Translations under genes and position numbers: made by a program
Shown here: positions 1 to 64,000 of the stretch, one piece after another
How the letters are laid out: the number at the start of each line of letters is the position of its first letter
Numbering within the stretch: the first letter of the stretch is position 1
The notes under the pieces: model-generated
What the model saw: only the letters and a program-made list of their open reading frames with translations
What the model was told of the DNA's origin: nothing
Database searches by the model: none
NCBI RefSeq assembly: GCF_003634635.1
Contig: NZ_RBJB01000005.1
Location: 248,001-312,000, forward strand
Length of the DNA: 64,000 bases
Source: Marinobacter nauticus
Lineage (GTDB): Bacteria; Pseudomonadota; Gammaproteobacteria; Pseudomonadales; Oleiphilaceae
Direction of reading: 5' to 3'

Positions 1-1197
1 CGCCACTGTCTGGTCGTCGATGCCAATCACGAACACACTGTCCCCGGTTGAAACGGGGAGCGCCAGTAGTGAGGGTGCGGCCAGCAAGGAGCACAGCTGT
101 TGATCAAGCACGGTGGGTTCGGCCTGATCCATGGTTGTGGTGGTGCCGGTTCTCAGAGCAGTGGTTAGCGCACTGTCGCCGTAGGCTGGATTAACGGACA
201 TCTCCGGCAGTTGCCGGCAGGTGCCTGAACGTAGTGTAAGATCCTCACCCTCCCGGCTGAAGCAGAGCACGGGCAGACCGGTGATCAGTGCCAGGCTGCT
301 GGCGGCTTCCGACACCAGTGTGGAGAGGTTTTCCGGGCCAGAGGCTGGCAACGCCAGCGCGGTTCGCACCATGGTGTGTTCCAGCAGCCGCTGGTTCAGC
401 TGACGTCTGGCCTCGCGTGCATCGTAATCAGTATCCAGAGGGATACCGAGGGATGCAGCCACGCTGGCAACCTCTTCGCCGATCTTCTTGTTGATCTCAC
501 GGGTCAGATCTTCCTGCAACCCGAAGATGGTGGCCGCTGCCCCTACGCCTACGGCATCAGACAGAGCTAGCCGGGTAGAGAGACTGACCACCTTGACCAG
601 GTGCCCGGCATCCCTCAGTTGTCCGGGCAAGGCCTGTTGATAGCGCATGGCATCGACAGCCATTGTGCCCAGCCCCCAGGAGGACACCAGCCCGGCGGCG
701 ATGTCGTTCTGCTGGTTCAGTATCTGTTGCTTGCGTTCGGGGCAGGGTGTTTTGATCGCAATGAGCTCGCCAATGTTATGCATCATCCCCAGAAGAAAGG
801 CCTCTTCCGGTTCCGGGTAGCGGGTCAGCGTAGCCAGCGTCTTGGCCGTCAGTGCGGTGGTCAGGGAGTGCCGCCAGAAGTCCCTCAGTTGTTGCCACTC
901 ATCGCCTCCAAGTTCAAACATCAGCTGTCGCAGGGCGGACGTCAGTAGCAGCGTCTGGAATTTTCGGGTCCCCAGTCTCAACAGGGCCTGTTCAACAGAA
1001 TGGCTGGGAGCTCCCCGATGGTATAGCGCGGAACTGGTGAGGGCGAGTAACCGGGTAACGAGGGCGGTGTCGGCAGAAACGATACGACTGATTTCGCGAT
1101 AGCTTTGACCGGAATGGCAGGCGTCCAGAGCGCGCAGGATAACCTCCGGAAGGCTCGGCAGCTGTAGATCTGACGCAATATCCGTCGCTGTAGTCAT
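1..1197 (-). CDS. HDOD-domain signalling protein (3' end lies outside the window)
   Basis: The reading frame is open from an ATG at 1197 to the first base of the window, giving 399 residues with no stop, so the C-terminus is missing. Residues of about 10-205 fit an HDOD domain: LPSLPEVILRALD near the start, a LRLGTRKFQTLLL segment and MMHNIGELIAIK. HDOD is the HD-related output domain without a full metal site. The remaining visible part ends in a GAF-like stretch (LLALPVSTGDSVFVIGID), but this is tentative. Proteins of this layout are usually cytoplasmic signalling proteins, sometimes with a C-terminal GGDEF or kinase module, which cannot be seen here. It is transcribed divergently from the MinD-like gene at 1446, with about 250 bp of AT-rich DNA between them. 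Confidence 0.8.
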   Translation of the reverse strand, partial: MTTATDIASDLQLPSLPEVILRALDACHSGQSYREISRIVSADTALVTRLLALTSSALYHRGAPSHSVEQALLRLGTRKFQTLLLTSALRQLMFELGGDEWQQLRDFWRHSLTTALTAKTLATLTRYPEPEEAFLLGMMHNIGELIAIKTPCPERKQQILNQQNDIAAGLVSSWGLGTMAVDAMRYQQALPGQLRDAGHLVKVVSLSTRLALSDAVGVGAAATIFGLQEDLTREINKKIGEEVASVAASLGIPLDTDYDAREARRQLNQRLLEHTMVRTALALPASGPENLSTLVSEAASSLALITGLPVLCFSREGEDLTLRSGTCRQLPEMSVNPAYGDSALTTALRTGTTTTMDQAEPTVLDQQLCSLLAAPSLLALPVSTGDSVFVIGIDDQTVA

Positions 1198-1445
1198 GGC
1201 ACGCCCCTTTGGTCCTGCGCGGTCCGCTAATGGCCGTGCGCAAGCTTCCCTGTTCTGTATTGAAATAATATGACAGGGTGTTCATTCTTCTTGTTGGTCC
1301 CTGAGCTTAGACAATAATCCGTCACTATTAAATACTTATTGGTGCTTTTTTAAGCAATCTATCATCCGGTCTGTGATATGTGTACCCTTTTTACAGGTTA
1401 AAATGTCGCTTATAGTGACAAGTTTAAGCGTCCAGGCTGTTTTTC

Positions 1446-2771
1446 ATGGAAGTCCCCAAGCAGACACAAAGCCAGAACCCAGCGCAAAAATCGCGCCAGA
1501 CCCGAACCATTGCCATTACGGGCGGAAAGGGCGGTGTTGGCAAGACCACGGTAGCGCTGAACCTGGCCATTGCCCTGTCTGAGCAGGGCCAGAAGGTGCT
1601 TCTGCTGGATGGCGATACCGACCTTGCCAACGTCAGCATTATGGTAGGTGCCTACCCTCAGCGCACGCTTGCCGATGTGGTGGCGGGGCGATGCGCCATG
1701 CAGGATATTATCATGACCACCTACGCCGGGCTGGATCTGATCCCAGGTGCATCCGGTGTGCAGAGCTGTATGGAGATGTCGGAGCAGGGCGGTCTGGCTG
1801 TTCTGCGGGCACTGCATGAGCTTGAGAACCGCTACGACACCGTTATTATCGATACGGCGTCGGGTTTACAGTCGGTGGGCTTGCATATGATTGCTGCTGC
1901 CGAGCTGGCCTGTCTGGTTGTCACGCCTGATCCGGCCTCACTAACCGACGCTTTTTCTCTGATGAAGGTACTCAAACGCCGCGGCTACCGCCGGACTCCG
2001 GCAGTGATCGTTAATATGGCGCAGGGGGCCAGTCAGGCGCGCTCTGTGTTTCAGCGTTTTAATGGTGCCTGTCAGCGCCATCTGCAATGGTCGCTGCATT
2101 ATCTGGGCGGGCTCTGGCGTGATGAAACTCTGCGTCAGTCAGTGCTGGACCAGATGCCGGTGACGGTGCTGCCGGCTTCGGACCCCTCCTGTCGGCAGTT
2201 TCACTCCCTGGCCGAGATGCTGAACGTTCATGTTGGCCGACTGCCCCCAAGAAAGGCGGGGATCGCCGCTTATTGGTACCGGGCCGCCAAACGCGCCACT
2301 GAGGCGGACGCAGGTAATGGTCAGAGCAGCGGGGCGGATAAAAGCAGCCGGCAGCATTGTCTGGATCTGATCGCACAATTAGAAAAGGCCATGATATCGG
2401 TACCCGACGATGTCATGCTCAGATATGAAGCATTTACCCGGCTGTTTGCACTGTTGGGGCGCAGTCCCGATGCCGACACGGTGGAGATCATTCAGACCAG
2501 TCTCGCCGCCATGAACTGGGATAAGCTGCCGACTCGCGATCGCGCCAGTCTTGCTCGTCATTTGCGGCATTTGTCAGATGAGTTGGCACCACCGCCGAGT
2601 GACCAGCCCCCCTCTCAGGCGGTTCATCACAGCCTTGAGGGCCCTCTGTATGACCGGGTCAGTTTCGGTGAGCAGGAGCAACTGGTACGCGCCCTGCGGG
2701 AAAAACCGGCCAATGTCTCACTGGACGACCTGCTGCGGGCGCTGGCGGGCAAAGACCGGACGGGCTCATGA
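1446..2771 (+). CDS. MinD/ParA-family P-loop ATPase with a C-terminal extension
   Basis: This 441-residue protein has a deviant Walker A motif GGKGGVGKTT at about residues 26-35, a DGDTDLAN motif near 55-62 and a DTASG switch segment near 137, the pattern of MinD, ParA and FleN ATPases that switch between monomer and ATP-bound dimer. The ATPase core ends near residue 255. About 185 further residues, partly polar with helical character, match no domain I recognise. There are no flagellar, min or par genes around it, so a FleN, MinD or chromosome-partitioning role is not supported by context. It ends about 270 bp before the fatty acyl-CoA reductase, in the same direction. The family call is firm; the cellular role is unknown. 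Confidence 0.85.
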   Translation: MEVPKQTQSQNPAQKSRQTRTIAITGGKGGVGKTTVALNLAIALSEQGQKVLLLDGDTDLANVSIMVGAYPQRTLADVVAGRCAMQDIIMTTYAGLDLIPGASGVQSCMEMSEQGGLAVLRALHELENRYDTVIIDTASGLQSVGLHMIAAAELACLVVTPDPASLTDAFSLMKVLKRRGYRRTPAVIVNMAQGASQARSVFQRFNGACQRHLQWSLHYLGGLWRDETLRQSVLDQMPVTVLPASDPSCRQFHSLAEMLNVHVGRLPPRKAGIAAYWYRAAKRATEADAGNGQSSGADKSSRQHCLDLIAQLEKAMISVPDDVMLRYEAFTRLFALLGRSPDADTVEIIQTSLAAMNWDKLPTRDRASLARHLRHLSDELAPPPSDQPPSQAVHHSLEGPLYDRVSFGEQEQLVRALREKPANVSLDDLLRALAGKDRTGS

Positions 2772-3040
2772 GGCAGCCGTTTCAGGGTCGATCCATATGC
2801 CTTTTTAATTGTCATTTTATTAGCGTTTTTTGTGTCGTAATTTTGCAGTCTGTCACCGTGCTGTCACGTTCGTTGTGTGAGAATTGACCGATATCGTGGC
2901 TCGTGGCCCGCAATATGCAGGCACTCTGACAGGCGGTTGCAACAGGGAATCAGTGACGACGGGGAAAGGGATGTGCCCCGCCCGCACAGTACTGGCCGGC
3001 GTCAGATCGGCATTAGTGATCTCAGAGAAGGAGTTCTATC
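2772..3040 (+). promoter_or_regulatory. Upstream region of the fatty acyl-CoA reductase gene
   Basis: This gap separates the MinD-like gene from the fatty acyl-CoA reductase. It begins with an AT-rich stretch (2801-2845). It then carries two direct copies of CTGTCAC at 2850-2856 and 2861-2867, spaced 11 bp apart, about one helical turn, which is typical of tandem operator half-sites. The reductase has a clear ribosome binding site, AAGGAG, at about 3028-3033, ahead of ATG 3041. I cannot place a confident -10/-35 pair, and the regulator is unknown. Confidence 0.4.
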
Positions 3041-4582
3041 ATGGCAATACAGCAGGTACATCACGCTGACACTTCATCATCAAAGGTGCTCGGACAGCTA
3101 CGCGGCAAGCGGGTTCTGATCACCGGTACCACCGGCTTTCTGGGCAAGGTGGTCCTCGAAAAGCTGATTCGGGCGGTGCCTGATATTGGCGCTATTTACC
3201 TGCTGATCCGGGGCAATAAACGGCACCCGGATGCTCGTTCCCGTTTCCTGGAAGAAATTGCCACGTCCTCGGTGTTTGACCGTCTTCGCGAGGCCGATTC
3301 AGAGGCATTTGACGCCTTTCTGGAAGAGCGCATTCACTGCGTGACCGGTGAGGTGACCGAAGCGGGTTTCGGGATAGGGCAGGAAGACTATCGCAAACTC
3401 GCCACCGAACTGGATGCGGTGATCAACTCCGCCGCGAGCGTGAATTTCCGTGAAGAGCTCGACAAGGCTCTGGCCATCAACACCCTGTGCCTTCGGAATA
3501 TTGCCGGCCTGGTGGATTTGAACCCGAAGCTTGCGGTCTTGCAGGTCTCCACTTGCTATGTCAATGGCATGAATTCGGGGCAGGTCACCGAATCGGTGAT
3601 CAAGCCGGCAGGCGAGGCCGTGCCGCGTTCCCCGGACGGCTACTATGAGATAGAAGAGCTCGTTCGCCTGCTGCAGGATAAAATTGAAGACGTTCAGGCC
3701 CGTTATTCCGGCAAGGTGCTGGAGAAGAAGTTGGTGGACCTGGGAATTCGGGAAGCCAACCGCTATGGCTGGAGCGATACCTACACCTTTACCAAGTGGC
3801 TGGGCGAACAGTTGCTGATGAAGGCGTTAAGCGGGCGCACCCTGACCATTCTGCGTCCTTCGATTATCGAAAGTGCCCTGGAGGAGCCGGCACCCGGCTG
3901 GATTGAGGGGGTGAAGGTGGCAGATGCCATCATCCTGGCTTACGCACGGGAAAAAGTGACCCTGTTCCCGGGCAAACGCTCCGGTATCATCGATGTGATT
4001 CCAGTGGACCTGGTGGCCAACTCCATCATCCTTTCCCTGGCGGAAGCTCTTGGAGAACCCGGTCGGCGCCGCATCTATCAGTGTTGCAGCGGGGGCGGCA
4101 ATCCAATCTCCCTGGGTGAGTTCATCGACCATCTCATGGCGGAATCAAAAGCCAATTACGCTGCCTACGATCACCTGTTCTACCGGCAGCCCAGCAAGCC
4201 GTTTCTGGCGGTTAACCGGGCGCTGTTTGATTTGGTGATCAGTGGTGTTCGCTTACCGCTCTCCCTGACGGACCGTGTGCTCAAATTACTGGGAAATTCC
4301 CGGGACCTGAAAATGCTCAGGAACCTGGATACCACCCAGTCGCTGGCAACCATTTTTGGTTTCTACACCGCGCCGGATTATATCTTCCGCAACGATGAGC
4401 TGATGGCGCTGGCGAACCGGATGGGTGAGGTCGATAAAGGGCTGTTCCCGGTGGATGCCCGCCTCATTGACTGGGAACTCTACCTGCGCAAGATTCACCT
4501 GGCCGGGCTCAATCGCTATGCCCTGAAAGAACGAAAGGTGTACAGCCTGAAAACCGCGCGCCAGCGTAAAAAAGCAGCCTGA
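3041..4582 (+). CDS. Alcohol-forming fatty acyl-CoA reductase (wax ester pathway)
   Basis: This 513-residue enzyme closely resembles the characterised Marinobacter fatty acyl-CoA reductase of the Maqu_2507 type, which reduces long-chain acyl-CoA (and the aldehyde intermediate) with NADPH to the fatty alcohol used for wax esters. The Rossmann NAD(P)-binding motif GTTGFLG is at residues 29-35. The SDR-type catalytic motif YTFTK is at 248-252. Segments such as INSAASVNFREELDKAL and FFGFYTAPDY-like text near the C-terminus are typical of the FAR family (NAD_binding_4 plus a sterile C-terminal domain). Its length fits the single-module form, not the 660-residue bifunctional type. The start is supported by AAGGAG 8 bp upstream. 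A terminator follows at 4592. No wax ester synthase lies in this window. Confidence 0.95.
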   Translation: MAIQQVHHADTSSSKVLGQLRGKRVLITGTTGFLGKVVLEKLIRAVPDIGAIYLLIRGNKRHPDARSRFLEEIATSSVFDRLREADSEAFDAFLEERIHCVTGEVTEAGFGIGQEDYRKLATELDAVINSAASVNFREELDKALAINTLCLRNIAGLVDLNPKLAVLQVSTCYVNGMNSGQVTESVIKPAGEAVPRSPDGYYEIEELVRLLQDKIEDVQARYSGKVLEKKLVDLGIREANRYGWSDTYTFTKWLGEQLLMKALSGRTLTILRPSIIESALEEPAPGWIEGVKVADAIILAYAREKVTLFPGKRSGIIDVIPVDLVANSIILSLAEALGEPGRRRIYQCCSGGGNPISLGEFIDHLMAESKANYAAYDHLFYRQPSKPFLAVNRALFDLVISGVRLPLSLTDRVLKLLGNSRDLKMLRNLDTTQSLATIFGFYTAPDYIFRNDELMALANRMGEVDKGLFPVDARLIDWELYLRKIHLAGLNRYALKERKVYSLKTARQRKKAA

Positions 4583-4591
4583 AAAACGTCG

Positions 4592-4626
4592 CCGGGGCAG
4601 GAAAGCGCTTCTGCCCCGGTTTCTTC
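4592..4626 (+). terminator. Rho-independent terminator after the fatty acyl-CoA reductase
   Basis: A perfect 9-bp stem (ccggggcag at 4592-4600, ctgccccgg at 4611-4619) with a 10-nt loop is followed by a short T-rich run, 10 bp after the reductase stop codon. Confidence 0.8.
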
Positions 4627-4880
4627 CTTCTGTTTTGGCCATTTCCTGCGGGCAAACTATCCTTGAGAGTATTACCTGGTAGTGGCCCGTCCCTGCCCTT
4701 ATCGCTGCATTTCTGAGCAGGTTGCCCCTAATTGCCGGGCATCTTAGGACGTTAGTCTAATTCATTGTGCGGTGGCACACATGTTGAACTACAGGCATCT
4801 GTCTTGCGGGCGAAAAACGCCCGACCACCCTGAATTTAAAAACCGACAATGACAACAGACTCAGATCAAGGGGGAGCACA

Positions 4881-6830
<1,950 letters not shown>

Positions 6831-6869
6831 CGCCTCGCTGCTGGCACTAACCTGTAAGGAATCTGTTGA

Positions 6870-7535
6870 ATGACACAAACAATTATCGTCGCTGATGATC
6901 ACCCGCTGTTTCGGGCAGCACTGAAACAGGCGGTCAATCAGGCGGTGCCGGATGCCGAGACGGTGGAGGTCGACAGCATCAAGGCGCTGCAGGCGGCGGT
7001 AGAGTCGCACCCGGACGCGGACCTGATCCTGCTGGATCTGAACATGCCGGGTGCCCATGGCTTTTCGGGTCTGGTGTTCATGCGAGGCCAGTACCCGGGT
7101 TTGCCTGTGGTGGTTGTGTCCGGTTCAGAGGATCTGCAGGTGATGCGCCGTTCGATTGATTACGGTGCTTCCGGCTTTATTCCCAAATCGGCACCTTTGC
7201 CGACCATTACCGAGGCGATACAGGCGGTACTGGAGGGGGATGTCTGGCTGCCGGAGGGTGTCGCCGACAAGATTGAGCGTATGCAGGCTGAGACCACGGA
7301 TTTCTCTGAGCGTCTGGCGTCGCTGACACCGCAGCAGTTCCGGGTGTTGGGGATGCTGGCTGAGGGGCTTCTGAACAAGCAGATCGCTTACGATCTGGAT
7401 GTTTCGGAGGCGACGATCAAAGCTCACATCACGGCGGTATTCCGCAAGCTTGGGGTTCGTAACCGGACCCAGGCGGTGATTGCCATTCAGCAGATGGAGC
7501 TGGATCCTTCGGAGCAGTCGCTTTCGGGGAGTTGA
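6870..7535 (+). CDS. NarL/LuxR-family response regulator, probable CrbR/ErdR-type regulator of acs
   Basis: The 221-residue protein has a receiver domain at about residues 4-120, with acidic residues ADDH at 8-11 and phosphoacceptor D56 (LLDLNMPG). A LuxR-type helix-turn-helix follows at about 148-210 (LTPQQFRVLGMLAEGL, then NKQIAYDLDVSEATIKAHI). In Vibrio and Pseudomonas, regulators of this size (CrbR, ErdR) activate acs, and this gene sits 39 bp after acs with a TAAGGA ribosome binding site. The functional link is an inference from family and position. No sensor kinase is in the window, so the partner must be encoded elsewhere. Confidence 0.85.
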   Translation: MTQTIIVADDHPLFRAALKQAVNQAVPDAETVEVDSIKALQAAVESHPDADLILLDLNMPGAHGFSGLVFMRGQYPGLPVVVVSGSEDLQVMRRSIDYGASGFIPKSAPLPTITEAIQAVLEGDVWLPEGVADKIERMQAETTDFSERLASLTPQQFRVLGMLAEGLLNKQIAYDLDVSEATIKAHITAVFRKLGVRNRTQAVIAIQQMELDPSEQSLSGS

Positions 7536-7559
7536 GGTTTTAGCTTTTCAGTTTGTTTC

Positions 7560-7591
7560 AAAACGGGAGCCTTTGGGCTCCCGTTTTTTTT
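7560..7591 (+). terminator. Rho-independent terminator after the response regulator gene
   Basis: AACGGGAGCC and GGCTCCCGTT form a strong stem with a short loop, followed by a run of eight T (7584-7591), 25 bp after the stop codon at 7535. Confidence 0.92.
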
Positions 7592-7982
7592 GCCCGCAAG
7601 TTTGGTGCTGTGCCACGGGTGAGGAAGCCCTCCCTGAGACCGCTACGAGCACCCGCAAGCGGGTCCAGCCAGCAATCATAGATTGCCGTCGTTCTGCTGC
7701 GCATGAAGCTTCGCTTCATAATCGCTTGCCTCACCCATGTGCGCTTTGCTTTGGCCATCCATGGCCAAAGAAATCTCAGGGAGGGCTTCCTCACCCGTGG
7801 CATCATGCTTTGGTGATTGCTTATCGGAATACGCTTGTTCTTACTTTTCTGTGCCGGTTCACTTTCTCTGTCTGTAGCCATTGTTTTATTGAGTTTACTG
7901 TTGTAGTTTTCAGCTAACAAGTGTGCGCTGAAGGTTTCGTGCATGGTGAGTGTGTTCAACAGCAAATGGTGACAAGTAAAAG
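7592..7982. other. Gene-free stretch holding a large hairpin repeat
   Basis: Between the terminator at 7591 and the desaturase start at 7983 I see no credible gene. The stretch holds the hairpin element at 7611-7802 and, after it, about 180 bp of AT-rich DNA that probably carries the desaturase promoter. Short reading frames across it are produced by the inverted repeat and look unlike genes. Confidence 0.7.
7611..7802 (+). repeat. Hairpin element, copy A (expanded core)
   Basis: The two outer arms, 7611-7639 and 7774-7802, are perfectly complementary over 29 bp. The interior starts with ccgctacgagcac (7640-7652) and ends with catgtgcgctt (7737-7747) and ggccatccatggcc (7753-7766), parts of the core shared with the other three copies. 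About 84 bp sit inside the first inner hairpin. This insert contains three more stem-loops: acccgcaagcgggt, gcaatcatagattgc and atgaagcttcgcttcat. The element lies in intergenic DNA after a complete terminator. Confidence 0.85.
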
Positions 7983-9071
7983 ATGAACGCAGCAGTGAAA
8001 CCCGAAACAAGTGTGAGTGCTGTCTTCGGAAAACCGGACGAACGGGAACTCCGGGATCGCATGAAAAAGGAACTTCCCGCTGACACCTTCAAGCCGCAGA
8101 CCTGGCGGGTGATCTGGTTTCTGCCCCTGCAGGCCATTATCTGGGGTGGGCTGGCGGTTATCCTGATGGCGGGTTTGCCGTGGTACGCCAATCTGGGGCT
8201 GGCGTTGCTGGTGGGGCATACCATAGGTTGCCAGGCGTTGCTGGCTCACGAGGTTTTACACGGCGCACTGGGCATGAGCCGGCGCTGGCAGAATGTGTTT
8301 GGCTGGCTGGGGTTTGGGCCGTTATTGGTGCCGCCGGAGTTCTGGCGCAAGTGGCACAATGTCGTGCATCACGGTAACACCAATACCGGTGATACAGACC
8401 CGGACAGCTTCGGTACACTGCGCCGTTACAAGACCAACCCGGGCCAGAAGAAGTTTCACAAGCTGGCTCCGGGTTCGGGTACCTGGTACAGCTATCTCTT
8501 TCTGACCTATTCCTTCACCTTCCACGCCCAGCTGGTGCTGTGGATTCAGGCGAAACGCCGCAAGCAGTTCAAGGGGTTTGATCGTCGGAAGGCCATCGCG
8601 CAGGTGTTTCTGTGCCTGGGGGGGTGGCTGGCGCTGGCTGCGGTTTCTGGCTCGCTCGCGCTGTTTACGGTGCTGATTCCGTTCATGGTGGCCAACGCGC
8701 TGGGTCAGGGCTATATCCTCACCAATCACTTCCTGCGCCCGCAGACAGCCACCAATAACCCGCTGGATAACTCGATGAGCCTGCGCAGCCATCCGGTGCT
8801 GGACCGCCTGCATTTCCGATTCAGCCACCATATTGAACACCACTTTTTTCCGATAATGGCCCACAACATGGCTCCGAGGGTTCGCAAGTGGCTGGAGGAA
8901 AACGAGCCGGAGCGTTATATGGCCATGCCTCATGGCACGGCGCTCAAGATGTTGTACACCACCCCGCGGGTCTATAAATCTCCGACGGAGTTGGTGGATC
9001 CTAATGATGAAAGCCGGGTGTTTGATTTGCTGCCGTTACAATCAGAGTACTCAGCAGCCAATCTGAATTAA
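7983..9071 (+). CDS. Membrane fatty acid desaturase
   Basis: This 362-residue protein carries the three histidine clusters of the di-iron membrane desaturase/hydroxylase superfamily: HEVLH at 89-93, HNVVHH at 125-130 and HHIEHH at 282-287. Hydrophobic stretches at about 42-83, 165-185 and 205-235 form the membrane part. Such enzymes use O2 and electrons from a ferredoxin or cytochrome partner to insert a double bond in an acyl chain. The chain position and lipid form cannot be read from sequence. No electron partner is adjacent. The gene ends 4 bp inside the end of the convergent dehydrogenase gene. Confidence 0.88.
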   Translation: MNAAVKPETSVSAVFGKPDERELRDRMKKELPADTFKPQTWRVIWFLPLQAIIWGGLAVILMAGLPWYANLGLALLVGHTIGCQALLAHEVLHGALGMSRRWQNVFGWLGFGPLLVPPEFWRKWHNVVHHGNTNTGDTDPDSFGTLRRYKTNPGQKKFHKLAPGSGTWYSYLFLTYSFTFHAQLVLWIQAKRRKQFKGFDRRKAIAQVFLCLGGWLALAAVSGSLALFTVLIPFMVANALGQGYILTNHFLRPQTATNNPLDNSMSLRSHPVLDRLHFRFSHHIEHHFFPIMAHNMAPRVRKWLEENEPERYMAMPHGTALKMLYTTPRVYKSPTELVDPNDESRVFDLLPLQSEYSAANLN

Positions 9072-10048
9072 CTCCCGGCGTAGCCAAGCTCTTTGTTCAC
9101 CAGGTTAAACAGCTCGCCCCGCTTGTGCCACCGATCAAAGTTCTCCAGGAACTGATCGGTGAGCGCCCGCTTCCAGCCGATAAAATCACCGGCCATATGG
9201 GCGGTCATGATCACGTTTTCCCGCTGCCAGAGCGGGTGATCCGAGGGCAGGGGCTCCTCCTCAAAAACATCCAGTCCGGCGCCGGCAATCTCGCCATCGT
9301 CGAGTGCCTTGAGCAGGGCTTCGGTATTGACGATCGGGCCGCGGCCGATGTTGATCAGGCGTGCGGTCTTTTTCATGGCGGCAAAGGCTTTGGCATCAAA
9401 CAGGCCTTCGGTTTGTGGCGTTAACGGTGCCGCAATCACCACGAAGTCTGCGTGTGAAAGCTGCTCATAGAGCTCATCGTTGCCATGCACCGCCACGAAA
9501 TCCGGGTCATCATGTCTCGGGGTACGGGCGATACCGTGGGCGTGCAGGCCGATGGCATTTACCAGCCGGCCAATCTGCCGGCCGATGGAGCCAGCGCCAA
9601 CCACCAGTACCTGTTTGCCCTCGGCCCGTTCGGTATCCCGGTGTTTCCACTCCTGATTCATCTGCAGCCGGATGGAGCGGGGGAAATCCTTGGCGAACAT
9701 CAGGATGGTACAGAGTACGTATTCGGCGATGGTGCGGTCGAAAATGCCACGGGCGTTGGTGACCACGACATCGCTCTTGATCAGGGCGGGAAACATCAGC
9801 GCATCTACGCCCGCGCTGGTGGCGTGAATCCATTGCAGCTTGTCAGCACAGGGCCAGGCCGCTTCAAGGGCTTCGGTACGGAAGTCCGTGACCATCATGA
9901 CATCGGTGCCGGGCAGGCTTTCACGCAGGGTGGGTTCGTCGCAGGCGAAGCGCACTTCAGCCCGGGCCTTGACCGCCTCTATACCCGGCGGTGCCGGCTC
10001 TCCCGGTGCTGTCAGAACGGTAACGACCGGTTTGCGTGAATCTGTCAT
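9068..10048 (-). CDS. D-2-hydroxyacid dehydrogenase (NAD(P)-dependent)
   Basis: A 326-residue member of the D-isomer-specific 2-hydroxyacid dehydrogenase family, which interconverts 2-oxo acids and D-2-hydroxy acids. The nucleotide-binding motif VVGAGSIGRQIG is near residues 149-160. The catalytic triad is visible as Arg in INIGRGPIVN, Glu in GLDVFEEEPLP and His in TAHMAGD. The substrate is not predictable. The start is supported by GGAGG 6 bp before the ATG at 10048. It overlaps the desaturase tail by 4 bp in convergent orientation. It diverges from the aminotransferase gene at 10249, with about 200 bp of shared upstream DNA. Confidence 0.9.
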   Translation of the reverse strand: MTDSRKPVVTVLTAPGEPAPPGIEAVKARAEVRFACDEPTLRESLPGTDVMMVTDFRTEALEAAWPCADKLQWIHATSAGVDALMFPALIKSDVVVTNARGIFDRTIAEYVLCTILMFAKDFPRSIRLQMNQEWKHRDTERAEGKQVLVVGAGSIGRQIGRLVNAIGLHAHGIARTPRHDDPDFVAVHGNDELYEQLSHADFVVIAAPLTPQTEGLFDAKAFAAMKKTARLINIGRGPIVNTEALLKALDDGEIAGAGLDVFEEEPLPSDHPLWQRENVIMTAHMAGDFIGWKRALTDQFLENFDRWHKRGELFNLVNKELGYAGS

Positions 10049-10248
10049 GTAACCTCCGGTAATGGTGTACTCAATAACGACTGTCTTACTAGTCTGGTAG
10101 GCGGTTGTGGGCTGGTCAACCTGAGGCGGCCGGAACCGGTTTTTCAGGGGTTCGGTTATCCTTTAGTCCCGCTTGCTTGTACCCCCCCTCTTTCCTGACT
10201 AACCTGCAAAGGTACTCTTTTGTTTACCCTGTCCCCCAGGAGGTGCTT

Positions 10249-11475
10249 ATGGCGGAATCCGCGAACAAGGACACCGGCCAGACCAAGCCGCGTAAAGTGA
10301 AGTACCGGAAGACCAAGGCCAGTTGGAACCCTGCCATGCAGGCCATTCCTGTTTCGGGGATTCGTCGCCTGGTGAATATGGCATCTACCATGAAGGATGT
10401 GATTCACCTGTCGATCGGCCAGCCAGATCTGCCCACGCCCAAGCATGTTATCGACGCCTACATTGATGCGCTCAATGCCGGCCAGACCGGTTACACCATG
10501 GATGCCGGCCTGCCGGAGTTGCTGGTTGCACTACGGGATTACTATGGCAAGCGCTACAACCGCAAGCTCACCCGTGACAACATCCTGGTAACGAGCGGCG
10601 CGACTGAAGCCATGTATCTGGCCATTTCGGCCACCTCGGCGCCCGGGCGGCAGTTCATCGTGACCGACCCATCGTTTCTGTTGTATGCACCTTTGATCCG
10701 GATGACCGGGGGTGAGGTGAAGTTTGTTCCCACGCGGGCCGAGAACAACCACCAGCTGGATCCGGACGATGTGATTCGGGCCATGGGCTCCCGCACCTTT
10801 GCGCTGATCCTGAACAACCCGAACAACCCCACCGGGGCGGTGTATCCCCGCAGTACCGTGGAGACCATTCTGGAAGAGTGCGCCTATCGTGGTATCCAGG
10901 TATACGCTGATGAAGTGTATGACCACCTGATTTTTGATGACGATGATTTTGCCAGTGTCCTCAATTGCTCCATGGACCTGGACAACATCATGTGCATCAG
11001 CAGTTTCTCCAAAACCTACAGTATGGCCGGCCTCCGCGTGGGCTGGGTCATTTCCAGCCAGGCGGCGATCAAGTCCCTGCGCCGGTACCATATGTTCACC
11101 ACCTCAGTGGCCAATACCCCATCCCAGTTTGCCGGCGTGGCGGCGCTGACGGCCGACCAGCAATGCGTTCAGGACATGGTGGATATCTACCGGGAGCGTC
11201 GGGACAAGGTTGTCGAGTTGATTGATCAAACCCCTTACCTGACCGGCTACAAGCCCGGCGGTGCCTTTTTCGCTTTCCCGGACTTGCCGCCCCACGTGGA
11301 TGGTTCGGATCTGGCCTTGCGCATGCTGAAGGAAACCGGTGTCTGCGTGGTGCCGGGGGACGCCTTTGGTGAGCACTGCACCAACGCCTTGCGGTTCAGT
11401 TTCTCCACTACCTGCGAGCGTATGGAAGAGGCCTTTGACCGGATCATCCCCTGGATGGCCAAACAGCAGTTCTGA
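10249..11475 (+). CDS. Class I/II PLP-dependent aminotransferase
   Basis: I place the start at ATG 10249 because AGGAGG lies 6 bp before it. A longer frame begins at 10105, but its first 48 codons are low-complexity and cross the promoter region. The protein is 408 residues, usual for fold-type I aspartate/aromatic-type aminotransferases. The PLP lysine is K255 in SSFSKTYSMAGLRVGW. Other family marks are NNPNNPTGAVY and YADEVYDHLIF. The amino donor is unknown. A CPXCG gene follows 8 bp after the stop, suggesting co-transcription. Confidence 0.92.
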   Translation: MAESANKDTGQTKPRKVKYRKTKASWNPAMQAIPVSGIRRLVNMASTMKDVIHLSIGQPDLPTPKHVIDAYIDALNAGQTGYTMDAGLPELLVALRDYYGKRYNRKLTRDNILVTSGATEAMYLAISATSAPGRQFIVTDPSFLLYAPLIRMTGGEVKFVPTRAENNHQLDPDDVIRAMGSRTFALILNNPNNPTGAVYPRSTVETILEECAYRGIQVYADEVYDHLIFDDDDFASVLNCSMDLDNIMCISSFSKTYSMAGLRVGWVISSQAAIKSLRRYHMFTTSVANTPSQFAGVAALTADQQCVQDMVDIYRERRDKVVELIDQTPYLTGYKPGGAFFAFPDLPPHVDGSDLALRMLKETGVCVVPGDAFGEHCTNALRFSFSTTCERMEEAFDRIIPWMAKQQF

Positions 11476-11483
11476 GGCCTGGC

Positions 11484-11675
11484 ATGTCGGCTCTGGAATC
11501 CGTCCTGATTCAATGTCCCTACTGTTGGGAGACGCTGGATATCAGCGTCGACCCGACCGTGCCTGAGCAGGAATATGTCGAGGACTGCCAGGTGTGCTGT
11601 CAGCCCATTGTTCTGACTGTCCAGTTGGAAGAGGGGCGAGTCGTCAGTGTGGATGCCCGCCCAGAGAATGAGTAA
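11484..11675 (+). CDS. CPXCG-motif cysteine-rich small protein
   Basis: This 63-residue protein has two zinc-ribbon-like cysteine pairs, CPYC near residues 11-14 and CQVC near 37-40, followed by a beta-rich tail. This is the layout of the uncharacterised CPXCG family found in many gammaproteobacteria. It begins 8 bp after the aminotransferase stop, with a GAGG ribosome binding site overlapping that end. Metal binding is an inference; the function is not known. Confidence 0.85.
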   Translation: MSALESVLIQCPYCWETLDISVDPTVPEQEYVEDCQVCCQPIVLTVQLEEGRVVSVDARPENE

Positions 11676-11764
11676 GCGCATGACCAATCGTTAATGCCAG
11701 TCGGTTGCGGTGCAGGGCGCTCTGGCGCAGGATAAAAGCCGACCAATTTGCAGGGAATCCAATC

Positions 11765-12331
11765 ATGTTGAATCACGCCAAAGCCTGGCTGCTGTCTCTG
11801 TTCGTTGTGCTGACGGCTAGCGGCTGCGCAAGCCTTTCGCCCTACGCCATCTCCGAGGGTGAGATTGAGGGTCACCTGAAGGATGTGGTGGCGGAGTTTG
11901 ATCGAAAACAGCTGCAGAGTGGGTCGCCTCTCAGTCTCAGCCTGGATGACGCGGATATTACCCTTGGACCTGATGGTCGGGACGTAGCGGTGATCGACCT
12001 GCGTGGACAGGTAGCCCTGAATGCGTTGATGGCCAAGTTACCCGTGGACCTCGCTTTGAAAGTGGAGGGCGCGCCGGTATACGACCGCCAGGAGAAAGCG
12101 GTGTATATCCGCCGCTTGCAGTTGCTGGAGAGCTCGATTGACTCGCCCTTCTTCAAAGGGGATCTGGCACCCATCACCGACAATGTCATGCGAGCGGTGG
12201 CTCAGATGCTGGAAACCATGCCGGTGTATCGTCTGGATGAAACCGATTTCGCCCAGCGCATGTTCGGGATGGTACCGATGGATGTGCGGGTAGCCCCGGG
12301 ACGACTGGAGTTTGTGATGGCGGATCAGTAA
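11765..12331 (+). CDS. DUF1439 family lipoprotein
   Basis: I choose ATG 11765. It starts a proper lipoprotein signal peptide (MLNHAKAWLLSLFVVL, lipobox LTASGC with Cys near residue 20), whereas the longer frame from 11705 does not. The mature part of about 168 residues resembles the DUF1439/YceB family of envelope lipoproteins, which fold as lipid-binding-like beta/alpha proteins of unknown function. It contains the conserved region IDLRGQVALNALMAKLPVDL and ends with a beta strand. A bidirectional terminator follows at 12363. Confidence 0.82.
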   Translation: MLNHAKAWLLSLFVVLTASGCASLSPYAISEGEIEGHLKDVVAEFDRKQLQSGSPLSLSLDDADITLGPDGRDVAVIDLRGQVALNALMAKLPVDLALKVEGAPVYDRQEKAVYIRRLQLLESSIDSPFFKGDLAPITDNVMRAVAQMLETMPVYRLDETDFAQRMFGMVPMDVRVAPGRLEFVMADQ

Positions 12332-12362
12332 GGCCAGATCCTGCCTTGCGGTGAGTGGAAGC

Positions 12363-12399
12363 AAAAAAGGCCGGGTGGATGACGTTCCTCCCGGCCTTT
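12363..12399. terminator. Bidirectional terminator between convergent genes
   Basis: AAGGCCGGG (12367-12375) and CCCGGCCTT (12390-12398) form a 9-bp stem. A run of six A precedes it and a short T run follows. It can therefore end the lipoprotein transcript and, more strongly, the minus-strand aminotransferase transcript. Confidence 0.85.
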
Positions 12400-12424
12400 C
12401 TGCTTGCTGGTACCGGCCTATGGC

Positions 12425-13684
12425 TCAGGCCGTGGCTTTCAGTGCCTCTTCGAAGATGCCGGTGGCTTCGTCAATCTGGTGCTGGTTGACGATCAGCGGC
12501 GGCAGCCAGCGTACTATCTCCTGGTATGGGCCACACCGCAGCATCAGCAGCCCCCGCTTTTCACATTCTTTCAGGATCTTGCCGGCGCGTTCTCCGTCCG
12601 GGCAGTCTCCGCGGCGCATCTCCACGCCAACCATCAGGCCTTTGCCCCGGACATCTGCCATTTCCGGGTAGTCCTTTTTCAAACTGTGCAGGTTGTCCCA
12701 CAGGCGTTTGCCCATCGCATCGGCGTTCTGCACCAGGCCCTCTTCCTGAATCACGTCGATGGTTGCTATGGCGGCAGCCGCCGCTACAGCGTTGCCGCCA
12801 TAGGTGCCGCCCTGAGAACCCGGCCAGCCCTTGGCCATGGTTTCTTCTGAAGCCGCCAGAGCAGAAATGGGGAAGCCGCTGGCCAGGCCTTTGGCGATCA
12901 TGATGGCGTCGGGTGTTACCCCGAAGTGTTCGTGGGCCCAGAACTTGCCGCTGCGGCCGAACCCGGCCTGTACTTCGTCAAACACCAGCATGATGCCGTG
13001 CTTGTCGCAGCGCTCCCGCAACCCCTGCATAAAACGAGCGTTGGCCGGCACATAGCCACCCTCGCCCTGAACCGGCTCAATCAGCATGGCCGCGGTTTCC
13101 TTGGGGGCGGAATAGGTCACGAAGATGCGATCCAACTCTCTCAGGCAGAAGTCCGTGGCCTCATCCAGGCTCCAGCCGTAATGGAAGGCGTGGGGGAATG
13201 GCGCGACGACCACGCCCCCCATCATGGGGCTGACACCGGCTCGCAGGCCCACGCTGGAGGTGGTCATGGACAGTGAGCCCATGGTACGACCATGAAAGCC
13301 GCCATGGAATACGATCACATTGGGGCGGCCGGTGGCCTGGCGCACCAGGCGGATGGCACCTTCGGCAACTTCGGTGCCGGCATTGGAAAAGAAAAAGGCA
13401 TTCAGCGGATCCGGGGTCACGGCGCCGAGTTTTTCTGCCAGTTCAGGTAGTCTCGGGTTCATGACTGTGGTGGCCTGGGCATGGATCATGGTGGCTACCT
13501 GTTTCTGGGCGGCTTCCACCACTTTCGGGTGACAGTGCCCGGTACTGGTGACACCAATGCCGGATGTAAAGTCCAGGTAACGGCGACCTTCAGGATCAAT
13601 GATATAGGCCCCTTCGCCTTTGGCAGCGGTGATGCCGGTAGCCTGCTTGAGCAGGGGAGACAGTTTGCCTTTGTGGTCGGTCAT
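12425..13684 (-). CDS. Class III PLP-dependent aminotransferase
   Basis: The start is ATG 13684, with GGAGG 5 bp upstream. A GTG 6 bp earlier in the same frame overlaps the ribosome binding site and is less likely. The 419-residue protein has the class III (omega-aminotransferase) marks: LVFDEVQAGFGRSG with the PLP-contacting Asp, MIAKGLASGFP with the Schiff-base Lys, and GGTYGGNAVAAAA near residue 285. Relatives act on 4-aminobutyrate, acetylornithine or other omega-amino acids, and the substrate here cannot be settled. The dehydrogenase gene upstream on the same strand (14882-13728) ends 43 bp before this start, so the two are probably co-transcribed. Confidence 0.88.
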   Translation of the reverse strand: MTDHKGKLSPLLKQATGITAAKGEGAYIIDPEGRRYLDFTSGIGVTSTGHCHPKVVEAAQKQVATMIHAQATTVMNPRLPELAEKLGAVTPDPLNAFFFSNAGTEVAEGAIRLVRQATGRPNVIVFHGGFHGRTMGSLSMTTSSVGLRAGVSPMMGGVVVAPFPHAFHYGWSLDEATDFCLRELDRIFVTYSAPKETAAMLIEPVQGEGGYVPANARFMQGLRERCDKHGIMLVFDEVQAGFGRSGKFWAHEHFGVTPDAIMIAKGLASGFPISALAASEETMAKGWPGSQGGTYGGNAVAAAAAIATIDVIQEEGLVQNADAMGKRLWDNLHSLKKDYPEMADVRGKGLMVGVEMRRGDCPDGERAGKILKECEKRGLLMLRCGPYQEIVRWLPPLIVNQHQIDEATGIFEEALKATA

Positions 13685-13727
13685 GGACACCTCCCGAAGT
13701 GAATGGAATACCTCTTTTGCAGCCTAG

Positions 13728-14882
13728 TCAGGCCCCAAGGCGTTTACAAATAGCATCCCCGATTTCCCGGGTGCTGCGTTGTTCAGAGCCTTTCTCTGCG
13801 AGATCCGCGGCCACCGCATCAAACAGTTCCTGCCCGGCCTGGGCCAGCAACGGATCTTTTCGGCCTAGCCAGTCCAGCATGCGGGCGGTGGTAAACAGCA
13901 TGGCGGTTGGATCAGCGATGCCCTGGCCGGCGATATCCGGCGCGCTACCGTGGGTGGGTTCAAACATGGAGGGCATGTCCGGGTCGGTCGGGTTCAGGTT
14001 GCAGGACGGAGCTACCCCCATGCCCCCCGAGATCACGGCGGCCAGATCGGTCAGAATATCGCCCTGGAGGTTGCTGGCTACGACTACGTCAAAGGCCCAG
14101 GGGCTGGAGACAAATTTCATGCAGGCGGCATCCACCAGTTCGTGATGGGTGGCTACATCCGGGAATTCCCGGCTGATTTCCTCAAACACTTCGGTATACA
14201 TGTCACCCCAGTAGCGCAGGGCATTGCGCTTGGTGATCAGGCATACCTGGCTTTCGCAGGTCTTGCCATCCAGTGTCCGGAAGCTGCGGGTGCGGCCTTG
14301 CTGAATACGTTCTCCGGCCCGTTTACGAGCCTGTTCAAAGCCGTACCGTATAATGCGCTCAGTGGCCCGGCGGGTGAACACCTCCATCTGGGTGGCCACT
14401 TCGTCGGGCGATCCCGGGCGCAGCCGGCCACCCTGACTGACGTACTCACCCTCGCTGTTCTCGCGAATCACCAGCATATCGATGTCCTTGGCGCGGTCAT
14501 CTTTCAGGTACTGGCGAGCGCCGGGGAGCAGTCGTGCCGGGCGTTCACACACCCACTGGTCAAAGCCTTTTCGCATGTCCAGCAGGGGCGCGAGCGAAAT
14601 GCTGTCCGGTAACAGATAGCGCTCCGGGTCGTGCATGGGGCCCGGATCTCCCAGCGCGCCCAGCAATATGGCGTCGTAGGCCTTGAGCTGCTCAAGGGCA
14701 TCTGCGGGCCAGGATTCACCGTGTTCTTCATGCCAAGCGTGAGAAGGCCATGGAAAACGGGTCCATTCCAGTGGCAAGCTGTGCCTGGATCGCAGTGTCT
14801 CCAGGCAGCGCACGGCTTCCGCGACCACTTCCGGGCCGATACCATCTCCGGGTGTTACTGCAATACGGGTGGTCTGGGCCAT
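13728..14882 (-). CDS. Isocitrate/isopropylmalate dehydrogenase family protein
   Basis: I choose ATG 14882 because GGAGG lies 7 bp before it; the ATG at 14900 is upstream of that site. The 384-residue protein has the beta-decarboxylating dehydrogenase pattern: TPGDGIGPEV at the N-terminus, VIRENSEGEY around residue 140, the metal-binding segment DILTDLAAVISGGMG, and HGSAPDIAGQGIADPTAM near the cofactor site. The ENSEGEY form is closest to the D-malate/tartrate dehydrogenase branch, so D-malate, tartrate or an isopropylmalate-like substrate is more likely than isocitrate. No leu genes are adjacent. It lies upstream of the class III aminotransferase on the same strand. Confidence 0.85.
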   Translation of the reverse strand: MAQTTRIAVTPGDGIGPEVVAEAVRCLETLRSRHSLPLEWTRFPWPSHAWHEEHGESWPADALEQLKAYDAILLGALGDPGPMHDPERYLLPDSISLAPLLDMRKGFDQWVCERPARLLPGARQYLKDDRAKDIDMLVIRENSEGEYVSQGGRLRPGSPDEVATQMEVFTRRATERIIRYGFEQARKRAGERIQQGRTRSFRTLDGKTCESQVCLITKRNALRYWGDMYTEVFEEISREFPDVATHHELVDAACMKFVSSPWAFDVVVASNLQGDILTDLAAVISGGMGVAPSCNLNPTDPDMPSMFEPTHGSAPDIAGQGIADPTAMLFTTARMLDWLGRKDPLLAQAGQELFDAVAADLAEKGSEQRSTREIGDAICKRLGA

Positions 14883-15086
14883 CCATGAACCTCCTTGCAA
14901 GAGCGACTTGACTGATTAAATACACCAAAACCAGTGTAGACCCGCAGCCGGCAGATGCCACCCGACTATGGGTGGTATAACGAGTTTTCGTTTTACCCGA
15001 TTGCGGATGGTGTCTATAGTTGAATGTGATTGATTCTTTTACAGTTCCACCCGAATTCATTTCGAGCGAGCCGCTCTGGAGCTTCT

Positions 15087-15851
15087 GTGGATAGACCCTC
15101 TGTTCTTTTTGATGAATCCCATTGCGACGAGTGCGCCTGTGGTAATGGCCTGGATTTTTCGTTCAGCTTTGCCTTCCAGCCTATTGTTGATGCCACCAAT
15201 AAAACGGTGTTTGCATACGAGGCGCTGGTGCGCGGAACCGAAGGGCAAGGGGCCATGACTGTGCTGGATAAGGTGAATAGCCAGAACCAGTACGCGTTCG
15301 ACCAGATATGCCGGGTCAAGGCGGTGAAGCTGGCGTCGCGGCTTGATATGAAGGCCATGTTGAGCATCAACTTCATGCCCAACGCGGTCTATCAGGCAGA
15401 ATATTGCATTCGCACCACGCTGGCGGCCGCCAAGACCTATGATTTCGACACCCGGAAGATCATCTTCGAGGTGGTAGAGGGTGAGGAGATGACCTCGGTT
15501 GATCACCTAACCTCCATCATCGAGGCCTACAAGAGCATGGGGTTCAGCACCGCCATTGATGATTTCGGTGCCGGTTACTCCCGCTACAACCTGATGATCT
15601 CGAGCCCGCCGGATTTGCTGAAGCTGGATATGGGGCTGGTTCGCAACATTCATGCGGAACCCAACAAGCAGGCAGTGGTCTCAGGTATCATCACCATGAT
15701 ACGCCAGCTTGGCGGCCGAATTGTGGCGGAGGGCGTGGAAACGCCGGAAGAATACTTCTGGTTTCGTTCTCAAGGGATTGCCCTTTACCAGGGCTACCTG
15801 TTCGCCAAACCGGGATTCGAATGTCTGCCGGAGCCAGTGTTTCCCGACTGA
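15087..15851 (+). CDS. EAL-domain protein, putative c-di-GMP phosphodiesterase
   Basis: I favour GTG 15087 (CTGGAG just upstream), giving 254 residues; an in-frame TTG at 15030 would add 19. After a short Cys-containing segment (CDECACG, residues 13-19) the rest is one EAL domain: FQPIV, YEALVRG as the EAL motif, DDFGAGYSRYN, KLDMGLVRNI and QGYLFAKP. The Cys cluster suggests a bound metal or redox role, but that is inference. EAL enzymes hydrolyse c-di-GMP to pGpG. There is no sensor domain or membrane segment. The gene diverges from the dehydrogenase at 14882, and a small membrane protein gene starts 23 bp after its stop. Confidence 0.85.
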   Translation: MDRPSVLFDESHCDECACGNGLDFSFSFAFQPIVDATNKTVFAYEALVRGTEGQGAMTVLDKVNSQNQYAFDQICRVKAVKLASRLDMKAMLSINFMPNAVYQAEYCIRTTLAAAKTYDFDTRKIIFEVVEGEEMTSVDHLTSIIEAYKSMGFSTAIDDFGAGYSRYNLMISSPPDLLKLDMGLVRNIHAEPNKQAVVSGIITMIRQLGGRIVAEGVETPEEYFWFRSQGIALYQGYLFAKPGFECLPEPVFPD

Positions 15852-15874
15852 TTGACTCTTAACAGGATGTTTCT

Positions 15875-16231
15875 GTGCTCTATCGCCTGATTACCCTGAT
15901 TGGCGGCCTGGTCTTTGTGGCTGCCCTGTTTGCCCTGGTCTGGTTCTTCTGCAAGAAGTTTCTGCAACATCATGGCGTGACCGACCAGACCTCGGACCGC
16001 GCGACTGTACTGGCTACCTGGACCTTTGCCGGAATCGCCATCGGCCTGGTGTTTGCCGTGGTGGGCGCGTTCGTGCTTGGTCCATGGGCGTTCTATCGCA
16101 CCCTGCGCGGTCATGGTGTTGACATTGCCGATGGTGCGGCTATCTGGTGGGGCTTCGGTATCGTGGCGGTATCTCTGGCGATTACCGCGGCTGGCTTCTT
16201 CGGCTTTCTGATGCTGGTCGGAGCCTATTGA
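15875..16231 (+). CDS. Small three-helix membrane protein of unknown function
   Basis: This 118-residue protein starts at GTG 15875, with AGGAT about 8 bp before it. Three hydrophobic segments are visible, at about residues 4-26, 45-75 and 88-114, joined by short charged loops. I recognise no domain. Its start lies 23 bp after the EAL gene, so co-transcription is likely. Its last 7 bp overlap the end of the convergent LysR-type gene. Confidence 0.65.
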   Translation: MLYRLITLIGGLVFVAALFALVWFFCKKFLQHHGVTDQTSDRATVLATWTFAGIAIGLVFAVVGAFVLGPWAFYRTLRGHGVDIADGAAIWWGFGIVAVSLAITAAGFFGFLMLVGAY

Positions 16232-17127
16232 GCCTTTTGCAGGTTTCGCAGCAAGTCCCGAAACCACACCAGCGCCGGTTCCTGTTCATAAGCCTTGTGC
16301 CAATACAGATGCACATCAATCGACGGCATCTCCACCGGCGGCGCCAGCACTTCGATGTCGGTGTTCTGGGCAATGATCCGGGCGTAGGTTTCCGGCATCG
16401 TCAGTAACAGGTCTGAGCTCTCCACCACCCGGCAGGCCGCGTAGTAGTGCTGGCAGCGTAGGCGAATAGTGCGCTGGGCGCCGTGGCGGGAGAGCTCGAA
16501 ATCCTCAATACCCGGGCCCTCGGCTCGTGACGACACCAGAATGTGCCGGGCCTCCAGATAGCTGGCCATATCCAGCCCTTGCGCGATAACCGGGTGACCC
16601 TTTCGCGCCAAGACCACCAGTCGGTCCTGCCTCAGCAGTTCATGGCTGGTCTGGTTGCTCACCGGCAGTAACACATCAATGGCAAAGTCCAGCTTGCCTG
16701 CGGCCAGTTGCGTTTCCATGTCTCGTCTTGCCACCCGTTGACTCTGCACCTCCATGTCCGGATAGGGCGCGAGTTTTGAAATCAGTTGAGGCAGAAAGGT
16801 GGATTCCAGAACATCCCGAAGGCCGAGAGCGTAGGTTTTACGCTGGCTGGCGGGGTCGAAGGCGTGAAACTGATTCACTGCACTCTGGATCTGGTTCAAC
16901 CCCGGGCGCATGGATTCCAGAAACCGTCGGGCCAGGGGGGTGGGCACCATCTGGTTACCCTGGCGGGTAAACAGCGGATCATTGAAATGATCCCGAAGCC
17001 GAGCCAGGGAATGACTGATGGCAGGCTGGGTCAGATGCAGAGCCTTTGCGGCCCGCGTCAGGCTTCCTTCCCGATAGATAGTGTCGAAAACATGCAGCAG
17101 GTTCAGGTCCGGTCTATTCAGCGCCAT
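16225..17127 (-). CDS. LysR-family transcriptional regulator
   Basis: The 300-residue protein has a winged helix-turn-helix at residues 3-62 (LNLLHVFDTIYREGSLTRAAKALHL is split across the helices, with TQPAISHSLARLRD as the recognition part). A periplasmic-binding-like effector domain follows at about 90-295. It is transcribed divergently from the acyl-CoA dehydrogenase gene, the classic layout of a LysR regulator and its target. The 144-bp gap holds a dyad typical of a LysR site. It probably senses an acyl or hydroxyacyl intermediate of that operon, but this is inference. Confidence 0.9.
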   Translation of the reverse strand: MALNRPDLNLLHVFDTIYREGSLTRAAKALHLTQPAISHSLARLRDHFNDPLFTRQGNQMVPTPLARRFLESMRPGLNQIQSAVNQFHAFDPASQRKTYALGLRDVLESTFLPQLISKLAPYPDMEVQSQRVARRDMETQLAAGKLDFAIDVLLPVSNQTSHELLRQDRLVVLARKGHPVIAQGLDMASYLEARHILVSSRAEGPGIEDFELSRHGAQRTIRLRCQHYYAACRVVESSDLLLTMPETYARIIAQNTDIEVLAPPVEMPSIDVHLYWHKAYEQEPALVWFRDLLRNLQKAQ

Positions 17128-17156
17128 GATGAGGTTCCGTTTTCTGAATAAGCATG

Positions 17157-17169
17157 GTTAATGATAAAC
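17157..17169. promoter_or_regulatory. Candidate LysR-type operator dyad
   Basis: GTTAATGATAAAC is a dyad with one mismatched pair (GTTxAT-G-ATxAAC), about 30 bp from the LysR start and about 100 bp from the acyl-CoA dehydrogenase start. It fits the T-N11-A type of site and the autoregulatory position usual for the family. Confidence 0.4.
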
Positions 17170-17271
17170 GATAAGAACAATTCAGTCGCGTAATAATGCT
17201 TTGGCTCCTAGACTGATTCCCATCTGATCGACATTGCCCCCGACAGGGCGGCCAGCGCGAGGAGCTGCACC

Positions 17272-18483
17272 ATGGATTTCAATATTTCCGAGAAAGGCCA
17301 GGATTACCTGAAGCGCGTGAAACAGTTCATGCGCGACGAGATTTTTCCCATTGATGAGCAGTATCACAAGGAGCTTGCTTCTCAGGAAAACCGCTGGGTG
17401 GTGCTGCCGATCATCAAAGAACTGAAAGAAAAAGCCAAGGCCCAGGGCCTGTGGAACATGTTCTTTCCTGACGACAAGTACGGCTGTGGCCTGCTCAACT
17501 CTGATTACGCCCTGATTGCCGAAGAAACCGGTCGCAGCTTCATCGCCCCGGAAATCTTCAACTGCAACGCGCCGGATACCGGCAACATGGAAGTACTGAT
17601 CCACTACGGCTCCGAAGAACAGAAAGCCGAATGGCTGCCGAAACTGCTGAGCGGCGAAATCCGCTCCGCCTTCTGCATGACCGAACCGGCGGTTGCCTCT
17701 TCCGATGCCACCAACATGGAAGCCACCGCCACCGTAGAAGGTGACGAAGTGGTGCTCAACGGCCGCAAATGGTGGAGCACCGGCATTGGCCACCCAGACT
17801 GCAAAGTGGGCATTTTCATGGGTGTAACCGACCCGGATGCCCAAAAGCACCGCCGACACTCAATGGTGCTGGTGCCGCTGGATGCCCCGGGCATCACCAT
17901 CGAGCGCATGCTGCCGGTCTTTGGCGCCTACGACGAGCCCTACGGCCACGGCCAGGTGTTGTTCGACAACGTACGTTTGCCCAAAAGCGCCATCATCGCC
18001 GGCCCGGGCCGCGGCTTCGAAATCGCTCAGGGCCGTTTGGGGCCAGGCCGCGTGCACCACTGCATGCGTGCCATCGGGGCTGCCGAGCGCGCTCTTGAGA
18101 TCATGATCAAGCGCGCTATGACCCGCGAAGCTTTCGGTCGGCCAATCGCCAAGCTGGGCGGCAATTCGGACATCATCGCCAATGCCCGTATGAACATCGA
18201 ACAGGCACGGTTGCTGACCCTGAAATGTGCCTGGGCCCTGGATACCAAGGGCATTATGGGCGCGTTGCAGGAAGTGTCCATGATCAAGGCGGTGGTGCCG
18301 AAGATGCTTCAGCAGATTGTGGATGACGCGATTCAGATTCACGGCGGGGCCGGTGTCAGCGACGATGATTTCCCGCTGACAGCGTTATTCGGCTACGCTC
18401 GGGTTCTGAGGTTGGCCGATGGCCCGGATGAAGTTCATCGGGCTATGGTGGCGCGGTTGGAGCTTCGGAAGTACAAGTCCTGA
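17272..18483 (+). CDS. Acyl-CoA dehydrogenase, ACAD10/11-like candidate
   Basis: The 403-residue flavoprotein has the acyl-CoA dehydrogenase fold: a helical N-terminal domain, the beta domain with CMTEPAVASSDATNMEA near residues 140-156, and the C-terminal helical domain with IHGGAGVSDDDFPL. Such enzymes oxidise acyl-CoA to 2-enoyl-CoA with FAD and pass electrons to ETF. The following genes encode an APH-like kinase, a histidine phosphatase and two SDRs. A specialised role in 4- or 3-hydroxyacyl-CoA breakdown, as for ACAD10/11 or LvaC, is therefore plausible. GAGGAG precedes ATG 17272. Two hairpin repeats separate it from the next gene. Confidence 0.88.
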   Translation: MDFNISEKGQDYLKRVKQFMRDEIFPIDEQYHKELASQENRWVVLPIIKELKEKAKAQGLWNMFFPDDKYGCGLLNSDYALIAEETGRSFIAPEIFNCNAPDTGNMEVLIHYGSEEQKAEWLPKLLSGEIRSAFCMTEPAVASSDATNMEATATVEGDEVVLNGRKWWSTGIGHPDCKVGIFMGVTDPDAQKHRRHSMVLVPLDAPGITIERMLPVFGAYDEPYGHGQVLFDNVRLPKSAIIAGPGRGFEIAQGRLGPGRVHHCMRAIGAAERALEIMIKRAMTREAFGRPIAKLGGNSDIIANARMNIEQARLLTLKCAWALDTKGIMGALQEVSMIKAVVPKMLQQIVDDAIQIHGGAGVSDDDFPLTALFGYARVLRLADGPDEVHRAMVARLELRKYKS

Positions 18484-18532
18484 GTCGGGCGTGGGAGTTT
18501 TACTCCTCTAGCCTCTGAGTGCGGAGGTGGGC

Positions 18533-18640
18533 GCCGGTGGCCCGGGGGTTCTGAAAAGCGCTCCTGGCGGCACATCCATGTGGCGCTTGTGTTCCGCCAT
18601 CCATGGCTCCACAAATTTTCAGAACCCCCGGCCCACCGGC
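18533..18640 (+). repeat. Hairpin element, copy B
   Basis: Arms 18533-18557 and 18616-18640 are complementary at 24 of 25 positions. The interior of 58 nt holds CACATCCATGTG and GCCATCCATGGC, the two CC-loop mini-hairpins of the shared core, in the same order as copies A and D. The arm sequence is mostly unlike the other copies. Confidence 0.85.
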
Positions 18641-18690
18641 TCCTGCGTGCTCAGGAGAGGGCTGTCAGAACAGCATGCTCAGTGGTATGG

Positions 18691-18802
18691 GAGTTGGTAC
18701 CGGAGGGGCTGTCCAAAAATGTCGGAGGCCATGGATGGCCGGAGAGAAGCGCACATGGATGTGCTTGTAGCGGTTTTTGGACAGCCCCTCCGGTACCAAC
18801 TC
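18691..18802 (-). repeat. Hairpin element, copy C (inverted relative to A, B and D)
   Basis: Arms 18691-18719 and 18774-18802 are perfectly complementary over 29 bp. The interior is exactly 54 nt. Its reverse complement matches the interior of copy D at nearly every position, including gcacatccatgtgc and ggccatccatggcc. It lies 50 bp after copy B and in the opposite orientation. Confidence 0.88.
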
Positions 18803-18857
18803 TTACTCCGGGGTAAAAAAGAACAGGAACTCCAAAACATAACGGAGAGAAACAACG

Positions 18858-19679
18858 ATGACACAACGGGTATTTATAACCGGCGGGGCCAGTGGCCTGG
18901 GCCGGGCGATTGCGTTGCGGTATGCCAAAGAAGGGGCCAAAGTCTGCATCGGGGACATTAACCCGGAGCAGGGCGTGGCTGTTGAGGCGGAACTGAACCA
19001 GGCCGGTGGCGAAGGTTATTTCGTGGAATGCGATGTGCGCCGCCTGAGCGACTTCGAGAAAGTCCGTGATGACCTGGTCCAGAAATGGGGTGGAGTGGAC
19101 GTAGTCGTGAACAACGCCGGCGTTGCCTCCGCAGGCTCCATTGAAGACACCACCATCGGTGACTGGGAATGGATTCTCGACATCAACGTACTGGGCGTCG
19201 TGCGTGGCTGCAAAGCCTTTACCCCGCTGTTCAAGGAACAAGGCTCCGGCGCGTTTGTGAATGTCGCCTCCATGGCCGGGCTTATGCTGGCGCCATTGAT
19301 GGACAGCTACAATGTTTCCAAAGCCGGGGTGATAGCCCTGTCGGAAACCCTCAGCCAGGAATTGCGTGATTCCGGCATTCACGTCAGTTGCGTGTGCCCG
19401 GCGTTCTTCCAGACCAACCTGGCCAGCACCATGCGTTCGGATATTCCCGGTATTCAACAGAACGTGAACAAGCTGATGAAGCGCTCCAGCATCACCGCCG
19501 AAGACGTGGCCGAGGATATCTTCCGCAGTGTGAAAGACAAAGACTTCTGGGTACTGCCCCACGCCAAAGAGCGCCGCATGTGGATGCTCAAGCGCCACGC
19601 ACCCTGGGCGTTTGACTGGCTGATGCACCAGGAAACCAAGCGCTGGATGAGCAAGATGGGTAGCAAGGCGAACGCCTGA
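18858..19679 (+). CDS. SDR-family oxidoreductase
   Basis: A 273-residue short-chain dehydrogenase/reductase. The nucleotide motif TGGASGLG is at residues 8-15, NNAG near 85, and the catalytic YNVSK near 152-156, with the Ser of the triad in VASMAG. Asp in GDINP after the second strand suggests NAD(H) preference. It probably oxidises or reduces a hydroxyl or keto group on an intermediate handled by the neighbouring acyl-CoA dehydrogenase and kinase. The APH-like gene starts 21 bp after it. GGAGAG lies 9 bp before the start. Confidence 0.9.
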   Translation: MTQRVFITGGASGLGRAIALRYAKEGAKVCIGDINPEQGVAVEAELNQAGGEGYFVECDVRRLSDFEKVRDDLVQKWGGVDVVVNNAGVASAGSIEDTTIGDWEWILDINVLGVVRGCKAFTPLFKEQGSGAFVNVASMAGLMLAPLMDSYNVSKAGVIALSETLSQELRDSGIHVSCVCPAFFQTNLASTMRSDIPGIQQNVNKLMKRSSITAEDVAEDIFRSVKDKDFWVLPHAKERRMWMLKRHAPWAFDWLMHQETKRWMSKMGSKANA

Positions 19680-19700
19680 ACACATCACAGGAGAGATTGA

Positions 19701-20765
19701 ATGACACAGATCGACCAGGCCGTAGACATCCGTGAAGGCGAAGAGCTGGATATCAGCGCCGTCGACCAGTTCATGAAGAAGGCCATTCCGGGCCTGGAAG
19801 GCCAGCCGAGCATCAAGCAGTACCCCGGTGGTGCGTCCAACCTGACCTATCAGGTGGATTATGGCGACCAGTCATACGTGCTGCGCCGGCCACCGTTCGG
19901 CAAGATCGCCAAGTCCGCCCACGACATGCTGCGGGAAGCGCGGGTGATGGAGGCGTTGAAGCCAGTCTATCCCTACGTGCCCAACATTGTTGCCATTTGC
20001 GACGATCACAGTGTACTGGGGTGTGATTTCTATGTAATGGAGCGCCTGAAGGGCATCATTCTGCGCCAGGATTTCCCGAAGGATTTGGAATTGAGCGCCG
20101 AAGACACTCGCAAACTGTGCCTGAACGTGATCGACAAGCTGGTGGATCTGCATACGGTGGACGCCAAGGCTGCAGGCCTGGACAAGCTAGGCAAGGGCGC
20201 GGGTTACGTGCAGCGGCAGATTGGCGGCTGGAGCGACCGCTTCCGCAAGGCCCGTACCGACGATGTCGGTGACTTCGAAGAGGTCATGGCCTGGCTGAAC
20301 GATAAGATGCCGGATGATATCGCTCAGGTGGTTATTCACAACGACTACCGTTTCGACAATGTGGTGCTGAACCCGGACAACCCGTTTGAAGTGATTGGCG
20401 TGCTGGACTGGGAAATGGCCACTATTGGTGATCCGCTGATGGACCTGGGCAACAGTCTGGCCTATTGGATCGAAGCCGACGATGAAGGCCCGTTCCAGAT
20501 GCTGCGGCGCCAGCCCACGCACCGGCCGGGCATGCTGACTCGTAAAGAAGTGGTGGACTACTACATGGAGAAATCCGGCTTCCGGGCGGAAAAGTTCGAC
20601 TTTTATGAAATTTACGGGCTGTTCCGCCTGGCGGTGATCATCCAGCAAATCTACTACCGCTTTTATCACGGCCAGACCAAAGACAAACGCTTCGCCGCCT
20701 TTGGCCACGCCGCCAACTATCTGGAGAAACGGTGCCGGCGCCTGATTAGCGAGAGCACCCTGTAA
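19701..20765 (+). CDS. APH-like phosphotransferase, probable hydroxyacyl kinase
   Basis: The 354-residue protein belongs to the aminoglycoside phosphotransferase/choline kinase fold. Catalytic and metal motifs are intact: HNDYRFDN near residues 213-220 (Brenner loop) and IGVLDWE near 233-239. PGGASNLTY near 34-42 is the nucleotide-loop region. The same domain occurs in ACAD10/ACAD11 and in LvaA, which phosphorylate hydroxyacyl-CoA so that a dehydrogenase-like partner can remove the phosphate. Antibiotic resistance is unlikely in this setting. Its stop codon overlaps the ATG of the phosphatase gene (TAATG), so the two are translationally coupled. Confidence 0.88.
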   Translation: MTQIDQAVDIREGEELDISAVDQFMKKAIPGLEGQPSIKQYPGGASNLTYQVDYGDQSYVLRRPPFGKIAKSAHDMLREARVMEALKPVYPYVPNIVAICDDHSVLGCDFYVMERLKGIILRQDFPKDLELSAEDTRKLCLNVIDKLVDLHTVDAKAAGLDKLGKGAGYVQRQIGGWSDRFRKARTDDVGDFEEVMAWLNDKMPDDIAQVVIHNDYRFDNVVLNPDNPFEVIGVLDWEMATIGDPLMDLGNSLAYWIEADDEGPFQMLRRQPTHRPGMLTRKEVVDYYMEKSGFRAEKFDFYEIYGLFRLAVIIQQIYYRFYHGQTKDKRFAAFGHAANYLEKRCRRLISESTL

Positions 20766-21454
20766 TGGCCACGATTTATCTGGTGCGCCACGGTCAGGCC
20801 AGTTTCGGCAAGGAAAACTACGACCAGCTCTCGCCGCGAGGCTGGGAGCAGGGCAGGATTCTGGGCTGCTGGCTGGCGGGCAAGGTGGAGCCGGGTGCTG
20901 TTTTTGGCGGTAACCTGCAGCGCCATCGGGAAACTGTGGAGGCGATCACTACCGGTTACGGTGTCAGCCTGCCGGATATGCAGGTGCTGGAAGGCCTGAA
21001 CGAGTTTGATCATCTGGAAGTGGTGGAGCGCCTGCGTCCGGAATGGGCGGATAAACAGGTGATGGCGCGGGACCTCGCCAGCTTTCCCAAACCTGCTAGA
21101 GCCTTCCAGCAGGCTTTCGAGAAGGCAGTGACCCGCTGGGTGAGTGGCGAGTTCGACCAGGAATACAGCGAAACCTGGAACGGATTCCGGCAGCGGGTTG
21201 GCCATGCACTGGATCAGCTGATCGAACTGGCCGATGGTGCCGATGTGATTGTGTCTACCTCTGGCGGCCCCATTGCGGTCATTGCCCAGCGCCTGCTTGA
21301 ACTGTCAGACCGCAAGGCGCTGGAGATGAACAATGTGATTGCCAACACCAGCGTGTCCCGCATTCTGTATTCCGGCCCCCGGCGCAGCCTGGCCGTATTC
21401 AACAACTATAGCCACCTGGAAGCGGAAGACCCCGCCCTGGTGACATTCCGATAA
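20765..21454 (+). CDS. Histidine phosphatase family protein
   Basis: The 229-residue protein has the phosphoglycerate-mutase-like RHG motif at the N-terminus (YLVRHGQASFG, catalytic His about residue 9) and a second conserved His region near STSGGPIAV, where many members have GH; here the second His position is not obvious. There is no signal peptide, so it acts in the cytoplasm. It overlaps the kinase gene by one base, and a phosphatase next to a kinase suggests turnover of the same phosphorylated metabolite. The precise substrate is unknown. Confidence 0.85.
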   Translation: MATIYLVRHGQASFGKENYDQLSPRGWEQGRILGCWLAGKVEPGAVFGGNLQRHRETVEAITTGYGVSLPDMQVLEGLNEFDHLEVVERLRPEWADKQVMARDLASFPKPARAFQQAFEKAVTRWVSGEFDQEYSETWNGFRQRVGHALDQLIELADGADVIVSTSGGPIAVIAQRLLELSDRKALEMNNVIANTSVSRILYSGPRRSLAVFNNYSHLEAEDPALVTFR

Positions 21455-21468
21455 GCTGAGGGAATTCC

Positions 21469-22239
21469 ATGAGCAACAAAAACCTGTTCGACCTGACTGG
21501 CAAAGTCGCCCTGGTAACCGGCGCCAGCCGCGGTATCGGCGAGAGTATCGCCCGTACGCTGGCTCATTACGGTGCTCACGTGATTGTCAGTAGCCGCAAG
21601 ATTGACGGTTGTGAGGCCGTGGCCAGTAGCATCCGTGAAGACGGCGGCAGCGCCGAAGCCTTCGCCTGCCACATTGGCGAGATGGACCAGATTGAAGCGG
21701 TGTGGGAGCACATCGCCAAAGCGCACGGCAAACTGGATATCCTGGTGAACAACGCAGCCGCCAACCCATACTTCGGTCCGGTGGAAGACACCGACCTGGG
21801 TGCTTTCCACAAAACCGTAGATGTGAACATCCGTGGTTACTTCTTCATGTGCGCCCGTGGCGCTCAGCTGATGAAAAAGAACGGTGGTGGTTCCATTGTG
21901 AACGTGGCCTCGGTTAACGGCGTAAACCCCGGCCACTTCCAGGGCATCTATTCGGTGACCAAGGCAGCAGTGATTTCCATGACCAAATCTTTCGCCATGG
22001 AACTGGGCCAGCAGAATGTGCGGGTAAATGCCTTGTTGCCGGGCCTGACCGATACCAAATTTGCCAGCGCCCTGACCACCAATGAGGCCATCAAGAAGCA
22101 GGCCATGGCCCACATCCCGATGAAGCGTGTGGCGGATCCCGATGAAATGGCGGGTACTGTGCTGTACCTGGTGTCTGACGCTTCCAGCTATACCACAGGA
22201 GCCTGCATTAATGCGGATGGTGGTTACCTGACGGTCTGA
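21469..22239 (+). CDS. SDR-family oxidoreductase
   Basis: A 256-residue short-chain dehydrogenase with TGASRGIG at residues 17-24, NNAAAN near 93, Ser in VASVNG near 146 and YSVTK near 159-163. The C-terminal INADGGYLTV is the usual classical-SDR ending. Arg after the glycine motif and SSRK at the second strand point to NADP(H). It closes the five-gene cluster begun by the acyl-CoA dehydrogenase, and a strong terminator follows 15 bp later. The two SDRs in the cluster are different enough to have separate steps. Confidence 0.9.
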   Translation: MSNKNLFDLTGKVALVTGASRGIGESIARTLAHYGAHVIVSSRKIDGCEAVASSIREDGGSAEAFACHIGEMDQIEAVWEHIAKAHGKLDILVNNAAANPYFGPVEDTDLGAFHKTVDVNIRGYFFMCARGAQLMKKNGGGSIVNVASVNGVNPGHFQGIYSVTKAAVISMTKSFAMELGQQNVRVNALLPGLTDTKFASALTTNEAIKKQAMAHIPMKRVADPDEMAGTVLYLVSDASSYTTGACINADGGYLTV

Positions 22240-22254
22240 CACAGATCGAGACGC

Positions 22255-22295
22255 AAAAAGGGCCGGATGATACGGATTCATCCGGCCCTTTTTTG
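22255..22295 (+). terminator. Rho-independent terminator of the acyl-CoA dehydrogenase cluster
   Basis: AAGGGCCGGATGA and TCATCCGGCCCTT form a 13-bp perfect stem with a short loop, followed by six T. Confidence 0.95.
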
Positions 22296-22311
22296 GTATC
22301 GCGATCCGTGT

Positions 22312-23178
22312 TTAGCTGCAGGTCAGCGCTGCAAAATCTCCTTTCAGCTCACTGGCTCTGGCCAGCAGCTGATCTTGATGCCGGCTATCTCCAGCCTGCA
22401 GAAGATCGTGCATCAAGCCGGCCATCGCCACCCGGCTTTCGGCCAGCATGGCCTGGTATTCCGCTCCTCTGGCGCGCTCTGAGTGAACCAGCAACTCGTT
22501 CACCTGTTCAGCAAAGCCGGACTGGCGTCGTCTCTCCAGCGTGTCGAGCAATGCCAATTGCCAGTTTCTCCGCCCTGTTAACCAGATTTCCGTTTGCCGG
22601 CCACGGTTCGCTGACCAGTTTTCGACGATGGCCCGCTGTTGCTGATTCAGGTCGCCAAGCCATCGTTCAATACGCTCAATAGCCCGTTCAGAGCGCGCCT
22701 GTGCCGTTTGAGCGGGTGTTCCCTCCAGCATTTCCTGCTCCAGCTCCTGCTGCTTCTCCGCCATGTTGTCGGCTAGTTGCGCTACCTGCTCATCCGATAG
22801 AGAAGACAGCAGATTAACGGCTACCGGAGTGGCCCGTTCCAACAATCCGGGTAAGAAGTCCATGAGTTGTTCCTGGTGGAACAGAACCGTGGCCTCGCTC
22901 GGCGTCCCTTCCGCCAGATCTGATTTGAGGACTGCCAACCATTGCTGGTAACGGGGCAACTCTGCTGAGCAATGCCATTGTCTGAGCGCTTCCAGATCCT
23001 GACTCAACTGAGCTTCTTGTTCACCGGTCAGGCTGATGTAATCCTCTACCCACCAGACGACGCCCCAGTCGGCGTAGCGGTAGGCCAGGCGCGTCTGACT
23101 GCAGCCCGCCAAAAACGTCAGTAACATCAGCCCGACGATCCAGCGGGCGCGGCGTGTTCCGGGCGTTGGGTCATCCAT
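22312..23178 (-). CDS. DUF6279 family lipoprotein
   Basis: I choose ATG 23178: AAGGAG lies 8 bp upstream and a lipoprotein signal follows (WIVGLMLLTF, lipobox LAGC near residue 25). The longer frame from 23334 runs through the promoter. The 288-residue product is largely helical, rich in Gln, Glu and Leu, and starts with the tract TRLAYRYADWGVVWWVEDYI that marks the DUF6279 family of pseudomonad and Marinobacter outer-membrane lipoproteins. The function is unknown. It is divergent from the DUF2798 gene and convergent with the SDR. Confidence 0.8.
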   Translation of the reverse strand: MDDPTPGTRRARWIVGLMLLTFLAGCSQTRLAYRYADWGVVWWVEDYISLTGEQEAQLSQDLEALRQWHCSAELPRYQQWLAVLKSDLAEGTPSEATVLFHQEQLMDFLPGLLERATPVAVNLLSSLSDEQVAQLADNMAEKQQELEQEMLEGTPAQTAQARSERAIERIERWLGDLNQQQRAIVENWSANRGRQTEIWLTGRRNWQLALLDTLERRRQSGFAEQVNELLVHSERARGAEYQAMLAESRVAMAGLMHDLLQAGDSRHQDQLLARASELKGDFAALTCS

Positions 23179-23332
23179 TACCTGTGCTCCTTGGTAAAAA
23201 GCCGTATGGAAAAATGTTGCATGCTCACTAAGATGTTGCGATCCAGCATCGGCGGCAGTGTCTTTTCTCCTACGCTGCGGTCGCCTGATTGGATTCGGCA
23301 GTGTTCCATACGTTAAAACCGGGAAGGAAAAC

Positions 23333-23593
23333 ATGTCCAGTTACAAGCAAACGCGTGTGCGCCAGTTTGTTTTTGCCTTTTACATGTCCGGCATCATGTC
23401 GCTATTGATGTCTGGGATTATCACCCTGATCAATACCGGCCTGACCGAGGGCTATTTCCATCGCTGGGGCGCAGCATTTGTGGTCGCCTGGACGGTGGCC
23501 TTCCCGCTGGTCAGCTTTATCGCACCAATGGCAGGCAAAATGGCGGACTGGACCATGGCCCGATTGTTTTCCAAAGAACGCCGGCCAGACTGA
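23333..23593 (+). CDS. DUF2798 family membrane protein
   Basis: I choose ATG 23333, preceded by GGAAGGAAA. The earlier in-frame start at 23258 has no ribosome binding site and adds no domain. The 86-residue protein has two membrane helices (about residues 12-34 and 45-66) and the family tract RQFVFAFYMSGIMSLLMSG. Members are small two-helix inner-membrane proteins of unknown role. The gene stands alone between divergent and tandem neighbours. Confidence 0.82.
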   Translation: MSSYKQTRVRQFVFAFYMSGIMSLLMSGIITLINTGLTEGYFHRWGAAFVVAWTVAFPLVSFIAPMAGKMADWTMARLFSKERRPD

Positions 23594-23768
23594 TAAGGCC
23601 AGTGTATTGCTGCTATTCACCTTACAATTGTTCGCCTAAATGTGAAAGTTTGTAAATCCGTTTCTCTCGCCTCACCGTAATTTGCTTTCGACACTGGTCA
23701 GGGACTGAATCAGTGCAGGTTCGAACCACTTTAACCTGGTAATCAACCCTCCAGACGAGGCACGAAAA

Positions 23769-24803
23769 ATGAAAGCAAAATACGCTTTACCGATGGTTTT
23801 AGCGGGCAGTGTCATGCTATCCGGTTGTTGGCTTGATGACGATGATAACGACGATAACGGCAGCACCGATGCTGCAACCCAAAGCATTCTGGAAATCGCT
23901 GTTGAGAATGAAAACACGACCATTCTGGAAGCTGCCGTTCTTGAAGCCGATCCATCCATCGCGGAACTGCTCGGCGGAGATGATCAGTTAACGGTGCTCG
24001 CACCGACCGACGCCGCCTTTGAAGCCCTGCTGGGCGACCTGGGACTTACGGCGGAACAGTTGTTAGCCAACACGGAGTTATTAAACACGGTTCTTACCTA
24101 CCATGTCCTTGCAACGTCTGTGGGTGAAGTGAAGGCTGCCGCTGCGATCAGCGTTGCGCAAAGCCCGGTTCCACAAAACCTCGTTCCAACCGTGAATGGT
24201 GAAAACGTCGCGCTGTCTATTTCACAGGAAAGCGGAGAAGACGTGCTATACGTCAACACGTCTCGAGTAACGGGGCCAGATGTAGACGCCACCAATGGTG
24301 TTATTCACCTTATCGACAAAGTGCTGCTTCCGCCGCCGAGCGATCTCAGTGATACAGACTCAACGATTGCAGAAATCGTAACCGCGCTGGCGGGGGCTGA
24401 AAACGCGGAGTTTACAACGCTACTTGCGGCACTCCAGACCCCTGGTGCGGCAGCGTTGCTCACTGCAGCTGCGGACGTTGATGCAACCTTGACGGTGTTC
24501 GCACCAACAGATGCCGCTTTTGAGGCGTTACTGACGGATCTCGGTATTACAGCCGGCGACTTGCTCAATGATCCGAATCTGCCAGCCATTCTGAGCCAGC
24601 ATATTCTCGGAACTACGGTCGGCTCTCTTACGGCATACGCTTCTAACGGCGGAACTGTAACAACATTGGCCAGCAACAACTTGAACGTTGATATACAGGA
24701 CAACGCTCTGGTTATCGAGGGCAGTACCGTCGTCGAAGCTGATGTTGAGGCGTCTAACGGAGTGATTCATGTGATCGACGAGGTAATTTTTACAGTCGAC
24801 TGA
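23769..24803 (+). CDS. Secreted lipoprotein with two fasciclin (FAS1) domains
   Basis: This 344-residue protein starts with a signal peptide and lipobox MLSGCW (Cys about residue 20), then an acidic Asp-rich linker. Two FAS1 domains follow, roughly residues 38-178 and 195-343. Each has the H1 motif (TVLAPTDAAFEALL, TVFAPTDAAFEALL) and the H2-like ATNGVIHLID and ASNGVIHVID ends. FAS1 domains serve in cell-surface adhesion. The two domains are close copies, which points to internal duplication. A terminator follows at 24843. The gene is not in an operon. Confidence 0.9.
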   Translation: MKAKYALPMVLAGSVMLSGCWLDDDDNDDNGSTDAATQSILEIAVENENTTILEAAVLEADPSIAELLGGDDQLTVLAPTDAAFEALLGDLGLTAEQLLANTELLNTVLTYHVLATSVGEVKAAAAISVAQSPVPQNLVPTVNGENVALSISQESGEDVLYVNTSRVTGPDVDATNGVIHLIDKVLLPPPSDLSDTDSTIAEIVTALAGAENAEFTTLLAALQTPGAAALLTAAADVDATLTVFAPTDAAFEALLTDLGITAGDLLNDPNLPAILSQHILGTTVGSLTAYASNGGTVTTLASNNLNVDIQDNALVIEGSTVVEADVEASNGVIHVIDEVIFTVD

Positions 24804-24842
24804 CAGACGAAACACGCTTTCTTTGAACAAAGTATGAATGCC

Positions 24843-24869
24843 AGGCCGGCTGCTGCAGCCGGCCTTTTT
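24843..24869 (+). terminator. Rho-independent terminator after the fasciclin gene
   Basis: AGGCCGGCTG and CAGCCGGCCT form a 10-bp stem with a short loop and a TTTTT tail, 40 bp after the stop codon. Confidence 0.9.
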
Positions 24870-24877
24870 ATATTGAC

Positions 24878-26449
24878 TTACTGAATCGAAGAAGCCGGAT
24901 TTTCGTCGGCAGACTGGGATAAGGTCATGCCCACGGGAGGCCGGAAATGCAGAGAGTAGAGAACCCGATCCAGAACCGCCTGACCGTTCCAGGCCGGATC
25001 GTTGTTCACCATACCGACAATGGCCCAGGTGGTGTTGTTATCGTCCCGGGTGAACCCCGCGATTGAGCGAACATTCTCCAGATAACCGGTTTTGATTCGG
25101 CCTTCGCCATCCATACCGGTGTTGCGAAGCCGGCGCGCCATGGTTCCGTCCATGGCGATAATGGGCATGGAGGCCATCAGGTCAGAGGCGTAGGGGCTGT
25201 CCCAGGCCTGTTGCAGTATCTGGGCGCCTTGCCGGGCCGTGATGCGACCATGGCGGGTGAGCCCGGCGCCATTGTCAATCACCATGCCTGCGGTGTTGAT
25301 GCCCATATTCTCCAGCCATTCGTACACTGTGCGGATACCGGCTACCCGGTCGTCTTTGTCATCTTCCTTGCGGAACTCGGCGCCAATGGTCAGCAGCATC
25401 TGGCGGGCCATGACGTTGCTGCTCCATTTGTTGATGTCTCGCACCATGGAAACCAGATCAGGTGAGGTGGTGCGCATGATCAGCCGTGCGTCTTCCGGTG
25501 TGCCCTCAAAGCGGTCGCCACCACTGATAATAATGCCCATTTCCGATAGCACAGAACGAATCACGGAAGCAGAGTACCGTTCGTGCGGTAGCAGAGACAG
25601 ATAGGTGGTGCTGCGGCAGCCTTGCGGTAACTGTCCGGTTACCCGAACCGTTACTTGATGGTTTTCATGAAATACCGGTTCCCAATCAAACCGGCTGCGG
25701 GCAGGGCAGGGACCTTCCGGTAATGCGGTTACCCGGTTATCAATGGAGACTTCGCCCAGATCCGGGGTTGTCCAGGCCTGTGTTCCACGCTCATCGGCGC
25801 GCACCTGAAAATGCAGCAGATTCAGGTTGGTCAGATAGCCGGAGGGTTCCACCAGAAAGGGCGCGTGGGGGTTATCGCCGTTATCCTCGAACGTCGGGAA
25901 ACCGCCGTCGACGCGGAAATAGCTACCGTCAAGCACCAGGTCGCCTTCAATACGGTTAATGCCCATGCTCTTGAGTTCACGCAGGGTGCTCCAGAGTCGT
26001 TCCAGAGTCAGTTTGGGATCGCCGCCGAAGCGTACGTAGAGGTTTCCTTCAAGGCTGTCGCCCACCATCATGCCGTCTGTGAGGAAATCGGTCTTCCAGT
26101 GGTGGGTAGGGCCCAGGAGTTCCAGGGCAGCATAGGTGGTTACCAGCTTCATGATGGAGCCCGGGCTCATCAGTGTGTCAGCGTTTACATACTGCTCAAT
26201 GCCGGGGCCGTTGAGGGGAATAACGGCAACACTCAGAGCTTCATCGCTGTTCAGGGATTTGCTGGCGTAACTTCGGATCTGGCTGGCCCAGTGACGGGAG
26301 CTGGCAAAGGCCTCTTCCGCAGAGGTCTGTTCTTGAGCGAAAGCCTGGCCGAGCGGGGCGCTGGCCAACGCGATGGCCAGCGCCACTGCTCCTGACGCAA
26401 ATCTGCCTGTGGCAAGGCCTTTGCCCGCCTGCAACCCCTGAGTATTCAT
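24878..26449 (-). CDS. dacB: D-alanyl-D-alanine carboxypeptidase/endopeptidase (PBP4 type)
   Basis: I choose ATG 26449, which starts a signal peptide (ASGAVALAIALASAPLGQAFAQ); an upstream start at 26491 adds 14 residues with no signal function. The 523-residue protein has the three motifs of class C penicillin-binding proteins: SIMK (SxxK) in MSPGSIMKLVTTYAAL, SSN in NKWSSNVMARQ, and KTG in RIKTGYLENVRS. PBP4 enzymes trim and cut peptidoglycan cross-links in the periplasm. It is a single gene convergent with the fasciclin gene. Confidence 0.92.
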   Translation of the reverse strand: MNTQGLQAGKGLATGRFASGAVALAIALASAPLGQAFAQEQTSAEEAFASSRHWASQIRSYASKSLNSDEALSVAVIPLNGPGIEQYVNADTLMSPGSIMKLVTTYAALELLGPTHHWKTDFLTDGMMVGDSLEGNLYVRFGGDPKLTLERLWSTLRELKSMGINRIEGDLVLDGSYFRVDGGFPTFEDNGDNPHAPFLVEPSGYLTNLNLLHFQVRADERGTQAWTTPDLGEVSIDNRVTALPEGPCPARSRFDWEPVFHENHQVTVRVTGQLPQGCRSTTYLSLLPHERYSASVIRSVLSEMGIIISGGDRFEGTPEDARLIMRTTSPDLVSMVRDINKWSSNVMARQMLLTIGAEFRKEDDKDDRVAGIRTVYEWLENMGINTAGMVIDNGAGLTRHGRITARQGAQILQQAWDSPYASDLMASMPIIAMDGTMARRLRNTGMDGEGRIKTGYLENVRSIAGFTRDDNNTTWAIVGMVNNDPAWNGQAVLDRVLYSLHFRPPVGMTLSQSADENPASSIQ

Positions 26450-26698
26450 GACCGAAATCCGTTGTTGTGTTCTCTTTGTACAATAGCCCATTCTTTGCGT
26501 ATGTACTATGCAGAAAAGCTATACATGACGTTAAAAAATGGCAGTAGAGTCTTTGTTTATATTGAGTTTTTGTGACATCGAGTAAGTGGCCTGAAGAATC
26601 AGTGAGTTAGTATGACGCCGGCACAGGGGCCTGCGGGCCAATGGGCACAGATTCTCCTGTGGGACAATGCAGAAAATGACGAAAACAAGGGAACGATC

Positions 26699-27466
26699 AT
26701 GTTAAAAACGCTGAAGCATCAGGTGAATGTGCTGGAATCGGTTGCCACTTCTTCTTTTGCAGCCTGGCGCGGGTGCCTGGTTATCAAGGCAGTTCCGCAA
26801 CCTGAGAAGCCGCTGGTTCTCTATGACATTGAAGCCTGTCCATACTGCCGCCGTGTTCGTGAGGTGCTGACGGCATTGCATCTGGACGTTGAGATTCGAC
26901 CCTGCCCGAAGGGTGGTCGGGTATTCCGCCCGGAAGCCGAGACCCTGGGGGGCAAGCAGCAGTTTCCCCTGCTGCATGACCAGAACACCGGCGAAGTGCT
27001 GTATGAATCCGAGGCGATTATCGAGTATCTGTTCCGCCAGTATGCGCATCGTTCCGTGCCTCGCTACTACCAGGGCCGTCCCTGGCAACCGGCACTCGGC
27101 GCTGCAGGCTCCGGGGCCAGTGAGCTTCGCGGGATGCGGGCGCGGCCAGCCCGGCGGCCTGAGCAGGGGCTTCACTTGTCGAGTTTCGAGGGCAGCCCGT
27201 TCTCGCGCCTGATTCGGGAACGACTCTGCGAAAACGAGATTCCGTACACCTTGCATAATCTGGGCAAGGAACACTGGACCGAAGTCGGACCTGCCCGACA
27301 GCGCATCAAACCCGGTCCGTATCGGCCCATTCCTGGCGGCAAGCGGGACGCGTTTTTCCAGCAACATGGCCGGGTGCAGGTGCCCTATCTGGAAGATCCC
27401 AATAGCGGGGAGGGGTTGTTTGAATCGGCTCGCATTCTTGCTTATCTGGAAAAAAACTACGGGTAA
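26699..27466 (+). CDS. Tandem glutaredoxin/GST N-terminal domain protein
   Basis: I choose ATG 26699, with AAGGGA before it. The 255-residue protein has two thioredoxin-fold GST-N domains. The first (about residues 40-125) keeps a CPYC active site in LYDIEACPYCRRVREVL and ends with the cis-Pro and ESEAIIEYL glutathione-binding motif. The second (about residues 160-255) has the same fold marks (VPYLEDPN, FESARILAYLEKNYG), but its active-site place reads SPFS, with no cysteine. The linker is rich in Arg and Ala. The layout suggests a fused, partly inactive dimer for a glutathione-linked redox role. Confidence 0.85.
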   Translation: MLKTLKHQVNVLESVATSSFAAWRGCLVIKAVPQPEKPLVLYDIEACPYCRRVREVLTALHLDVEIRPCPKGGRVFRPEAETLGGKQQFPLLHDQNTGEVLYESEAIIEYLFRQYAHRSVPRYYQGRPWQPALGAAGSGASELRGMRARPARRPEQGLHLSSFEGSPFSRLIRERLCENEIPYTLHNLGKEHWTEVGPARQRIKPGPYRPIPGGKRDAFFQQHGRVQVPYLEDPNSGEGLFESARILAYLEKNYG

Positions 27467-27552
27467 CGAGTTTGCGGAACCGGGGCTGCTAATCCGGCTG
27501 CCAGCCGGTATCATCTGCGCGAACAGTGAGCCTTCGCGGAGCCAGGAGTGTT

Positions 27553-27966
27553 ATGTATACCTGCCAGTGCCTTTGTGGTGATATCCAGTTTGAATACGAT
27601 GGCCCGATTGGGCCTATAGCGCTGTGCCATTGCAGCCAGTGCCGTCGCAATCATGGCAGTGCCTTTTCAGCCAGTGCGCCGGTTCAGGCTGTCCGGTTCC
27701 GATTTACGGCCGGTGAGGACCGGATCACCGAATTTGAATCCCGACCCGGCAAATACCGGGCCTTCTGTAGCCGTTGTGGAAGCCCTCTTTACAGCCGGGT
27801 CGACGCTATTCCGGGCATCCTCCGGCTGCGAATTGGCGTGATCAATGAGCCGCTGGGAAAACAGGCGGCCCAGCACGTTTATGTGGGGTCGAAATCCGAC
27901 TGGTTCGAGATCACCGACAACCTTCCGCAGTTCGAAAAAACCGAAAGAACCAACGACCCGCACTGA
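27553..27966 (+). CDS. GFA-family (glutathione-dependent formaldehyde-activating-like) protein
   Basis: I choose ATG 27553, with AGGAG 5 bp upstream. The 137-residue protein has the zinc cysteine pattern of the GFA/CENP-V fold: CQCLCG at the N-terminus, CHCSQCRR near residues 27-34 and CSRCGSPL near 75-82. The best-known member was named for S-hydroxymethylglutathione formation, but most members have no proven activity, so the name denotes the fold only. It lies 86 bp after the tandem GST-N gene in the same direction, and a shared glutathione theme is possible. It converges with the dehydrogenase at 27970. Confidence 0.88.
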   Translation: MYTCQCLCGDIQFEYDGPIGPIALCHCSQCRRNHGSAFSASAPVQAVRFRFTAGEDRITEFESRPGKYRAFCSRCGSPLYSRVDAIPGILRLRIGVINEPLGKQAAQHVYVGSKSDWFEITDNLPQFEKTERTNDPH

Positions 27967-27969
27967 GCC

Positions 27970-29097
27970 TCAATCCGCCGGCACCATCCGGTATACCTTG
28001 CCGTTATCGGAGTCGGTCAGCAGCCAGAGTGCGCCGTCTGGCCCCATACGCACATCGCGGATACGTTCACCCACGTCGGTGAGCAGATCTTCCTCCTCGA
28101 TGACTTTTTCTCCGTCGAGGGACAAGCGCACCAGTTTCTGAAGCTTCAGGGCGCCGACAAACAGATCGCCCTGCCATTGCGGGAAAAGATCTCCGGTATA
28201 GAACACCATGCCAGAGGGCGCAATGGATGGGTCCCAGTAATGCAATGGTTCTGTGATGCCTTCCATCGTGGTACGGCTGGAGATCGGCAGGCCCGAGTAG
28301 TCAATGCCGTAGGTGACCTTGGGCCAGCCATAGTTATTACCCGCGCGAAGGACGTTGACCTCATCGCCGCCCCGGGGGCCATGTTCATGGCTCCAGATCT
28401 CACCGGTTTGTGGGTGCCGGGTCATACCCTGAATGTTGCGGTTGCCATAGGTGAAGAAAGACGCGTTGAAGCCGCTTTGATCGGCAAAGGGGTTGTCCTC
28501 TGCCGGCTCACCGCTGATGGTGATTCTGTGAACGCCACCGGCATCGTCTGCGGTATCCTGAGCACGATCCATTTCACCCCGGTCACCGACTGAGATGTAT
28601 AGATTGCCGTCGCGATCAAACTGCATCCGGCCCGCGAAGTGCCGGCTGGTGTTTGAACGGGGAAGAGCCTCGAAGATCACCTCGACATCTTGCAAAGAGT
28701 CGTCAGCCAGAGTCGCCCGGGCAACCCGGGTGGTCATGCCCTCGCGATTACGGTGAGCGTAGCTAAGGAACAACAGCCGGTTAGCCTCGAAATCCGGATG
28801 CAGCAGTACATCCAGCAGGCCACCCTGGCCCGAAACGACTAGCTCCGGCAGGCCTTTGACTGGTTCACTGCGAAGTTGCCCATCTTCCAGAATTCGTAAA
28901 CGGCCCTCCCTTTCGGTAATCAGTGCAGATCCGTCGGGCAGGAAAGCGATGGCCCAGGGGTGTTCCAGCCCTGCGGCTACGGTTTCCAGATGAAAGTCTG
29001 CCTTTTCGGATTGATAGGTCTGGTTTGCCTGTGTGGCCAGGGCTGCCGAGACCAGTAGGCTGGCCAGAGTCCACTTCCAGAATTTGCGCTTGAACAT
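27970..29097 (-). CDS. PQQ-dependent aldose sugar dehydrogenase, periplasmic
   Basis: I choose ATG 29097 (GGAG nearby and a signal peptide WTLASLLVSAALATQA follows); the longer frame from 29145 has no such sign. The 375-residue protein fits the six-bladed soluble glucose/sorbosone dehydrogenase family (YliI, GdhB). Visible marks are ALEHPWAIAFLPDG-like text near the N-terminus (GLEHPWAIAFLPDG), HFAGRMQFDRDGNLYIS, WSHEHGPRGGDEVN and MGPDGALWLLTDSDNGKV. Such enzymes oxidise aldose sugars with PQQ and Ca2+. No pqq genes are in the window. Confidence 0.88.
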   Translation of the reverse strand: MFKRKFWKWTLASLLVSAALATQANQTYQSEKADFHLETVAAGLEHPWAIAFLPDGSALITEREGRLRILEDGQLRSEPVKGLPELVVSGQGGLLDVLLHPDFEANRLLFLSYAHRNREGMTTRVARATLADDSLQDVEVIFEALPRSNTSRHFAGRMQFDRDGNLYISVGDRGEMDRAQDTADDAGGVHRITISGEPAEDNPFADQSGFNASFFTYGNRNIQGMTRHPQTGEIWSHEHGPRGGDEVNVLRAGNNYGWPKVTYGIDYSGLPISSRTTMEGITEPLHYWDPSIAPSGMVFYTGDLFPQWQGDLFVGALKLQKLVRLSLDGEKVIEEEDLLTDVGERIRDVRMGPDGALWLLTDSDNGKVYRMVPAD

Positions 29098-29237
29098 ATC
29101 CGTCTCCGCCTCTCTGTTGTTCTTAGAGATCTTCAGCACCTGCAATAACCATAGCAGGTCGTGGTATTGCGGCCGATGCGAGCCTCTGGAGATATAGAGT
29201 TTCGCGATAATTTCGGAGCATTTACATTTGGTATTTC

Positions 29238-29260
29238 AAATCTAAACCATTCGCATTAAC
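29238..29260. promoter_or_regulatory. Fur-like box upstream of the TonB receptor gene
   Basis: Read on the minus strand, gttaatgcgaatggtttag matches the Fur hexamer pattern AATGnnAATnnTTA in part. It lies 50-70 bp before the receptor ATG at 29311. The same AATGCGAAT core recurs ahead of the FhuC gene at 36166, and both genes belong to one iron-uptake locus. Confidence 0.5.
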
Positions 29261-29310
29261 ATAGTGGGGTTTAAAAATGACGTGGTCTTAATCAACCAAG
29301 GAGCCGTTAG

Positions 29311-31488
29311 ATGTCTCTGAATCCGGAGCCCCGATTTAGAAGAAAAACCCTGATCACTGCCATGATGTGTGCGACTCTGCCGGGACTGGCAGCAGCGCAG
29401 GGCAGCGAACCGAAGGCATTGGAAGCCCTGGATGTTACCGCAACCCGTGGCCAGGTGGCCTCGGAAACGACGGAGAGTTACATCAGCGGAGCCAGCACAA
29501 CCTCCATGAAGATGGAGCTGTCACACCGGGAGGTCCCTCAGGCCGTCACGGTCATTACCCGCGAACAGATGGACGATTTCGCCCAGAACGACATTAACGA
29601 TGTTCTGGAAGGCACCACCGGTGTCACCGTAGAGTCGGTGGAAACAGACCGCACGTACTACACCTCACGTGGTTTCGATATCAACAACTTCCAGTACGAC
29701 GGTGTTGGCATGCCGGCGGTATATGACAACGTTCAGGGTGAGCTGGACACCGCTTTCTTTGATCGCGTGGAGGTGGTTCGGGGCGCCAACGGTTTGATGA
29801 CCGGTTCCGGCAGCCCGGCCGCCACAGTCAACTTTATTCGCAAGCGCCCAACCGCTGACACCAATGCCTCGGTTGCGGTGACTGGTGGTTCCTGGGACAA
29901 AAAACGGATTGTCGGTGATGTTTCCGGTGCCGTGTCTGAATCCGGGGCGGTGCGCGGCCGTGTGGTTGCCGGTTATGAGGACAAAGGCTCCTACCTTGAC
30001 CGGTATAACAACGAAAAGCAGATGTTCTACGGGGTGCTGGAAGCAGACCTGACCGATACCACGTTGCTGACCCTTGGCCACGCCGTTCAGACGTCTGATA
30101 CAGACAGTCCGTTGTGGGGGGCGCTGCCTTTGTTCTACTCCGATGGCTCAGCGACGGATTTTGCGCGTTCAACCAGCACGGCTTCAGACTGGTCCTACTG
30201 GGACAACACCCAGCACAACAGCTTTGTTGAATTGCGTCAGGAGCTTGCTGGTGGCTGGAGAGCCACGGGCACGGTGTTCCGGCTGGAGAATGAAAGTGAG
30301 TCCGAACTCTTTTATCAGTATGGTACTCCGGATCGCCAAACGGGTGAGGGACTTAAAGCCTACCCCAGTCAGTACGACCTGGATGTAGAGCAGTGGGTCG
30401 TGGATGCATACGCTACCGGCCCGTTCCAACTGGCTGATCGAACCCATGAGCTGGTTTTGGGGGCATCCTGGTCTCGCTCAGAGACGGTGGACGAGTCTCG
30501 CTATGGCCGCGGCATCGGGAATCCCTTACCACCGCTCAATGAGTGGGATGGGAACTACCCCAAGCCTGCTTTTGATAATGGTGTCGGCGGCTCTGACTGG
30601 ACCGACCGCGAAACGTCCACCTATGCTGCCGCTCGTTGGTCGCTGACCGATCAACTCACCGCCATTACAGGGCTCCGTCTGACCTGGCTGGATAACAAGG
30701 GCGAAAGCTACGGAGCGACCAAGGAAAGCAGCTACGATGCCGTGAAAACACCCTATGCAGGTCTGATCTACGACATCAATGACGATCATTCGGTCTACGC
30801 CAGCTATACCGAGATTTTCACTCCCCAGACTGAGGTGGACATCAATCGTGATCGACTGGATCCTATTGACGGGGTCAACTATGAGCTGGGCCTGAAAAGT
30901 GAGTTTCAGAACGACCGTGTGAACACCACTATTGCTTTGTTCCAGACTGAGCAGAAGAACGTAGCCGAGGCAGAAGGAGTGTTCTCCGGAACCAATGATT
31001 CTTATTACACCGCTGTGGATGGGTTGACCAGCCAGGGTGTGGAGGCCGAAATAGTGGGTGATCTCACCGACCGAATTCAGCTCTTCGCCGGTTATACCTA
31101 TGTGGATATTGAGGACAAGGATGGTAAAGGGGCCAAGTCCTTCGTGCCAGAGCATCTAGCCCAGTTGCGCGCTACCTGGAAGGTGCCGGGGGTCGAAGGG
31201 TTGAAGCTTGGTGGCAAGGTACGCTGGCAGTCTGAGATTACCCAGGAACAGGGTGTTGCGACTACCGGCCCGAATGCCGGTGAGACCATCGTCACAGAGC
31301 AGGACAGCTATGCGGTGCTGGATCTGATGGCAAGCTATGATTTCGCCCGACACTGGAATGCAACCCTGAACGTAAACAACGTGACCGACGAGAAGTACAT
31401 CGAGAGCCTGAAGAAATTTGGTGCCTCGGCCCAGGGTTTCTACGGTGAGCCGGCCAATGCCAGCCTGACCGTTTCCTGGGTGTATTAA
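29311..31488 (+). CDS. TonB-dependent siderophore receptor, ferric-hydroxamate type
   Basis: This 725-residue outer-membrane protein has a signal peptide (KTLITAMMCATLPGLAAAQ), a TonB-box-like start, a plug domain at about residues 60-170 (REVPQAVTVITREQMDDF, then VEVVRGANGLMTGSGSP), and a 22-strand-type beta barrel ending in a C-terminal aromatic residue (SWVY). The FhuE/FpvA branch with coprogen- or ferrichrome-type ligands is the best guess. Fe-siderophore uptake is supported by the FhuB/C/D-like and FhuF-like genes downstream on the other strand. A Fur-like box lies upstream, and the gene is followed by a terminator at 31498. Confidence 0.93.
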   Translation: MSLNPEPRFRRKTLITAMMCATLPGLAAAQGSEPKALEALDVTATRGQVASETTESYISGASTTSMKMELSHREVPQAVTVITREQMDDFAQNDINDVLEGTTGVTVESVETDRTYYTSRGFDINNFQYDGVGMPAVYDNVQGELDTAFFDRVEVVRGANGLMTGSGSPAATVNFIRKRPTADTNASVAVTGGSWDKKRIVGDVSGAVSESGAVRGRVVAGYEDKGSYLDRYNNEKQMFYGVLEADLTDTTLLTLGHAVQTSDTDSPLWGALPLFYSDGSATDFARSTSTASDWSYWDNTQHNSFVELRQELAGGWRATGTVFRLENESESELFYQYGTPDRQTGEGLKAYPSQYDLDVEQWVVDAYATGPFQLADRTHELVLGASWSRSETVDESRYGRGIGNPLPPLNEWDGNYPKPAFDNGVGGSDWTDRETSTYAAARWSLTDQLTAITGLRLTWLDNKGESYGATKESSYDAVKTPYAGLIYDINDDHSVYASYTEIFTPQTEVDINRDRLDPIDGVNYELGLKSEFQNDRVNTTIALFQTEQKNVAEAEGVFSGTNDSYYTAVDGLTSQGVEAEIVGDLTDRIQLFAGYTYVDIEDKDGKGAKSFVPEHLAQLRATWKVPGVEGLKLGGKVRWQSEITQEQGVATTGPNAGETIVTEQDSYAVLDLMASYDFARHWNATLNVNNVTDEKYIESLKKFGASAQGFYGEPANASLTVSWVY

Positions 31489-31497
31489 TCACAGAGT

Positions 31498-31534
31498 GGG
31501 GCAGTCGGCGCTGCGCTGGCTGCCCCGGTTTTTG
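31498..31534 (+). terminator. Rho-independent terminator after the TonB receptor gene
   Basis: GGGGCAG (31498-31504) pairs with CTGCCCC (31520-31526) around an internal GC-rich stem, with TTTTT following. The stem has a few mismatches inside. Confidence 0.7.
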
Positions 31535-31560
31535 TTGATCAAGCCTCAAGGAGAGTGAGC

Positions 31561-31674
31561 ATGAATCCGGAACAGGAAATACGCGATGGATTGAAGCTGG
31601 CGGCAGGTTCAGGTGCCGTCATAGGATTGATTGCGTTGGGAGTGATACTGGTTTCGATGGTCGGAGCTAGCTGA
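31561..31674 (+). CDS. 37-residue single-helix membrane microprotein
   Basis: A frame of 38 codons runs from ATG 31561 to TGA 31674, with AAGGAG 8 bp upstream in good spacing. The product begins MNPEQEIRDGLKLAAGSG and continues as one hydrophobic helix (AVIGLIALGVILVSMVG). It lies just after the receptor terminator and overlaps the end of the convergent FhuF-like gene by 8 bp. I do not know a family for it. Its position suggests a link to the iron system. The ribosome binding site and clean amphipathic-to-hydrophobic layout make it a likely real gene. Confidence 0.6.
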   Translation: MNPEQEIRDGLKLAAGSGAVIGLIALGVILVSMVGAS

Positions 31675-32428
31675 TCCGCTCTTTCCGATAGATCCCACAT
31701 GTTCCGCAATAGCCGCCTCCGGGCAATAAATATTTGAGGCAGCACCCTTTGCGCTGAGGGATGGCACACCACTGTTGGCTGAATTCTGCCGGAATCCAGT
31801 CAATGTATCGGTTGGCCTCGCATTTGAACTGCGCCAGCCAGCTACCGGCCTGTTTACACAACTCTGCCGGATTAACCCGGTTCCACACCACCGAATAGGG
31901 CGCACCCAACGCCAGCCCGACACTGCTCCAGTAGGCCCCTGGACTAACCCCGAAATGCTGCCGGAACACACCGTACCAGTCTTGCATCTGTTCACTGAGA
32001 ATTCTTATGAACGCCTCAGGCTCCATGATCTCCTGTTCACTGGCCGCATATTGCCAGCGAGACGGGTCCGCTGGTGTTGATGTTGTCGGGCACAGGAAAA
32101 CCCGCCGGGGATCGAGTGCAGCACTGCTGCCATCCCTGAACAGCCGGATCACCAATGGTCCGATAATCTGAAGTGCCAGGCTCTGGTGCAGGACAGAAAG
32201 CCGCGCCTTGCGGAGTCGCGGATGATCGGCATCCTGATAGTCCTTGAGCACCTGTTGTTGCAGAAGGTCTGGATTTGCCAGTAGCTGGGCCAGGGAGAAC
32301 AACGCGGGTTGTTCGCGGTTGGCGGGTGCCAGTGCGCTGTCCATCAGAGTGGTAGCGTCAAGGCCGTGGCGGGCCAACAGATTGTGGTAATCCGTCAGCC
32401 ATTGCGTCGCTGCCTCAGCCGCGACCAT
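31667..32428 (-). CDS. FhuF-like siderophore-iron reductase
   Basis: The 253-residue protein ends with the FhuF [2Fe-2S] motif CC-x10-C-x2-C (CCLKYLLPGGGYCGTC), near the C-terminus. Such proteins reduce Fe(III) in hydroxamate siderophores in the cytoplasm and release iron. The rest, including the PAEFSQQWCAIPQR segment, is family-like. Its start codon lies 14 bp inside the end of the FhuB-like permease gene, so it is the last gene of the operon and is probably translationally coupled. Confidence 0.88.
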   Translation of the reverse strand: MVAAEAATQWLTDYHNLLARHGLDATTLMDSALAPANREQPALFSLAQLLANPDLLQQQVLKDYQDADHPRLRKARLSVLHQSLALQIIGPLVIRLFRDGSSAALDPRRVFLCPTTSTPADPSRWQYAASEQEIMEPEAFIRILSEQMQDWYGVFRQHFGVSPGAYWSSVGLALGAPYSVVWNRVNPAELCKQAGSWLAQFKCEANRYIDWIPAEFSQQWCAIPQRKGCCLKYLLPGGGYCGTCGIYRKERIS

Positions 32429-34448
32429 GACGGCTGAGCCCCCACAGGAAGTACAAGCCGCCGACCAGGGCGGCCAGCAGCCCCGCGGGTAGCTGATTGG
32501 GATACACCAGAACCCGGGCCAGGTAGTCGGCCAGTGAAAGCAGTAGCCCCCCCGCCAGGGCTGCGACCAGCATTTGCCGGCCCACGGTCTGCTGCCCCAG
32601 TACCCGGGCCAGGTGCGGGGCGATCAACCCGACGAAGCTTAATGGCCCTATCACTACAGTCGACGCCGCGGTCAGCATGGCAGCCAGCACCAGTAGAAGA
32701 AGTCGCGCCCGTGGCACCCGCAGTCCCAGGGCAGAGGCGGATGTTTCGCCCAGGGGCAGTAGTGTGAGCGGTCGCAGGGCAAGCAAGAGCAAGGTCGAAA
32801 GGCCTACCACCAGTGCCAGTAAACCGATGGCTTCGGATTCCGAGATCAGCCAGGTGGAGCCGTACATCCAGTTCAGCAGGCGTGCTGCCACGGTGCCGCC
32901 AGAGGCCATCACCAGTCTCAGGCCGGCATCCATGAAAACGTACAGTGCCAGGCCGCCAAGCAACAGCTGGTTGCCCGCAAACTGGTGCTTGCGGGCCAGC
33001 AACAGTAACAGGCCCAGAGCGCCGGCGGCACCCGCCGTGGCCGCCGCCAGTTGGCCAAGCCGGCCAATCTCAAGCCCTGTCAGGACCATAACCACCATCA
33101 CCAACGCTGCACCGCCGCTGATGCCCAGCAGCTCCGGGCTGCCCATGGGGTTGCCGGTCATCCGCTGAATCAGGGTGCCGGCCATACCCAGAGCCATGCC
33201 GGCAAGGATAGCAGCCATCAATCTTGGGCCTCGCCATACCCAGGCGTCTGTCCACTGCGCCAACGGGGTCCAGTTCCAACCTTCAAGACCCGGAGACCAA
33301 CTCATGGAAAGAATGATCGTCAGGGCTAACAGAGAGCACAGAGTTCCGGCAACCAACAGCGGGCTTCGGCGGCGCGGCAGAAAGCCCACAGGTCCGTTGC
33401 CCTGGTCAGGCATATGGTGAGTGTTTCGGAACCCCTGAAGCGCCAGAAGGATAACCGGGCCGCCAATGAGAGCGGTGGTGGTACCGGTCGGAACCAGCGA
33501 GCCGCCATCCCAGGCAGTCGCCCATTGGGCCAGAGTATCCGCCAGTAACAGCAGGCCGCCACCAGCCAGTGTGCTCCAGAACAGCCGTTCGGTCAGTGTT
33601 CTGGCGCCCAGCAGTCTTGCCAATACTGGTGCTGCCAGGCCAACAAATGCGACAAGACCAACCCGGCTCACCACCACGGAGCTCATAAGCACCACCAGGA
33701 AAAGTGCAGCGGCGCGAAGTAACGACACCTTTGCTCCCAGCGAATCTGCTGAGGCCTGACCAAGCTGAAGCAGCTGTAGCGGGCGCATCAGGGCCAGCAT
33801 GAGCGCGGCAATAACCAGCACCCGGGGAAGCAGATCAAAGAATGGGGTCCAGTTGTTCTGTACCAGAGATCCCGCGCCCCAGATAAACAGATTACCGAGC
33901 CACTCACCTTTCAGAAGCAGGAAGGCCATGTTGATGGCGCCGAGAAAAAAGGTAACCACCAGCCCGGCCAGAATCACGGTCACAGGTGAGAAGCCAAGCC
34001 GCCATGTGAGCACTATTACCAGGCCGATGGCGAGCAAGCCACCGGCTACTGCGGCAAGATCAGGGCTGAAAGCCAGCAAACCTGGTGCAAACAGGGTGGC
34101 AAAGGTAACACCGAACTGTCCTCCGGCTTCGACCCCCAGGGTAGTGGGTGAGGCCAATGGGTTGCCAAGTACCTGTTGGGTAACAGCTCCTGCCAATCCC
34201 AGTGCGCAGCCAATCAGTATCGCGATGGAGACCCTCGGTGCCCAGCTGAAGTGGGCCAGAACGGAAGTGTACTGATTGCCATCAAAGGTCCAGAATGCGG
34301 CGAGAAGCTGTGAAAAGTGCAGTTGGTCGAACCAGGGTAAGGCACTGGCGCTGAATGCGGTAAGCCAGAGTAACGCGACCGCAATCGGGAGCCTGGCTGG
34401 AATCTCCGGGCGACTGGCGGTGTGCAGAGCGGATTCAGCGGCGGACAT
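32415..34448 (-). CDS. fhuB: FhuB-type fused iron-siderophore ABC permease
   Basis: I choose ATG 34448 (GGGGG precedes it); a TTG at 34466 is an alternative. The 677-residue protein is two FecCD-type permease halves in tandem, each with about nine to ten helices. The conserved loops GVEAGGQFGV and GISGGAALVM, and GLAAPVLARLLG and GLIAPHLARVLG, mark halves one and two. The single-chain form is typical of ferrichrome/hydroxamate importers (FhuB). It overlaps the end of the binding-protein gene and the start of the reductase gene by 14 bp each. Confidence 0.92.
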   Translation of the reverse strand: MSAAESALHTASRPEIPARLPIAVALLWLTAFSASALPWFDQLHFSQLLAAFWTFDGNQYTSVLAHFSWAPRVSIAILIGCALGLAGAVTQQVLGNPLASPTTLGVEAGGQFGVTFATLFAPGLLAFSPDLAAVAGGLLAIGLVIVLTWRLGFSPVTVILAGLVVTFFLGAINMAFLLLKGEWLGNLFIWGAGSLVQNNWTPFFDLLPRVLVIAALMLALMRPLQLLQLGQASADSLGAKVSLLRAAALFLVVLMSSVVVSRVGLVAFVGLAAPVLARLLGARTLTERLFWSTLAGGGLLLLADTLAQWATAWDGGSLVPTGTTTALIGGPVILLALQGFRNTHHMPDQGNGPVGFLPRRRSPLLVAGTLCSLLALTIILSMSWSPGLEGWNWTPLAQWTDAWVWRGPRLMAAILAGMALGMAGTLIQRMTGNPMGSPELLGISGGAALVMVVMVLTGLEIGRLGQLAAATAGAAGALGLLLLLARKHQFAGNQLLLGGLALYVFMDAGLRLVMASGGTVAARLLNWMYGSTWLISESEAIGLLALVVGLSTLLLLALRPLTLLPLGETSASALGLRVPRARLLLLVLAAMLTAASTVVIGPLSFVGLIAPHLARVLGQQTVGRQMLVAALAGGLLLSLADYLARVLVYPNQLPAGLLAALVGGLYFLWGLSRHGRG

Positions 34449-35364
34449 TGTCACTGCCCCCTTCAATCAGAGCGTTGGTCAGGGCAATGGCCAGGCGCTT
34501 CACCGGATAAACCCCACCAAAAGGCCAGGCAGCGGGAATCCGGTAGATCTCGTCGTTCTGTACCGGTGGCAGGTAGGTCCAGAAGGGACTGTTAGCCAGA
34601 CTGTCAGCCAGGCCCGGAACCAGTGGCTCTATCACCACGATGCGGCTGTTTCGTGCATCTGCCACAGATTCAAGGCCTATGGCTGAAAACCCCCAGTAGT
34701 TGCCTGGATCTGACCAGGCATTGGTAAGCCCAAGGTTATCCAGGGCAGTCTGGAACAGACCGTTGGGGGCATAGATGCGGACATGGCGGTCATCCATAAA
34801 GTTCACCAGGGCAACCGGCTTGTCGGTGATGCCGGCTTGCTCCAGTCGTTTCCGCTGTTGGTTCAGGGTTTGTTCGATATCGGCCAGTACCCATTCGGCC
34901 CGGTCGATCCGGCCGGTGATTTCGCCCAGGGTTATCAGCATTTCACGGGCCCTGTCGAATGGACGGGCGTCTTTTTTATACACGCTGATGACGTAGGTTG
35001 GCGCAATCCGCTCCAACAGTTCGGCCGCGGGAGCCATTTCGGTGCTGGTGACGATCAGGTCGGGTTTCAGTTCTGCGATTGCCTCCAGGCTGGGCGCGAC
35101 CCTGGTGCCGACATTGGCGACGCTGTCAGGCAGTTCCGGCTCCTGTACCCAGGTGTGATAGCCGGCTTTGTCTGCCACGCCAACGGGGGGGATACCCAGT
35201 AATAGCAGCGTCTCGGTGGCGGCCCAGTTCAGCGCGATAATGCGTTCAGGGGGCTCTTCAAGGGTTAGTGTGCCGCCTTCGTGGTGCCAGGTCTGGGCGG
35301 TTCCTGCGATCGGCAGCAGAAAGAGCAGCGCGCCGAGCATCATGGCTTTCGTGTTAATGGACAT
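34435..35364 (-). CDS. Periplasmic iron-siderophore binding protein (FhuD-like)
   Basis: The 309-residue protein has a signal peptide (AMMLGALLFLLPIAGTAQ) and a single PBP-type domain of the helical-hinge class III. Marks are PERIIALNWAATETLLLLGIPPVGVAD at the N-terminal strand-helix and LKPDLIVTSTEMAP. It brings ferric siderophore to the FhuB-type permease. It overlaps the upstream ATPase gene by 11 bp and the permease gene by 14 bp, so the operon order is ATPase, binding protein, permease, reductase. Confidence 0.88.
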   Translation of the reverse strand: MSINTKAMMLGALLFLLPIAGTAQTWHHEGGTLTLEEPPERIIALNWAATETLLLLGIPPVGVADKAGYHTWVQEPELPDSVANVGTRVAPSLEAIAELKPDLIVTSTEMAPAAELLERIAPTYVISVYKKDARPFDRAREMLITLGEITGRIDRAEWVLADIEQTLNQQRKRLEQAGITDKPVALVNFMDDRHVRIYAPNGLFQTALDNLGLTNAWSDPGNYWGFSAIGLESVADARNSRIVVIEPLVPGLADSLANSPFWTYLPPVQNDEIYRIPAAWPFGGVYPVKRLAIALTNALIEGGSDNVRR

Positions 35365-36127
35365 AGGAAACCCATTGCCCCGGCGCCCGCTCCATCACGC
35401 CCATGGGAACGCTGTAGATGGACTCAAGAATCTGGCTGTCCATGATCTCTGCCGGAGTGCCATCGGCCACCACCTGGCCCGCTTTCAGGGCCACCAACCG
35501 GTCGCAGAAGCGGGAGGCCAGATCGACATCATGCAGTACCACAATCACGGTCAATTCGCGCTGGCGGGCAAGGCGCTGAACAAGGCGCAACGTTTCTACC
35601 TGATGCTTTACATCCAGGGCGGAGATGGGTTCGTCCAGCAGCAGGCAGCGTGTTTGCTGTGCCAGCAACATGGCAATCCAGGCGCGTTGGCGCTCGCCAC
35701 CAGAGAGAGTGTCGACAGAGCGGTGTTCAAAAGGTTTGAGGTCGGTGTCTGCGATAGCCTGATCAATCAGCGCATAATCCGCATCGCTGTAGCGGCCAAG
35801 AGGGCCTCGCCAGGGGTAGCGGCCCAGCGCGATCAGCTCCCGGACCGTCAGGCCATCGGTGCCCGGCGGGTGCTGGGGCAGGTAGCCGACAATCCTGGCG
35901 AAAGCGCGGGCGCCCAGACTTTTCGCAGCGTTACCCTCAAGCCTGACATCACCGGTACTGGCTGGAATCTGCCTGGCCAGTGTCTTTAACAAAGTGGATT
36001 TCCCCGAGCCGTTGTGGCCAAGCAGGGCGGTCACCTGGCCTTCGTTAAAGGCCAGGTTAATGTTATGAAGGATAGCCGTGCTACCAATGTGAACGGCGAG
36101 ATCGCGGACATCAAAAAACGCGGACAT
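35354..36127 (-). CDS. Iron-siderophore ABC transporter ATPase (FhuC-like)
   Basis: The 257-residue ATPase has Walker A GHNGSGKST (residues 38-46), the signature LSGGERQRAWIA, Walker B CLLLDEPISALD and a switch His (VVLHDVDLA), as in FepC/FhuC ATPases. It is the first gene of the minus-strand iron operon, and a Fur-like box lies 40-60 bp before its start at 36127. The ABC exporter gene ends 84 bp upstream of it and is transcribed in the same direction. Confidence 0.93.
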   Translation of the reverse strand: MSAFFDVRDLAVHIGSTAILHNINLAFNEGQVTALLGHNGSGKSTLLKTLARQIPASTGDVRLEGNAAKSLGARAFARIVGYLPQHPPGTDGLTVRELIALGRYPWRGPLGRYSDADYALIDQAIADTDLKPFEHRSVDTLSGGERQRAWIAMLLAQQTRCLLLDEPISALDVKHQVETLRLVQRLARQRELTVIVVLHDVDLASRFCDRLVALKAGQVVADGTPAEIMDSQILESIYSVPMGVMERAPGQWVSYVH

Positions 36128-36159
36128 TCAGATTCCCCTGTTTCTGTGGCTGGCAGGAT

Positions 36160-36189
36160 AATCTAAATGCGAATACCTATCAATAATAA
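36160..36189. promoter_or_regulatory. Fur-like box upstream of the siderophore importer operon
   Basis: The plus-strand text aatgcgaatacctatcaat fits the Fur pattern AATGnnAATnnTTATC with a few mismatches. It is placed 40-60 bp ahead of the minus-strand ATPase start, where a promoter would be. Confidence 0.55.
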
Positions 36190-36210
36190 GTGGTAAACAG
36201 CATTACCTTC

Positions 36211-37998
36211 TTACGCCTGACCTGTTTGCACGCGCCACTGCGCGGCGTAGGCTCCGTTATTGCGTATCAGGCTGTCGTGATCGCCTTCCTCAACAATCCG
36301 GCCATTCTCGACCACGGCAATGGTGTCCGCATCCACAATGGTGGAAAGCCGGTGGGCAATCATAATAACGGTGCGGTTATGACCAATGCGCTTGAGTGAG
36401 CGCTGAATGGCGGCTTCGGTTTCGTTATCCACGGCGCTGGTTGCTTCGTCCAGCACCAGAATGGGCGGATTCTTCAGCAGCGCCCGGGCCAGGGACAGCC
36501 TTTGACGCTGGCCGCCGGACAGGCGAATGCCTCGTTCACCAACAGGAGTGTCCAGGCCTTCCGGTAGCGCCTCAATAAAGGACCAGGCCTCGGCAGTACG
36601 AGCGGCATCAATGATCTCTTCTTCGCTGGCATCGGGTTTGCCATAGGCAAGGTTGTCGCGGATGTTGCCCTCAAACAGGTAGACATCCTGGCTGACCAGG
36701 CCAATGGCATCGCGCAGGGACTTCAGGCTCACCCCACGAATGGGCTGGCCGTCAATCCGGATGTCTCCATGGGCGGGGTCGTAGAACCGCAATAACAGCT
36801 TGATCAATGTGGACTTGCCGGAGCCGGTCGCCCCCACCAACGCGAGGGTATTGCCTGCTGGAACGCTCAGGGTAATGTCCTGTATGCCTGCGCCGCTGCC
36901 GGCGTAACGGAAGCTCACCTGGTTGAATGAGACCTTTCCGCGAACGGGTTGTTCCAGGGACTTGCCGGCATCATCCCGGACGTTTACCGGTTCCGCGAGC
37001 AGATCGAGAATCCGTCGGGTACTGGCCATGGCCCGTTCAAACAGATCAATCACTTCCGCCAGGCCGGTCAGGGGCCAGAGCAGTCGCTGGGTGAGGAACA
37101 CCAGCACCCCGTAAGCGCCCACGTTCAGGCTGCCTTCCAGCGCCATCATACCGCCAACGGTAAAGGTGGCCAGGAAGCCGGCCAGAATGGCCATTCGAAT
37201 GACCGGAATGAATGCGGAGCTGATACGAATGGCGCGGCGGTTAGCATCAACATAGGCTTCGCTCGCGTCCTTCAGGCGTTTGGCTTCCCGCTGTTCGGCG
37301 GTGAAGCTCTTGATCGTGGCGATGCCACCCAGATTAATGGCCAGGCGGCTGGACAGGTCGCCTACTTTCTCCCTTACGTCTGCGTACAGTGGACCGGCTT
37401 TGCGCTGGAAATAGAAGGCACCCCAGATGATCAGGGGAATAGGTGTGAACGCCAACAGGGCAATCAGTGGCGACAGCACAAAGAATACGGCACCCACAGC
37501 CACTACGGTAACCGCTACCTGAATCATGGCATTGGCGCCGCCATCCAGGAAACGCTCCAGCTGGTTTACATCGTCGTTCATGGTGGCTACCAATTGTCCG
37601 GAGCTGTTGGCCTCAAAGAAGCCCATGTCCAGACGCTGGGCGTGTTCGTAAGCGTCTTGTCGGAGATCGGACTGCAGTCGCTGGGCCAGGTTGCGCCAGA
37701 GAATCTGGAACAGGTACTCAAACAGCGACTCACCAGCCCAGATGAAGAAGGTGAGCACCGCCAGGATGGTGATCTGCTCCTGCGCAGTCTCAAAGCCCAG
37801 GCCGGCAACGAAGCTCTCTTCCTGGTTCACCACTACATCGATGGCGACGCCGATCAGTATTTCCGGGGCAATGTCGAAGAGCTTGTTGATGATGGAGCAG
37901 GTGGTGGCGGCGATGATCTGGCGCCGGTAACCACGCGCGTATCGAAGCAGGCGGCCGAGAGCGGCAAAGCTGCTGGTGTGCTGGGCGCGTGTGGTCAT
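36211..37998 (-). CDS. ABC exporter (membrane domain fused to ATPase), iron-regulated candidate
   Basis: The 595-residue half-transporter has six membrane helices in the first 330 residues and an ATPase domain after it, with Walker A GATGSGKST, the signature LSGGQRQRLSLA and Walker B ILVLDEATSAVD, followed by a switch His in IMIAHRLST. This is the MsbA/Irp/YbtPQ-type exporter layout. It precedes the FhuC/D/B/F operon and has a strong Fur-like box near 38065-38083, so export or processing of a siderophore is plausible, but the substrate is not shown. Confidence 0.9.
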   Translation of the reverse strand: MTTRAQHTSSFAALGRLLRYARGYRRQIIAATTCSIINKLFDIAPEILIGVAIDVVVNQEESFVAGLGFETAQEQITILAVLTFFIWAGESLFEYLFQILWRNLAQRLQSDLRQDAYEHAQRLDMGFFEANSSGQLVATMNDDVNQLERFLDGGANAMIQVAVTVVAVGAVFFVLSPLIALLAFTPIPLIIWGAFYFQRKAGPLYADVREKVGDLSSRLAINLGGIATIKSFTAEQREAKRLKDASEAYVDANRRAIRISSAFIPVIRMAILAGFLATFTVGGMMALEGSLNVGAYGVLVFLTQRLLWPLTGLAEVIDLFERAMASTRRILDLLAEPVNVRDDAGKSLEQPVRGKVSFNQVSFRYAGSGAGIQDITLSVPAGNTLALVGATGSGKSTLIKLLLRFYDPAHGDIRIDGQPIRGVSLKSLRDAIGLVSQDVYLFEGNIRDNLAYGKPDASEEEIIDAARTAEAWSFIEALPEGLDTPVGERGIRLSGGQRQRLSLARALLKNPPILVLDEATSAVDNETEAAIQRSLKRIGHNRTVIMIAHRLSTIVDADTIAVVENGRIVEEGDHDSLIRNNGAYAAQWRVQTGQA

Positions 37999-38064
37999 GT
38001 TCCGCTTCCTTCTGCTGTCTGGTTGTCAGAGGCGGGAAGGGTAGCGGATTCTTTCGTTTTTTAA

Positions 38065-38083
38065 AACAGAATCATTTTCACTT
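38065..38083 (-). promoter_or_regulatory. Fur-like box upstream of the ABC exporter
   Basis: On the minus strand the text is aagtgaaaatgattctgtt. Its GAAAATGATTCT agrees well with the Fur consensus half GATAATGATT. It lies about 67-85 bp before the exporter start. It overlaps the last codons of the upstream YaiI gene. Confidence 0.6.
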
Positions 38084-38530
38084 GCGGGCGTTTCTTTGCA
38101 GCCACCGGTCCAGTTGGTCGGCAAACTCTTTTCGATCTCCCTGGCTGAATGGGGCCGGCCCGCCGGTTACCTGGCCGGCGTTGCGCATTTCTTCCATGAA
38201 GTTGCGCATGGCAAGGCGCTGGCGGATGTTTTCTTTGGTGAAGGCCTGCCCACGGGGGTTGAAGACGTCTGCGCCTTTTTCGATGGCTTCGGCGGCCAGG
38301 GGAATGTCCTGGGTAATCACCAGATCGCCTTTGCTCATCTGGTCCATAATTTCGTTGTCTGCAACGTCGAAACCGTGGGGGACTTGCCGGCGGCTGATGT
38401 GTGGGCTTGGTGGCAGGCTGATGGCGTGGTTGGCGATGAAGGTGGTCTGGATTTGCCAGCGGGTAGCGGCACGGCAGAGGATTTCCCGGATGGGAACGGG
38501 GCAGGCATCGGCGTCGACCCAGATTGGCAT
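38078..38530 (-). CDS. yaiI: YaiI/YqxD (DUF188) family protein
   Basis: The 150-residue protein matches the YaiI/YqxD family throughout: it starts MPIWVDADACPVPIREIL and has DLVITQDIPLAAEAIEKGADVFNPRG, with the conserved acidic residues of a PIN-like nuclease fold (D6, D8 and the Asp in TQDIPLA). The biochemical role is not established. AAGGAAAA precedes ATG 38530. The gene runs toward the ABC exporter gene, and its end overlaps the exporter's Fur-like box. Confidence 0.92.
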   Translation of the reverse strand: MPIWVDADACPVPIREILCRAATRWQIQTTFIANHAISLPPSPHISRRQVPHGFDVADNEIMDQMSKGDLVITQDIPLAAEAIEKGADVFNPRGQAFTKENIRQRLAMRNFMEEMRNAGQVTGGPAPFSQGDRKEFADQLDRWLQRNARK

Positions 38531-38638
38531 TTCGGTTTTCCTTCGTTGGTTTGGCTGTTGGTCAGTTTAACCTTTCATGTGGTGAGCCTGTTAGTTTGGT
38601 TCCGCGTATTGGCTAGTAGGCGGTAAGACATTGGGTGC

Positions 38639-38750
38639 CTGTGTCATTGGGGGCTACTTTCCAAAAACCGCTACGAGCACATCCATGTGCGCTTCTCTCA
38701 GGCCATCCATGGCCTTCGAAATTTTTGGAAAGTAACCCCCAATGACACAG
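38639..38750 (+). repeat. Hairpin element, copy D
   Basis: Arms 38639-38667 and 38722-38750 are complementary at 28 of 29 positions. The 54-nt interior, 38668-38721, nearly matches that of copy C reversed. It contains the two mini-hairpins gcacatccatgtgc and ggccatccatggcc, plus the linker gcttctctc. The element lies between divergent genes (YaiI and a histidine phosphatase). Confidence 0.88.
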
Positions 38751-38809
38751 ATCTGGCACTGGTGATACCGCCGCGATATGCGCGCTGACGGAATCTTTGA
38801 GGAATCATT

Positions 38810-39376
38810 ATGAAAGCGTTTGTGTTTTGTTTGATGGCCATCGGCGCTTTAGGGTTTTCTCAAACCCATGCCTCAGAAAAGGACGCCTGGGCTGCCCTTA
38901 GAGAGGGGAGAGCCGTTTTGATGCTGCGTCATGCCCTGGCTCCAGGCACCGGTGATCCAGTCGGGTTTGTGCTCGGAGATTGCAGTACCCAGAGGAACCT
39001 GAACGACACGGGGCGTGAGCAGGCCCGGGCGTGGAAAGCGTTTCTGGCAGAACATGGAATTGATGAGGCGAGGGTGTTTTCCAGCCAGTGGTGTCGATGT
39101 CTTGAGACCGCCCAGGAAATGAATATGGGGCCAGTGACTGAGTGGCCGGCTCTGAATTCATTTTTTCGCAACCGGGGCGATGGCCCGCAACAGACCCGTG
39201 AAACCATCAACTTGGTGAGTGCCCTTGGGCCCGGCATGCCGGTGGTGATGGTCTCACACCAGGTGAATGTGACGGCGTTGACGGGCATTTTTCCGGCTTC
39301 GAATGAAGGGGTGATTCTGGCGTTGCCGTTGTCGGAGAACCCGGACATTCTGGCGAGGGTGGCGCCGGGGCAATAG
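38810..39376 (+). CDS. Secreted histidine phosphatase family protein
   Basis: The 188-residue protein starts with a signal peptide (FVFCLMAIGALGFSQTHA, cleaved near residue 22), so it acts in the periplasm. The catalytic His is in MLRHALAPGTGDP (RHA in place of RHG), a second conserved Arg is in QWCRCLETAQ, and a SHQVN segment gives the other catalytic His. The family has phosphatase activity in many members; the substrate is unknown. GAGGAATC precedes ATG 38810. It is 60 bp after hairpin copy D. Confidence 0.85.
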   Translation: MKAFVFCLMAIGALGFSQTHASEKDAWAALREGRAVLMLRHALAPGTGDPVGFVLGDCSTQRNLNDTGREQARAWKAFLAEHGIDEARVFSSQWCRCLETAQEMNMGPVTEWPALNSFFRNRGDGPQQTRETINLVSALGPGMPVVMVSHQVNVTALTGIFPASNEGVILALPLSENPDILARVAPGQ

Positions 39377-39416
39377 TGGTATAATCCTGTGCTCATTCAG
39401 TTAACAGGAAATGATA

Positions 39417-39755
39417 ATGTCTCAGTTGCCCCCTTGCCCCAAGTGCAGTTCTGAATACACCTACGAAGATGGCGTTCAGCTGGTGTGCCCGGAGTGCGGC
39501 CATGAATGGACGGAGGCCGAGCAGGCAGCGGCTGAAGCAGGCAAGGTGGTTCGTGATGCCAATGGCAATGAGCTGCAGGATGGCGATACCGTCACCGTAA
39601 TCAAGGATCTGAAGGTGAAGGGTTCCAGCCTGGTGGTGAAGGTGGGAACCAAGGTCAAGAACATCCGCCTGGTGGATGGCGATCACGACATTGATTGCAA
39701 GATTGATGGTGTGGGGGCCATGAAGCTCAAGTCGGAGTTTGTTAAGAAGGCCTGA
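39417..39755 (+). CDS. yjdM: YjdM/PhnA-family zinc-ribbon protein
   Basis: I choose ATG 39417 (AGGAA 7 bp upstream); an ATG 6 bp earlier is in frame. The 112-residue protein starts [19 protein letters not shown], with a zinc ribbon of CPKC (residues 7-10) and CPEC (residues 24-27), then a small SH3-like barrel ([16 protein letters not shown]). This is the family called PhnA/YjdM. Despite the name, it is not part of the C-P lyase; its function is not known. The gene is alone, ahead of a stem-loop at 39764 and convergent with the DUF533 gene. Confidence 0.92.
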
Positions 39756-39763
39756 CTTGGATT

Positions 39764-39786
39764 CGGCACCGGGGAGTCCGGTGCCG
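39764..39786. terminator. Stem-loop between convergent genes
   Basis: CGGCACCGG and CCGGTGCCG form a 9-bp perfect stem with a 5-nt loop right after the YjdM gene. There is no clear T run on either side, so its role as a terminator is uncertain. Confidence 0.5.
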
Positions 39787-39800
39787 TCTGCTGTGATTGA

Positions 39801-40520
39801 TTAACTGGCAGCCAGCACTTGTTGTTCCAGTTCTTTGGCCAGATTGGGTTCTATCTTCAGGGCACCGGCCAGCTGTTCCAGCCAGGCACGCTCCATCGGG
39901 TTCTGTTCGTCAATCATCACGGCGCTGACGACGTAGATTTCCCGGGCTGCCTGGGGCGAATCGGCGTTGCGTGCCAGAGCACTGGCATCCAGTGGCGCAT
40001 CGAATTGTTGCTGGATCCATGCCTGGAGTTCGTCGTCCGGGCCCAGTCGCTCGATTTCCTGAGTCAGTAGTTGTCTTTCATTGGCATCAATATGGCCATC
40101 GGCACGGGCGGCCATAATCATGGCCTGGAGAATTTCCAGCCCACGACGCTCCTGGTCGGCTCCCTGCAACTGCTCAAGGGGGTGGCCCTGTTGCACCGGG
40201 GCGGGCTGTGCCTGGCCCTGATTGGTGCTCTGGTAGTTCTGATAGGCCTTCCATGCCAGTACGCCGACGCCGGCCAGGGCGCCATACTTCAGTGCCTTGC
40301 CGCCCATTTTGCGGCCACGCTTGGAGCCCAGCATGAGCCCCAGTGCTCCGCCGCCCAGAAGACTTTTTACGTCAATGCCACTGCCGCTTTTACCTCCGGA
40401 CAGCTGGTCGCCAAGGTTGCCCATCATCTGGTTTACGTTCATTCCACCCTGGCTGCCCTGGCGGGACTGACCGCCCTGGGCCTGGTTCATGATCTGGTTC
40501 AGCACTGACATTACGTTCAT
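39801..40520 (-). CDS. DUF533/YebE-like protein with a TerB-type domain
   Basis: The 239-residue protein begins with a Gly, Gln and Met-rich region, then a hydrophobic stretch (LLGGGALGLMLG, GALAGVGVLAWKAYQNY, about residues 68-110), then a helical TerB-like domain at about 125-235 (LEILQAMIMAARADGHIDANERQLLTQEI). The layout is that of YebE/DUF533 inner-membrane proteins. The acidic DGHIDANE motif is typical of the TerB fold. The function is unknown. GGAGCCAG precedes the ATG at 40520. Confidence 0.85.
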   Translation of the reverse strand: MNVMSVLNQIMNQAQGGQSRQGSQGGMNVNQMMGNLGDQLSGGKSGSGIDVKSLLGGGALGLMLGSKRGRKMGGKALKYGALAGVGVLAWKAYQNYQSTNQGQAQPAPVQQGHPLEQLQGADQERRGLEILQAMIMAARADGHIDANERQLLTQEIERLGPDDELQAWIQQQFDAPLDASALARNADSPQAAREIYVVSAVMIDEQNPMERAWLEQLAGALKIEPNLAKELEQQVLAAS

Positions 40521-40755
40521 TGTCTGGCTCCTTTTCCGCCTGGTTGCCGTTGGCTCGGTTTTGATTCTAGCCTCAGTAAACCCTATCCGGCATGAACGCC
40601 AGATGAACAGATTGTCTGGATAACGACGGCAAAGTTCCTTTTGGCATCATCTTTTTTGGTAAGGTTGTGTCAAAACAGGGTGCGTATTTGCAGCGTCATC
40701 CTATAATCATGGTTAGCGAAATTAACCCATTCACCGGGATAAATGGACTGACTAC

Positions 40756-43062
40756 TTGGCGGCTCTGAAACGCAATATCTGGACGCTGTACTTTCTGATC
40801 GTAATCGTCGGCGTTGCGCTTTTAGGGGTGTCTCTCCAGCAGCGCTGGCAGGAGACCCTGTCTTACGAAACTGCGCATCAGTTGTCCAGGGCTGAGCTCA
40901 TATCCCAATCCGTTCACAGTCTGTTCCGGACTCAGGAACTGGTGCTCGATGTCGTTGGGCGCGAACTCCTCGACAGTGGCGAACCGCTGGAAGAGCGGAG
41001 GGAAACGCCTTTATTGGACAGTATCCTTTCGGTTAACCCGGCCCTCGTTGGTTTTGGCCTGGCCCGCCCGGACGGCACGCTGGTTCGTATCAGCACCAAT
41101 ATGGATGCCAGCCGCCTGCCCAATCTCCTGGAGAACCCCAGTACCGCAGAAGGTTTCAGGCAAGCCCTTGAGTCGGATGTGATGGTGGTAGGGCGTACTT
41201 ATTATATGGAGGCGCTTGGTGCCTGGTTAATCCCGATACGAAAGGCCTTGCGAGCGGACGATGGTTCTGTGGTTGCAGTAATGACCGCCGGACTGGAGAT
41301 TGGTGCCGAAGGTTCAGTTCTTGGGCAGGATCTGCACGATGGTCCCGAGGACAGTGTCATCCTTTTTCGGGAGGCAGACAAATACGTCCAGTTTATGTCG
41401 CGAGAGGGCGCAACGCCTGAGCGATATTCTGCCTCGCAGGTCAACGAGGAGCGCTTGAGCGCACAGCGGCGTGATTTTGAGGAGGGAACCGGAAAGACCA
41501 TGGCGGATATCATGGCCAGTCCGGAGGCGGTTTCTTTTCATATGTCCCGCGACCAGCGAGATTATCTGACAGCCGCCACCTTCGACGCTCGGTATCAGAT
41601 CTGGACAGTGTCCGAGACGCGTTTTGCCCCTCTTTACCGCGATTTTACGGGAACCCTCGTACCCTACGTGATTGGCTTTGTACTGGGCGCCTGGTTGCTC
41701 TACCTGTTGTTCCGGGTTATTGATCGTGCCGAGGGAGAGCGTCGGGAAGAGTTACTGTACCGGGCTCGACATGACGATCTCACCGGCCTGTTAAACCGCG
41801 CCGGGCTCCTGGACCGATTGGAAGGCAGACTTTCTCAGGCGAGGCCGTTCAGTCTGGTGGTGATCAACATTGATAACTTCAGTGGTATCAATGACCGCTT
41901 TGGGCTGGAGTACGGGGATCACACCCTGGTGGAATTCGGGCGAAGACTTGAGCGGTTGGCGGAACGACACGACGATCTGGCGAGGCTCGGGAGCGATGAA
42001 TTCGCCATCGTGACCCCCAATACCAACATCCCCTCGTTGACCGATGCTTGCCGGGCGCTGGTAGAAGATCTGGCCCAAATCTTTGAAGTGGGCCGGCTTC
42101 GTCTCCAGGTGGGCGCGAGTGTCGGGGTGGCCCGGTACCCCGAAGACGGAGACTCCCTCAGCAAGCTGATTCGTAGTGCCCACCTGGCGTTGTATGAGGC
42201 CAAACAAAGCCGGAATGCCGTCTGCGTCTACAAGGCAGAAATGGAAACCGCTTATCTACGGCGGCTGAACGTGGAACAGAGGCTGCGCTATGGCCTGGCC
42301 TCTCATGCTCTCTATATGGTGTACCAACCGCAGGTGAACGATGCAGGCGATACCATTGGTCTGGAGGCTTTGGTGCGCTGGCAGGATGAAGAGTTGGGAT
42401 TCGTTTCGCCGGCAGAATTCGTGGATGTGGCCGAGAAAAGCGGTCTGATGATTCCTCTGGGTAACTTCGTGCTGGACACCAGCCTGAGGGAATTCCGGCA
42501 ACTGATAGACAAGGTGCAACAGCCGCTGGATCTGGCCATCAACATCTCAGTGATTCAGTTCTGCCAGCCAGGCTTCGTGGATACAGTACTCAACGCCCTG
42601 AAAACCCACGATGTCTCGCCGTCCTCTCTGGTTCTGGAGATTACCGAAACGCTGTTCATGGGCAATTTCGATCAGGTGCTGCAAACTATCTGCGACCTGA
42701 GAAGCCACGGTATACGCCTGGCCATGGATGATTTCGGAACCGGCTATTCTTCCCTCAGCCTGCTGCGTCAGTTACCTCTGGATGAGCTTAAAATCGACAA
42801 AAGCTTTGTGGACGGTATTGTTGAAGATGAAAAAGCCGCCAATATGGTGCGCAGCATCGTCGCCATCGCCCGCAGCCACAACATGAGTCTGATCGCTGAG
42901 GGTGTAGAAGAGCAGGCTCAGGCCCAGGCTCTGATCAACATGGGCTGTCTGCGATTCCAGGGCTACTATTTCAGCCGACCGGTAGCCATGACAGACATTG
43001 GCCAAAAGCTCACTGACACCGCAAGACAGAACGATACCCCTGCGACCATTCGTCGCTCCTGA
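40756..43062 (+). CDS. Membrane GGDEF-EAL protein, c-di-GMP signalling
   Basis: The 768-residue protein starts at TTG 40756, the only start I can find, as the frame is closed just upstream at 40723. It has one membrane helix near residues 9-27, a periplasmic sensor region of about 260 residues (Cache-like), a second helix near 290-315, a GGDEF domain around 335-490 and an EAL domain around 500-755. The GGDEF site reads GSDEF in RLGSDEFAIV, a change at a key Gly. EAL motifs EALVRW and DDFGTGYSSL are intact, so phosphodiesterase activity is more likely than cyclase. Confidence 0.9.
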   Translation: MAALKRNIWTLYFLIVIVGVALLGVSLQQRWQETLSYETAHQLSRAELISQSVHSLFRTQELVLDVVGRELLDSGEPLEERRETPLLDSILSVNPALVGFGLARPDGTLVRISTNMDASRLPNLLENPSTAEGFRQALESDVMVVGRTYYMEALGAWLIPIRKALRADDGSVVAVMTAGLEIGAEGSVLGQDLHDGPEDSVILFREADKYVQFMSREGATPERYSASQVNEERLSAQRRDFEEGTGKTMADIMASPEAVSFHMSRDQRDYLTAATFDARYQIWTVSETRFAPLYRDFTGTLVPYVIGFVLGAWLLYLLFRVIDRAEGERREELLYRARHDDLTGLLNRAGLLDRLEGRLSQARPFSLVVINIDNFSGINDRFGLEYGDHTLVEFGRRLERLAERHDDLARLGSDEFAIVTPNTNIPSLTDACRALVEDLAQIFEVGRLRLQVGASVGVARYPEDGDSLSKLIRSAHLALYEAKQSRNAVCVYKAEMETAYLRRLNVEQRLRYGLASHALYMVYQPQVNDAGDTIGLEALVRWQDEELGFVSPAEFVDVAEKSGLMIPLGNFVLDTSLREFRQLIDKVQQPLDLAINISVIQFCQPGFVDTVLNALKTHDVSPSSLVLEITETLFMGNFDQVLQTICDLRSHGIRLAMDDFGTGYSSLSLLRQLPLDELKIDKSFVDGIVEDEKAANMVRSIVAIARSHNMSLIAEGVEEQAQAQALINMGCLRFQGYYFSRPVAMTDIGQKLTDTARQNDTPATIRRS

Positions 43063-43128
43063 TGGCTTTGAAGTGGCCTGCACAGGCGGCTACATTAATG
43101 ATATTTGTCAGAAAACAAGGAACGCCGA

Positions 43129-43632
43129 ATGAAACAACCCATGATTGCTCTGGCCCTGGCCGCAGCCTTGGCCGCCCCGGCCGCATTTGCCGCGGATCAC
43201 GGACACGGTAACCACCACCAGAGCCGTCCATTACAAATCGACCACCCCTGGAGCCGGCCAACACCGCCAGGCACCCCGATGGGCGTGGGCTATATGGTCA
43301 TCACCAACCACAGTGAACAGGCTATCACTCTGGTGGGCGCAGAAACGCCAAGAGCCGGCCATGTTTCCATCCACGAAACCTCCATGCATGAGGGCGTGAT
43401 GCGCATGCAGCCGGTAGACGGCGGCCTGGTGATACCCGCCGGAGAGACTGTAGAGCTAAAACCTCACAGCTATCACCTGATGCTGGAAAAGCTGCCCGAG
43501 CCCCTGGTTGAGGGCGAGAAAGTTCCGGTAAGATTGGATTTTGATGGTGCCGAAGACCTGAATATTGAACTGATGGTGCGCCCCCTTGACGGTGCCCCGG
43601 CGATGAACGACCACGCCGGCATGAAGCACTAA
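43129..43632 (+). CDS. PCu(A)C-type periplasmic copper chaperone
   Basis: I choose ATG 43129 (AAGGAA precedes); the 43105 start is upstream of this site. The 167-residue protein has a signal peptide (LALAAALAAPAAFAA) and the PCuAC fold with the copper-binding His and Met pattern: HVSIHETSMHEGVMRMQP and KPHSYHLMLEKL. A His-rich N-terminus (DHGHGNHHQ) and a C-terminal MNDHAGMKH add metal-binding sites. PCuAC delivers Cu(I) for cytochrome oxidase assembly. No cox or sco gene is next to it here. Confidence 0.9.
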   Translation: MKQPMIALALAAALAAPAAFAADHGHGNHHQSRPLQIDHPWSRPTPPGTPMGVGYMVITNHSEQAITLVGAETPRAGHVSIHETSMHEGVMRMQPVDGGLVIPAGETVELKPHSYHLMLEKLPEPLVEGEKVPVRLDFDGAEDLNIELMVRPLDGAPAMNDHAGMKH

Positions 43633-43664
43633 CCACTATTGTTCTCAGCGAAATCCGGTAACGC

Positions 43665-44408
43665 TCAACGCTTTACGCAGACAAACAGTGCGTTTCCGGA
43701 TTCGCCATCCCAGGGCAAGATGCGTTCGTAGTCGTGCTCGAAGATGGTCACGTCGAACCAGGGCTCCAACAGGGTGGCCAGCTCCCGAAAGCTAAGTGCT
43801 ACCATGGGGTGCTCATCCTGCCAGGATTCACTGATGCCGTTGGTGGTGCGATCAATGCTCAGCCGGAGCGACTGCCGTTCACCACCGCCTCCGTAATGCC
43901 AGCCAGACCGAAAGGTAAACTCACTGCCATCGTGCCGGGCGGAGTGACTGACATACAGATTGTTGTTGATTCGGGTCTTGTCTACGGCATTGAAACAGAA
44001 CAATCCGTTGGCTGATAACGCCTGGTGGGCGCTTTCGATACAGCCCTGAAGCTTCTCGATACCATCGCTGTAATGAATGGAGTACAGGAAGCAGGTAATC
44101 AGATCAAATGGACTATCAAACCGGAAGTCACACATATCCCGAACACTGAAGACGGCTTCCGGGCAACGCTGTTGGGCTACATCCAGCATGGGCTGATTAA
44201 TATCCAGCCCTTCGCACTGGTAACCGAGGTTCAGGAAATGCCGGATGTGCGGCCCGGTACCACAGGCCAGATCCAGATGACGCCTGCCGCCATTGCCAAA
44301 TAGCTGATGTAACCGCTGTATCCCGAGACTCTGGGCCGGGTAATCGATATCGGCACACATCAGATCGTAGTAGCCCGACAAGTCGGTATATAAGGCATTA
44401 ATGGACAA
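43665..44408 (-). CDS. Class I SAM-dependent methyltransferase
   Basis: The 247-residue protein has the SAM motif HLDLACGTGPHIRHFL (residues 42-57), an acidic loop after strand 2 (GLDINQPML) and the post-II FDLITCFLYSIHY region. I read the start as TTG 44408, with AGAGG 8 bp before it; the next in-frame ATG is 17 codons later and would cut the fold. The substrate is unknown. The gene is convergent with the copper chaperone gene and follows the SelW-like gene in the same direction. Confidence 0.82.
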   Translation of the reverse strand: MSINALYTDLSGYYDLMCADIDYPAQSLGIQRLHQLFGNGGRRHLDLACGTGPHIRHFLNLGYQCEGLDINQPMLDVAQQRCPEAVFSVRDMCDFRFDSPFDLITCFLYSIHYSDGIEKLQGCIESAHQALSANGLFCFNAVDKTRINNNLYVSHSARHDGSEFTFRSGWHYGGGGERQSLRLSIDRTTNGISESWQDEHPMVALSFRELATLLEPWFDVTIFEHDYERILPWDGESGNALFVCVKR

Positions 44409-44548
44409 GGGAAAGCCTCTGCAGAGTCAACTGGATCACCTCTGGCGAACAGCAGCTGCAGACGGGCCTGGCGCAGCGGGCGGGCGTTTTGAGGGTGGCG
44501 TATGGTAGCGAAAAGATGCGGGAGCGGGTAGCCACCCTCGTAGATGTA

Positions 44549-44827
44549 CTACACCGGCTTGTCTGAGTGCCCCAGTGAGTGCTCCGGGGCAATCTGATCC
44601 CGCACCAGCTGTTTCAGTTGCTTAATATCGGGGAAGCCCCCTTGCTCCTTGCGGGACCAGATTCGGGTATCGTTTACCCAGACTTCAAAGATGCCGCCGG
44701 AGCCGGGTTTCAAGGTGAGCTCGTCGACCATGCCGTCGAAGGTGGTCAGCAGTTCCTGCGCCATCCAGGCGGATCTCAGCATCCAGTTACAGCCAGTGCA
44801 GTAATGGAGAGTAATGCGCGTTGCCAT
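44549..44827 (-). CDS. SelT/SelW/SelH-family (Rdx) protein
   Basis: The 92-residue protein has the Rdx-family fold with CTGC at residues 10-13 (TLHYCTGCNWMLRSAW) and the conserved tail FEVWVNDTRIWSRKEQGGFPDIKQLKQL near residues 47-75. Eukaryotic relatives use selenocysteine; here the active site is CxxC with ordinary Cys. It is a thioredoxin-like small protein of unknown partner. AGGAAGC precedes the ATG at 44827. The gap to the methyltransferase (140 bp) is empty of genes. Confidence 0.9.
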   Translation of the reverse strand: MATRITLHYCTGCNWMLRSAWMAQELLTTFDGMVDELTLKPGSGGIFEVWVNDTRIWSRKEQGGFPDIKQLKQLVRDQIAPEHSLGHSDKPV

Positions 44828-44909
44828 ACGGTAATGCTTCCTGCATGAAGAAATCGATCAGCCATGCTATCAAATGAAGAGGACAGTTTCTTTCTCCAGA
44901 GGGAATGGT

Positions 44910-45803
44910 ATGGCGTATTGGCTGGTGGATAGCCCTGGTTCCGGTGATGGCTGCCGGGATGCGGATTTCTGGTTGCCGCATCTGCGCGAGCAGGGCATCG
45001 AGAACGTAACCGAATGCAGGCTGGATGAATCTGAACAGTGGCTGCGCCTGGTGACTGGCAACGACGTATTGTTGGCCGCGGGTGGGGATGGCACTGTGAA
45101 CGGTGTGGCCGGACTTTGCCTGCGCACCGGCGCGACTCTCGCGGTTCTTCCCTCGGGAACCGCTAATGATTTTGCTCGCAACCTGGGTATTCCGTCTGAA
45201 CCGGCAGAGGTGGCCCGTCTGGTGGCGGACGGTAGCACCGAGATGATTGATGTGGCGGAGTTTGGTGACCGCATCTATCTCAACGTGGCCCACATTGGCC
45301 TGGGCACTTTGCCTTCGCGCCAAGCCAGTTCACCCACCAAAAAGCTTTTTGGAAAGTTCAGTTACATGGCCACACTGTTCCGACAACTGGGCGCCCAGCG
45401 GGGATTCCACGCCCATATCCGTACTGATCGTTCTAATCTGGGTGGTCGTTGGCTATCGATTGCCGTTGCCACGGGGGCCTATTTCGGTGGCGGCCATGAA
45501 ATACCGGAGGCCTCTGCGAACGATGGTTTGCTGGATGTCATTGCCGTTAAACCGCGCCCGTTGCCGCAGCTGTTACTTGCATTTTTGATGGTGCGCCTGA
45601 ACCGCAAGACGCCGCGCCGGACCAGCACCGTCATCCAGATCAAGGGCAAGTGGTGCCACGTAGAAACCACCCGCGCCAAGACGGTAACGGTGGATGGCGA
45701 CGTGGCCGGTAAAACGCCCTTTCGGGCAACCTGCCGGCCGGGCGCAATCCGGGTGATTGGCAAGAAGGTGGTGCACACCGGCGAGCGGGCGCCCGCCGGT
45801 TAG
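44910..45803 (+). CDS. Diacylglycerol kinase-family lipid kinase
   Basis: I choose ATG 44910 (GAGGGA 5 bp upstream). The 297-residue protein has the DAGK catalytic domain motif AAGGDGTVNGVAG near residues 54-66 and LPSGTANDFARNLG near 79-92, as in YegS and other bacterial lipid kinases. The C-terminal half has the usual beta-sandwich (VETTRAKTVTVDGDVAGKTPF). The substrate lipid is unknown. The gene is convergent with the OsmC-YcaO gene; the two overlap by 4 bp at 45800. Confidence 0.88.
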   Translation: MAYWLVDSPGSGDGCRDADFWLPHLREQGIENVTECRLDESEQWLRLVTGNDVLLAAGGDGTVNGVAGLCLRTGATLAVLPSGTANDFARNLGIPSEPAEVARLVADGSTEMIDVAEFGDRIYLNVAHIGLGTLPSRQASSPTKKLFGKFSYMATLFRQLGAQRGFHAHIRTDRSNLGGRWLSIAVATGAYFGGGHEIPEASANDGLLDVIAVKPRPLPQLLLAFLMVRLNRKTPRRTSTVIQIKGKWCHVETTRAKTVTVDGDVAGKTPFRATCRPGAIRVIGKKVVHTGERAPAG

Positions 45804-47992
45804 GCTGACAGCCCAGATTTGCGGGCCCTGGCCGCGTGCAGCTTCTTGTAGCTCTCGATCATCTTCAGGTGCCGGTCCAGACCGCGCAGGTCCATGCCGG
45901 TTTCTTCCAGGCCAAAGAAGCGGACCGTACCGTTAATCGAGCCCACTACGGCATCCATTACCTCGTCACCAAACATCCGGCGGAAGTTGTACAGGTAGTC
46001 GTCCAGTTCCAGTTCTTCGTTCAACGTGGCTTCCAGAGCCGCGTTCATGGCCTGATAGAACAGGCCGCGCTCAACGGTGTTGTCATTGAATTGCAGGAAC
46101 ATCTCCACCAGCTCCTGGGCCTCTTCAAGCTCGCCCAATGCCAGGTAGATCAGCAGTTTCAGTTCCAGAATGGTGAGCTGGCCCCATACGGTGTTTTCAT
46201 CGAATTCGATGCCGGTGAGGGTGACGATGGTCATGTATACATCCAGCTCGGCCTCTTCCAGGCGCTGTACCAGATTGGCCAGTTCGTCTTGACTCAAACG
46301 GTGCAGGTTGAGGATGTCTTCGCGGAATTCCAGGGCCATGTTGGTGTTGTCCCACACCAGGTCTTCCACCGGATACACCTCGGAATAGCCCGGCACCAGG
46401 ATTCGGCAGACCGGCGCGCCGAGGTCTTCGAACACTGCCATGTAGCATTCTTTGCCCATGTCCGCGAGGATGCCGAACAGGGTGTCGGCTTCTTCTTCGT
46501 TGCTGCCGGAGAAATCCCATTCCACAAAATCGTAGTCGGATTTGGCGCTGAAGAAGCGCCAGGACACCACGCCGCTGGAATCGATAAAGTGTTCAACGTA
46601 GTTATTGGGCTCGGTCACCGCCATGGAGTTGAAGGTGGGCGCCGGCAGGTCGTTCAGACCTTCAAAGCTGCGACCCTGCAGCAGCTCGGTCAGACTGCGT
46701 TCCAGGGCAACGTGGAAGCTGGGGTGTGCACCGAAGGAAGCAAACACACCGCCGGTTTTGGGGTTCATCAGGGTGACGCACATCACCGGAAACTGACCGC
46801 CCAGGGAGGCATCTTTCACCAGTACCGGAAAGCCCTGTTCTTCCAGGGCTTTTATACCTTCGACAATCTCCGGGTACTTGGCCAGCACGCTCTCGGGAAC
46901 ATCCGGCAGGGCGATTTCGTTCTCAATGATCTCTTTCTTGACTGCCCGTTCGAAGATTTCTGACAGGCACTGTACCTGCGCTTCCTGCAGGGTATTACCG
47001 GCGCTCATGCCGTTGCTCAGGTACAGGTTCTCGATCAGGTTGGAGGGGAAGTAAACTGTCTCTCCGTCTGACTGACGCACATACGGAATGCTGCAGATAC
47101 CACGCTCGGGCGTGCCCGAGTTGGTGTCGAACAGGTGCGTGCCCAGTAGTTCGCCGTCCGGATTGAAAATCTCCAGGCAGTAGTCATCCAGAATGCCGTC
47201 CGGCAGCTCGCCTTCCGGGCCGGGCTGGAACCATTTCTCGTTCGGGTAGTGCACGAACTCGCTGTTCGCGATGTCCTGGCCGAAGTACTGGTCGTTGTAG
47301 AAGAAGTTGCAGTTCAGCCGCTCGATAAACTCGCCCAGGGCCGAACACAGGGCGGCTTCCTTGGTGGCACCCTTGCCGTTGGTGAAGCACATGTGGGCCG
47401 CGGTGTCGCGGACGTGCAGAGACCACACGTGGGGCACGATGTTGCGCCAGGAGGCAATTTCGATCTTCATGCCGAGATCTGAGAGGATGCCGGTCATGTT
47501 GGCAATGGTCTGCTCCAGGGGCAGATCCTTGCCCTCGATATAGGTGTTGCCGTCGCCGCCCGGGGCAGCGGTGAGTAGGGCCTGGGCGTCTTCATCCAGG
47601 TTTTCCACCACTTCAATCTGGAAATCCGGGCCGGTTTGCACCACTTTTTTAACGGTGCAACGGTCGATGGAGCGGATGATGCCCTGGCGGTCCTTGTCCG
47701 AAATGTCTTCCGGCAGTTCCACCTGAATCTTGAAAATCTGCTTGTAGCGGTTTTCCGGGTCTACAATGTTGTTCTGCGACAGGCGGATGTTATCTGTGGG
47801 AATATCCCGGGCGTTGCAGTAAACCTTTACGAAGTAAGCCGCGCACATGGCAGATGAGGCCAGGAAGTAGTCAAACGGGCCGGGCGCCGAGCCATCGCCT
47901 TTGTAGCGGACGGGCTGGTCTGAGACGACGGTAAAATCGTCAAACTTGGCCTCAAGCCTCAGGTTGTCGAGATAATTGACTTTGATTTCCAT
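45800..47992 (-). CDS. OsmC-YcaO fusion protein
   Basis: This 730-residue protein fuses an OsmC-type domain (about residues 1-140) to a YcaO domain (about 150-560) and a helical C-terminal region. The two OsmC redox cysteines can be placed in SSAMCAAYFV and SIDRCTVKKV. In the YcaO part, ATP-binding marks are GKGATKEAALCSALGEFIER and a later NTLQEAQVQCLSEIFERAV. YcaO enzymes activate amide oxygen with ATP; Escherichia coli YcaO has been linked to ribosomal protein S12 modification. The fusion with a peroxidase-like domain is a known architecture in marine gammaproteobacteria. It is divergent from the 77-residue gene at 48017. Confidence 0.9.
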   Translation of the reverse strand: MEIKVNYLDNLRLEAKFDDFTVVSDQPVRYKGDGSAPGPFDYFLASSAMCAAYFVKVYCNARDIPTDNIRLSQNNIVDPENRYKQIFKIQVELPEDISDKDRQGIIRSIDRCTVKKVVQTGPDFQIEVVENLDEDAQALLTAAPGGDGNTYIEGKDLPLEQTIANMTGILSDLGMKIEIASWRNIVPHVWSLHVRDTAAHMCFTNGKGATKEAALCSALGEFIERLNCNFFYNDQYFGQDIANSEFVHYPNEKWFQPGPEGELPDGILDDYCLEIFNPDGELLGTHLFDTNSGTPERGICSIPYVRQSDGETVYFPSNLIENLYLSNGMSAGNTLQEAQVQCLSEIFERAVKKEIIENEIALPDVPESVLAKYPEIVEGIKALEEQGFPVLVKDASLGGQFPVMCVTLMNPKTGGVFASFGAHPSFHVALERSLTELLQGRSFEGLNDLPAPTFNSMAVTEPNNYVEHFIDSSGVVSWRFFSAKSDYDFVEWDFSGSNEEEADTLFGILADMGKECYMAVFEDLGAPVCRILVPGYSEVYPVEDLVWDNTNMALEFREDILNLHRLSQDELANLVQRLEEAELDVYMTIVTLTGIEFDENTVWGQLTILELKLLIYLALGELEEAQELVEMFLQFNDNTVERGLFYQAMNAALEATLNEELELDDYLYNFRRMFGDEVMDAVVGSINGTVRFFGLEETGMDLRGLDRHLKMIESYKKLHAARARKSGLSA

Positions 47993-48016
47993 GGGCAGCT
48001 TACCGGATTCAGAAAT

Positions 48017-48250
48017 ATGAGCAGTTTACGCGGAACAGACGAGGTAATCCCCGATGCGCGGGATGGTCTCACAAAAACGGAACGGACGATACTTTACGTC
48101 CTGAGCGAGACCCAGAAGGAGTTAGGCGGGCGTAATGTACCTACCGTGATGCTCTATGGCCGGGTACTGGAATACGTGAATATCAGCGAGGAAGAGCTGC
48201 ATCTTTACCTGGATCGTCTCGGCGTCAAGGGAAACGGCCTAGGCGGCTGA
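48017..48250 (+). CDS. Conserved small protein of unknown function, helix-turn-helix-like
   Basis: The 77-residue product is charged and alpha-helical, with a TKTERTILYVLSETQKELG helix and a VNISEEELHLYLDRLG helix, which suggests a small winged-helix-like fold. I do not recognise a named family. It is divergent from the OsmC-YcaO gene, with 24 bp between the starts, so the two share a promoter region and may share a role. The start lacks a good ribosome binding site. Its 3' end is 4 bp from the end of the MtfA gene. Confidence 0.6.
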   Translation: MSSLRGTDEVIPDARDGLTKTERTILYVLSETQKELGGRNVPTVMLYGRVLEYVNISEEELHLYLDRLGVKGNGLGG

Positions 48251-48253
48251 TCA

Positions 48254-49087
48254 TCAAGGCTGGCAGGCACGCATGTGCTCCGGGTCGATCCGGTAAAAAC
48301 GGCACAGGGCAGCGTAGACGTCAGGTTGTTCACGTTTCAAGTGCTGCGGTTGTTGATAGAAGGCCTCGGTCAGCACCGCGAAAAACTCGGCTGGTTCGGT
48401 GGCGCCGTAGGGATCGAGCCAGGGTTTGTGGTGGTGTTCCAGCCGGTGTTGCAGGTGGTCCCAGGCTTCGGTCATGGTTTCCTGCCAGCGTGCAGCGTCA
48501 TCGCCACTCAGTGGTGGTGCGCCGTCTGCGGTGCCATCCAGGTAGTCCAACTGATGGGCGAATTCGTGAAGAATTACATTGTGCGGGCCATGAGGATTGG
48601 CGATGGCTTGTTCACACTGGCTCCAGGCCAGAATCACCCGGCCGTGGGACCAGGCCTCTCCGGCCCGGGTTTCGTCACTGGCGCTGACCACCAGGCCATC
48701 GCTTTCGGTGTCCTTTACCCGGTAGATATCGGGATAGACCAGGATGCTTTTGACGTCATCGTATTCGTAAAATCCGCGTTCAAGCAGTAAAAGGCAAGCA
48801 TGGCCGGCAATGGTCACTCGCACCCGGTCATCGATTTCAAAACCGGCACATTCGTAGAATTCCTTCTCCGAGATAAAGAGCTGCACCAGATTCTCCAGCC
48901 GGGTTTTGTGGCTGTCGGCGAGCCGGTTGTAGAGGGGGACACTGCTCTGGAGGTGTTGTCTCCATTGCGCAGGAAACGGTTGTTGCAGTTCGCGTTGGCG
49001 TCGCCAGTTGCGGTAGAAAAACAAATAGAACAGCGAGCCGCCAATCAGGGCACTGGCGATAACAGCAAAAACAAGCGGTGCGGACAT
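48254..49087 (-). CDS. mtfA: MtfA-type zinc peptidase (M90 family)
   Basis: The 277-residue protein has the zinc peptidase motif HEFAH (VILHEFAHQLDYLDG), with a third ligand likely in the following helix (LTEAFYQQP, Glu). It also has an N-terminal membrane helix (residues 4-25), a feature of many MtfA-like proteins outside Escherichia coli. MtfA in E. coli binds the glucose regulator Mlc, but in Marinobacter, which lacks the same sugar system, another target is likely. GGGAAG precedes the start. It is convergent with the 77-residue gene. Confidence 0.92.
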   Translation of the reverse strand: MSAPLVFAVIASALIGGSLFYLFFYRNWRRQRELQQPFPAQWRQHLQSSVPLYNRLADSHKTRLENLVQLFISEKEFYECAGFEIDDRVRVTIAGHACLLLLERGFYEYDDVKSILVYPDIYRVKDTESDGLVVSASDETRAGEAWSHGRVILAWSQCEQAIANPHGPHNVILHEFAHQLDYLDGTADGAPPLSGDDAARWQETMTEAWDHLQHRLEHHHKPWLDPYGATEPAEFFAVLTEAFYQQPQHLKREQPDVYAALCRFYRIDPEHMRACQP

Positions 49088-49129
49088 TGGTGACTTCCCT
49101 GTGAATGTCCGGCCAGTCTACCGCAAGGC

Positions 49130-49549
49130 TCAGCGAACCACGAACACCGAAATGTCGCTGTGTTTGACGATTTCTGCCCCGTTAGACCGCAAAAGGTGCA
49201 GGGTGTCGCCGAGGCCCGGTGCATGGGAGGCCATGATTACCAGATCGGCCTTGGTATCCTTGATCGCGCCCAGTAGTATTTTATCCAGCTCAACGGCGGT
49301 ATCGACCGATTCCAGCACCCTGGATTCGGTCTGAATGCCGTGGCTCTTACCCTGTTCCTCGGCAAACTCCGTGAGTTTGTCTGCCAGTTCCTTCGGGTTG
49401 TGGGCCGCGGCTCCCGGGGTACTGTTGGTGACTGTCACGTAGCACAGGCTGGCCTGGTAGTGTTTGGCCATGTCGATGGCAGTGTTCAGGGTTTTGGGTA
49501 TCTTGTCGAGATGGGCAAGATCGACTGGAACCAGTATTTTCTGATACAT
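49130..49549 (-). CDS. Universal stress protein (UspA family)
   Basis: I choose ATG 49549 (AGGAGA 7 bp upstream); the longer frame from 49591 has no such site. The 139-residue protein starts MYQKILVPVDL, has the conserved Asp of the ATP site and the helix AIDMAKHYQASLCYVTV, and ends with the usual G-2x-G-9x-G-like ATP-binding run in MASHAPGLGDTLHLLRSNGAEIV, followed by VFVVR. It is a single-domain Usp for stress or dormancy, with ATP binding likely. It is divergent from the ABM gene at 49635. Confidence 0.88.
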   Translation of the reverse strand: MYQKILVPVDLAHLDKIPKTLNTAIDMAKHYQASLCYVTVTNSTPGAAAHNPKELADKLTEFAEEQGKSHGIQTESRVLESVDTAVELDKILLGAIKDTKADLVIMASHAPGLGDTLHLLRSNGAEIVKHSDISVFVVR

Positions 49550-49634
49550 GCGTCCGTCTCCTGTGGTCAGAATTTGATCTGTACTCTTCAAGTCTGGACG
49601 ATGACCTCAGGATGCTGCAAATCGGGAGGATGCG

Positions 49635-49958
49635 ATGAAGTATATTTTCGAGGTCACGGTGAAAGACGGGCACTCTGCTGAGGAGTATGCCGATGCCTGG
49701 GTCCGGGCCAGTGAGCTGATTCAGCAGGCGCCCGGTGCCCGTGGTACCGAACTACACCGAAAGATTGGTGAGCCGAACAAGTTGATCGCTATCGCCAGTT
49801 GGGACAGCAAGGCCGACCGCGATGCCATGGATGCCCGGAAGGACCCGAGGATCGCGGAGATCATTAAAAGCGCCGCTCCGTTTGTTGAGATTCGGCCTTT
49901 GGGTGAATTTGAAGACCCTGAATGGGTGGTACTGCCGCCAGGCCAGAATAGCGACTGA
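49635..49958 (+). CDS. ABM-like (antibiotic biosynthesis monooxygenase fold) protein
   Basis: The 107-residue protein has the dimeric alpha-beta barrel pattern of the ABM/heme-degrading-like fold: the first strand KYIFEVTVKDG, helix EEYADAWVRASELIQQ, strand ARGTELHRKI and the central LIAIASWDSKADRDAM. It is too general to assign a reaction. GGGAGGA precedes ATG 49635. The stop is directly followed by the end of the RNase Z gene on the other strand, with no overlap. Confidence 0.75.
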   Translation: MKYIFEVTVKDGHSAEEYADAWVRASELIQQAPGARGTELHRKIGEPNKLIAIASWDSKADRDAMDARKDPRIAEIIKSAAPFVEIRPLGEFEDPEWVVLPPGQNSD

Positions 49959-50930
49959 TTAGCTGTGATCAACTTTGTGTAGCTGGAAGTCTTTCTCCAG
50001 ACGGTAGGTGTCAAAATCCCGGGCCAGGAAAAGGTGGCCCGTGTAATGCTGCAACGCCTCGGCGGCGAGCTGATTGATGTGCGGTGTGCCACCCGGGGCC
50101 GATTGGTAGCGGGAGCTGAAGTGGGTGAGTACCAGATTGGGCAGCTTCGTTGCCTGTGCGAACCGGGCCACCTGCTGCGCCGAGCTGTGTTGGGGCCAGG
50201 GGCCAACCCGGTCTGCGACATCCTGGGTGTAGGTGGCCTCGTGAATCAAGACGTGGGTGCCTTGGCAGGCATTTTTCAGCAGTTCCGGGATGTCGTTGTC
50301 ACCGCCGACAATGATTTTTCGCGCGGTTCTGGGAATGTGAGTGTAATCGTCGCTACGCAGCAGGCGCCCATCATCCAGTAGAACATCTTTGCCTTTCTGC
50401 AGGTCACCCCATTGAGGGCCAGGCTCTATGCCATCAGCAACCAGTTTCTCCTTTTGCAGCTGACGTTCCAGGTTGCGCTCTGTGAATACGTAGGCCCGGC
50501 AAGGTACCCGGTGTGAAAGCGCCACGTTGGTAACACCCAAATGGTCATCCTGCCAGTAAAAACCCGGAGCTTCCGAGTTGATGAAGTTCAACGGATAACT
50601 CAGGCTGGAGTCACTGTTTTCGATGACCGCATCGATAAACCGGCGTACCTGTGGCGGCGCAATGATGTCCAGAGGCTCGGTGCGACCCAGCATGGAAGCG
50701 CTGGTAAGCAAGCCCGGTAGCCCGAAGATGTGGTCACCATGGATGTGGGTGATGAAAATGGCGCGCAACTGCATCACCGAATACCGTGTGCGCATCAGCT
50801 GGTGCTGGGTGCCTTCACCGCAGTCTACCAGATACCAGGGTTTGGGCCCCGACAGGCAAAGCGCCAGGCCGGTGACGTTGCGTGACCGGGTTGGTGTTCC
50901 GGCCGATGTGCCAAGGAAAGTGAATTCCAT
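49959..50930 (-). CDS. rnz: Ribonuclease Z (tRNA 3'-processing endonuclease)
   Basis: I choose ATG 50930 (GAGG 6 bp upstream, MEFTFLGTSAGTPT is the usual N-terminus); the 50957 start would add 9 residues. The 323-residue protein is a metallo-beta-lactamase-fold enzyme with the zinc motif FITHIHGDHIFGLPGLL (HxHxDH), a later HEATYTQD and the long flexible arm seen in the short RNase Z class. It cuts tRNA precursors at the 3' end. It is divergent from the crotonase gene at 51002. Confidence 0.95.
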   Translation of the reverse strand: MEFTFLGTSAGTPTRSRNVTGLALCLSGPKPWYLVDCGEGTQHQLMRTRYSVMQLRAIFITHIHGDHIFGLPGLLTSASMLGRTEPLDIIAPPQVRRFIDAVIENSDSSLSYPLNFINSEAPGFYWQDDHLGVTNVALSHRVPCRAYVFTERNLERQLQKEKLVADGIEPGPQWGDLQKGKDVLLDDGRLLRSDDYTHIPRTARKIIVGGDNDIPELLKNACQGTHVLIHEATYTQDVADRVGPWPQHSSAQQVARFAQATKLPNLVLTHFSSRYQSAPGGTPHINQLAAEALQHYTGHLFLARDFDTYRLEKDFQLHKVDHS

Positions 50931-51001
50931 CGTGCCTCGTTTCGCGGTAATGTGCACCCTAATAATACGAAACCATGCTCTCAGATGATACGGGATCCAT
51001 C

Positions 51002-51856
51002 ATGTCTGAACTCGCCAACTACGAAAGTTTCAATATTGAAGTAAAAGACCACATCGCCCACGTTCAGTTCAGTCGCCCCGAGGCGCTGAATACCATGAAC
51101 AAGGCATTCTGGCTGGAGCTGCCGCGCTGCGTTCAGGACATTGAAGCCAATACCGATGCCCGGGTGATTGTGATCTCCTCGACCGGAAAGCACTTTTCCG
51201 CAGGCATGGATCTGGGCGTGTTCTCGGATCCGAAATCCGTGCCCATGAGTGGTGACCCTGGCCGTATGGCGGAGAACCTGCGAAGAGTCGTACTGCAGCT
51301 GCAGGATACTCTGAGCTCTCTGGAGAAAGTACGTCTGCCCGTGCTGGCTGCCGTGCACGGGGGCTGTATTGGTGGGGCTCTGGACCTGGTGTGCGCTGCT
51401 GACAGCCGGTATTGCACCTCCGATGCCTATTTCACAATAAAGGAAACCGAGCTGGGCATGACAGCTGATGTGGGCACGCTGCAGCGGCTGCCTAAACTGA
51501 TGCCTGAGGGCGTGGTGCGTGAGCTGGCTTATACGGGCCGCAAATTCGGTGCTGAAGAAGCCCATCGCCTGGGTTTCGTGAACTCGGTATACGAGACTCA
51601 GGAAGCGATGCTTGAGGGCGTGATGTCCATTGCCGCCCAGATCGCTGCCAATTCGCCGCTGGCGGTGACCGGCTGCAAAGAAATGATCAACTTCAGCCGC
51701 GATCACAGCGTAGAAGACAGCCTCCGCTACATGGCCACATGGCAGTCCGGCATGTTCCGCCCCACGGACATGATGAAATCCTTCCAGGCCAAGGCCCAGA
51801 AGCAGGCGCCCGCCTACGACGATCTGTTCCCGGTCAAGGGCTTGTTCGAAAACTGA
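51002..51856 (+). CDS. Crotonase family, probable dienoyl-CoA isomerase (ECH1-like)
   Basis: I choose ATG 51002, the start of MSELANYESFNIEVKD; an upstream in-frame start at 50975 overlaps the promoter. The 284-residue protein is a crotonase with the oxyanion-hole motif in HGGCIGGALDL. The tract ADVGTLQRLPK near residues 157-167 is typical of delta3,5-delta2,4-dienoyl-CoA isomerase: it carries the Asp of the catalytic pair, with Glu in IKETELGM. Such isomerases handle unsaturated acids with odd-position double bonds. The CPBP gene begins 3 bp after its stop. Confidence 0.85.
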   Translation: MSELANYESFNIEVKDHIAHVQFSRPEALNTMNKAFWLELPRCVQDIEANTDARVIVISSTGKHFSAGMDLGVFSDPKSVPMSGDPGRMAENLRRVVLQLQDTLSSLEKVRLPVLAAVHGGCIGGALDLVCAADSRYCTSDAYFTIKETELGMTADVGTLQRLPKLMPEGVVRELAYTGRKFGAEEAHRLGFVNSVYETQEAMLEGVMSIAAQIAANSPLAVTGCKEMINFSRDHSVEDSLRYMATWQSGMFRPTDMMKSFQAKAQKQAPAYDDLFPVKGLFEN

Positions 51857-51859
51857 GTT

Positions 51860-52441
51860 ATGGCCCAAGGTCGCGCCAATGTATCCACCACCGCCGCCCT
51901 GTTGTTTCAGGGCGGTATTGGTTTGGTAGGCTGGATCGCGATCTGGCTGTTCGATATTCCGTTAATGCTGAACGGCCTGAATCTGCTGGAAATCCTGCTG
52001 TATGGGATCCTGGGCGCTGGCACCACCTACCTTGTGCTATTGCTGCTGACTCAGCTCTCCTGGCTGTTCCCTGATGATCTTGGTTCGCAAATGCAGGCCC
52101 TTTACCGTTTCGCGGCGAGTTATCGCTGGCCGGTATTGCTGACCTTGTGCCTGCTCGCCGGGGTGGGGGAAGAACTGCTGTTTCGTGGTGCAGTGCAGGG
52201 CTGGCTAATGCAGCACACCGGGCCCTGGACAGCCTTACTGGCGGCCTCTGTGTTGTTCGGGTTGGTGCACTATGTGTCGTTTACCTATTTTCTGGTAGCA
52301 ACGTGTCTGGGCCTGATTCTTGGTGGCGCTTACCTGGTATGGGGCAGCTTGCCCATGGTGATGGTCTGGCATGCGGTTTATGACATGCTCGCGCTGTACT
52401 GCCTGCTGAACTATCCCCAGTGGTTCGGCGTGAAACCTTGA
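51860..52441 (+). CDS. CPBP-family intramembrane metalloprotease
   Basis: The 193-residue protein has several membrane helices and the three CPBP/Abi motifs: EELLFRG near residues 106-112, FGLVH near 133-137 and VWHAVYD near 171-177. These form the glutamate and histidine active site of CAAX-prenyl-protease-like enzymes. The target is not known. It starts 3 bp after the crotonase stop, so it is co-transcribed, but a functional link to fatty acid breakdown is not evident. Confidence 0.9.
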   Translation: MAQGRANVSTTAALLFQGGIGLVGWIAIWLFDIPLMLNGLNLLEILLYGILGAGTTYLVLLLLTQLSWLFPDDLGSQMQALYRFAASYRWPVLLTLCLLAGVGEELLFRGAVQGWLMQHTGPWTALLAASVLFGLVHYVSFTYFLVATCLGLILGGAYLVWGSLPMVMVWHAVYDMLALYCLLNYPQWFGVKP

Positions 52442-52561
52442 TGTTTCCAGTCTAAATAATTCAAACGGTCGTATGAATTTTCGTTGAAAATGCAGTGTGG
52501 CTGTAAGAAGATAGCCAGCTACACAGTTTTCAGGCTGATTCTCAACCGTTTGGATGTTCCT

Positions 52562-53038
52562 ATGAATTCAACCATTCGCCGCTGGTTTGCCAGTGCCGGC
52601 GCCCTGCGCCGAGTGCTCTCTACTTTCGCCCCTTACCTGGGGGCAGGTATTAAAGTCACTCACATTGCTGATGACTTCAGCTCTGCAACGGTGGAAATGC
52701 GTCAGCACTGGTACAATACCAACTACGTGGGCACGCACTTCGGCGGATCTCTCTACAGCATGGTTGACCCAATGTATATGCTGTTACTGATGCGCCGACT
52801 GGGCAACGATTACATCGTGTGGGACAAGTCCGCGAGTATTGATTTTATCCGCCCCGGCAAGGGCGTGGTAAAGGCCCGCTTCGAGCTGACCGATGCGCGT
52901 CTCGAGGAAATACGCGAAGCCACCTCTGATGGCGACAAGTACCTGCCGGAGTGGTATGTCGACGTTGTGGACGAGGCAGGAACGGTCGTTGCCCGAGTCC
53001 ATAAGGTGCTGTACGTCAGGCGAAAGCCGGCTGAGTAA
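52562..53038 (+). CDS. DUF4442 hotdog-fold protein
   Basis: I choose ATG 52562; the longer frame from 52484 has 26 more residues that do not fit the family. The 158-residue protein matches the DUF4442 family with the hotdog-fold helix and strands: [31 protein letters not shown] near the centre (the helix and the conserved GTHFGG), then [16 protein letters not shown]. Acyl-CoA thioesterase-like activity is possible in this fold but not shown. It follows the CPBP gene with a gap of 120 bp. Confidence 0.85.
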
Positions 53039-53054
53039 TGCCGGCACCAGCCCA

Positions 53055-54104
53055 CTATGGTTGTTCCACTTTCTTCAGAAAAGCCGCGATGTCGTCGAAT
53101 GCCTCGTCTGCCTCAGGGAGAAGTGGCGTGAAGATGTGCCATACATGCACCATGTTCTGCCAGGTGTGAAGCTCCACCGGTGAACCCTGGGCTTTTGCCT
53201 TGGCAGCGTAACGCGTGGCGTTGTCCAGCAGCATTTCCGTGGTGCTTGCGTGGATAAGCACGGGTGGCAGCTTGTTAAGCTCACCCCGCAGAGGTGATGC
53301 AACCGGGTTGGTGGGAGAGATTCTGAACGCGGCAAGTGTTCCCCACCACAACACGGGCAGCGGGATTTTGGACAAACCACCAAACACCGGGCCCAGCAGT
53401 GGGTCCGTGCGAATATTCTCGCGATTGCTAGGCGCCGTCAGCGTGAGATCCGTGGAGGGTGACAGGGCAACGGCGGCATCGGCCTGCCGCAGGCCATTGT
53501 CGCGAATCCACGCCAGCAGAGACAGGGTATGGCTACCGCCCGCCGAGTCTCCGGCAACCACCATGAAGTCGACGGGCGCTTCGCCGTCCGGGCCATGATT
53601 CAGCAGCCATGAATAGGCCTGGCGGCAGTCCCGAATGCCATCCATGAACCGGTGTTCGGGCATGAGCCGGTAATCAACCGCAAAAACGGCAGCATTGGCA
53701 ATCCGGGAAAAACGGTCGGTAATCGCCCGGTGACTGCGAGGGCTGCCAGCAGCCCAGGCACCGCCGTGAATATAGAGCACACGTCGGCGGGAATCGGCCC
53801 CGGGCGCCAATATCCATTCTCCACGCGGATGATCCTGATGACGGATGTCCGATTCGATATCCACGCCTTCACCCAGGCTATCCAGGTGATTGCGGAGGGC
53901 GATCAGCCGGGCTTTGCCTTTCAGGCCGCGGGAGGCGCGCCCCATGTCCTTGATGCGTTCTATGACCTCATCATGAGCCGGGTTTGGAGCAACCTCCTTC
54001 ATAACCCAGTCCTGGCCGTCGTACTCGGAAAGATCCTTTACCCGGAAGATCAGCAATGTGACCAGGACAACAAGAGTAACGACAGCGAGCAGAATCCAGA
54101 GCAT
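53055..54104 (-). CDS. Alpha/beta hydrolase, HSL/acetyl-esterase type, membrane-anchored
   Basis: I choose ATG 54104 (AAGGA 6 bp upstream); a TTG at 54110 is in frame. The 349-residue protein starts with a hydrophobic helix (residues 2-20), a signal anchor. It has the HGGAW oxyanion motif near residue 111 and the nucleophile GDSAGG near 185. The C-terminal His is in NMVHVWHIF. The acid position, usually Asp in DPLxD, seems to read Glu in TEMLLD. Short-chain esters are typical substrates. It converges with the DUF4442 gene. Confidence 0.85.
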   Translation of the reverse strand: MLWILLAVVTLVVLVTLLIFRVKDLSEYDGQDWVMKEVAPNPAHDEVIERIKDMGRASRGLKGKARLIALRNHLDSLGEGVDIESDIRHQDHPRGEWILAPGADSRRRVLYIHGGAWAAGSPRSHRAITDRFSRIANAAVFAVDYRLMPEHRFMDGIRDCRQAYSWLLNHGPDGEAPVDFMVVAGDSAGGSHTLSLLAWIRDNGLRQADAAVALSPSTDLTLTAPSNRENIRTDPLLGPVFGGLSKIPLPVLWWGTLAAFRISPTNPVASPLRGELNKLPPVLIHASTTEMLLDNATRYAAKAKAQGSPVELHTWQNMVHVWHIFTPLLPEADEAFDDIAAFLKKVEQP

Positions 54105-54185
54105 GGACAATCCTTGGGGCGCGAGACACAGGGCATTGGGACGACTATAGTCGAAACAGCGTTAAGCATATAGGAGTACGCCGTT

Positions 54186-54410
54186 TTGCAAATAGCCTAT
54201 CGGGCCCGGGATATTACCGAAGCTCACATCATAGCTGGCCTGCTGAGGGCCAATCACATAGAGGCGCACGTTGGCGGGCATTACCTGCAGGGTGCACTGG
54301 GCGAAATCGGCGCTGCCGGCTTTACCAATGTGCATGTGGCTGACGAGGACTGGGTTCTCGCCAGAGCCTTGATTGAGGACTACGAGGCAAACCGGCTTGA
54401 GCAATCCTGA
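54186..54410 (+). CDS. DUF2007 family small protein
   Basis: The 74-residue protein matches DUF2007 along its length: QIAYRARDITEAHIIAGLLRANHIEAHVGG at the N-terminus and FTNVHVADEDWVLARALIEDYEAN at the C-terminus. The start is TTG 54186, with AGGAG about 9 bp before. It lies between a divergent hydrolase gene and the convergent ThpR gene. The family is a putative signal-transducing or partner-binding domain (related to the PII-like fold) without a known role. Confidence 0.85.
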   Translation: MQIAYRARDITEAHIIAGLLRANHIEAHVGGHYLQGALGEIGAAGFTNVHVADEDWVLARALIEDYEANRLEQS

Positions 54411-54414
54411 AGCT

Positions 54415-54951
54415 TCAGGCGTTTAACGGATAGCGTTCCAGCACGGTATAGACAGAGCCGCTCTGGCCTGGAGTACTTTCAAACAGCGCAAAGTCCTGAA
54501 CCGACCAACTGCCAAACCGGGTGCTCCGATAACGCTCGATCAGCTCGGCCACCGAGCCCGCGCCAGCCCGAAAGCGGCTCAGTGTGATGTGAGGTTTGAA
54601 TGAAGGATTCTGGAGAGTGAAGCCGTCGTTGGTGAGCCCTTGGGCAAGGGTGCGTTGCAGTTCCCTCAGTTCATCCTCGTGAGAGACCCCCGCCCAGAGG
54701 ATTTTCGGGCTCTCCTCCTTGCCGAAGCAACCCAGCCCGGCGGCTTCCAGCTCAAAAGGCGTATGGGCCACCTTTCTGGCGTTATCCCGAGCCTGGGTTA
54801 CCTGTTCGCTCTCCACCTCTCCCAGAAACGCCAGGGTTAGGTGAAGCTGGGCTTCGCTTTGCCAGCGGGCACCGTTAATGTCAGTTTTTACCGTTAAGAC
54901 GCTGGTCTTGATCGACTCAGGAATTTCCAGCCCGAAGAACAGTCTTGGCAT
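54415..54951 (-). CDS. thpR: RNA 2',3'-cyclic phosphodiesterase (2H family)
   Basis: I choose ATG 54951 because AAGGAGG lies 6 bp before it; the 54990 start is upstream. The 178-residue protein has both HxTx motifs of the 2H phosphoesterase family: HLTLAFLG near residue 44 and HITLSRFR near 125, and starts MPRLFFGLEIPE as in ThpR/LigT. Such enzymes open 2',3'-cyclic phosphates and can join tRNA halves in vitro. The shared gap with the COG0523 gene holds a Zur box, which might also influence this gene. Confidence 0.92.
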   Translation of the reverse strand: MPRLFFGLEIPESIKTSVLTVKTDINGARWQSEAQLHLTLAFLGEVESEQVTQARDNARKVAHTPFELEAAGLGCFGKEESPKILWAGVSHEDELRELQRTLAQGLTNDGFTLQNPSFKPHITLSRFRAGAGSVAELIERYRSTRFGSWSVQDFALFESTPGQSGSVYTVLERYPLNA

Positions 54952-54994
54952 AAACTCCTCCTTAGTCGGGACGTAGCCCGGTCTGGTCAATGTT

Positions 54995-55007
54995 GTTATA
55001 GTATAAC
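54995..55007. promoter_or_regulatory. Zur box upstream of the COG0523 GTPase gene
   Basis: GTTATAGTATAAC is a perfect 13-bp palindrome around a central G. It agrees fully with the core of the gammaproteobacterial Zur consensus (GTTATAnTATAAC). It lies 19-31 bp before the ATG at 55026, over the expected promoter. Confidence 0.85.
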
Positions 55008-55025
55008 GTTTTTGAGGCCCGAATT

Positions 55026-56021
55026 ATGTCCAGCATTTCCCGACCGATTCCCACCAACCTGATTCTGGGGTTTCTTGGCGTTGGCAAAACCACTGCCATT
55101 CTGGACCTGCTACGCCAGAAGCCGGAAGGGGAAACCTGGGCGGTACTGGTGAACGAGTTCGGCGAGGTGGGCATTGATGGTGCCATCCTGGAGACCGAGG
55201 GGGCGGTGGTGCGCGAGGTGCCGGGTGGCTGCATGTGCTGCGTCGCGGGGCTGCCCATGCAGATCGGCCTGAATCAACTGATTGCCAGAGCCAAGCCGGA
55301 TCGTCTGCTGATTGAGCCCACGGGCCTTGGTCATCCTTCCCAGATTCTCGATACCCTGACCGGAGAGCATTATCAGGATGTCCTGGCGTTGGGGCCGGTG
55401 ATTACTCTGGTGGATCCACGCAAGCTCGAGAACCCGAAAGTGCTTGAGAATGTGCAGTTCCGGGATCAGATCGAAGCTGCCGATATTCTGGTCGCCAACA
55501 AATCGGATCTTTGCACGGCACAGCAACTCTCGGCGTTTGAAGACTGGGTTGCCACACTGCCCCTGACGAAGCGTGCCGTTTACACGACAAGCCAGGGACA
55601 TTTGGCGCCCGAGTGGCTGGACGGTGAGATGGAGCGTCAGCCGGTATCCAGCCCGGATGCACATCAACAGCGTGCTGCACTTGATCTTCGCCCCCCGGCA
55701 CCGTCTCTGGACGAGCAGCCCTGGCAGCGGATGACCAACCGTGGTCAGGGGCATTACAGTCTGGGCTGGCGCATCCACCCGGAAATTCAATTCTCGGAGG
55801 CGTCTCTACTGGCAACGGCGATGGACGAACGTCTGGTGCGGTTCAAGGCCGTCGTGCATACCCTGGATGGTTGGCGCGTGATCAATCAGGTGGAAGGTGC
55901 GTTGACCGTTCAGCCCTGTGAGCCGGGAGAACAATCGCGGATTGAATTGATCAGTTCAGAGCCTTTGGCAGAGAACGATCTGGATCTGGAAATGAAACGC
56001 GCCGCCGGGTTGGCAGAGTGA
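55026..56021 (+). CDS. COG0523 (CobW/YeiR/ZigA-like) zinc-regulated GTPase
   Basis: The 331-residue GTPase has Walker A GFLGVGKTT at residues 15-23, the metal motif CMCC at 69-72 (in GGCMCC), a DP-type Walker B (VDPRKLEN) and guanine specificity NKSD near 159. A CobW C-terminal domain is seen after about residue 235. With the Zur box just upstream, it belongs to the zinc-starvation group (YeiR, ZigA), which delivers zinc to proteins, not to the cobalamin group; no cobalamin gene is in the window. A stem-loop follows its stop. Confidence 0.92.
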   Translation: MSSISRPIPTNLILGFLGVGKTTAILDLLRQKPEGETWAVLVNEFGEVGIDGAILETEGAVVREVPGGCMCCVAGLPMQIGLNQLIARAKPDRLLIEPTGLGHPSQILDTLTGEHYQDVLALGPVITLVDPRKLENPKVLENVQFRDQIEAADILVANKSDLCTAQQLSAFEDWVATLPLTKRAVYTTSQGHLAPEWLDGEMERQPVSSPDAHQQRAALDLRPPAPSLDEQPWQRMTNRGQGHYSLGWRIHPEIQFSEASLLATAMDERLVRFKAVVHTLDGWRVINQVEGALTVQPCEPGEQSRIELISSEPLAENDLDLEMKRAAGLAE

Positions 56022-56040
56022 GGGCCCGGAACGGGCCCTC
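56020..56040. terminator. Stem-loop at the end of the COG0523 gene
   Basis: GAGGGCCCG and CGGGCCCTC form a 9-bp stem with a 3-nt loop that overlaps the stop region and lies before the end of the convergent DUF6160 gene. No T run is present, so termination strength is uncertain. Confidence 0.55.
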
Positions 56041-56046
56041 GGTGCA

Positions 56047-56907
56047 TTACTGGTGACCGTAGATTCTCATGCGGGTGTTCTGCACAGAGAGGTTGTCCAG
56101 TGTCAGGGAACCGATGCTGGTTCCGCCCACCAGAACCTGGCCAATCTTCATGTCTGCGTCAAACTGCTGCAGATCAATCGCCAGGGAATCGTCTGAGCTG
56201 CCGAAGCGTTGGTCTTTGTAGACATCCACTACGATATCCGCGGCGGCATCCAGAATGGTCGGGCCATTGCCACCAGTTGCTTTGTCAGCAACCTTTTCGA
56301 GATAGGTATTCTTGGTGAGCTGAAGGTCACGAATACCGATCGCGAGGAAGTCGACATCGATATCCAGATCGGAAATACCGACCTTTGTGTTCAGGGTGAG
56401 CTTGTCGGTCGCGGTATCCACGGTGATGCCGACCTTGTTGAAGATACCCCTCATTGAAAAGTTGCTTGCCAGCAGGGTGGAGTCTGTGTTGCCTTGCAGG
56501 CTCCATTCACCGGTTGTCACGCCAAAATCGACCGGGGCCGCGGTGATTGGCAGTACGTTGATGATGGCGTCGCCATCCGGGGCAACGTCGATCTCGATCT
56601 TGATGTTGTCGATCAGGTCGGTGTAATCCTTGAAGGCCAAGCTTCTGCCAATCTCGATGTCTTTGAACATCTCATCTTCATAGCCGGCGCCAGCACCGCC
56701 GATGCTGATGTCCTTGATGGCGAGAGAGCCCTCATCGGTGTATCTGAATTCACCAATGTTTACTTTGGTTTCGAGCTCGATGGTGACACCGGCCTGGCCG
56801 GTGATGCTGCCCATCTGAGCATCGTCGATTGGTTTAAGCTCTGCCTGCGCGGCAAACGGCGCGCCGATGATAGCCAGTGCTAGCAGATTTCTTTTCAGGC
56901 TTTTCAT
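56047..56907 (-). CDS. DUF6160 (FilA-like) secreted protein
   Basis: The 286-residue protein has a signal peptide (NLLALAIIGAPFAAQA) followed by the family tract DDAQMGSITGQAGVTIELETKV. The rest is beta-rich with repeated acidic segments, as in the putative pilus-related FilA proteins of Acinetobacter. It probably sits at the cell surface. AAGGAAC precedes the ATG at 56907. It is downstream of the ASH-repeat gene in the same direction, 98 bp away, so they are likely one operon. Confidence 0.78.
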   Translation of the reverse strand: MKSLKRNLLALAIIGAPFAAQAELKPIDDAQMGSITGQAGVTIELETKVNIGEFRYTDEGSLAIKDISIGGAGAGYEDEMFKDIEIGRSLAFKDYTDLIDNIKIEIDVAPDGDAIINVLPITAAPVDFGVTTGEWSLQGNTDSTLLASNFSMRGIFNKVGITVDTATDKLTLNTKVGISDLDIDVDFLAIGIRDLQLTKNTYLEKVADKATGGNGPTILDAAADIVVDVYKDQRFGSSDDSLAIDLQQFDADMKIGQVLVGGTSIGSLTLDNLSVQNTRMRIYGHQ

Positions 56908-57005
56908 TGCATTGTTCCTTTTTTGATTTTGTTTTTACTGCGTATGAGGTCCACGGCCAGCTGCGCTGACCATGGACCCGCCTCCGGCATTGCCGGAAGT
57001 TCTTA

Positions 57006-58820
57006 CTACTCTGGAGTCAGCTCCAGATCGATGGTGTTGCCCGGGCCTGTCATGAACTGATTCAGCAAGCTGGTGAGCAAGCCACAGTTCTCCAGTGCTG
57101 GCAGCTCATAGACACCGCTTACCGCGCCGCCGGTGGCAGGCGAGAAGTTGGAGCCTTCAACGGAAGTGAGCTGGATATCAACTGGCTGGCTGGTCTGGCA
57201 CTCTTCGCCACCACCAATCTTCACCGGCAGGCCGAACAGTTTGATGGCAACCTTGGGCACCTTCACGTACAGGTGAGAGTTCGCCGTCAGCTTGCCGTCG
57301 ACCAGAGAACCAGTGGTTACTTCAGCCTGTTCAAACTCAACGTTTGCAGAGGCGTGGATCTTGCTGAACAGCAGTTTGATGGAGAAGTTGCCAGAGGTTG
57401 GTTCAACATCCAGGTCCGCCTCGAATGTGCCAGAAGCAAGATCAAGGAGTGTGGCAATGCTGCCAGTCAGGGGCAGTGTGCCGCCGGTAGCCTTGATCAG
57501 GGTTGAGCCTTCAAGGCCCAGCAACAGTTCCAGGGTCGGATTTCCGGTCTGCTCATAAGCTTCGGCAGTGACCGGAACCTGGATCTCCGGATTCTCGGAA
57601 TCGCTGGAACGGATCACCAGGTTGGCGTTGCTCACGCCTACCGATGCTGCGGTAAAGGCTACCTGAACAGCGCAGCTCTCGCCGGCCGCGACGGTGGTAC
57701 AGTCTGTCGACTGGGTGAAGTCGGCCGCGTTCGCGCCTTCCAGTGCAATGCTGTCGATCTGCAGAGCAGCGTTGCCACTGTTGGATACGGTCACTTCGGC
57801 ACTGGCGGATTCACCGAGGAGTATCCGGCCAAGGTCGATGGACTCCGGATTGACGCCGATTTCGGGAACCGGTGCCAGGACTCCACGGCCGGTCAGCCCA
57901 ACGTCCACAGACGGTGTTTCGGCGTCGGTAGACTGGATAGTCAGAGTGGCGTTGCGGGTACCTTCCGTGGACGGTGCGAACGTTACGTCGACATCACAGG
58001 AGGCACTGGGTGCAATGGTGGTACAGCTATTGGTTTGTGTGAACACTGTGGAATCTGTGCCACCAATGGAGATGCCATTGATGCCCAGCTCCGAATTGCC
58101 GGTGTTGGAGATGGTAACGGTTTGCGTGGCGGTCAGGCCGGCCTGAACGTTGCCAAAGGCCAGTTCCTCAACGCCGACATTGATGCGGGGCGCCTCAACC
58201 GTATCGCCTTCGACGAGAACGGTCTGGAGCAGGTTGTCCTGGTCAGGAAGCTGCACGCAGTCTGTGGTGATCTCGCCGATAGGCGCCGGGGCTATGTCAC
58301 CATTGGCGGTGCGAGCAATCAGATCCAGGGACAGGGAGCCGACGCGAATCTCAGCCTCACCGATATCATCATCGGTGAACAGCACCTCGGGAGCCGTGCC
58401 TGCAGCGGGAACGTTAAACTCTCCGGTCTCGGACGGAATGTTGGTTGGCGGAATGTCCAGCTTTACGATCTGTTCAAACGTGCGGTTGACCGTCACGATT
58501 TCGTTGATGCTGGTGGCAACCCCCTCGAGGGTCTCGGAATTGACCAGCTTCAGGCCAGTGCGCGCGTCGTCATTAACGACGGTAATGGCGTCAACCTGAA
58601 ACTGCGGTGTGGGTTGTCCAACGGTAGCGACCGGCGGTATATCGGCGCTGATCTGGGCGCGAATGGGTTGGGTGCCGATCAGTGGGAACGGGCATTCAAA
58701 GGCCAGTTCCAGGGAAACCTGCTCGGCAGACGCATTACCTGCGCCCCCCGCCATCAAAGCCGCCGCGGCAATCGCGGGGCCGAGCTTGCGGACACTCGTA
58801 TTGAGGTTCCTGAGTTTCAT
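57006..58820 (-). CDS. Secreted protein with ASH-type (choice-of-anchor D) repeats
   Basis: The 604-residue protein has a signal peptide (residues 14-32, AIAAAALMAGGAGNASA). An N-terminal domain of about 180 residues with ELAFECPFPLIG follows, then two ASH-like immunoglobulin repeats at about 205-315 and 317-425, and a C-terminal domain of about 180 residues. Each repeat has the pattern LxFGxVxxG-xTxTVTISNTGN and C-x4-5-AxxxC. The Cys pairs (CTTIAPSASC and CTTVAAGESC) should form disulfides. Function is unknown; a surface or adhesion structure built with the DUF6160 partner is a reasonable guess. Confidence 0.82.
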   Translation of the reverse strand: MKLRNLNTSVRKLGPAIAAAALMAGGAGNASAEQVSLELAFECPFPLIGTQPIRAQISADIPPVATVGQPTPQFQVDAITVVNDDARTGLKLVNSETLEGVATSINEIVTVNRTFEQIVKLDIPPTNIPSETGEFNVPAAGTAPEVLFTDDDIGEAEIRVGSLSLDLIARTANGDIAPAPIGEITTDCVQLPDQDNLLQTVLVEGDTVEAPRINVGVEELAFGNVQAGLTATQTVTISNTGNSELGINGISIGGTDSTVFTQTNSCTTIAPSASCDVDVTFAPSTEGTRNATLTIQSTDAETPSVDVGLTGRGVLAPVPEIGVNPESIDLGRILLGESASAEVTVSNSGNAALQIDSIALEGANAADFTQSTDCTTVAAGESCAVQVAFTAASVGVSNANLVIRSSDSENPEIQVPVTAEAYEQTGNPTLELLLGLEGSTLIKATGGTLPLTGSIATLLDLASGTFEADLDVEPTSGNFSIKLLFSKIHASANVEFEQAEVTTGSLVDGKLTANSHLYVKVPKVAIKLFGLPVKIGGGEECQTSQPVDIQLTSVEGSNFSPATGGAVSGVYELPALENCGLLTSLLNQFMTGPGNTIDLELTPE

Positions 58821-58912
58821 GAGTTCGTCCTCTGTACGTCGTTATTTGTTGTAGTGGGTTGCAGACAACACCGATAAGGACTGCTCAATCGGACTTGCAA
58901 AGATCCCTTTGC

Positions 58913-58930
58913 CATACGTGTTCACGTATG
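58913..58930. promoter_or_regulatory. Perfect 18-bp inverted repeat, candidate operator
   Basis: CATACGTG, TT, CACGTATG. The 8-bp arms are perfect. It lies about 95 bp before the start of the ASH-repeat gene (58820) and 134 bp beyond the end of the AraC-type regulator gene. As an operator it would serve the ASH/DUF6160 operon; as RNA it would form a small hairpin. Confidence 0.5.
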
Positions 58931-58956
58931 AGTGCAGCGTTATTAGACGGGGAGAG

Positions 58957-58994
58957 GGTGCCGCGGGTCATTGCTTGTCGCGGCACCGTTTTTG
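58957..58994 (+). terminator. Plus-strand rho-independent terminator with no obvious gene
   Basis: GGTGCCGCG and CGCGGCACC form a 9-bp perfect stem with a 13-nt loop and TTTTT tail, reading to the right. No plus-strand gene precedes it, as the nearest gene starts at 58820 on the minus strand. A short RNA reading to the right may end here. Confidence 0.6.
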
Positions 58995-59048
58995 TTCAAA
59001 GCGGAGAGAGGCGAAGGGATTGTCTAAACCGTGAACGGTGTCAAAACG

Positions 59049-59073
59049 AAAAGTGAGCTGTGTTCACTTTTTT
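59049..59073. terminator. Hairpin at the end of the AraC-type gene
   Basis: AAAAGTGA and TCACTTTT form an 8-bp stem that includes the TGA stop of the regulator gene. AT-rich runs lie on both sides, which allows weak termination from either side. Confidence 0.5.
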
Positions 59074-60086
59074 GAGCGGGCTTGCCGCCGAACGTCGCCA
59101 GGGGTTGTGCCCGTCCAGGACCGATAGGCTTTGGTAAAACCGGCCTGGTCACTGAACCCCAGTTTTTCGGAGATGGACTCCAACGGTACGTTGGTGTCTT
59201 TCAGGTAAAGGGTGGCGAAGCTTTCGCGAATTTCGTTCCGCAGTTCCCTGAACGAGGTGCCGGCGCTGGCAAGATGCTGGCGCAGGGTGCGCGGGCTGAT
59301 GTCCAGGCGCCGGGCAATGTTTTCGGTGGTGCAGGGGCGGCCGGGTTGGCTCATGATCAGTTCGCGAACCTGCATGGCGGTTTCGTCGGCTTCCAGATTG
59401 CCCGGTTTTCGATGGCATCGGGTACGGGCTACCAGAAACTCCAGGTTAGCCTCACTTTTAGGGGCTGGTGAGCCCTTCAACGGCATGGTTACCTGAGCAA
59501 CCGGTGCCTCGAATTCGAACTCGCATCCGGGGGCCAGTAGTTGCCAGTCGTCCAGCGAGGCAGACGACGGAAAATCAAACTGGAAGTTGAAGTTGCTGCA
59601 AACCTGGCAGGAGATACGGTGAATGCTGCCCATATAGATTTTGGTCAGGCAGGGTCTCAAGTCCTCCACGCCCCACGTATCGATCAGCCGGATGCGGAAT
59701 GTGGAGCCGGTCGATTCCAGTTCCATGTCCATCAATGGCAGGCCTACGCGCAGGTATTGGACGATCATGCTCACCAGGCGTCGCGGATTTTCCTGACCCA
59801 ACATGGCGAACCCGAGAAGGCCGTGACTGGGCAGGTCCAGTTGTTGGCCAAATTCGAACGCCGCGCGTTCGTCGGTCATCAGCCAGTCCGCCTGTCGCAG
59901 CAAATCCATGACCTGATGCATGGACAAGCTGGCGTCCGGGTTATTCAGCATTTCGTCGGTGATGCCGGTATTGGCAAGAATGGTATGCCGCTTTACACCG
60001 CGATGTTCCATAAAACGGACAAAACGGCGGGCATAGCGAGCCGAGACGATCGGCACTTCCAGTGCAAGTTCGGATGACGTTTCCAT
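59064..60086 (-). CDS. AraC-family transcriptional regulator (OruR/ArgR-like)
   Basis: I choose ATG 60086, which gives 340 residues; the 60119 start adds 11 residues without a ribosome binding site. The N-terminal region of about 210 residues fits the arabinose-binding-like domain of the OruR branch. The C-terminal helix-turn-helix pair at about 230-335 is clear: IARRLDISPRTLRQHLA and ISEKLGFSDQAGFTKAYRSWTG, ending TPGDVRR. The ASH/DUF6160 genes lie ahead of it on the same strand, about 240 bp away, and are possible targets. Confidence 0.88.
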   Translation of the reverse strand: METSSELALEVPIVSARYARRFVRFMEHRGVKRHTILANTGITDEMLNNPDASLSMHQVMDLLRQADWLMTDERAAFEFGQQLDLPSHGLLGFAMLGQENPRRLVSMIVQYLRVGLPLMDMELESTGSTFRIRLIDTWGVEDLRPCLTKIYMGSIHRISCQVCSNFNFQFDFPSSASLDDWQLLAPGCEFEFEAPVAQVTMPLKGSPAPKSEANLEFLVARTRCHRKPGNLEADETAMQVRELIMSQPGRPCTTENIARRLDISPRTLRQHLASAGTSFRELRNEIRESFATLYLKDTNVPLESISEKLGFSDQAGFTKAYRSWTGTTPGDVRRQARSKK

Positions 60087-60282
60087 GTTCCTGTCTCTGA
60101 GCCGGGGGCTTCCTGGCACTTAGCCTTGAATTGTTCTGTTGGTATCATTCAAGAGGTACTATCCGGCTCCTCTCTACTCTGCGGCAGTATAGGCAGCGGG
60201 AAAGGGGGGCTTTTACGTAGCCGGTCACAAACCTGCCGCATGGCCGGATATGACAATGAAACTTTTGTCAGGTTGAAAGTGC

Positions 60283-60954
60283 ATGATTGAAAAGCCGGAG
60301 CCTAAGGAATGTCTTCAAGCGCACTGCCCGGTTTGCCGAACCGGGCAATTGGCGCCTTTTCGGACGATTGGAGATCAGCGCTATCTTCGTTGCGGTTTGT
60401 GTCAGGCAACGGTCATGGCCCCGGAGTGTCGTTTGGCTGAGGACCGGGAGCGGGCCGTTTACGAGTTGCACGAGAATAGCGAGTCTGACCCGGGTTACCG
60501 GCGGTTTCTCACCAAACTCGCGGAGCCCTTACTGGCACGTATGGAAGCTGGCGCCTGTGGCCTGGATTTTGGCTGCGGGCCCGGTCCGGCATTAGCGAAG
60601 ATGCTGGAAGAGGCCGGGTTGGCGGTGGCTCTTTACGATCCGTTCTTCTATCCCGACGACCGGCTGTTGACGCAGCGGTATGACTTTGTCACCTGCACGG
60701 AAGTTGTCGAACACCTTTACCAGCCGGCCGAGGTGTTCCAAATGCTGGATCGCCTGTTACGGCCTGGCGGCTTGCTTGGCATCATGACCTGTTTTCAGAC
60801 CGACGACGACCGTTTTGACAACTGGCACTACCGGCGTGACCCGACGCATGTGGTGTTCTACCGGGAGTACACCTTTGACTGGCTGGCGCAGCACTACGGC
60901 TGGGATCTCGAGATTCCGGCGAAAGATGTTGTACTCCTGAGGAAACCGATTTGA
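60283..60954 (+). CDS. Class I SAM methyltransferase with an N-terminal zinc ribbon
   Basis: The 223-residue protein begins with CPVC (residues 15-18) and CGLC (residues 37-40), a small zinc-ribbon, followed by a methyltransferase domain with LDFGCGPGPALAKML near residues 88-102 and a post-II acidic region (TCTEVVEHLYQPAEV). It ends with a short LLRKP tail. The substrate may be another metabolite or cofactor; it is not evident. The gene is convergent with the C39-like gene and divergent from the AraC-type gene. Confidence 0.85.
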   Translation: MIEKPEPKECLQAHCPVCRTGQLAPFRTIGDQRYLRCGLCQATVMAPECRLAEDRERAVYELHENSESDPGYRRFLTKLAEPLLARMEAGACGLDFGCGPGPALAKMLEEAGLAVALYDPFFYPDDRLLTQRYDFVTCTEVVEHLYQPAEVFQMLDRLLRPGGLLGIMTCFQTDDDRFDNWHYRRDPTHVVFYREYTFDWLAQHYGWDLEIPAKDVVLLRKPI

Positions 60955-60961
60955 CCGGTTG

Positions 60962-61960
60962 TTAATCCGTGTCTGATGGACAGGAGGGTATCGCCGGGCA
61001 TCCCGCCGGATTTGCCCCTTTGGGCAGGATGTCATCGCCGGCTGACTCAAACCGGTCCGGTGCCAGCGTGGCCGCACAAGCCGAGGCCTTTCGAGCCTGA
61101 GCCGGGCACCCGGCATCGTTCAGTGCGATAGCGAGGTTGTTCCAGCCTTCAGCGAACTCCGGGAATTTGTTGATGACTTTCAGGAAACCGTCAGCGGCCT
61201 TCTGATGACGCCCTAGCTGGTACTGGAGATTGGCTTTTGCCATGAGTGGTGTTGGCTGCTCTTGCCACTTTGTTATTGCCGTTTCGTAGGCCCGCTGAGC
61301 TGCGAGAGTATGGCCTGTTGTTTCAAGATCGTGGGCCGCCCGGAGGTATGGAAGCATTTCACCGGTGGAGGGTATCCGATCCGGTGGCAGAATGACGGTA
61401 GCCCAGTGGTCTGCCTTGGCCCACGTGTTGTAAAACACTTTATACGGCATTTCATAATGGCGCCGGGTGTCCGTGTTCAGAATCAAGACTTGCTTCTCGG
61501 TGTCGTAACCGACTACCACAGCGAAATGCCACTGAGGCCACCAGCCCAGGCGGAGGTTCTGCATGATCAGAACGGGATTGCCAGCTTCAACCTCGGCGAG
61601 AACTGCCTCGGGCTCTGGTGGTAAACGGTATACCAGCATATCGTGGGACCGCGCACCCGCAACCATTTCCACTTGCAGAGAGCCTTCCTTGCCCGGCAGA
61701 TAGACCAGTTCTTTCAGAATATCCGGATTGGTCTCCAGCCCCTGTGCGTTCAGCATCATGGCCAGCGATGCCGGACCGCACTGGTATTTTTCTTGCGGAT
61801 AGAAGGGAACACTCTCAAGCAGTGTGGCAGAGCTTGCTGATTCAGCGCTACGGGGCGTGGTATCTGGCCAGTCCGGGGTGGATGCGCACCCTGCCAGCAG
61901 AACGACGGCCGCCAGAATGACGGCCGTAGTGTGTTCAGGAAACCTGCTCGCTTTCAGCAT
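60962..61960 (-). CDS. PA2778-family C39-like cysteine peptidase, lipoprotein with TPR
   Basis: The 332-residue protein has a lipoprotein signal (AVILAAVVLLAGC, Cys about residue 25). A C39-like peptidase domain follows, with the Cys motif YQCGPASLAMML near residues 59-70, His in QWHFAVVVGYD and Asp in ILNTD. TPR-like helices are at about 205-325 (AYETAITKWQEQPTPLMAKANLQYQLGRHQKA). It pairs with the small PA2779-like protein encoded 6 bp upstream. The peptidase may cut that partner or a peptide, but no substrate is known. Confidence 0.88.
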   Translation of the reverse strand: MLKASRFPEHTTAVILAAVVLLAGCASTPDWPDTTPRSAESASSATLLESVPFYPQEKYQCGPASLAMMLNAQGLETNPDILKELVYLPGKEGSLQVEMVAGARSHDMLVYRLPPEPEAVLAEVEAGNPVLIMQNLRLGWWPQWHFAVVVGYDTEKQVLILNTDTRRHYEMPYKVFYNTWAKADHWATVILPPDRIPSTGEMLPYLRAAHDLETTGHTLAAQRAYETAITKWQEQPTPLMAKANLQYQLGRHQKAADGFLKVINKFPEFAEGWNNLAIALNDAGCPAQARKASACAATLAPDRFESAGDDILPKGANPAGCPAIPSCPSDTD

Positions 61961-61966
61961 TACAAA

Positions 61967-62368
61967 TCAGCGAATGCATTTCACGAAGGGGAACAGATCC
62001 GTCGCGCAGAGCATATCGGTTATGATGAACACCACCAGGAACAGAACAATGATGCCGACAACCCCCTCGCCGGTTGGTGCTTCGGCCAGTTGTTGCTCGA
62101 ACTCGGCCAGTTCGGCCGGCGTCAGATTCTGGATGCGCTCCGCAACCTGGACTTCTGTCACGCCCAGTTGCTGCAGTTTTGCCTTCACTTCCTGATCTTC
62201 AAGCATTTCCAGCAGCTGTTGCCGGTCCAGATCGACCTGCTGTTGCTGGATCAACTCACCGGTACCCACCATGCCTGCGTTGGCGGACATGGAGAAGGTG
62301 GTCGTAAACGCGAGGAGTACGGCCATCGTCAGTGAGAACTTTCTTAAGTGCTTTCTGATACCGTTCAT
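61967..62368 (-). CDS. PA2779-family small protein
   Basis: The 133-residue protein has a signal peptide (FSLTMAVLLAFTTTFSMSANA), a helical region rich in Gln, Glu and Leu (residues 38-92), a Gly-containing linker (TGEGVVG) and a C-terminal membrane helix (IIVLFLVVFIITDMLC) ending CATDLFPFVKCIR. It lies just upstream of the C39-like lipoprotein gene (6 bp gap) in one operon, as in the Pseudomonas pair. Function unknown. AAGGAGCC precedes the ATG at 62368. Confidence 0.85.
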   Translation of the reverse strand: MNGIRKHLRKFSLTMAVLLAFTTTFSMSANAGMVGTGELIQQQQVDLDRQQLLEMLEDQEVKAKLQQLGVTEVQVAERIQNLTPAELAEFEQQLAEAPTGEGVVGIIVLFLVVFIITDMLCATDLFPFVKCIR

Positions 62369-62464
62369 GTGAGGCTCCTTTCTCTGTTGTATTCCAGTAC
62401 AGTAGATAGCGATCTGTACTCATTCAACATACAAAACGTTCACACAGCCGCTCGGGTTCCATGA

Positions 62465-63196
62465 CTATTTGGTCATTGCGCGGGCGTTCAGGTACTCAGC
62501 GAAAAGCTTCAGCAAGTGATTTGCATCAGGGGCAGGGCATACACCCTGCAGCAGGCTCTGGGCGTCCAGGCCTTCGGCGACGATGTCCGGAAATTGGACT
62601 TCGAGGTAGGCTTTCATGATGGCTTCGGTGAATTCAGGATGAAACTGCACGCCCCAGGCATGTTCGCCAACCCGGAACGCCTGGTGTGGCTCGAAGGCTG
62701 AATTGGCAAGCAGTACAGCGCCCGGAGGGAGCTCAAGTGCTGATTGCTTGTGGGTCAGGTGGGCGGGGAATTCTGCCGGCAACTGACTGAACAGGGGGTC
62801 TGAACTGGCGCTGTCGAGCAATCGCACGGTGTGCGTGCCGGTCTCGCGGCCTTTAGGATGGTAATCTGCCTTGCCACCCATAGCGTGGGCCAGCAACTGG
62901 TGGCCATAGCAGACTCCGAGAAGTGGAACCCTGGTCTCGACGGCCTGTTTTATCCAGCGGGCGGTTTCTTCGCTCCAGGGCGCTTTGTCGCTGACCATTG
63001 CCGGCGAGCCGGTAATGACGATACCAGCCCAGTCGCTGGGAGCAGACGCGGGTGGCGTTTGCACGGCATCCAGCACGGTAACGTCAAGATCACCGTTGAG
63101 GTTGCGGAGGAACCAGGCGTCGAAATCACCAAACTGATCCCGTATCTGCGGGTAGGTTGAGCCTGTTTTCAGGATAATAACCTTTGGCTTTTCCAC
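62465..63196 (-). CDS. Class I glutamine amidotransferase (GMP synthase-like)
   Basis: The 243-residue protein starts at GTG 63196 (GGAGG 8 bp upstream). It has the nucleophile motif GVCYGHQLLAHAMGG near residues 96-110, and the His and Glu of the triad in WGVQFHPEFTE near 178-188. Stand-alone proteins of this kind often act on small-molecule gamma-glutamyl groups or serve unknown roles. No partner domain is next to it. It runs in the same direction as the YeeN-like gene, 53 bp downstream of it. Confidence 0.9.
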   Translation of the reverse strand: MEKPKVIILKTGSTYPQIRDQFGDFDAWFLRNLNGDLDVTVLDAVQTPPASAPSDWAGIVITGSPAMVSDKAPWSEETARWIKQAVETRVPLLGVCYGHQLLAHAMGGKADYHPKGRETGTHTVRLLDSASSDPLFSQLPAEFPAHLTHKQSALELPPGAVLLANSAFEPHQAFRVGEHAWGVQFHPEFTEAIMKAYLEVQFPDIVAEGLDAQSLLQGVCPAPDANHLLKLFAEYLNARAMTK

Positions 63197-63249
63197 GCCT
63201 GCTACCTCCGCCCTGTCGCGCCGCTGTGACTACACTTTGCCAGCAGAGG

Positions 63250-63975
63250 TTATTCCTGCGGCAGTTCTGCGTTGTGGAATACGTTCTGTACGTCGTCCAG
63301 ATCGTTAAGCATGTCGAGGAATTTCTCGAACATCGGGATGTCGTCGCCTTCTACCACGGTGGTGGTTTTTGGCAGGAACTGGATCTCGTCCACATCGAAC
63401 TCAATGCCTTCAAACGCGGCTTCCAGAGCTTGTTTGGCTTTGGCGTATTCGGTGTTCGGGGTGAATACCGTGATTTTGCCGTCTTCGCTTTCGATGTCGG
63501 TAACGTCCACGTCGGCTTCCATCAGGGCTTCCAGTACGGCCTCTTCATCCTGGCCGGCGAATGCAAAGATGGCGCAGTGATCAAACATGTGGGCCACGGC
63601 GCCCGGGGTGCCGATCTTGCACTTGGTTTTGGTGAACGCCAGGCGAACATCGCCAAAGGTTCGGTTCGGGTTGTCAGTCAGGCAGTCCACGATGACCATG
63701 CAGTTTCCGGGGCCATAGCCTTCGTAGCGGGCCGGCGCATAGTCTTCGCCTGCACCACCCTTGGCTTTGTCGATGGCTTTTTCAATAACGTGGGTGGGCA
63801 CCTGGTCTTTCTTGGCCCGCTCAATCAGCCCGCGCAGGGAAAGGTTGGCTTGCGGGTCGATGCCACCAGCCTTGGCGGCCATGTAGATCTCGCGGCCGTA
63901 CTTGCTGTAAACCTTGGTTTTCGCGGCGGCCGTTTTGGCCATGGATTCTTTGCGGTTTTGGTAGGCTCTGCCCAT
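63250..63975 (-). CDS. yeeN: YebC/TACO1-family protein of the YeeN type
   Basis: The 241-residue protein matches the YeeN branch: [19 protein letters not shown] at the N-terminus in place of the MAGHSKW of YebC, then [17 protein letters not shown] and [19 protein letters not shown]. YebC proteins are described as transcription regulators and, more recently, as factors helping translation of proline-rich tracts. Whether the YeeN branch does the same is not settled. AGAGGC precedes the ATG at 63975. The gene is complete in the window. Confidence 0.9.
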
Positions 63976-64000
63976 ATTCGCTGCCTCTAGGGTTCAGTGA

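Follow-up and report, generated by a model that had tools for sequence, protein, structure and literature searches.

Four copies of a hairpin element in the window

The window, meaning the whole 64,000-nucleotide stretch of Marinobacter nauticus DNA analysed here, carries four copies of a hairpin element of about 112 nt, one of them expanded to 192 nt (Table 1). Re-examination of the window bore out both their presence at the positions given by an earlier note on this DNA and the pairing of the two arms within each copy. The core of about 54 nt described there was recovered in three copies (about 54-58 nt) and not in the copy at 7611-7802, where the inter-arm space is 134 nt because one mini-hairpin (7649-7742) is expanded. 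Two of the copies, 46 nt apart, form a head-to-head pair downstream of the gene at 17272-18483, which we take to be acyl-CoA dehydrogenase-like (this site is called locus A below); the right-hand member has orthologs in other species. When the focal copy (38639-38750) is read on the strand opposite to that printed, each of its two mini-hairpins has the sequence C-ANGGAN-G; this strand is referred to as the GGA strand.

Table 1. Element copies, arms and hairpins in the window (P1, outer stem; P2 and P3, inner hairpins; R1, covariance model).
Feature	Position	Strand or pairing	Basis
Long variant, 192 nt	7611..7802	minus	R1 103.7 bits; arms 7611-7639/7774-7802, 29/29, inverted repeat 100%
Expanded P2 region in place of 14-nt hairpin	7649..7742	minus	GGA site lost, reads AUGGGU
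Hairpin P3, AUGGAU loop, long variant	7753..7766	minus	sequence
Element copy, left-hand pair member	18528..18644	GGA strand minus	R1 77.7 bits, outside model
Arms of left-hand copy	18530-18557/18616-18643	93%	inverted-repeat search
Hairpin P2, AUGGAU loop	18570..18582	minus	sequence; single-copy predicted fold pairs differently
Hairpin P3, AUGGAU loop	18596..18607	minus	sequence
Element copy, right-hand member of head-to-head pair	18691..18802	GGA strand plus	R1 118.2 bits, copy in model
Arms of right-hand copy	18691-18719/18774-18802	100%	inverted-repeat search
Hairpin P3, AUGGAU loop	18727..18740	plus	sequence and fold
Hairpin P2, AUGGAU loop	18751..18764	plus	sequence and fold
Element copy (focal)	38639..38750	structured GGA strand minus	R1 117.6 bits, copy in model; inverted repeat 97%
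Arm P1	38639..38667	pairs with 38722-38750	inverted repeat 97%
Hairpin P2, loop AUGGAU, CANGGANG site 2	38677..38690	minus	sequence and fold
Hairpin P3, loop AUGGAU, CANGGANG site 1	38701..38714	minus	sequence and fold
Arm P1	38722..38750	pairs with 38639-38667	inverted repeat 97%

The arms covary

A covariance model, R1, was built from 31 copies picked by core sequence with no condition on the arms: two from the window, two from elsewhere in the same genome (G000, locus L008) and 27 from relatives. Two close orthologs of other rows (L020 and L028) and the window copy at 18531-18644, which is of another length, were left out. Against the window, R1 gave E values of 6e-26, 9e-26 and 2e-16 and a partial match to the long copy at 1e-5, the matches of the copies at 18691 and 38638 holding by construction because both are members of the model. 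Four R1 copies in G000 are long variants (7611-7802 and those in L050, L073 and L046). In the long variant, P2 is swapped for about 94 nt with further hairpins.

Across the 31 copies, all 29 arm pairs show changes on both sides and 95.6% of the arm cells are paired, a degree of covariation reached by none of 500 shuffles and by no slid register. The covariance model, a check that the earlier note had proposed, thus shows that its description of the arms as copy-specific yet complementary was right. Within the core, the model contains P2 as a hairpin of 4 bp and P3 with a core of 4 bp; some copies pair otherwise in single-sequence folds, and pairing is frequently missing in the outer four positions of P3, three of which are unpaired in 15-20 of the 31 copies. 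Predicted RNA folding of three copies gave z values from -6.4 to -11.2 on either strand, which is not expected by chance, and the predicted fold was more stable on the GGA strand in all three. On that strand the core is predicted to fold as a three-way junction with two C-ANGGAN-G hairpins. Stem differences between copies stay paired, as if selection watched the folded shape of one strand. Selection on structure, one of two origins considered in the earlier note, is strongly supported by this covariation together with the strand bias of G.U over A.C mismatches and the paired changes at inherited sites described below.

The element is a dispersed repeat of the genus

In G000, R1 gave 56 matches at E <= 1. 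The number of distinct copies is at least 57, obtained from 71 matches in 35 stretches plus the window, minus 14 opposite-strand duplicates. A further elaborated element with a large insertion lies at L063:16834-17112, a longer copy that R1 misses. In two relatives, 119 and 109 of the 150 candidates scored were R1 matches. R1 matched 60 of 61 genomes in the genus, with per-genome counts from 0 to at least 61; the figures are 45 of 145 genomes for the order and, at E <= 1e-6, 34 of 274 for the class. As the long stem of such a model could fit any extended hairpin, the sequences of matched loci were read directly. Outside the genus, a sample of 50 loci, all among the best-scoring, included 44 readable ones (six were too short for the motif script): in 36 of the 44, one strand retains at least two CANGGANG motifs, and the other eight have one, mostly with a near miss besides. 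The window elements are genuine copies of a repeat that is dispersed over the genomes of the genus.

Mismatches in the arms point to one strand

A total of 134 copies was read, comprising all 57 of G000 and the better-scoring 77 of the 109 of G066, one of the two relatives. In 133 of these, one being out of register and excluded, the arm mismatches on the GGA strand include 74 G.U against 3 A.C; the corresponding count in the 31 core-selected copies is 20 to 0. Purine mismatches have G in 121 of 129 cases (132 copies), and in 29 of 33 in the strictest inner cut. Read on the other strand, such G-containing mismatches would be of the least stable kinds. The G.U to A.C bias was equal in both gene contexts, at 19 to 0 for copies whose two neighbours run opposite to the GGA strand and 30 to 2 for those whose neighbours run with it. 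The arm mismatches therefore point, independently of the loops, to the same GGA strand. Since they are strand-specific whatever the orientation of the flanking genes, they argue for a folded product of that strand, probably RNA. Something made of the GGA strand folds and matters, and RNA is the simplest reading; because G.T is also well tolerated in single-stranded DNA, the strand bias is no proof of RNA, and a folded product of single-stranded DNA is possible instead.

Loops and spacing fit a doubled CsrA site

According to two papers, a high-affinity CsrA/RsmE site is an ANGGAX hexaloop placed directly on a stem, with N needed and its identity free (PMC4005645), and two sites separated by 10-63 nt can be bridged by one CsrA dimer, best when the distance exceeds 18 (PMC7652899). 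In the copies read, an ANGGAX hexaloop directly on a stem was found both by sequence and in the model. Of the 128 short copies, 124 have exactly two CANGGANG motifs (G000, 52 of 53; G066, 72 of the 75 read), and the other four have one. These figures may flatter the conservation of the loops, as the training copies of R1 had AUGGAU loops and the G066 sample consists of better scorers. Despite this possible bias towards intact loops, R1 matches score far above threshold. The fixed letters of the motif (C, A, GGA and G) rarely vary in the copies read, while the two variable positions have the compositions T149 G76 C14 A13 (N) and T205 C33 A12 G2 (X). The distance from GGA to GGA is 20, 21 or 22 nt in 124 of 124 copies. 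These figures were derived from the motif count; an automatic longest-stem table was noisy due to alternative hairpins and was left unused.

The loop, its closing pair and the spacing fit the published CsrA site, doubled at bridging distance, and from this agreement in sequence we infer that the copies may bind CsrA. The partner is at hand: a search for csrA found it in all 29 genomes covered, and G000 gave two matches. The second of these, at G000:C1:1042299-1042460, is a divergent csrA-like match. A search of mainly open-access literature found no report of these repeats as CsrA-binding elements.

The layout is that of TwoAYGGAY RNA

The earlier note knew of no named family with this layout. 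This was wrong: it is the layout of TwoAYGGAY RNA (RF01731), read for the focal copy on the opposite strand. In both, a long outer stem of low sequence conservation bears a pair of hairpins with AYGGAY-type loops, and on the same strand. AYGGAY-like loops lie inside the outer stem of the element, with a second letter that is not always Y (G in 76 and A in 13 of 252). The RF01731 model aligned end to end with the window copy at 18682-18811 and scored 35.1 bits, below its gathering score of 43 bits. In G000 it found 16 places at E <= 1, the best with 40.6 bits, and among the matches listed all seven are R1 copies. Over 12 genomes, 11 had a match at E <= 1, and four places in three genomes, two of these in the same genus, rose above the cut-off. 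At the gathering score, RF01731 had no match in the window, in 20 loci of the genus and order, in 20 loci of other families or in 13 stretches of G000, and a search of the window with Rfam at gathering score likewise gave no match. MicroRNA families that appeared beside or above RF01731 at low E values were rejected, being far below their own cut-offs and matched by long-hairpin pairing. Given the alignment and the coinciding places, we regard the element as a relative or variant of RF01731.

In the accessible part of its description, TwoAYGGAY is a candidate RNA of human gut, gammaproteobacteria and Clostridiales (PMC2864571), and a passage of a later paper proposed in 2014 that it binds CsrA (PMC4333381). 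The accessible text of four articles (PMC2864571, PMC4333381, PMC11661157 and PMC11701678) contains no description of it as a high-copy dispersed repeat. The element differs in this respect, with dozens to more than 100 copies per genome, head-to-head pairs and, elsewhere, MITE-like units. It also resembles CsrB/CsrC and RsmX/Y/Z, described in the accessible portions of two papers as RNAs with repeated GGA hairpins that sequester CsrA (PMC4005645, PMC4333381); however, those are single sRNA genes with several sites each, whereas the element has two sites, many copies and no promoter that we could see. What is new is the scale, with many dispersed copies, and the behaviour: pairs are strictly head to head, the core type changes, at least one copy has been inverted at its site, and elsewhere transposon-like units carry the element.

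Copies evolve at inherited sites

Locus A was followed by R1 search through 30 orthologous loci. The same head-to-head pair was found in 22, one member in four and none in three; the remaining locus (L090) looks like a fusion of the two members. For the right-hand member in 22 genomes, the arm cells comprise 557 Watson-Crick, 21 G.U, 2 A.C and 14 other combinations, and at 19 of 27 paired positions at least two Watson-Crick types are seen, although these paired changes are not independent events because the 22 species share ancestry. The left-hand (antisense) member, in 24 sequences with uncurated register, gave 596 Watson-Crick, 9 G.U, 5 A.C and 38 other, a weaker bias. Between species the core type can differ at this one site while the arms remain recognisably the same (type I in L076, L083 and L093, another in L078, L087 and L100), and in L077 only a remnant of the right-hand arms is left. 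At the 7611 site, R1 matched 11 of 30 loci, three with long copies (L106, L108 and L111) and the others with short or partial ones.

We also compared G066 with G000, using the 45 of 77 G066 copies with both flanks in the compared G000 stretches. A G000 copy in the same orientation was present for 32 of these 45 and absent for 13, of which six have a copy in opposite orientation or the other member of a pair, one has a long element missed by R1, and six are seemingly empty. Only one of the six opposite-orientation or pair-partner cases is a clear inversion with respect to the flanking genes (L167:18679-18791 against L059:4925-5037, arms 93% identical). Orthologous 5' arms have a mean identity of 73%. 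The data do not support the second origin considered in the earlier note, an insertion that copies local sequence in inverted form, as the arms are inherited at shared sites and change there in pairs. The empty sites that the note had suggested inspecting for a pre-existing arm gave the same answer: at the six sites empty in G000, the best arm matches (13-15 of 27) were no better than those of shuffled arms. A seventh site (L162; match 19/27, 0/200 shuffles) was dropped since G000 holds a longer, R1-missed element there.

Concerted change of the cores is suggestive only: the best paralog core beats the ortholog core in both genomes in 22 of 29 ortholog pairs, with the best of about 50 taken. 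By arm, the best of 52 paralogs equals or beats the ortholog in 25 of 29. Out of 53, the ortholog has a median rank of 3 when arms are compared and of 4 when cores are. The pair of L167:18463 with L059 was dropped from this comparison, as the L059 arms match a neighbouring copy. Copies occupy inherited sites, at which their evolution proceeds through paired changes.

A candidate role as a dispersed CsrA-binding RNA

With modest confidence, we favour the reading that the element is a dispersed repeat of the TwoAYGGAY type whose GGA strand would give an RNA with two-site CsrA hairpins, acting as a decoy or as a mark on RNA. The GGA strand would encode a structured RNA in which the long variable stem P1 presents two ANGGAN-hexaloop hairpins at a distance of 20-22 nt, so that either face of a CsrA dimer has its own hairpin. 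Any copy that is transcribed would then bind CsrA, either as a small decoy or as a mark on the RNA that carries it. P1 would need only to be a stem, so its sequence can drift by paired changes while the loops and junction stay fixed. The strand-specific constraint on structure, the fixed loops and spacing, the inheritance of sites and the csrA genes of the 29 genomes are established by computation; beyond them, we infer transcription of the copies and an effect in the cell.

If the copies bind CsrA, a large part of the binding capacity of this regulator could sit in dispersed, unannotated repeats, and a global regulator would be tuned by repeat number, for which the genomes of the genus give 0 to 119 matches. 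An orphan Rfam family would thereby gain a testable function and a mode of evolution. The case also shows that selection can act on how one strand of a repeat folds even as the letters of its stem are replaced. A bolder and more doubtful extension, offered tentatively, is that genomes of the genus carry a distributed CsrA decoy. Tens to more than 100 mobile, or formerly mobile, two-site traps would set the level of free CsrA through their summed transcription in both orientations, with stem sequence free, strand-specific folding enforced on every copy separately, and cores exchanged or turned round at their sites.

The main difficulty for these proposals is the random orientation of the copies together with the outcome of the promoter search, and the weakest link is the transcription of wrongly oriented copies. 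With gene calls from a simple hexamer model, the 134 copies of the two genomes fall into 43 in the same orientation as their neighbours, 37 opposite, 34 convergent and 20 divergent, as at random; the 57 copies of G000 give 16, 16, 15 and 10. Many copies are thus not on the mRNA of a neighbour in the right sense, and a function in the neighbour's mRNA was rejected on this ground. The loops are equally intact in opposite (34 of 34) and same orientation (41 of 42). A scan for sigma-70-type consensus promoters upstream of the 134 copies showed no enrichment over shuffled sequence (p = 0.93) or over the other strand (p = 0.64). Promoter scores were higher in the upstream than in the downstream flank (p = 0.002), and the other strand of the downstream flank scored highest of all. 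Close pairs (<400 nt) are head to head on the GGA strand in 14 of 14 cases among the copies read in the two genomes, the 5' ends of the two GGA strands pointing towards each other, as at 18528-18803; with this arrangement, a transcript of either direction would carry one correctly oriented copy.

Alternative explanations

The same random orientation and 14 of 14 head-to-head pairs, the latter recalling BIME and REPIN repeats, would also be found for a mobile DNA element in which single-stranded DNA of the GGA strand folds and serves as target of a transposase or of replication or recombination enzymes. Such recognition, and not CsrA, would then account for the conserved loops and stem. We consider this reading unlikely. 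It gains from the sites that are filled in one species and empty in another, from the one inverted copy, and from the surroundings of the element in other genomes. In the gammaproteobacterium G467 (L224-L234), 11 closely similar copies were found. Eight could be delimited, seven as a 165-bp unit with 17-18 nt terminal inverted repeats and one of 353 bp, each with an 8-10 bp target duplication; the search for the right terminal repeat failed in the other three. In most of these G467 copies, one of the two sites is an AGGGA loop and not the full motif, a kind of loop mentioned as a reported good binder in PMC4005645. A larger, 33-nt inverted repeat surrounds the one copy examined (L237) of nine near-identical ones in G286 (L235-L243). 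The terminal repeats of G467 and G286 are different sequences and lie outside the element, which suggests that other transposon-like units picked it up and speaks against mobility of its own. As in MITEs, the element of G467 lies within a short unit with terminal inverted repeats and target duplications; unlike in MITEs, no shared terminal repeat was seen in the flanks of the copies in the genus, where only a weak downstream tail motif was found.

REPs are intergenic and palindromic and occur in many copies and in inverted pairs. The element shares all of these traits with the REP/BIME/REPIN group, but it has variable arms around a fixed core where a REP is a fixed palindrome. Systems with a RAYT further differ in their Y1 transposase (PF01797), which had 0 matches in G000 with its at least 57 copies; a RAYT/REP identity was rejected on this basis, and the missing match also counts against a mobile DNA element. 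G004 has 22 PF01797 matches but 6 elements. Two further observations speak against such a mobile element: the arms keep compensating at a fixed inherited site, as an inert insert would not, and the ANGGAN letters, free positions and 20-22 nt spacing match CsrA, for which a transposase gives no reason. Of the functions suggested earlier, protein binding and mobility remain live, the former through the CsrA-type loops and the latter through MITE-like carriage in G467 and probably G286.

An improbable alternative is a REP-like element of mRNA, in which any stable hairpin would block exonucleases or end transcription and orientation would be irrelevant. The predicted fold is indeed very stable on both strands, and the copies are mostly intergenic: in G000, 43 of 57 are clear of every predicted ORF, ten touch none but short ORFs with low scores, and four extend over the start chosen for a long ORF. 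Convergent gaps are commoner than background, holding 34 of the 134 copies of the two genomes against 30 of 242 gaps in G000 stretches. A generic barrier, however, needs no fixed letters in loops and junction and gives no strand bias, and a ratio of 74 to 3 could not arise if the two strands were used equally.

Correction of one arm from the other by template switching is known for quasi-palindromes, and mutation of this kind alone, rewriting arms during replication, could account for only about 4% imperfect arm pairs (129 of 3,564) despite the divergence of orthologous 5' arms; it is a very improbable sole cause, as it predicts no preference of G.U over A.C tied to the orientation of the core and the observed strand bias speaks against it, although it may contribute.

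Follow-up and report, generated by a model that had tools for sequence, protein, structure and literature searches.

Four intergenic elements in the window (the whole stretch of 64,000 nucleotides of Marinobacter nauticus DNA that was analysed) are best read, from sequence comparison, as members of an unlisted, high-copy, TwoAYGGAY-like family of candidate Csr/Rsm-binding RNA hairpins. Each element would encode, on the strand that reads CATGGATG, an RNA fold of approximately 108 nt, in which an outer stem of approximately 25 to 32 bp carries two short hairpins with A-N-GGA-X hexaloop apexes. Once transcribed, both loops may be bound by one Csr/Rsm dimer, and the copies could titrate CsrA/RsmA or recruit it to their own transcript. 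Copies are presumably kept alike mainly because their paired middle part is replaced, the probable mechanism being gene conversion from one copy to another, and they can apparently travel in small transposons. Taken as a whole (RNA fold, loop binding and cassette replacement), this Csr/Rsm hairpin explanation is on balance the probable one, if modestly so.

Hairpin elements in the window

All four intergenic hairpin elements proposed in an earlier note on this DNA are present where it placed them (Table 1), and a recount of arm pairing returned exactly its figures. The shared core of approximately 54 nt that it described holds for three copies and fails for the copy at 7611 to 7802, in which hairpin 2 is longer. 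Its 'CC loops' are the CATGGATG apexes when the opposite strand is read. For the two-hairpin core pattern, the window has three occurrences (0 of 100 shuffles) and the 3.98-Mb genome 16, compared with none for the reversed pattern. R1, a covariance model built from 70 copies, gave the long form 27.5 bits, compared with 86 to 113 for the other three. Genes next to the elements encode a LuxR-type response regulator and a fatty acid desaturase (one pair), an acyl-CoA dehydrogenase and a short-chain dehydrogenase (a second pair), and a YaiI/YqxD protein and a histidine phosphatase (a third).

Table 1. Positions of the hairpin elements and their parts in the window
Feature	Position	Strand	Basis
Focal element	38639..38750	- (RNA strand minus)	Model match 38641-38748, R1 109 bits, arms 28/29
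Focal element against RF01731	38639..38750	-	36.6 bits, under the cut-off of 43
Outer-stem arm (3' arm on RNA strand)	38639..38667	-	Arm pairing and paired ortholog changes
Outer-stem arm (5' arm on RNA strand)	38722..38750	-	Arm pairing and paired ortholog changes
Hairpin 1 of RNA strand	38701..38714	-	Apex CATGGATG, A-N-GGA-X loop
Hairpin 2 of RNA strand	38677..38690	-	Apex CATGGATG
Second copy	18691..18802	+ (RNA strand plus)	Model match 18693-18800, R1 113 bits, arms 29/29
Third copy	18531..18642	-	R1 86 bits, arms 24/25; opposed to the 18691 copy, approximately 50 bp apart
Long-form copy	7611..7802	-	Arms 29/29, R1 27.5 bits, fold; extra structured segment in hairpin 2
Extra segment of long form (approximate extent)	7652..7734	-	Sequence read against short form

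Opposed pairs of elements are frequent, 50 to 240 bp apart (18531 to 18802 in the window, and the pairs at loci L001 and L006). In the three opposed pairs of this genome that were inspected the RNA strands are directed away from each other.

Conservation of an RNA fold on one strand

If G-U pairs are tolerated on the strand that acts as RNA, the same pairs show as A-C on the opposite strand. Read on the CATGGATG strand, the arms of a first set of elements (91 elements, 2521 arm pairs, 100 mismatches) contain 56 G-U versus 9 A-C mismatches. A partly overlapping set of 88 elements gave 56 versus 6, and the 71 of these 88 that lie outside the seed pattern gave 48 versus 4. Orthologs of the focal element at its own site have 19 G-U versus 1 A-C, while a Stenotrophomonas locus has 34 versus 9, plus 68 other mismatches. 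Such counts share ancestry between copies; as distinct column-type events, the ratio of G-U to A-C is 11 to 1 at the focal site and 12 to 8 at the Stenotrophomonas locus. Biased mutation does not readily explain the G-U excess, since the trend in unpaired columns of the same strand is opposite to that needed (12 C>T versus 75 G>A, few such columns being C).

The earlier note had called for a check of whether the arms covary. This check showed that the arms vary yet stay paired. Across the 70 copies, double changes occur in 29 of 35 pairs and the 27-bp stem includes nearly all pair types. At the focal site, where the alignment of 30 rows includes two antisense matches and one long form, 24 of 37 pairs have double changes, a level reached in none of 500 shuffles and far above that of slid controls. 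Among the focal-site orthologs, 20 of 27 outer pairs have changed on both sides. Selection on structure, one of the two possibilities raised earlier, is thus supported by strand-biased mismatches together with covariation, and the strand concerned can be named: on this comparative evidence, the conserved entity is the RNA of the CATGGATG strand.

Loops resembling Csr/Rsm sites

Both loops resemble binding sites of CsrA/RsmA, a regulator that binds RNA. In the 88-element set, an ANGGA loop is present in 82 of 88 and 86 of 88 hairpins and CANGGAYG in 76 and 78 of 88. The commonest apex in both hairpins is CATGGATG (48 and 38 of 88), and many other apexes are of the form ANGGAX, for example AGGGAU. 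Sequestering RNAs of the Csr/Rsm system are each encoded by a single gene that has its own promoter and contains many sites. The elements share with such sRNAs (RsmX/Y/Z and CsrB-type) the ANGGAX hexaloops directly on stems. They differ in that each copy has two sites, copies are numerous and dispersed, and no signal of a promoter was detected. The promoter search covered the sigma-70 type, using weight matrices, and the score did not exceed that of shuffles (P = 0.11 for the RNA strand; the other figure P = 0.34).

In excerpts of PMC4005645, a high-affinity Csr/Rsm site is an ANGGAX hexaloop directly on a stem, with N and X variable, and A-N-GGA hexaloops in this position are what the elements contain. 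CATGGATG is the Rsm site of Pseudomonas putida cfcR: transcripts of cfcR carrying it are bound by RsmA, RsmE and RsmI in vitro, and a GGA change at this site relieves repression in vivo (excerpts of PMC6849547). Open-licence papers, for the most part titles and abstract openings, gave no link of these repeats to Csr/Rsm.

CsrA was detected in 71 of 72 element-bearing genomes compared with 7 of 8 element-free genomes, element-free status being based on a class-wide search that scored the best 10 candidates per genome. As CsrA is found nearly everywhere in the genomes tested, its co-occurrence with the elements is uninformative. In one genome with elements (G298) CsrA was not detected, and the sole copy seen there (L221) has intact loops.

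Relation to TwoAYGGAY

It had been suggested earlier that no named family has this layout. The layout is in fact that of the Rfam family TwoAYGGAY (RF01731, clan CL00106), but the copies score below its curated gathering cut-off of 43 bits, and to this extent the suggestion stands. Scanned at gathering score, Rfam returned nothing in the window, and tRNAs alone in 20 further loci with elements or their neighbourhoods. When eight loci were scanned in E-value mode, RF01731 matched the elements of L009, L055 and L092 (37.9, 36.8 and 33.0 bits); L071 gave a match of 31.7 bits off the listed element, and the focal locus (L016) was not among the matches. A genome-wide search with RF01731 as the only model gave 18 matches up to an E-value of 10, every one of them an R1 element on the same strand. 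The cut-off was reached by none of the 18, the best scoring 40.6 bits. One of 14 control genomes gave a match, under the cut-off. In the reverse test, a weak one, R1 scored 14.5 to 22.3 bits on ten TwoAYGGAY-type loci. Among 18 loci taken from the matches listed and scanned, four exceeded the RF01731 cut-off: two from Lachnospiraceae (89.6 and 81.6 bits), one from Oceanobacter (L057, 55.3) and one from Halothiobacillus (L056, 49.7).

Common descent of the elements with TwoAYGGAY is likely. The two have in common full-length same-strand matches and two GGA-apex hairpins within an outer stem of poorly conserved sequence. A-Y-GGA-Y apexes were found in both hairpins, and the outer stem is conserved in structure and not in sequence, as described for TwoAYGGAY in excerpts of PMC4333381. 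Some subtypes appear by eye to have GGA/GGA internal loops next to hairpin 1, which may be compared with the tandem G-A pairs of TwoAYGGAY. In contrast to that family, the elements are shorter, their best score lies under the cut-off, they reach at least 97 copies per genome and many of their loops are ANGGAX instead of AYGGAY. Since 2010, TwoAYGGAY has stood as a candidate RNA without assigned function, and a Csr role for it was left as a prediction by the proposing paper (excerpts of PMC2864571 and PMC4333381). The elements form a high-copy relative whose strand, fold and loop constraint can be deduced from the sequence alone, and this makes the Csr hypothesis directly testable. If it is true, a global regulator is the target of repeats scattered through the genomes of many gamma-proteobacteria, and the Rfam cut-off misses the copies of this genome.

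Copy number, distribution and mobility

R1 matched at least 54 places in the M. nauticus genome (best 150 of 1989 candidates scored; 55 matches, one being the antisense of another). A search of Marinobacter genomes for relatives of the focal element, as the earlier note had proposed, found elements in all 40 genomes sampled, at 3 to 97 copies each, two genomes having at least 97. In an even sample of Gammaproteobacteria, searched with stricter filters than the own genome and with the best 10 candidates per genome scored, R1 matched at least 72 of 370 genomes and at least 62 of 273 genera. Among the matches listed were near-identical cores in Marinobacter records and arm-bearing elements in those of Stenotrophomonas, Luteimonas, Halomonadaceae and Saccharospirillum. 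A blastn search with one 108-nt copy as query gave no match to plasmids or phages.

All 54 own-genome copies are intergenic according to a custom ORF caller, which missed an ORF at 38810 to 39376, so that gene distances are approximate. Relative to neighbouring genes, the RNA strand is sense to both in 15 cases, antisense to both in 16, convergent in 13, divergent in 9 and unknown in 1. The orientation of elements to genes is random, and on this ground a fixed 5' or 3' UTR role was rejected.

The main rival explanation, possible if not probable, is a selfish repeat. In this view the element is a mobile but non-autonomous hairpin, which a host enzyme moves in the form of single-stranded DNA or RNA, or which travels within transposons. 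It would have no regulatory role, fold and loops being what the mobilising enzyme reads. Single-stranded DNA is also expected to fold strand-specifically, and random orientation agrees with such a repeat, as does the swing from 3 to 97 copies among the 40 genomes of the genus, a range more easily reconciled with a repeat than with a fixed regulon. In genome G342 the element is apparently carried in a small transposon: ten near-identical copies (L246 to L255) were fetched, arms included, and by eye nine of them lie within a unit ending in apparent terminal inverted repeats and short duplications, while one is without the left end of the unit. This hairpin with its arms between repeats resembles MITE-type transposons, from which the own-genome copies differ in having arms that vary from copy to copy and only a weak flank motif. 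That motif, a positional one beside the arms in approximately half of the own copies, has a log-likelihood of 109 versus 68 in one shuffle (3' side) and 79 versus 63 (5' side). Against a selfish repeat, most of the relatives fetched retain the focal copy at its site (see below), and the own genus yielded neither a clean empty site nor a target duplication. Furthermore, the adjacent loop base is free to vary whereas GGA is kept, in line with the Csr/Rsm consensus.

If the Csr/Rsm hairpin explanation is correct, the copies may form a gene-converting reservoir of Csr/Rsm decoys, in which copy number and transcription set the level of free RsmA/CsrA and cassette replacement renews the loops while the arms diverge. 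This reading is tentative and perhaps on the unlikely side. If true, it would describe a family of repeats on which a regulatory protein exerts selection.

Dispersed intergenic palindromes that at times occur as opposed pairs are also known as REP/BIME and CGTC-tagged repeats, REPs being 20 to 40 bp long and tagged at one end by GTAG or CGTC (excerpts of PMC3733652). In contrast, the elements are approximately 108 nt long with a three-way fold and have no constant tag across subtypes. By eye, GTAG stands beside hairpin 2 in one subtype only, with ACGG or GGAG in others, and membership of the REP family was rejected.

In genome G182 (L262 to L265) the element lies inside a longer near-identical repeat, the flanks of which also look inverted.

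Double-stranded palindrome or RNA hairpin

A protein-binding cruciform had also been suggested earlier, and the rival reading considered here is a structure acting as DNA, either a cruciform or a protein-binding double-strand palindrome. Folded as single strands, both strands greatly exceed shuffles in stability, the CATGGATG strand to a larger degree, and the commonest apex is palindromic. However, a DNA structure predicts equal tolerance of G-U and A-C, whereas the mismatches observed are strand-biased. A palindromic DNA apex CATCCATG should also keep its symmetry. The third loop base takes all four letters while GGA is retained, which disfavours a DNA palindrome. The palindromic third base is missing from approximately two fifths of the apex octamers in the tally, with GGA kept in most of them (118 of 137; the table includes antisense and non-apex octamers). 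A role as DNA structure is therefore very unlikely.

How the arms come to differ

The second possibility raised in the earlier note was that insertion writes an inverted copy of local sequence, one arm existing beforehand, given that near-identical cores are flanked by arms that vary from copy to copy. The focal flanks were matched in 123 genomes of the genus, the best 29 of which were fetched. In 27 of these 29 the focal element is at the same site (at least 92 bits); of the other two, L042 has a long form there and L040 has no match. The arms were thus not written at insertion in the own genome, and species differ in arms at this one site with both sides changed in pairs.

At one Stenotrophomonas site, at least three whole-cassette alleles lie within the same flanks. 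Read by eye from the alignment of 30 genomes, the alleles number 2, 11, 14 and 1, with two genomes left over. The sister genomes L266 and L267 are identical at 679 of 685 letters upstream and 571 of 590 downstream, compared with only 79 of 106 (approximately 75%) in the element. Between their arms, eight pairs have changed on both sides and a ninth on a single side; each sister still has 25 of its 27 pairs intact. This is a clear case of arms changing jointly through cassette replacement, and an inverted copy made at insertion, refuted for the focal and Stenotrophomonas sites, is highly improbable in general. With these by-eye labels, a flank tree, itself poorly resolved, requires 9 allele changes versus a minimum of 3 (mean 11.3 with shuffled labels).

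The pattern within the Csr/Rsm hairpin explanation is probably one of gene conversion in which the paired middle part is exchanged as a whole cassette, and recombination between strains at one site could yield the same result. We read the arms outside the converted stretch as drifting by paired changes. Replacement of the middle part together with paired drift outside it would give the same core and different arms that are still complementary. Within the Stenotrophomonas alleles, single paired changes are also seen, with no intermediate. These could be produced by template switching between arms at replication, which would keep complementarity without selection, but it predicts neither the strand bias of leftover mismatches nor the conserved GGA, and the unpaired columns have no C>T excess to mimic that bias, which makes it scarcely credible.

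Flanks at the Stenotrophomonas loci were too messy for a clean empty site to be obtained. At the first site in this genus (L295, positions 2208 to 2313, genome G550), two opposed elements are apparently fused into a hybrid with one arm from each, which pairs more poorly and scores 59.8 bits.

A long form with an extra segment in hairpin 2

In the long form, the loop of hairpin 2 is the site of an extra structured segment of approximately 82 to 85 nt. The loci concerned are the window copy at 7611 to 7802, L042, L319 and L321, and L326 to L355. A 106-nt stretch around this segment is present in 83 of 124 genomes of the genus, and long, copy-specific arms were found at 16 of the 21 long-form sites read (30 loci). 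An Rfam scan of the long form gave nothing convincing, no family fitting it. Two of the Stenotrophomonas alleles have a segment of similar layout at the equivalent loop position.
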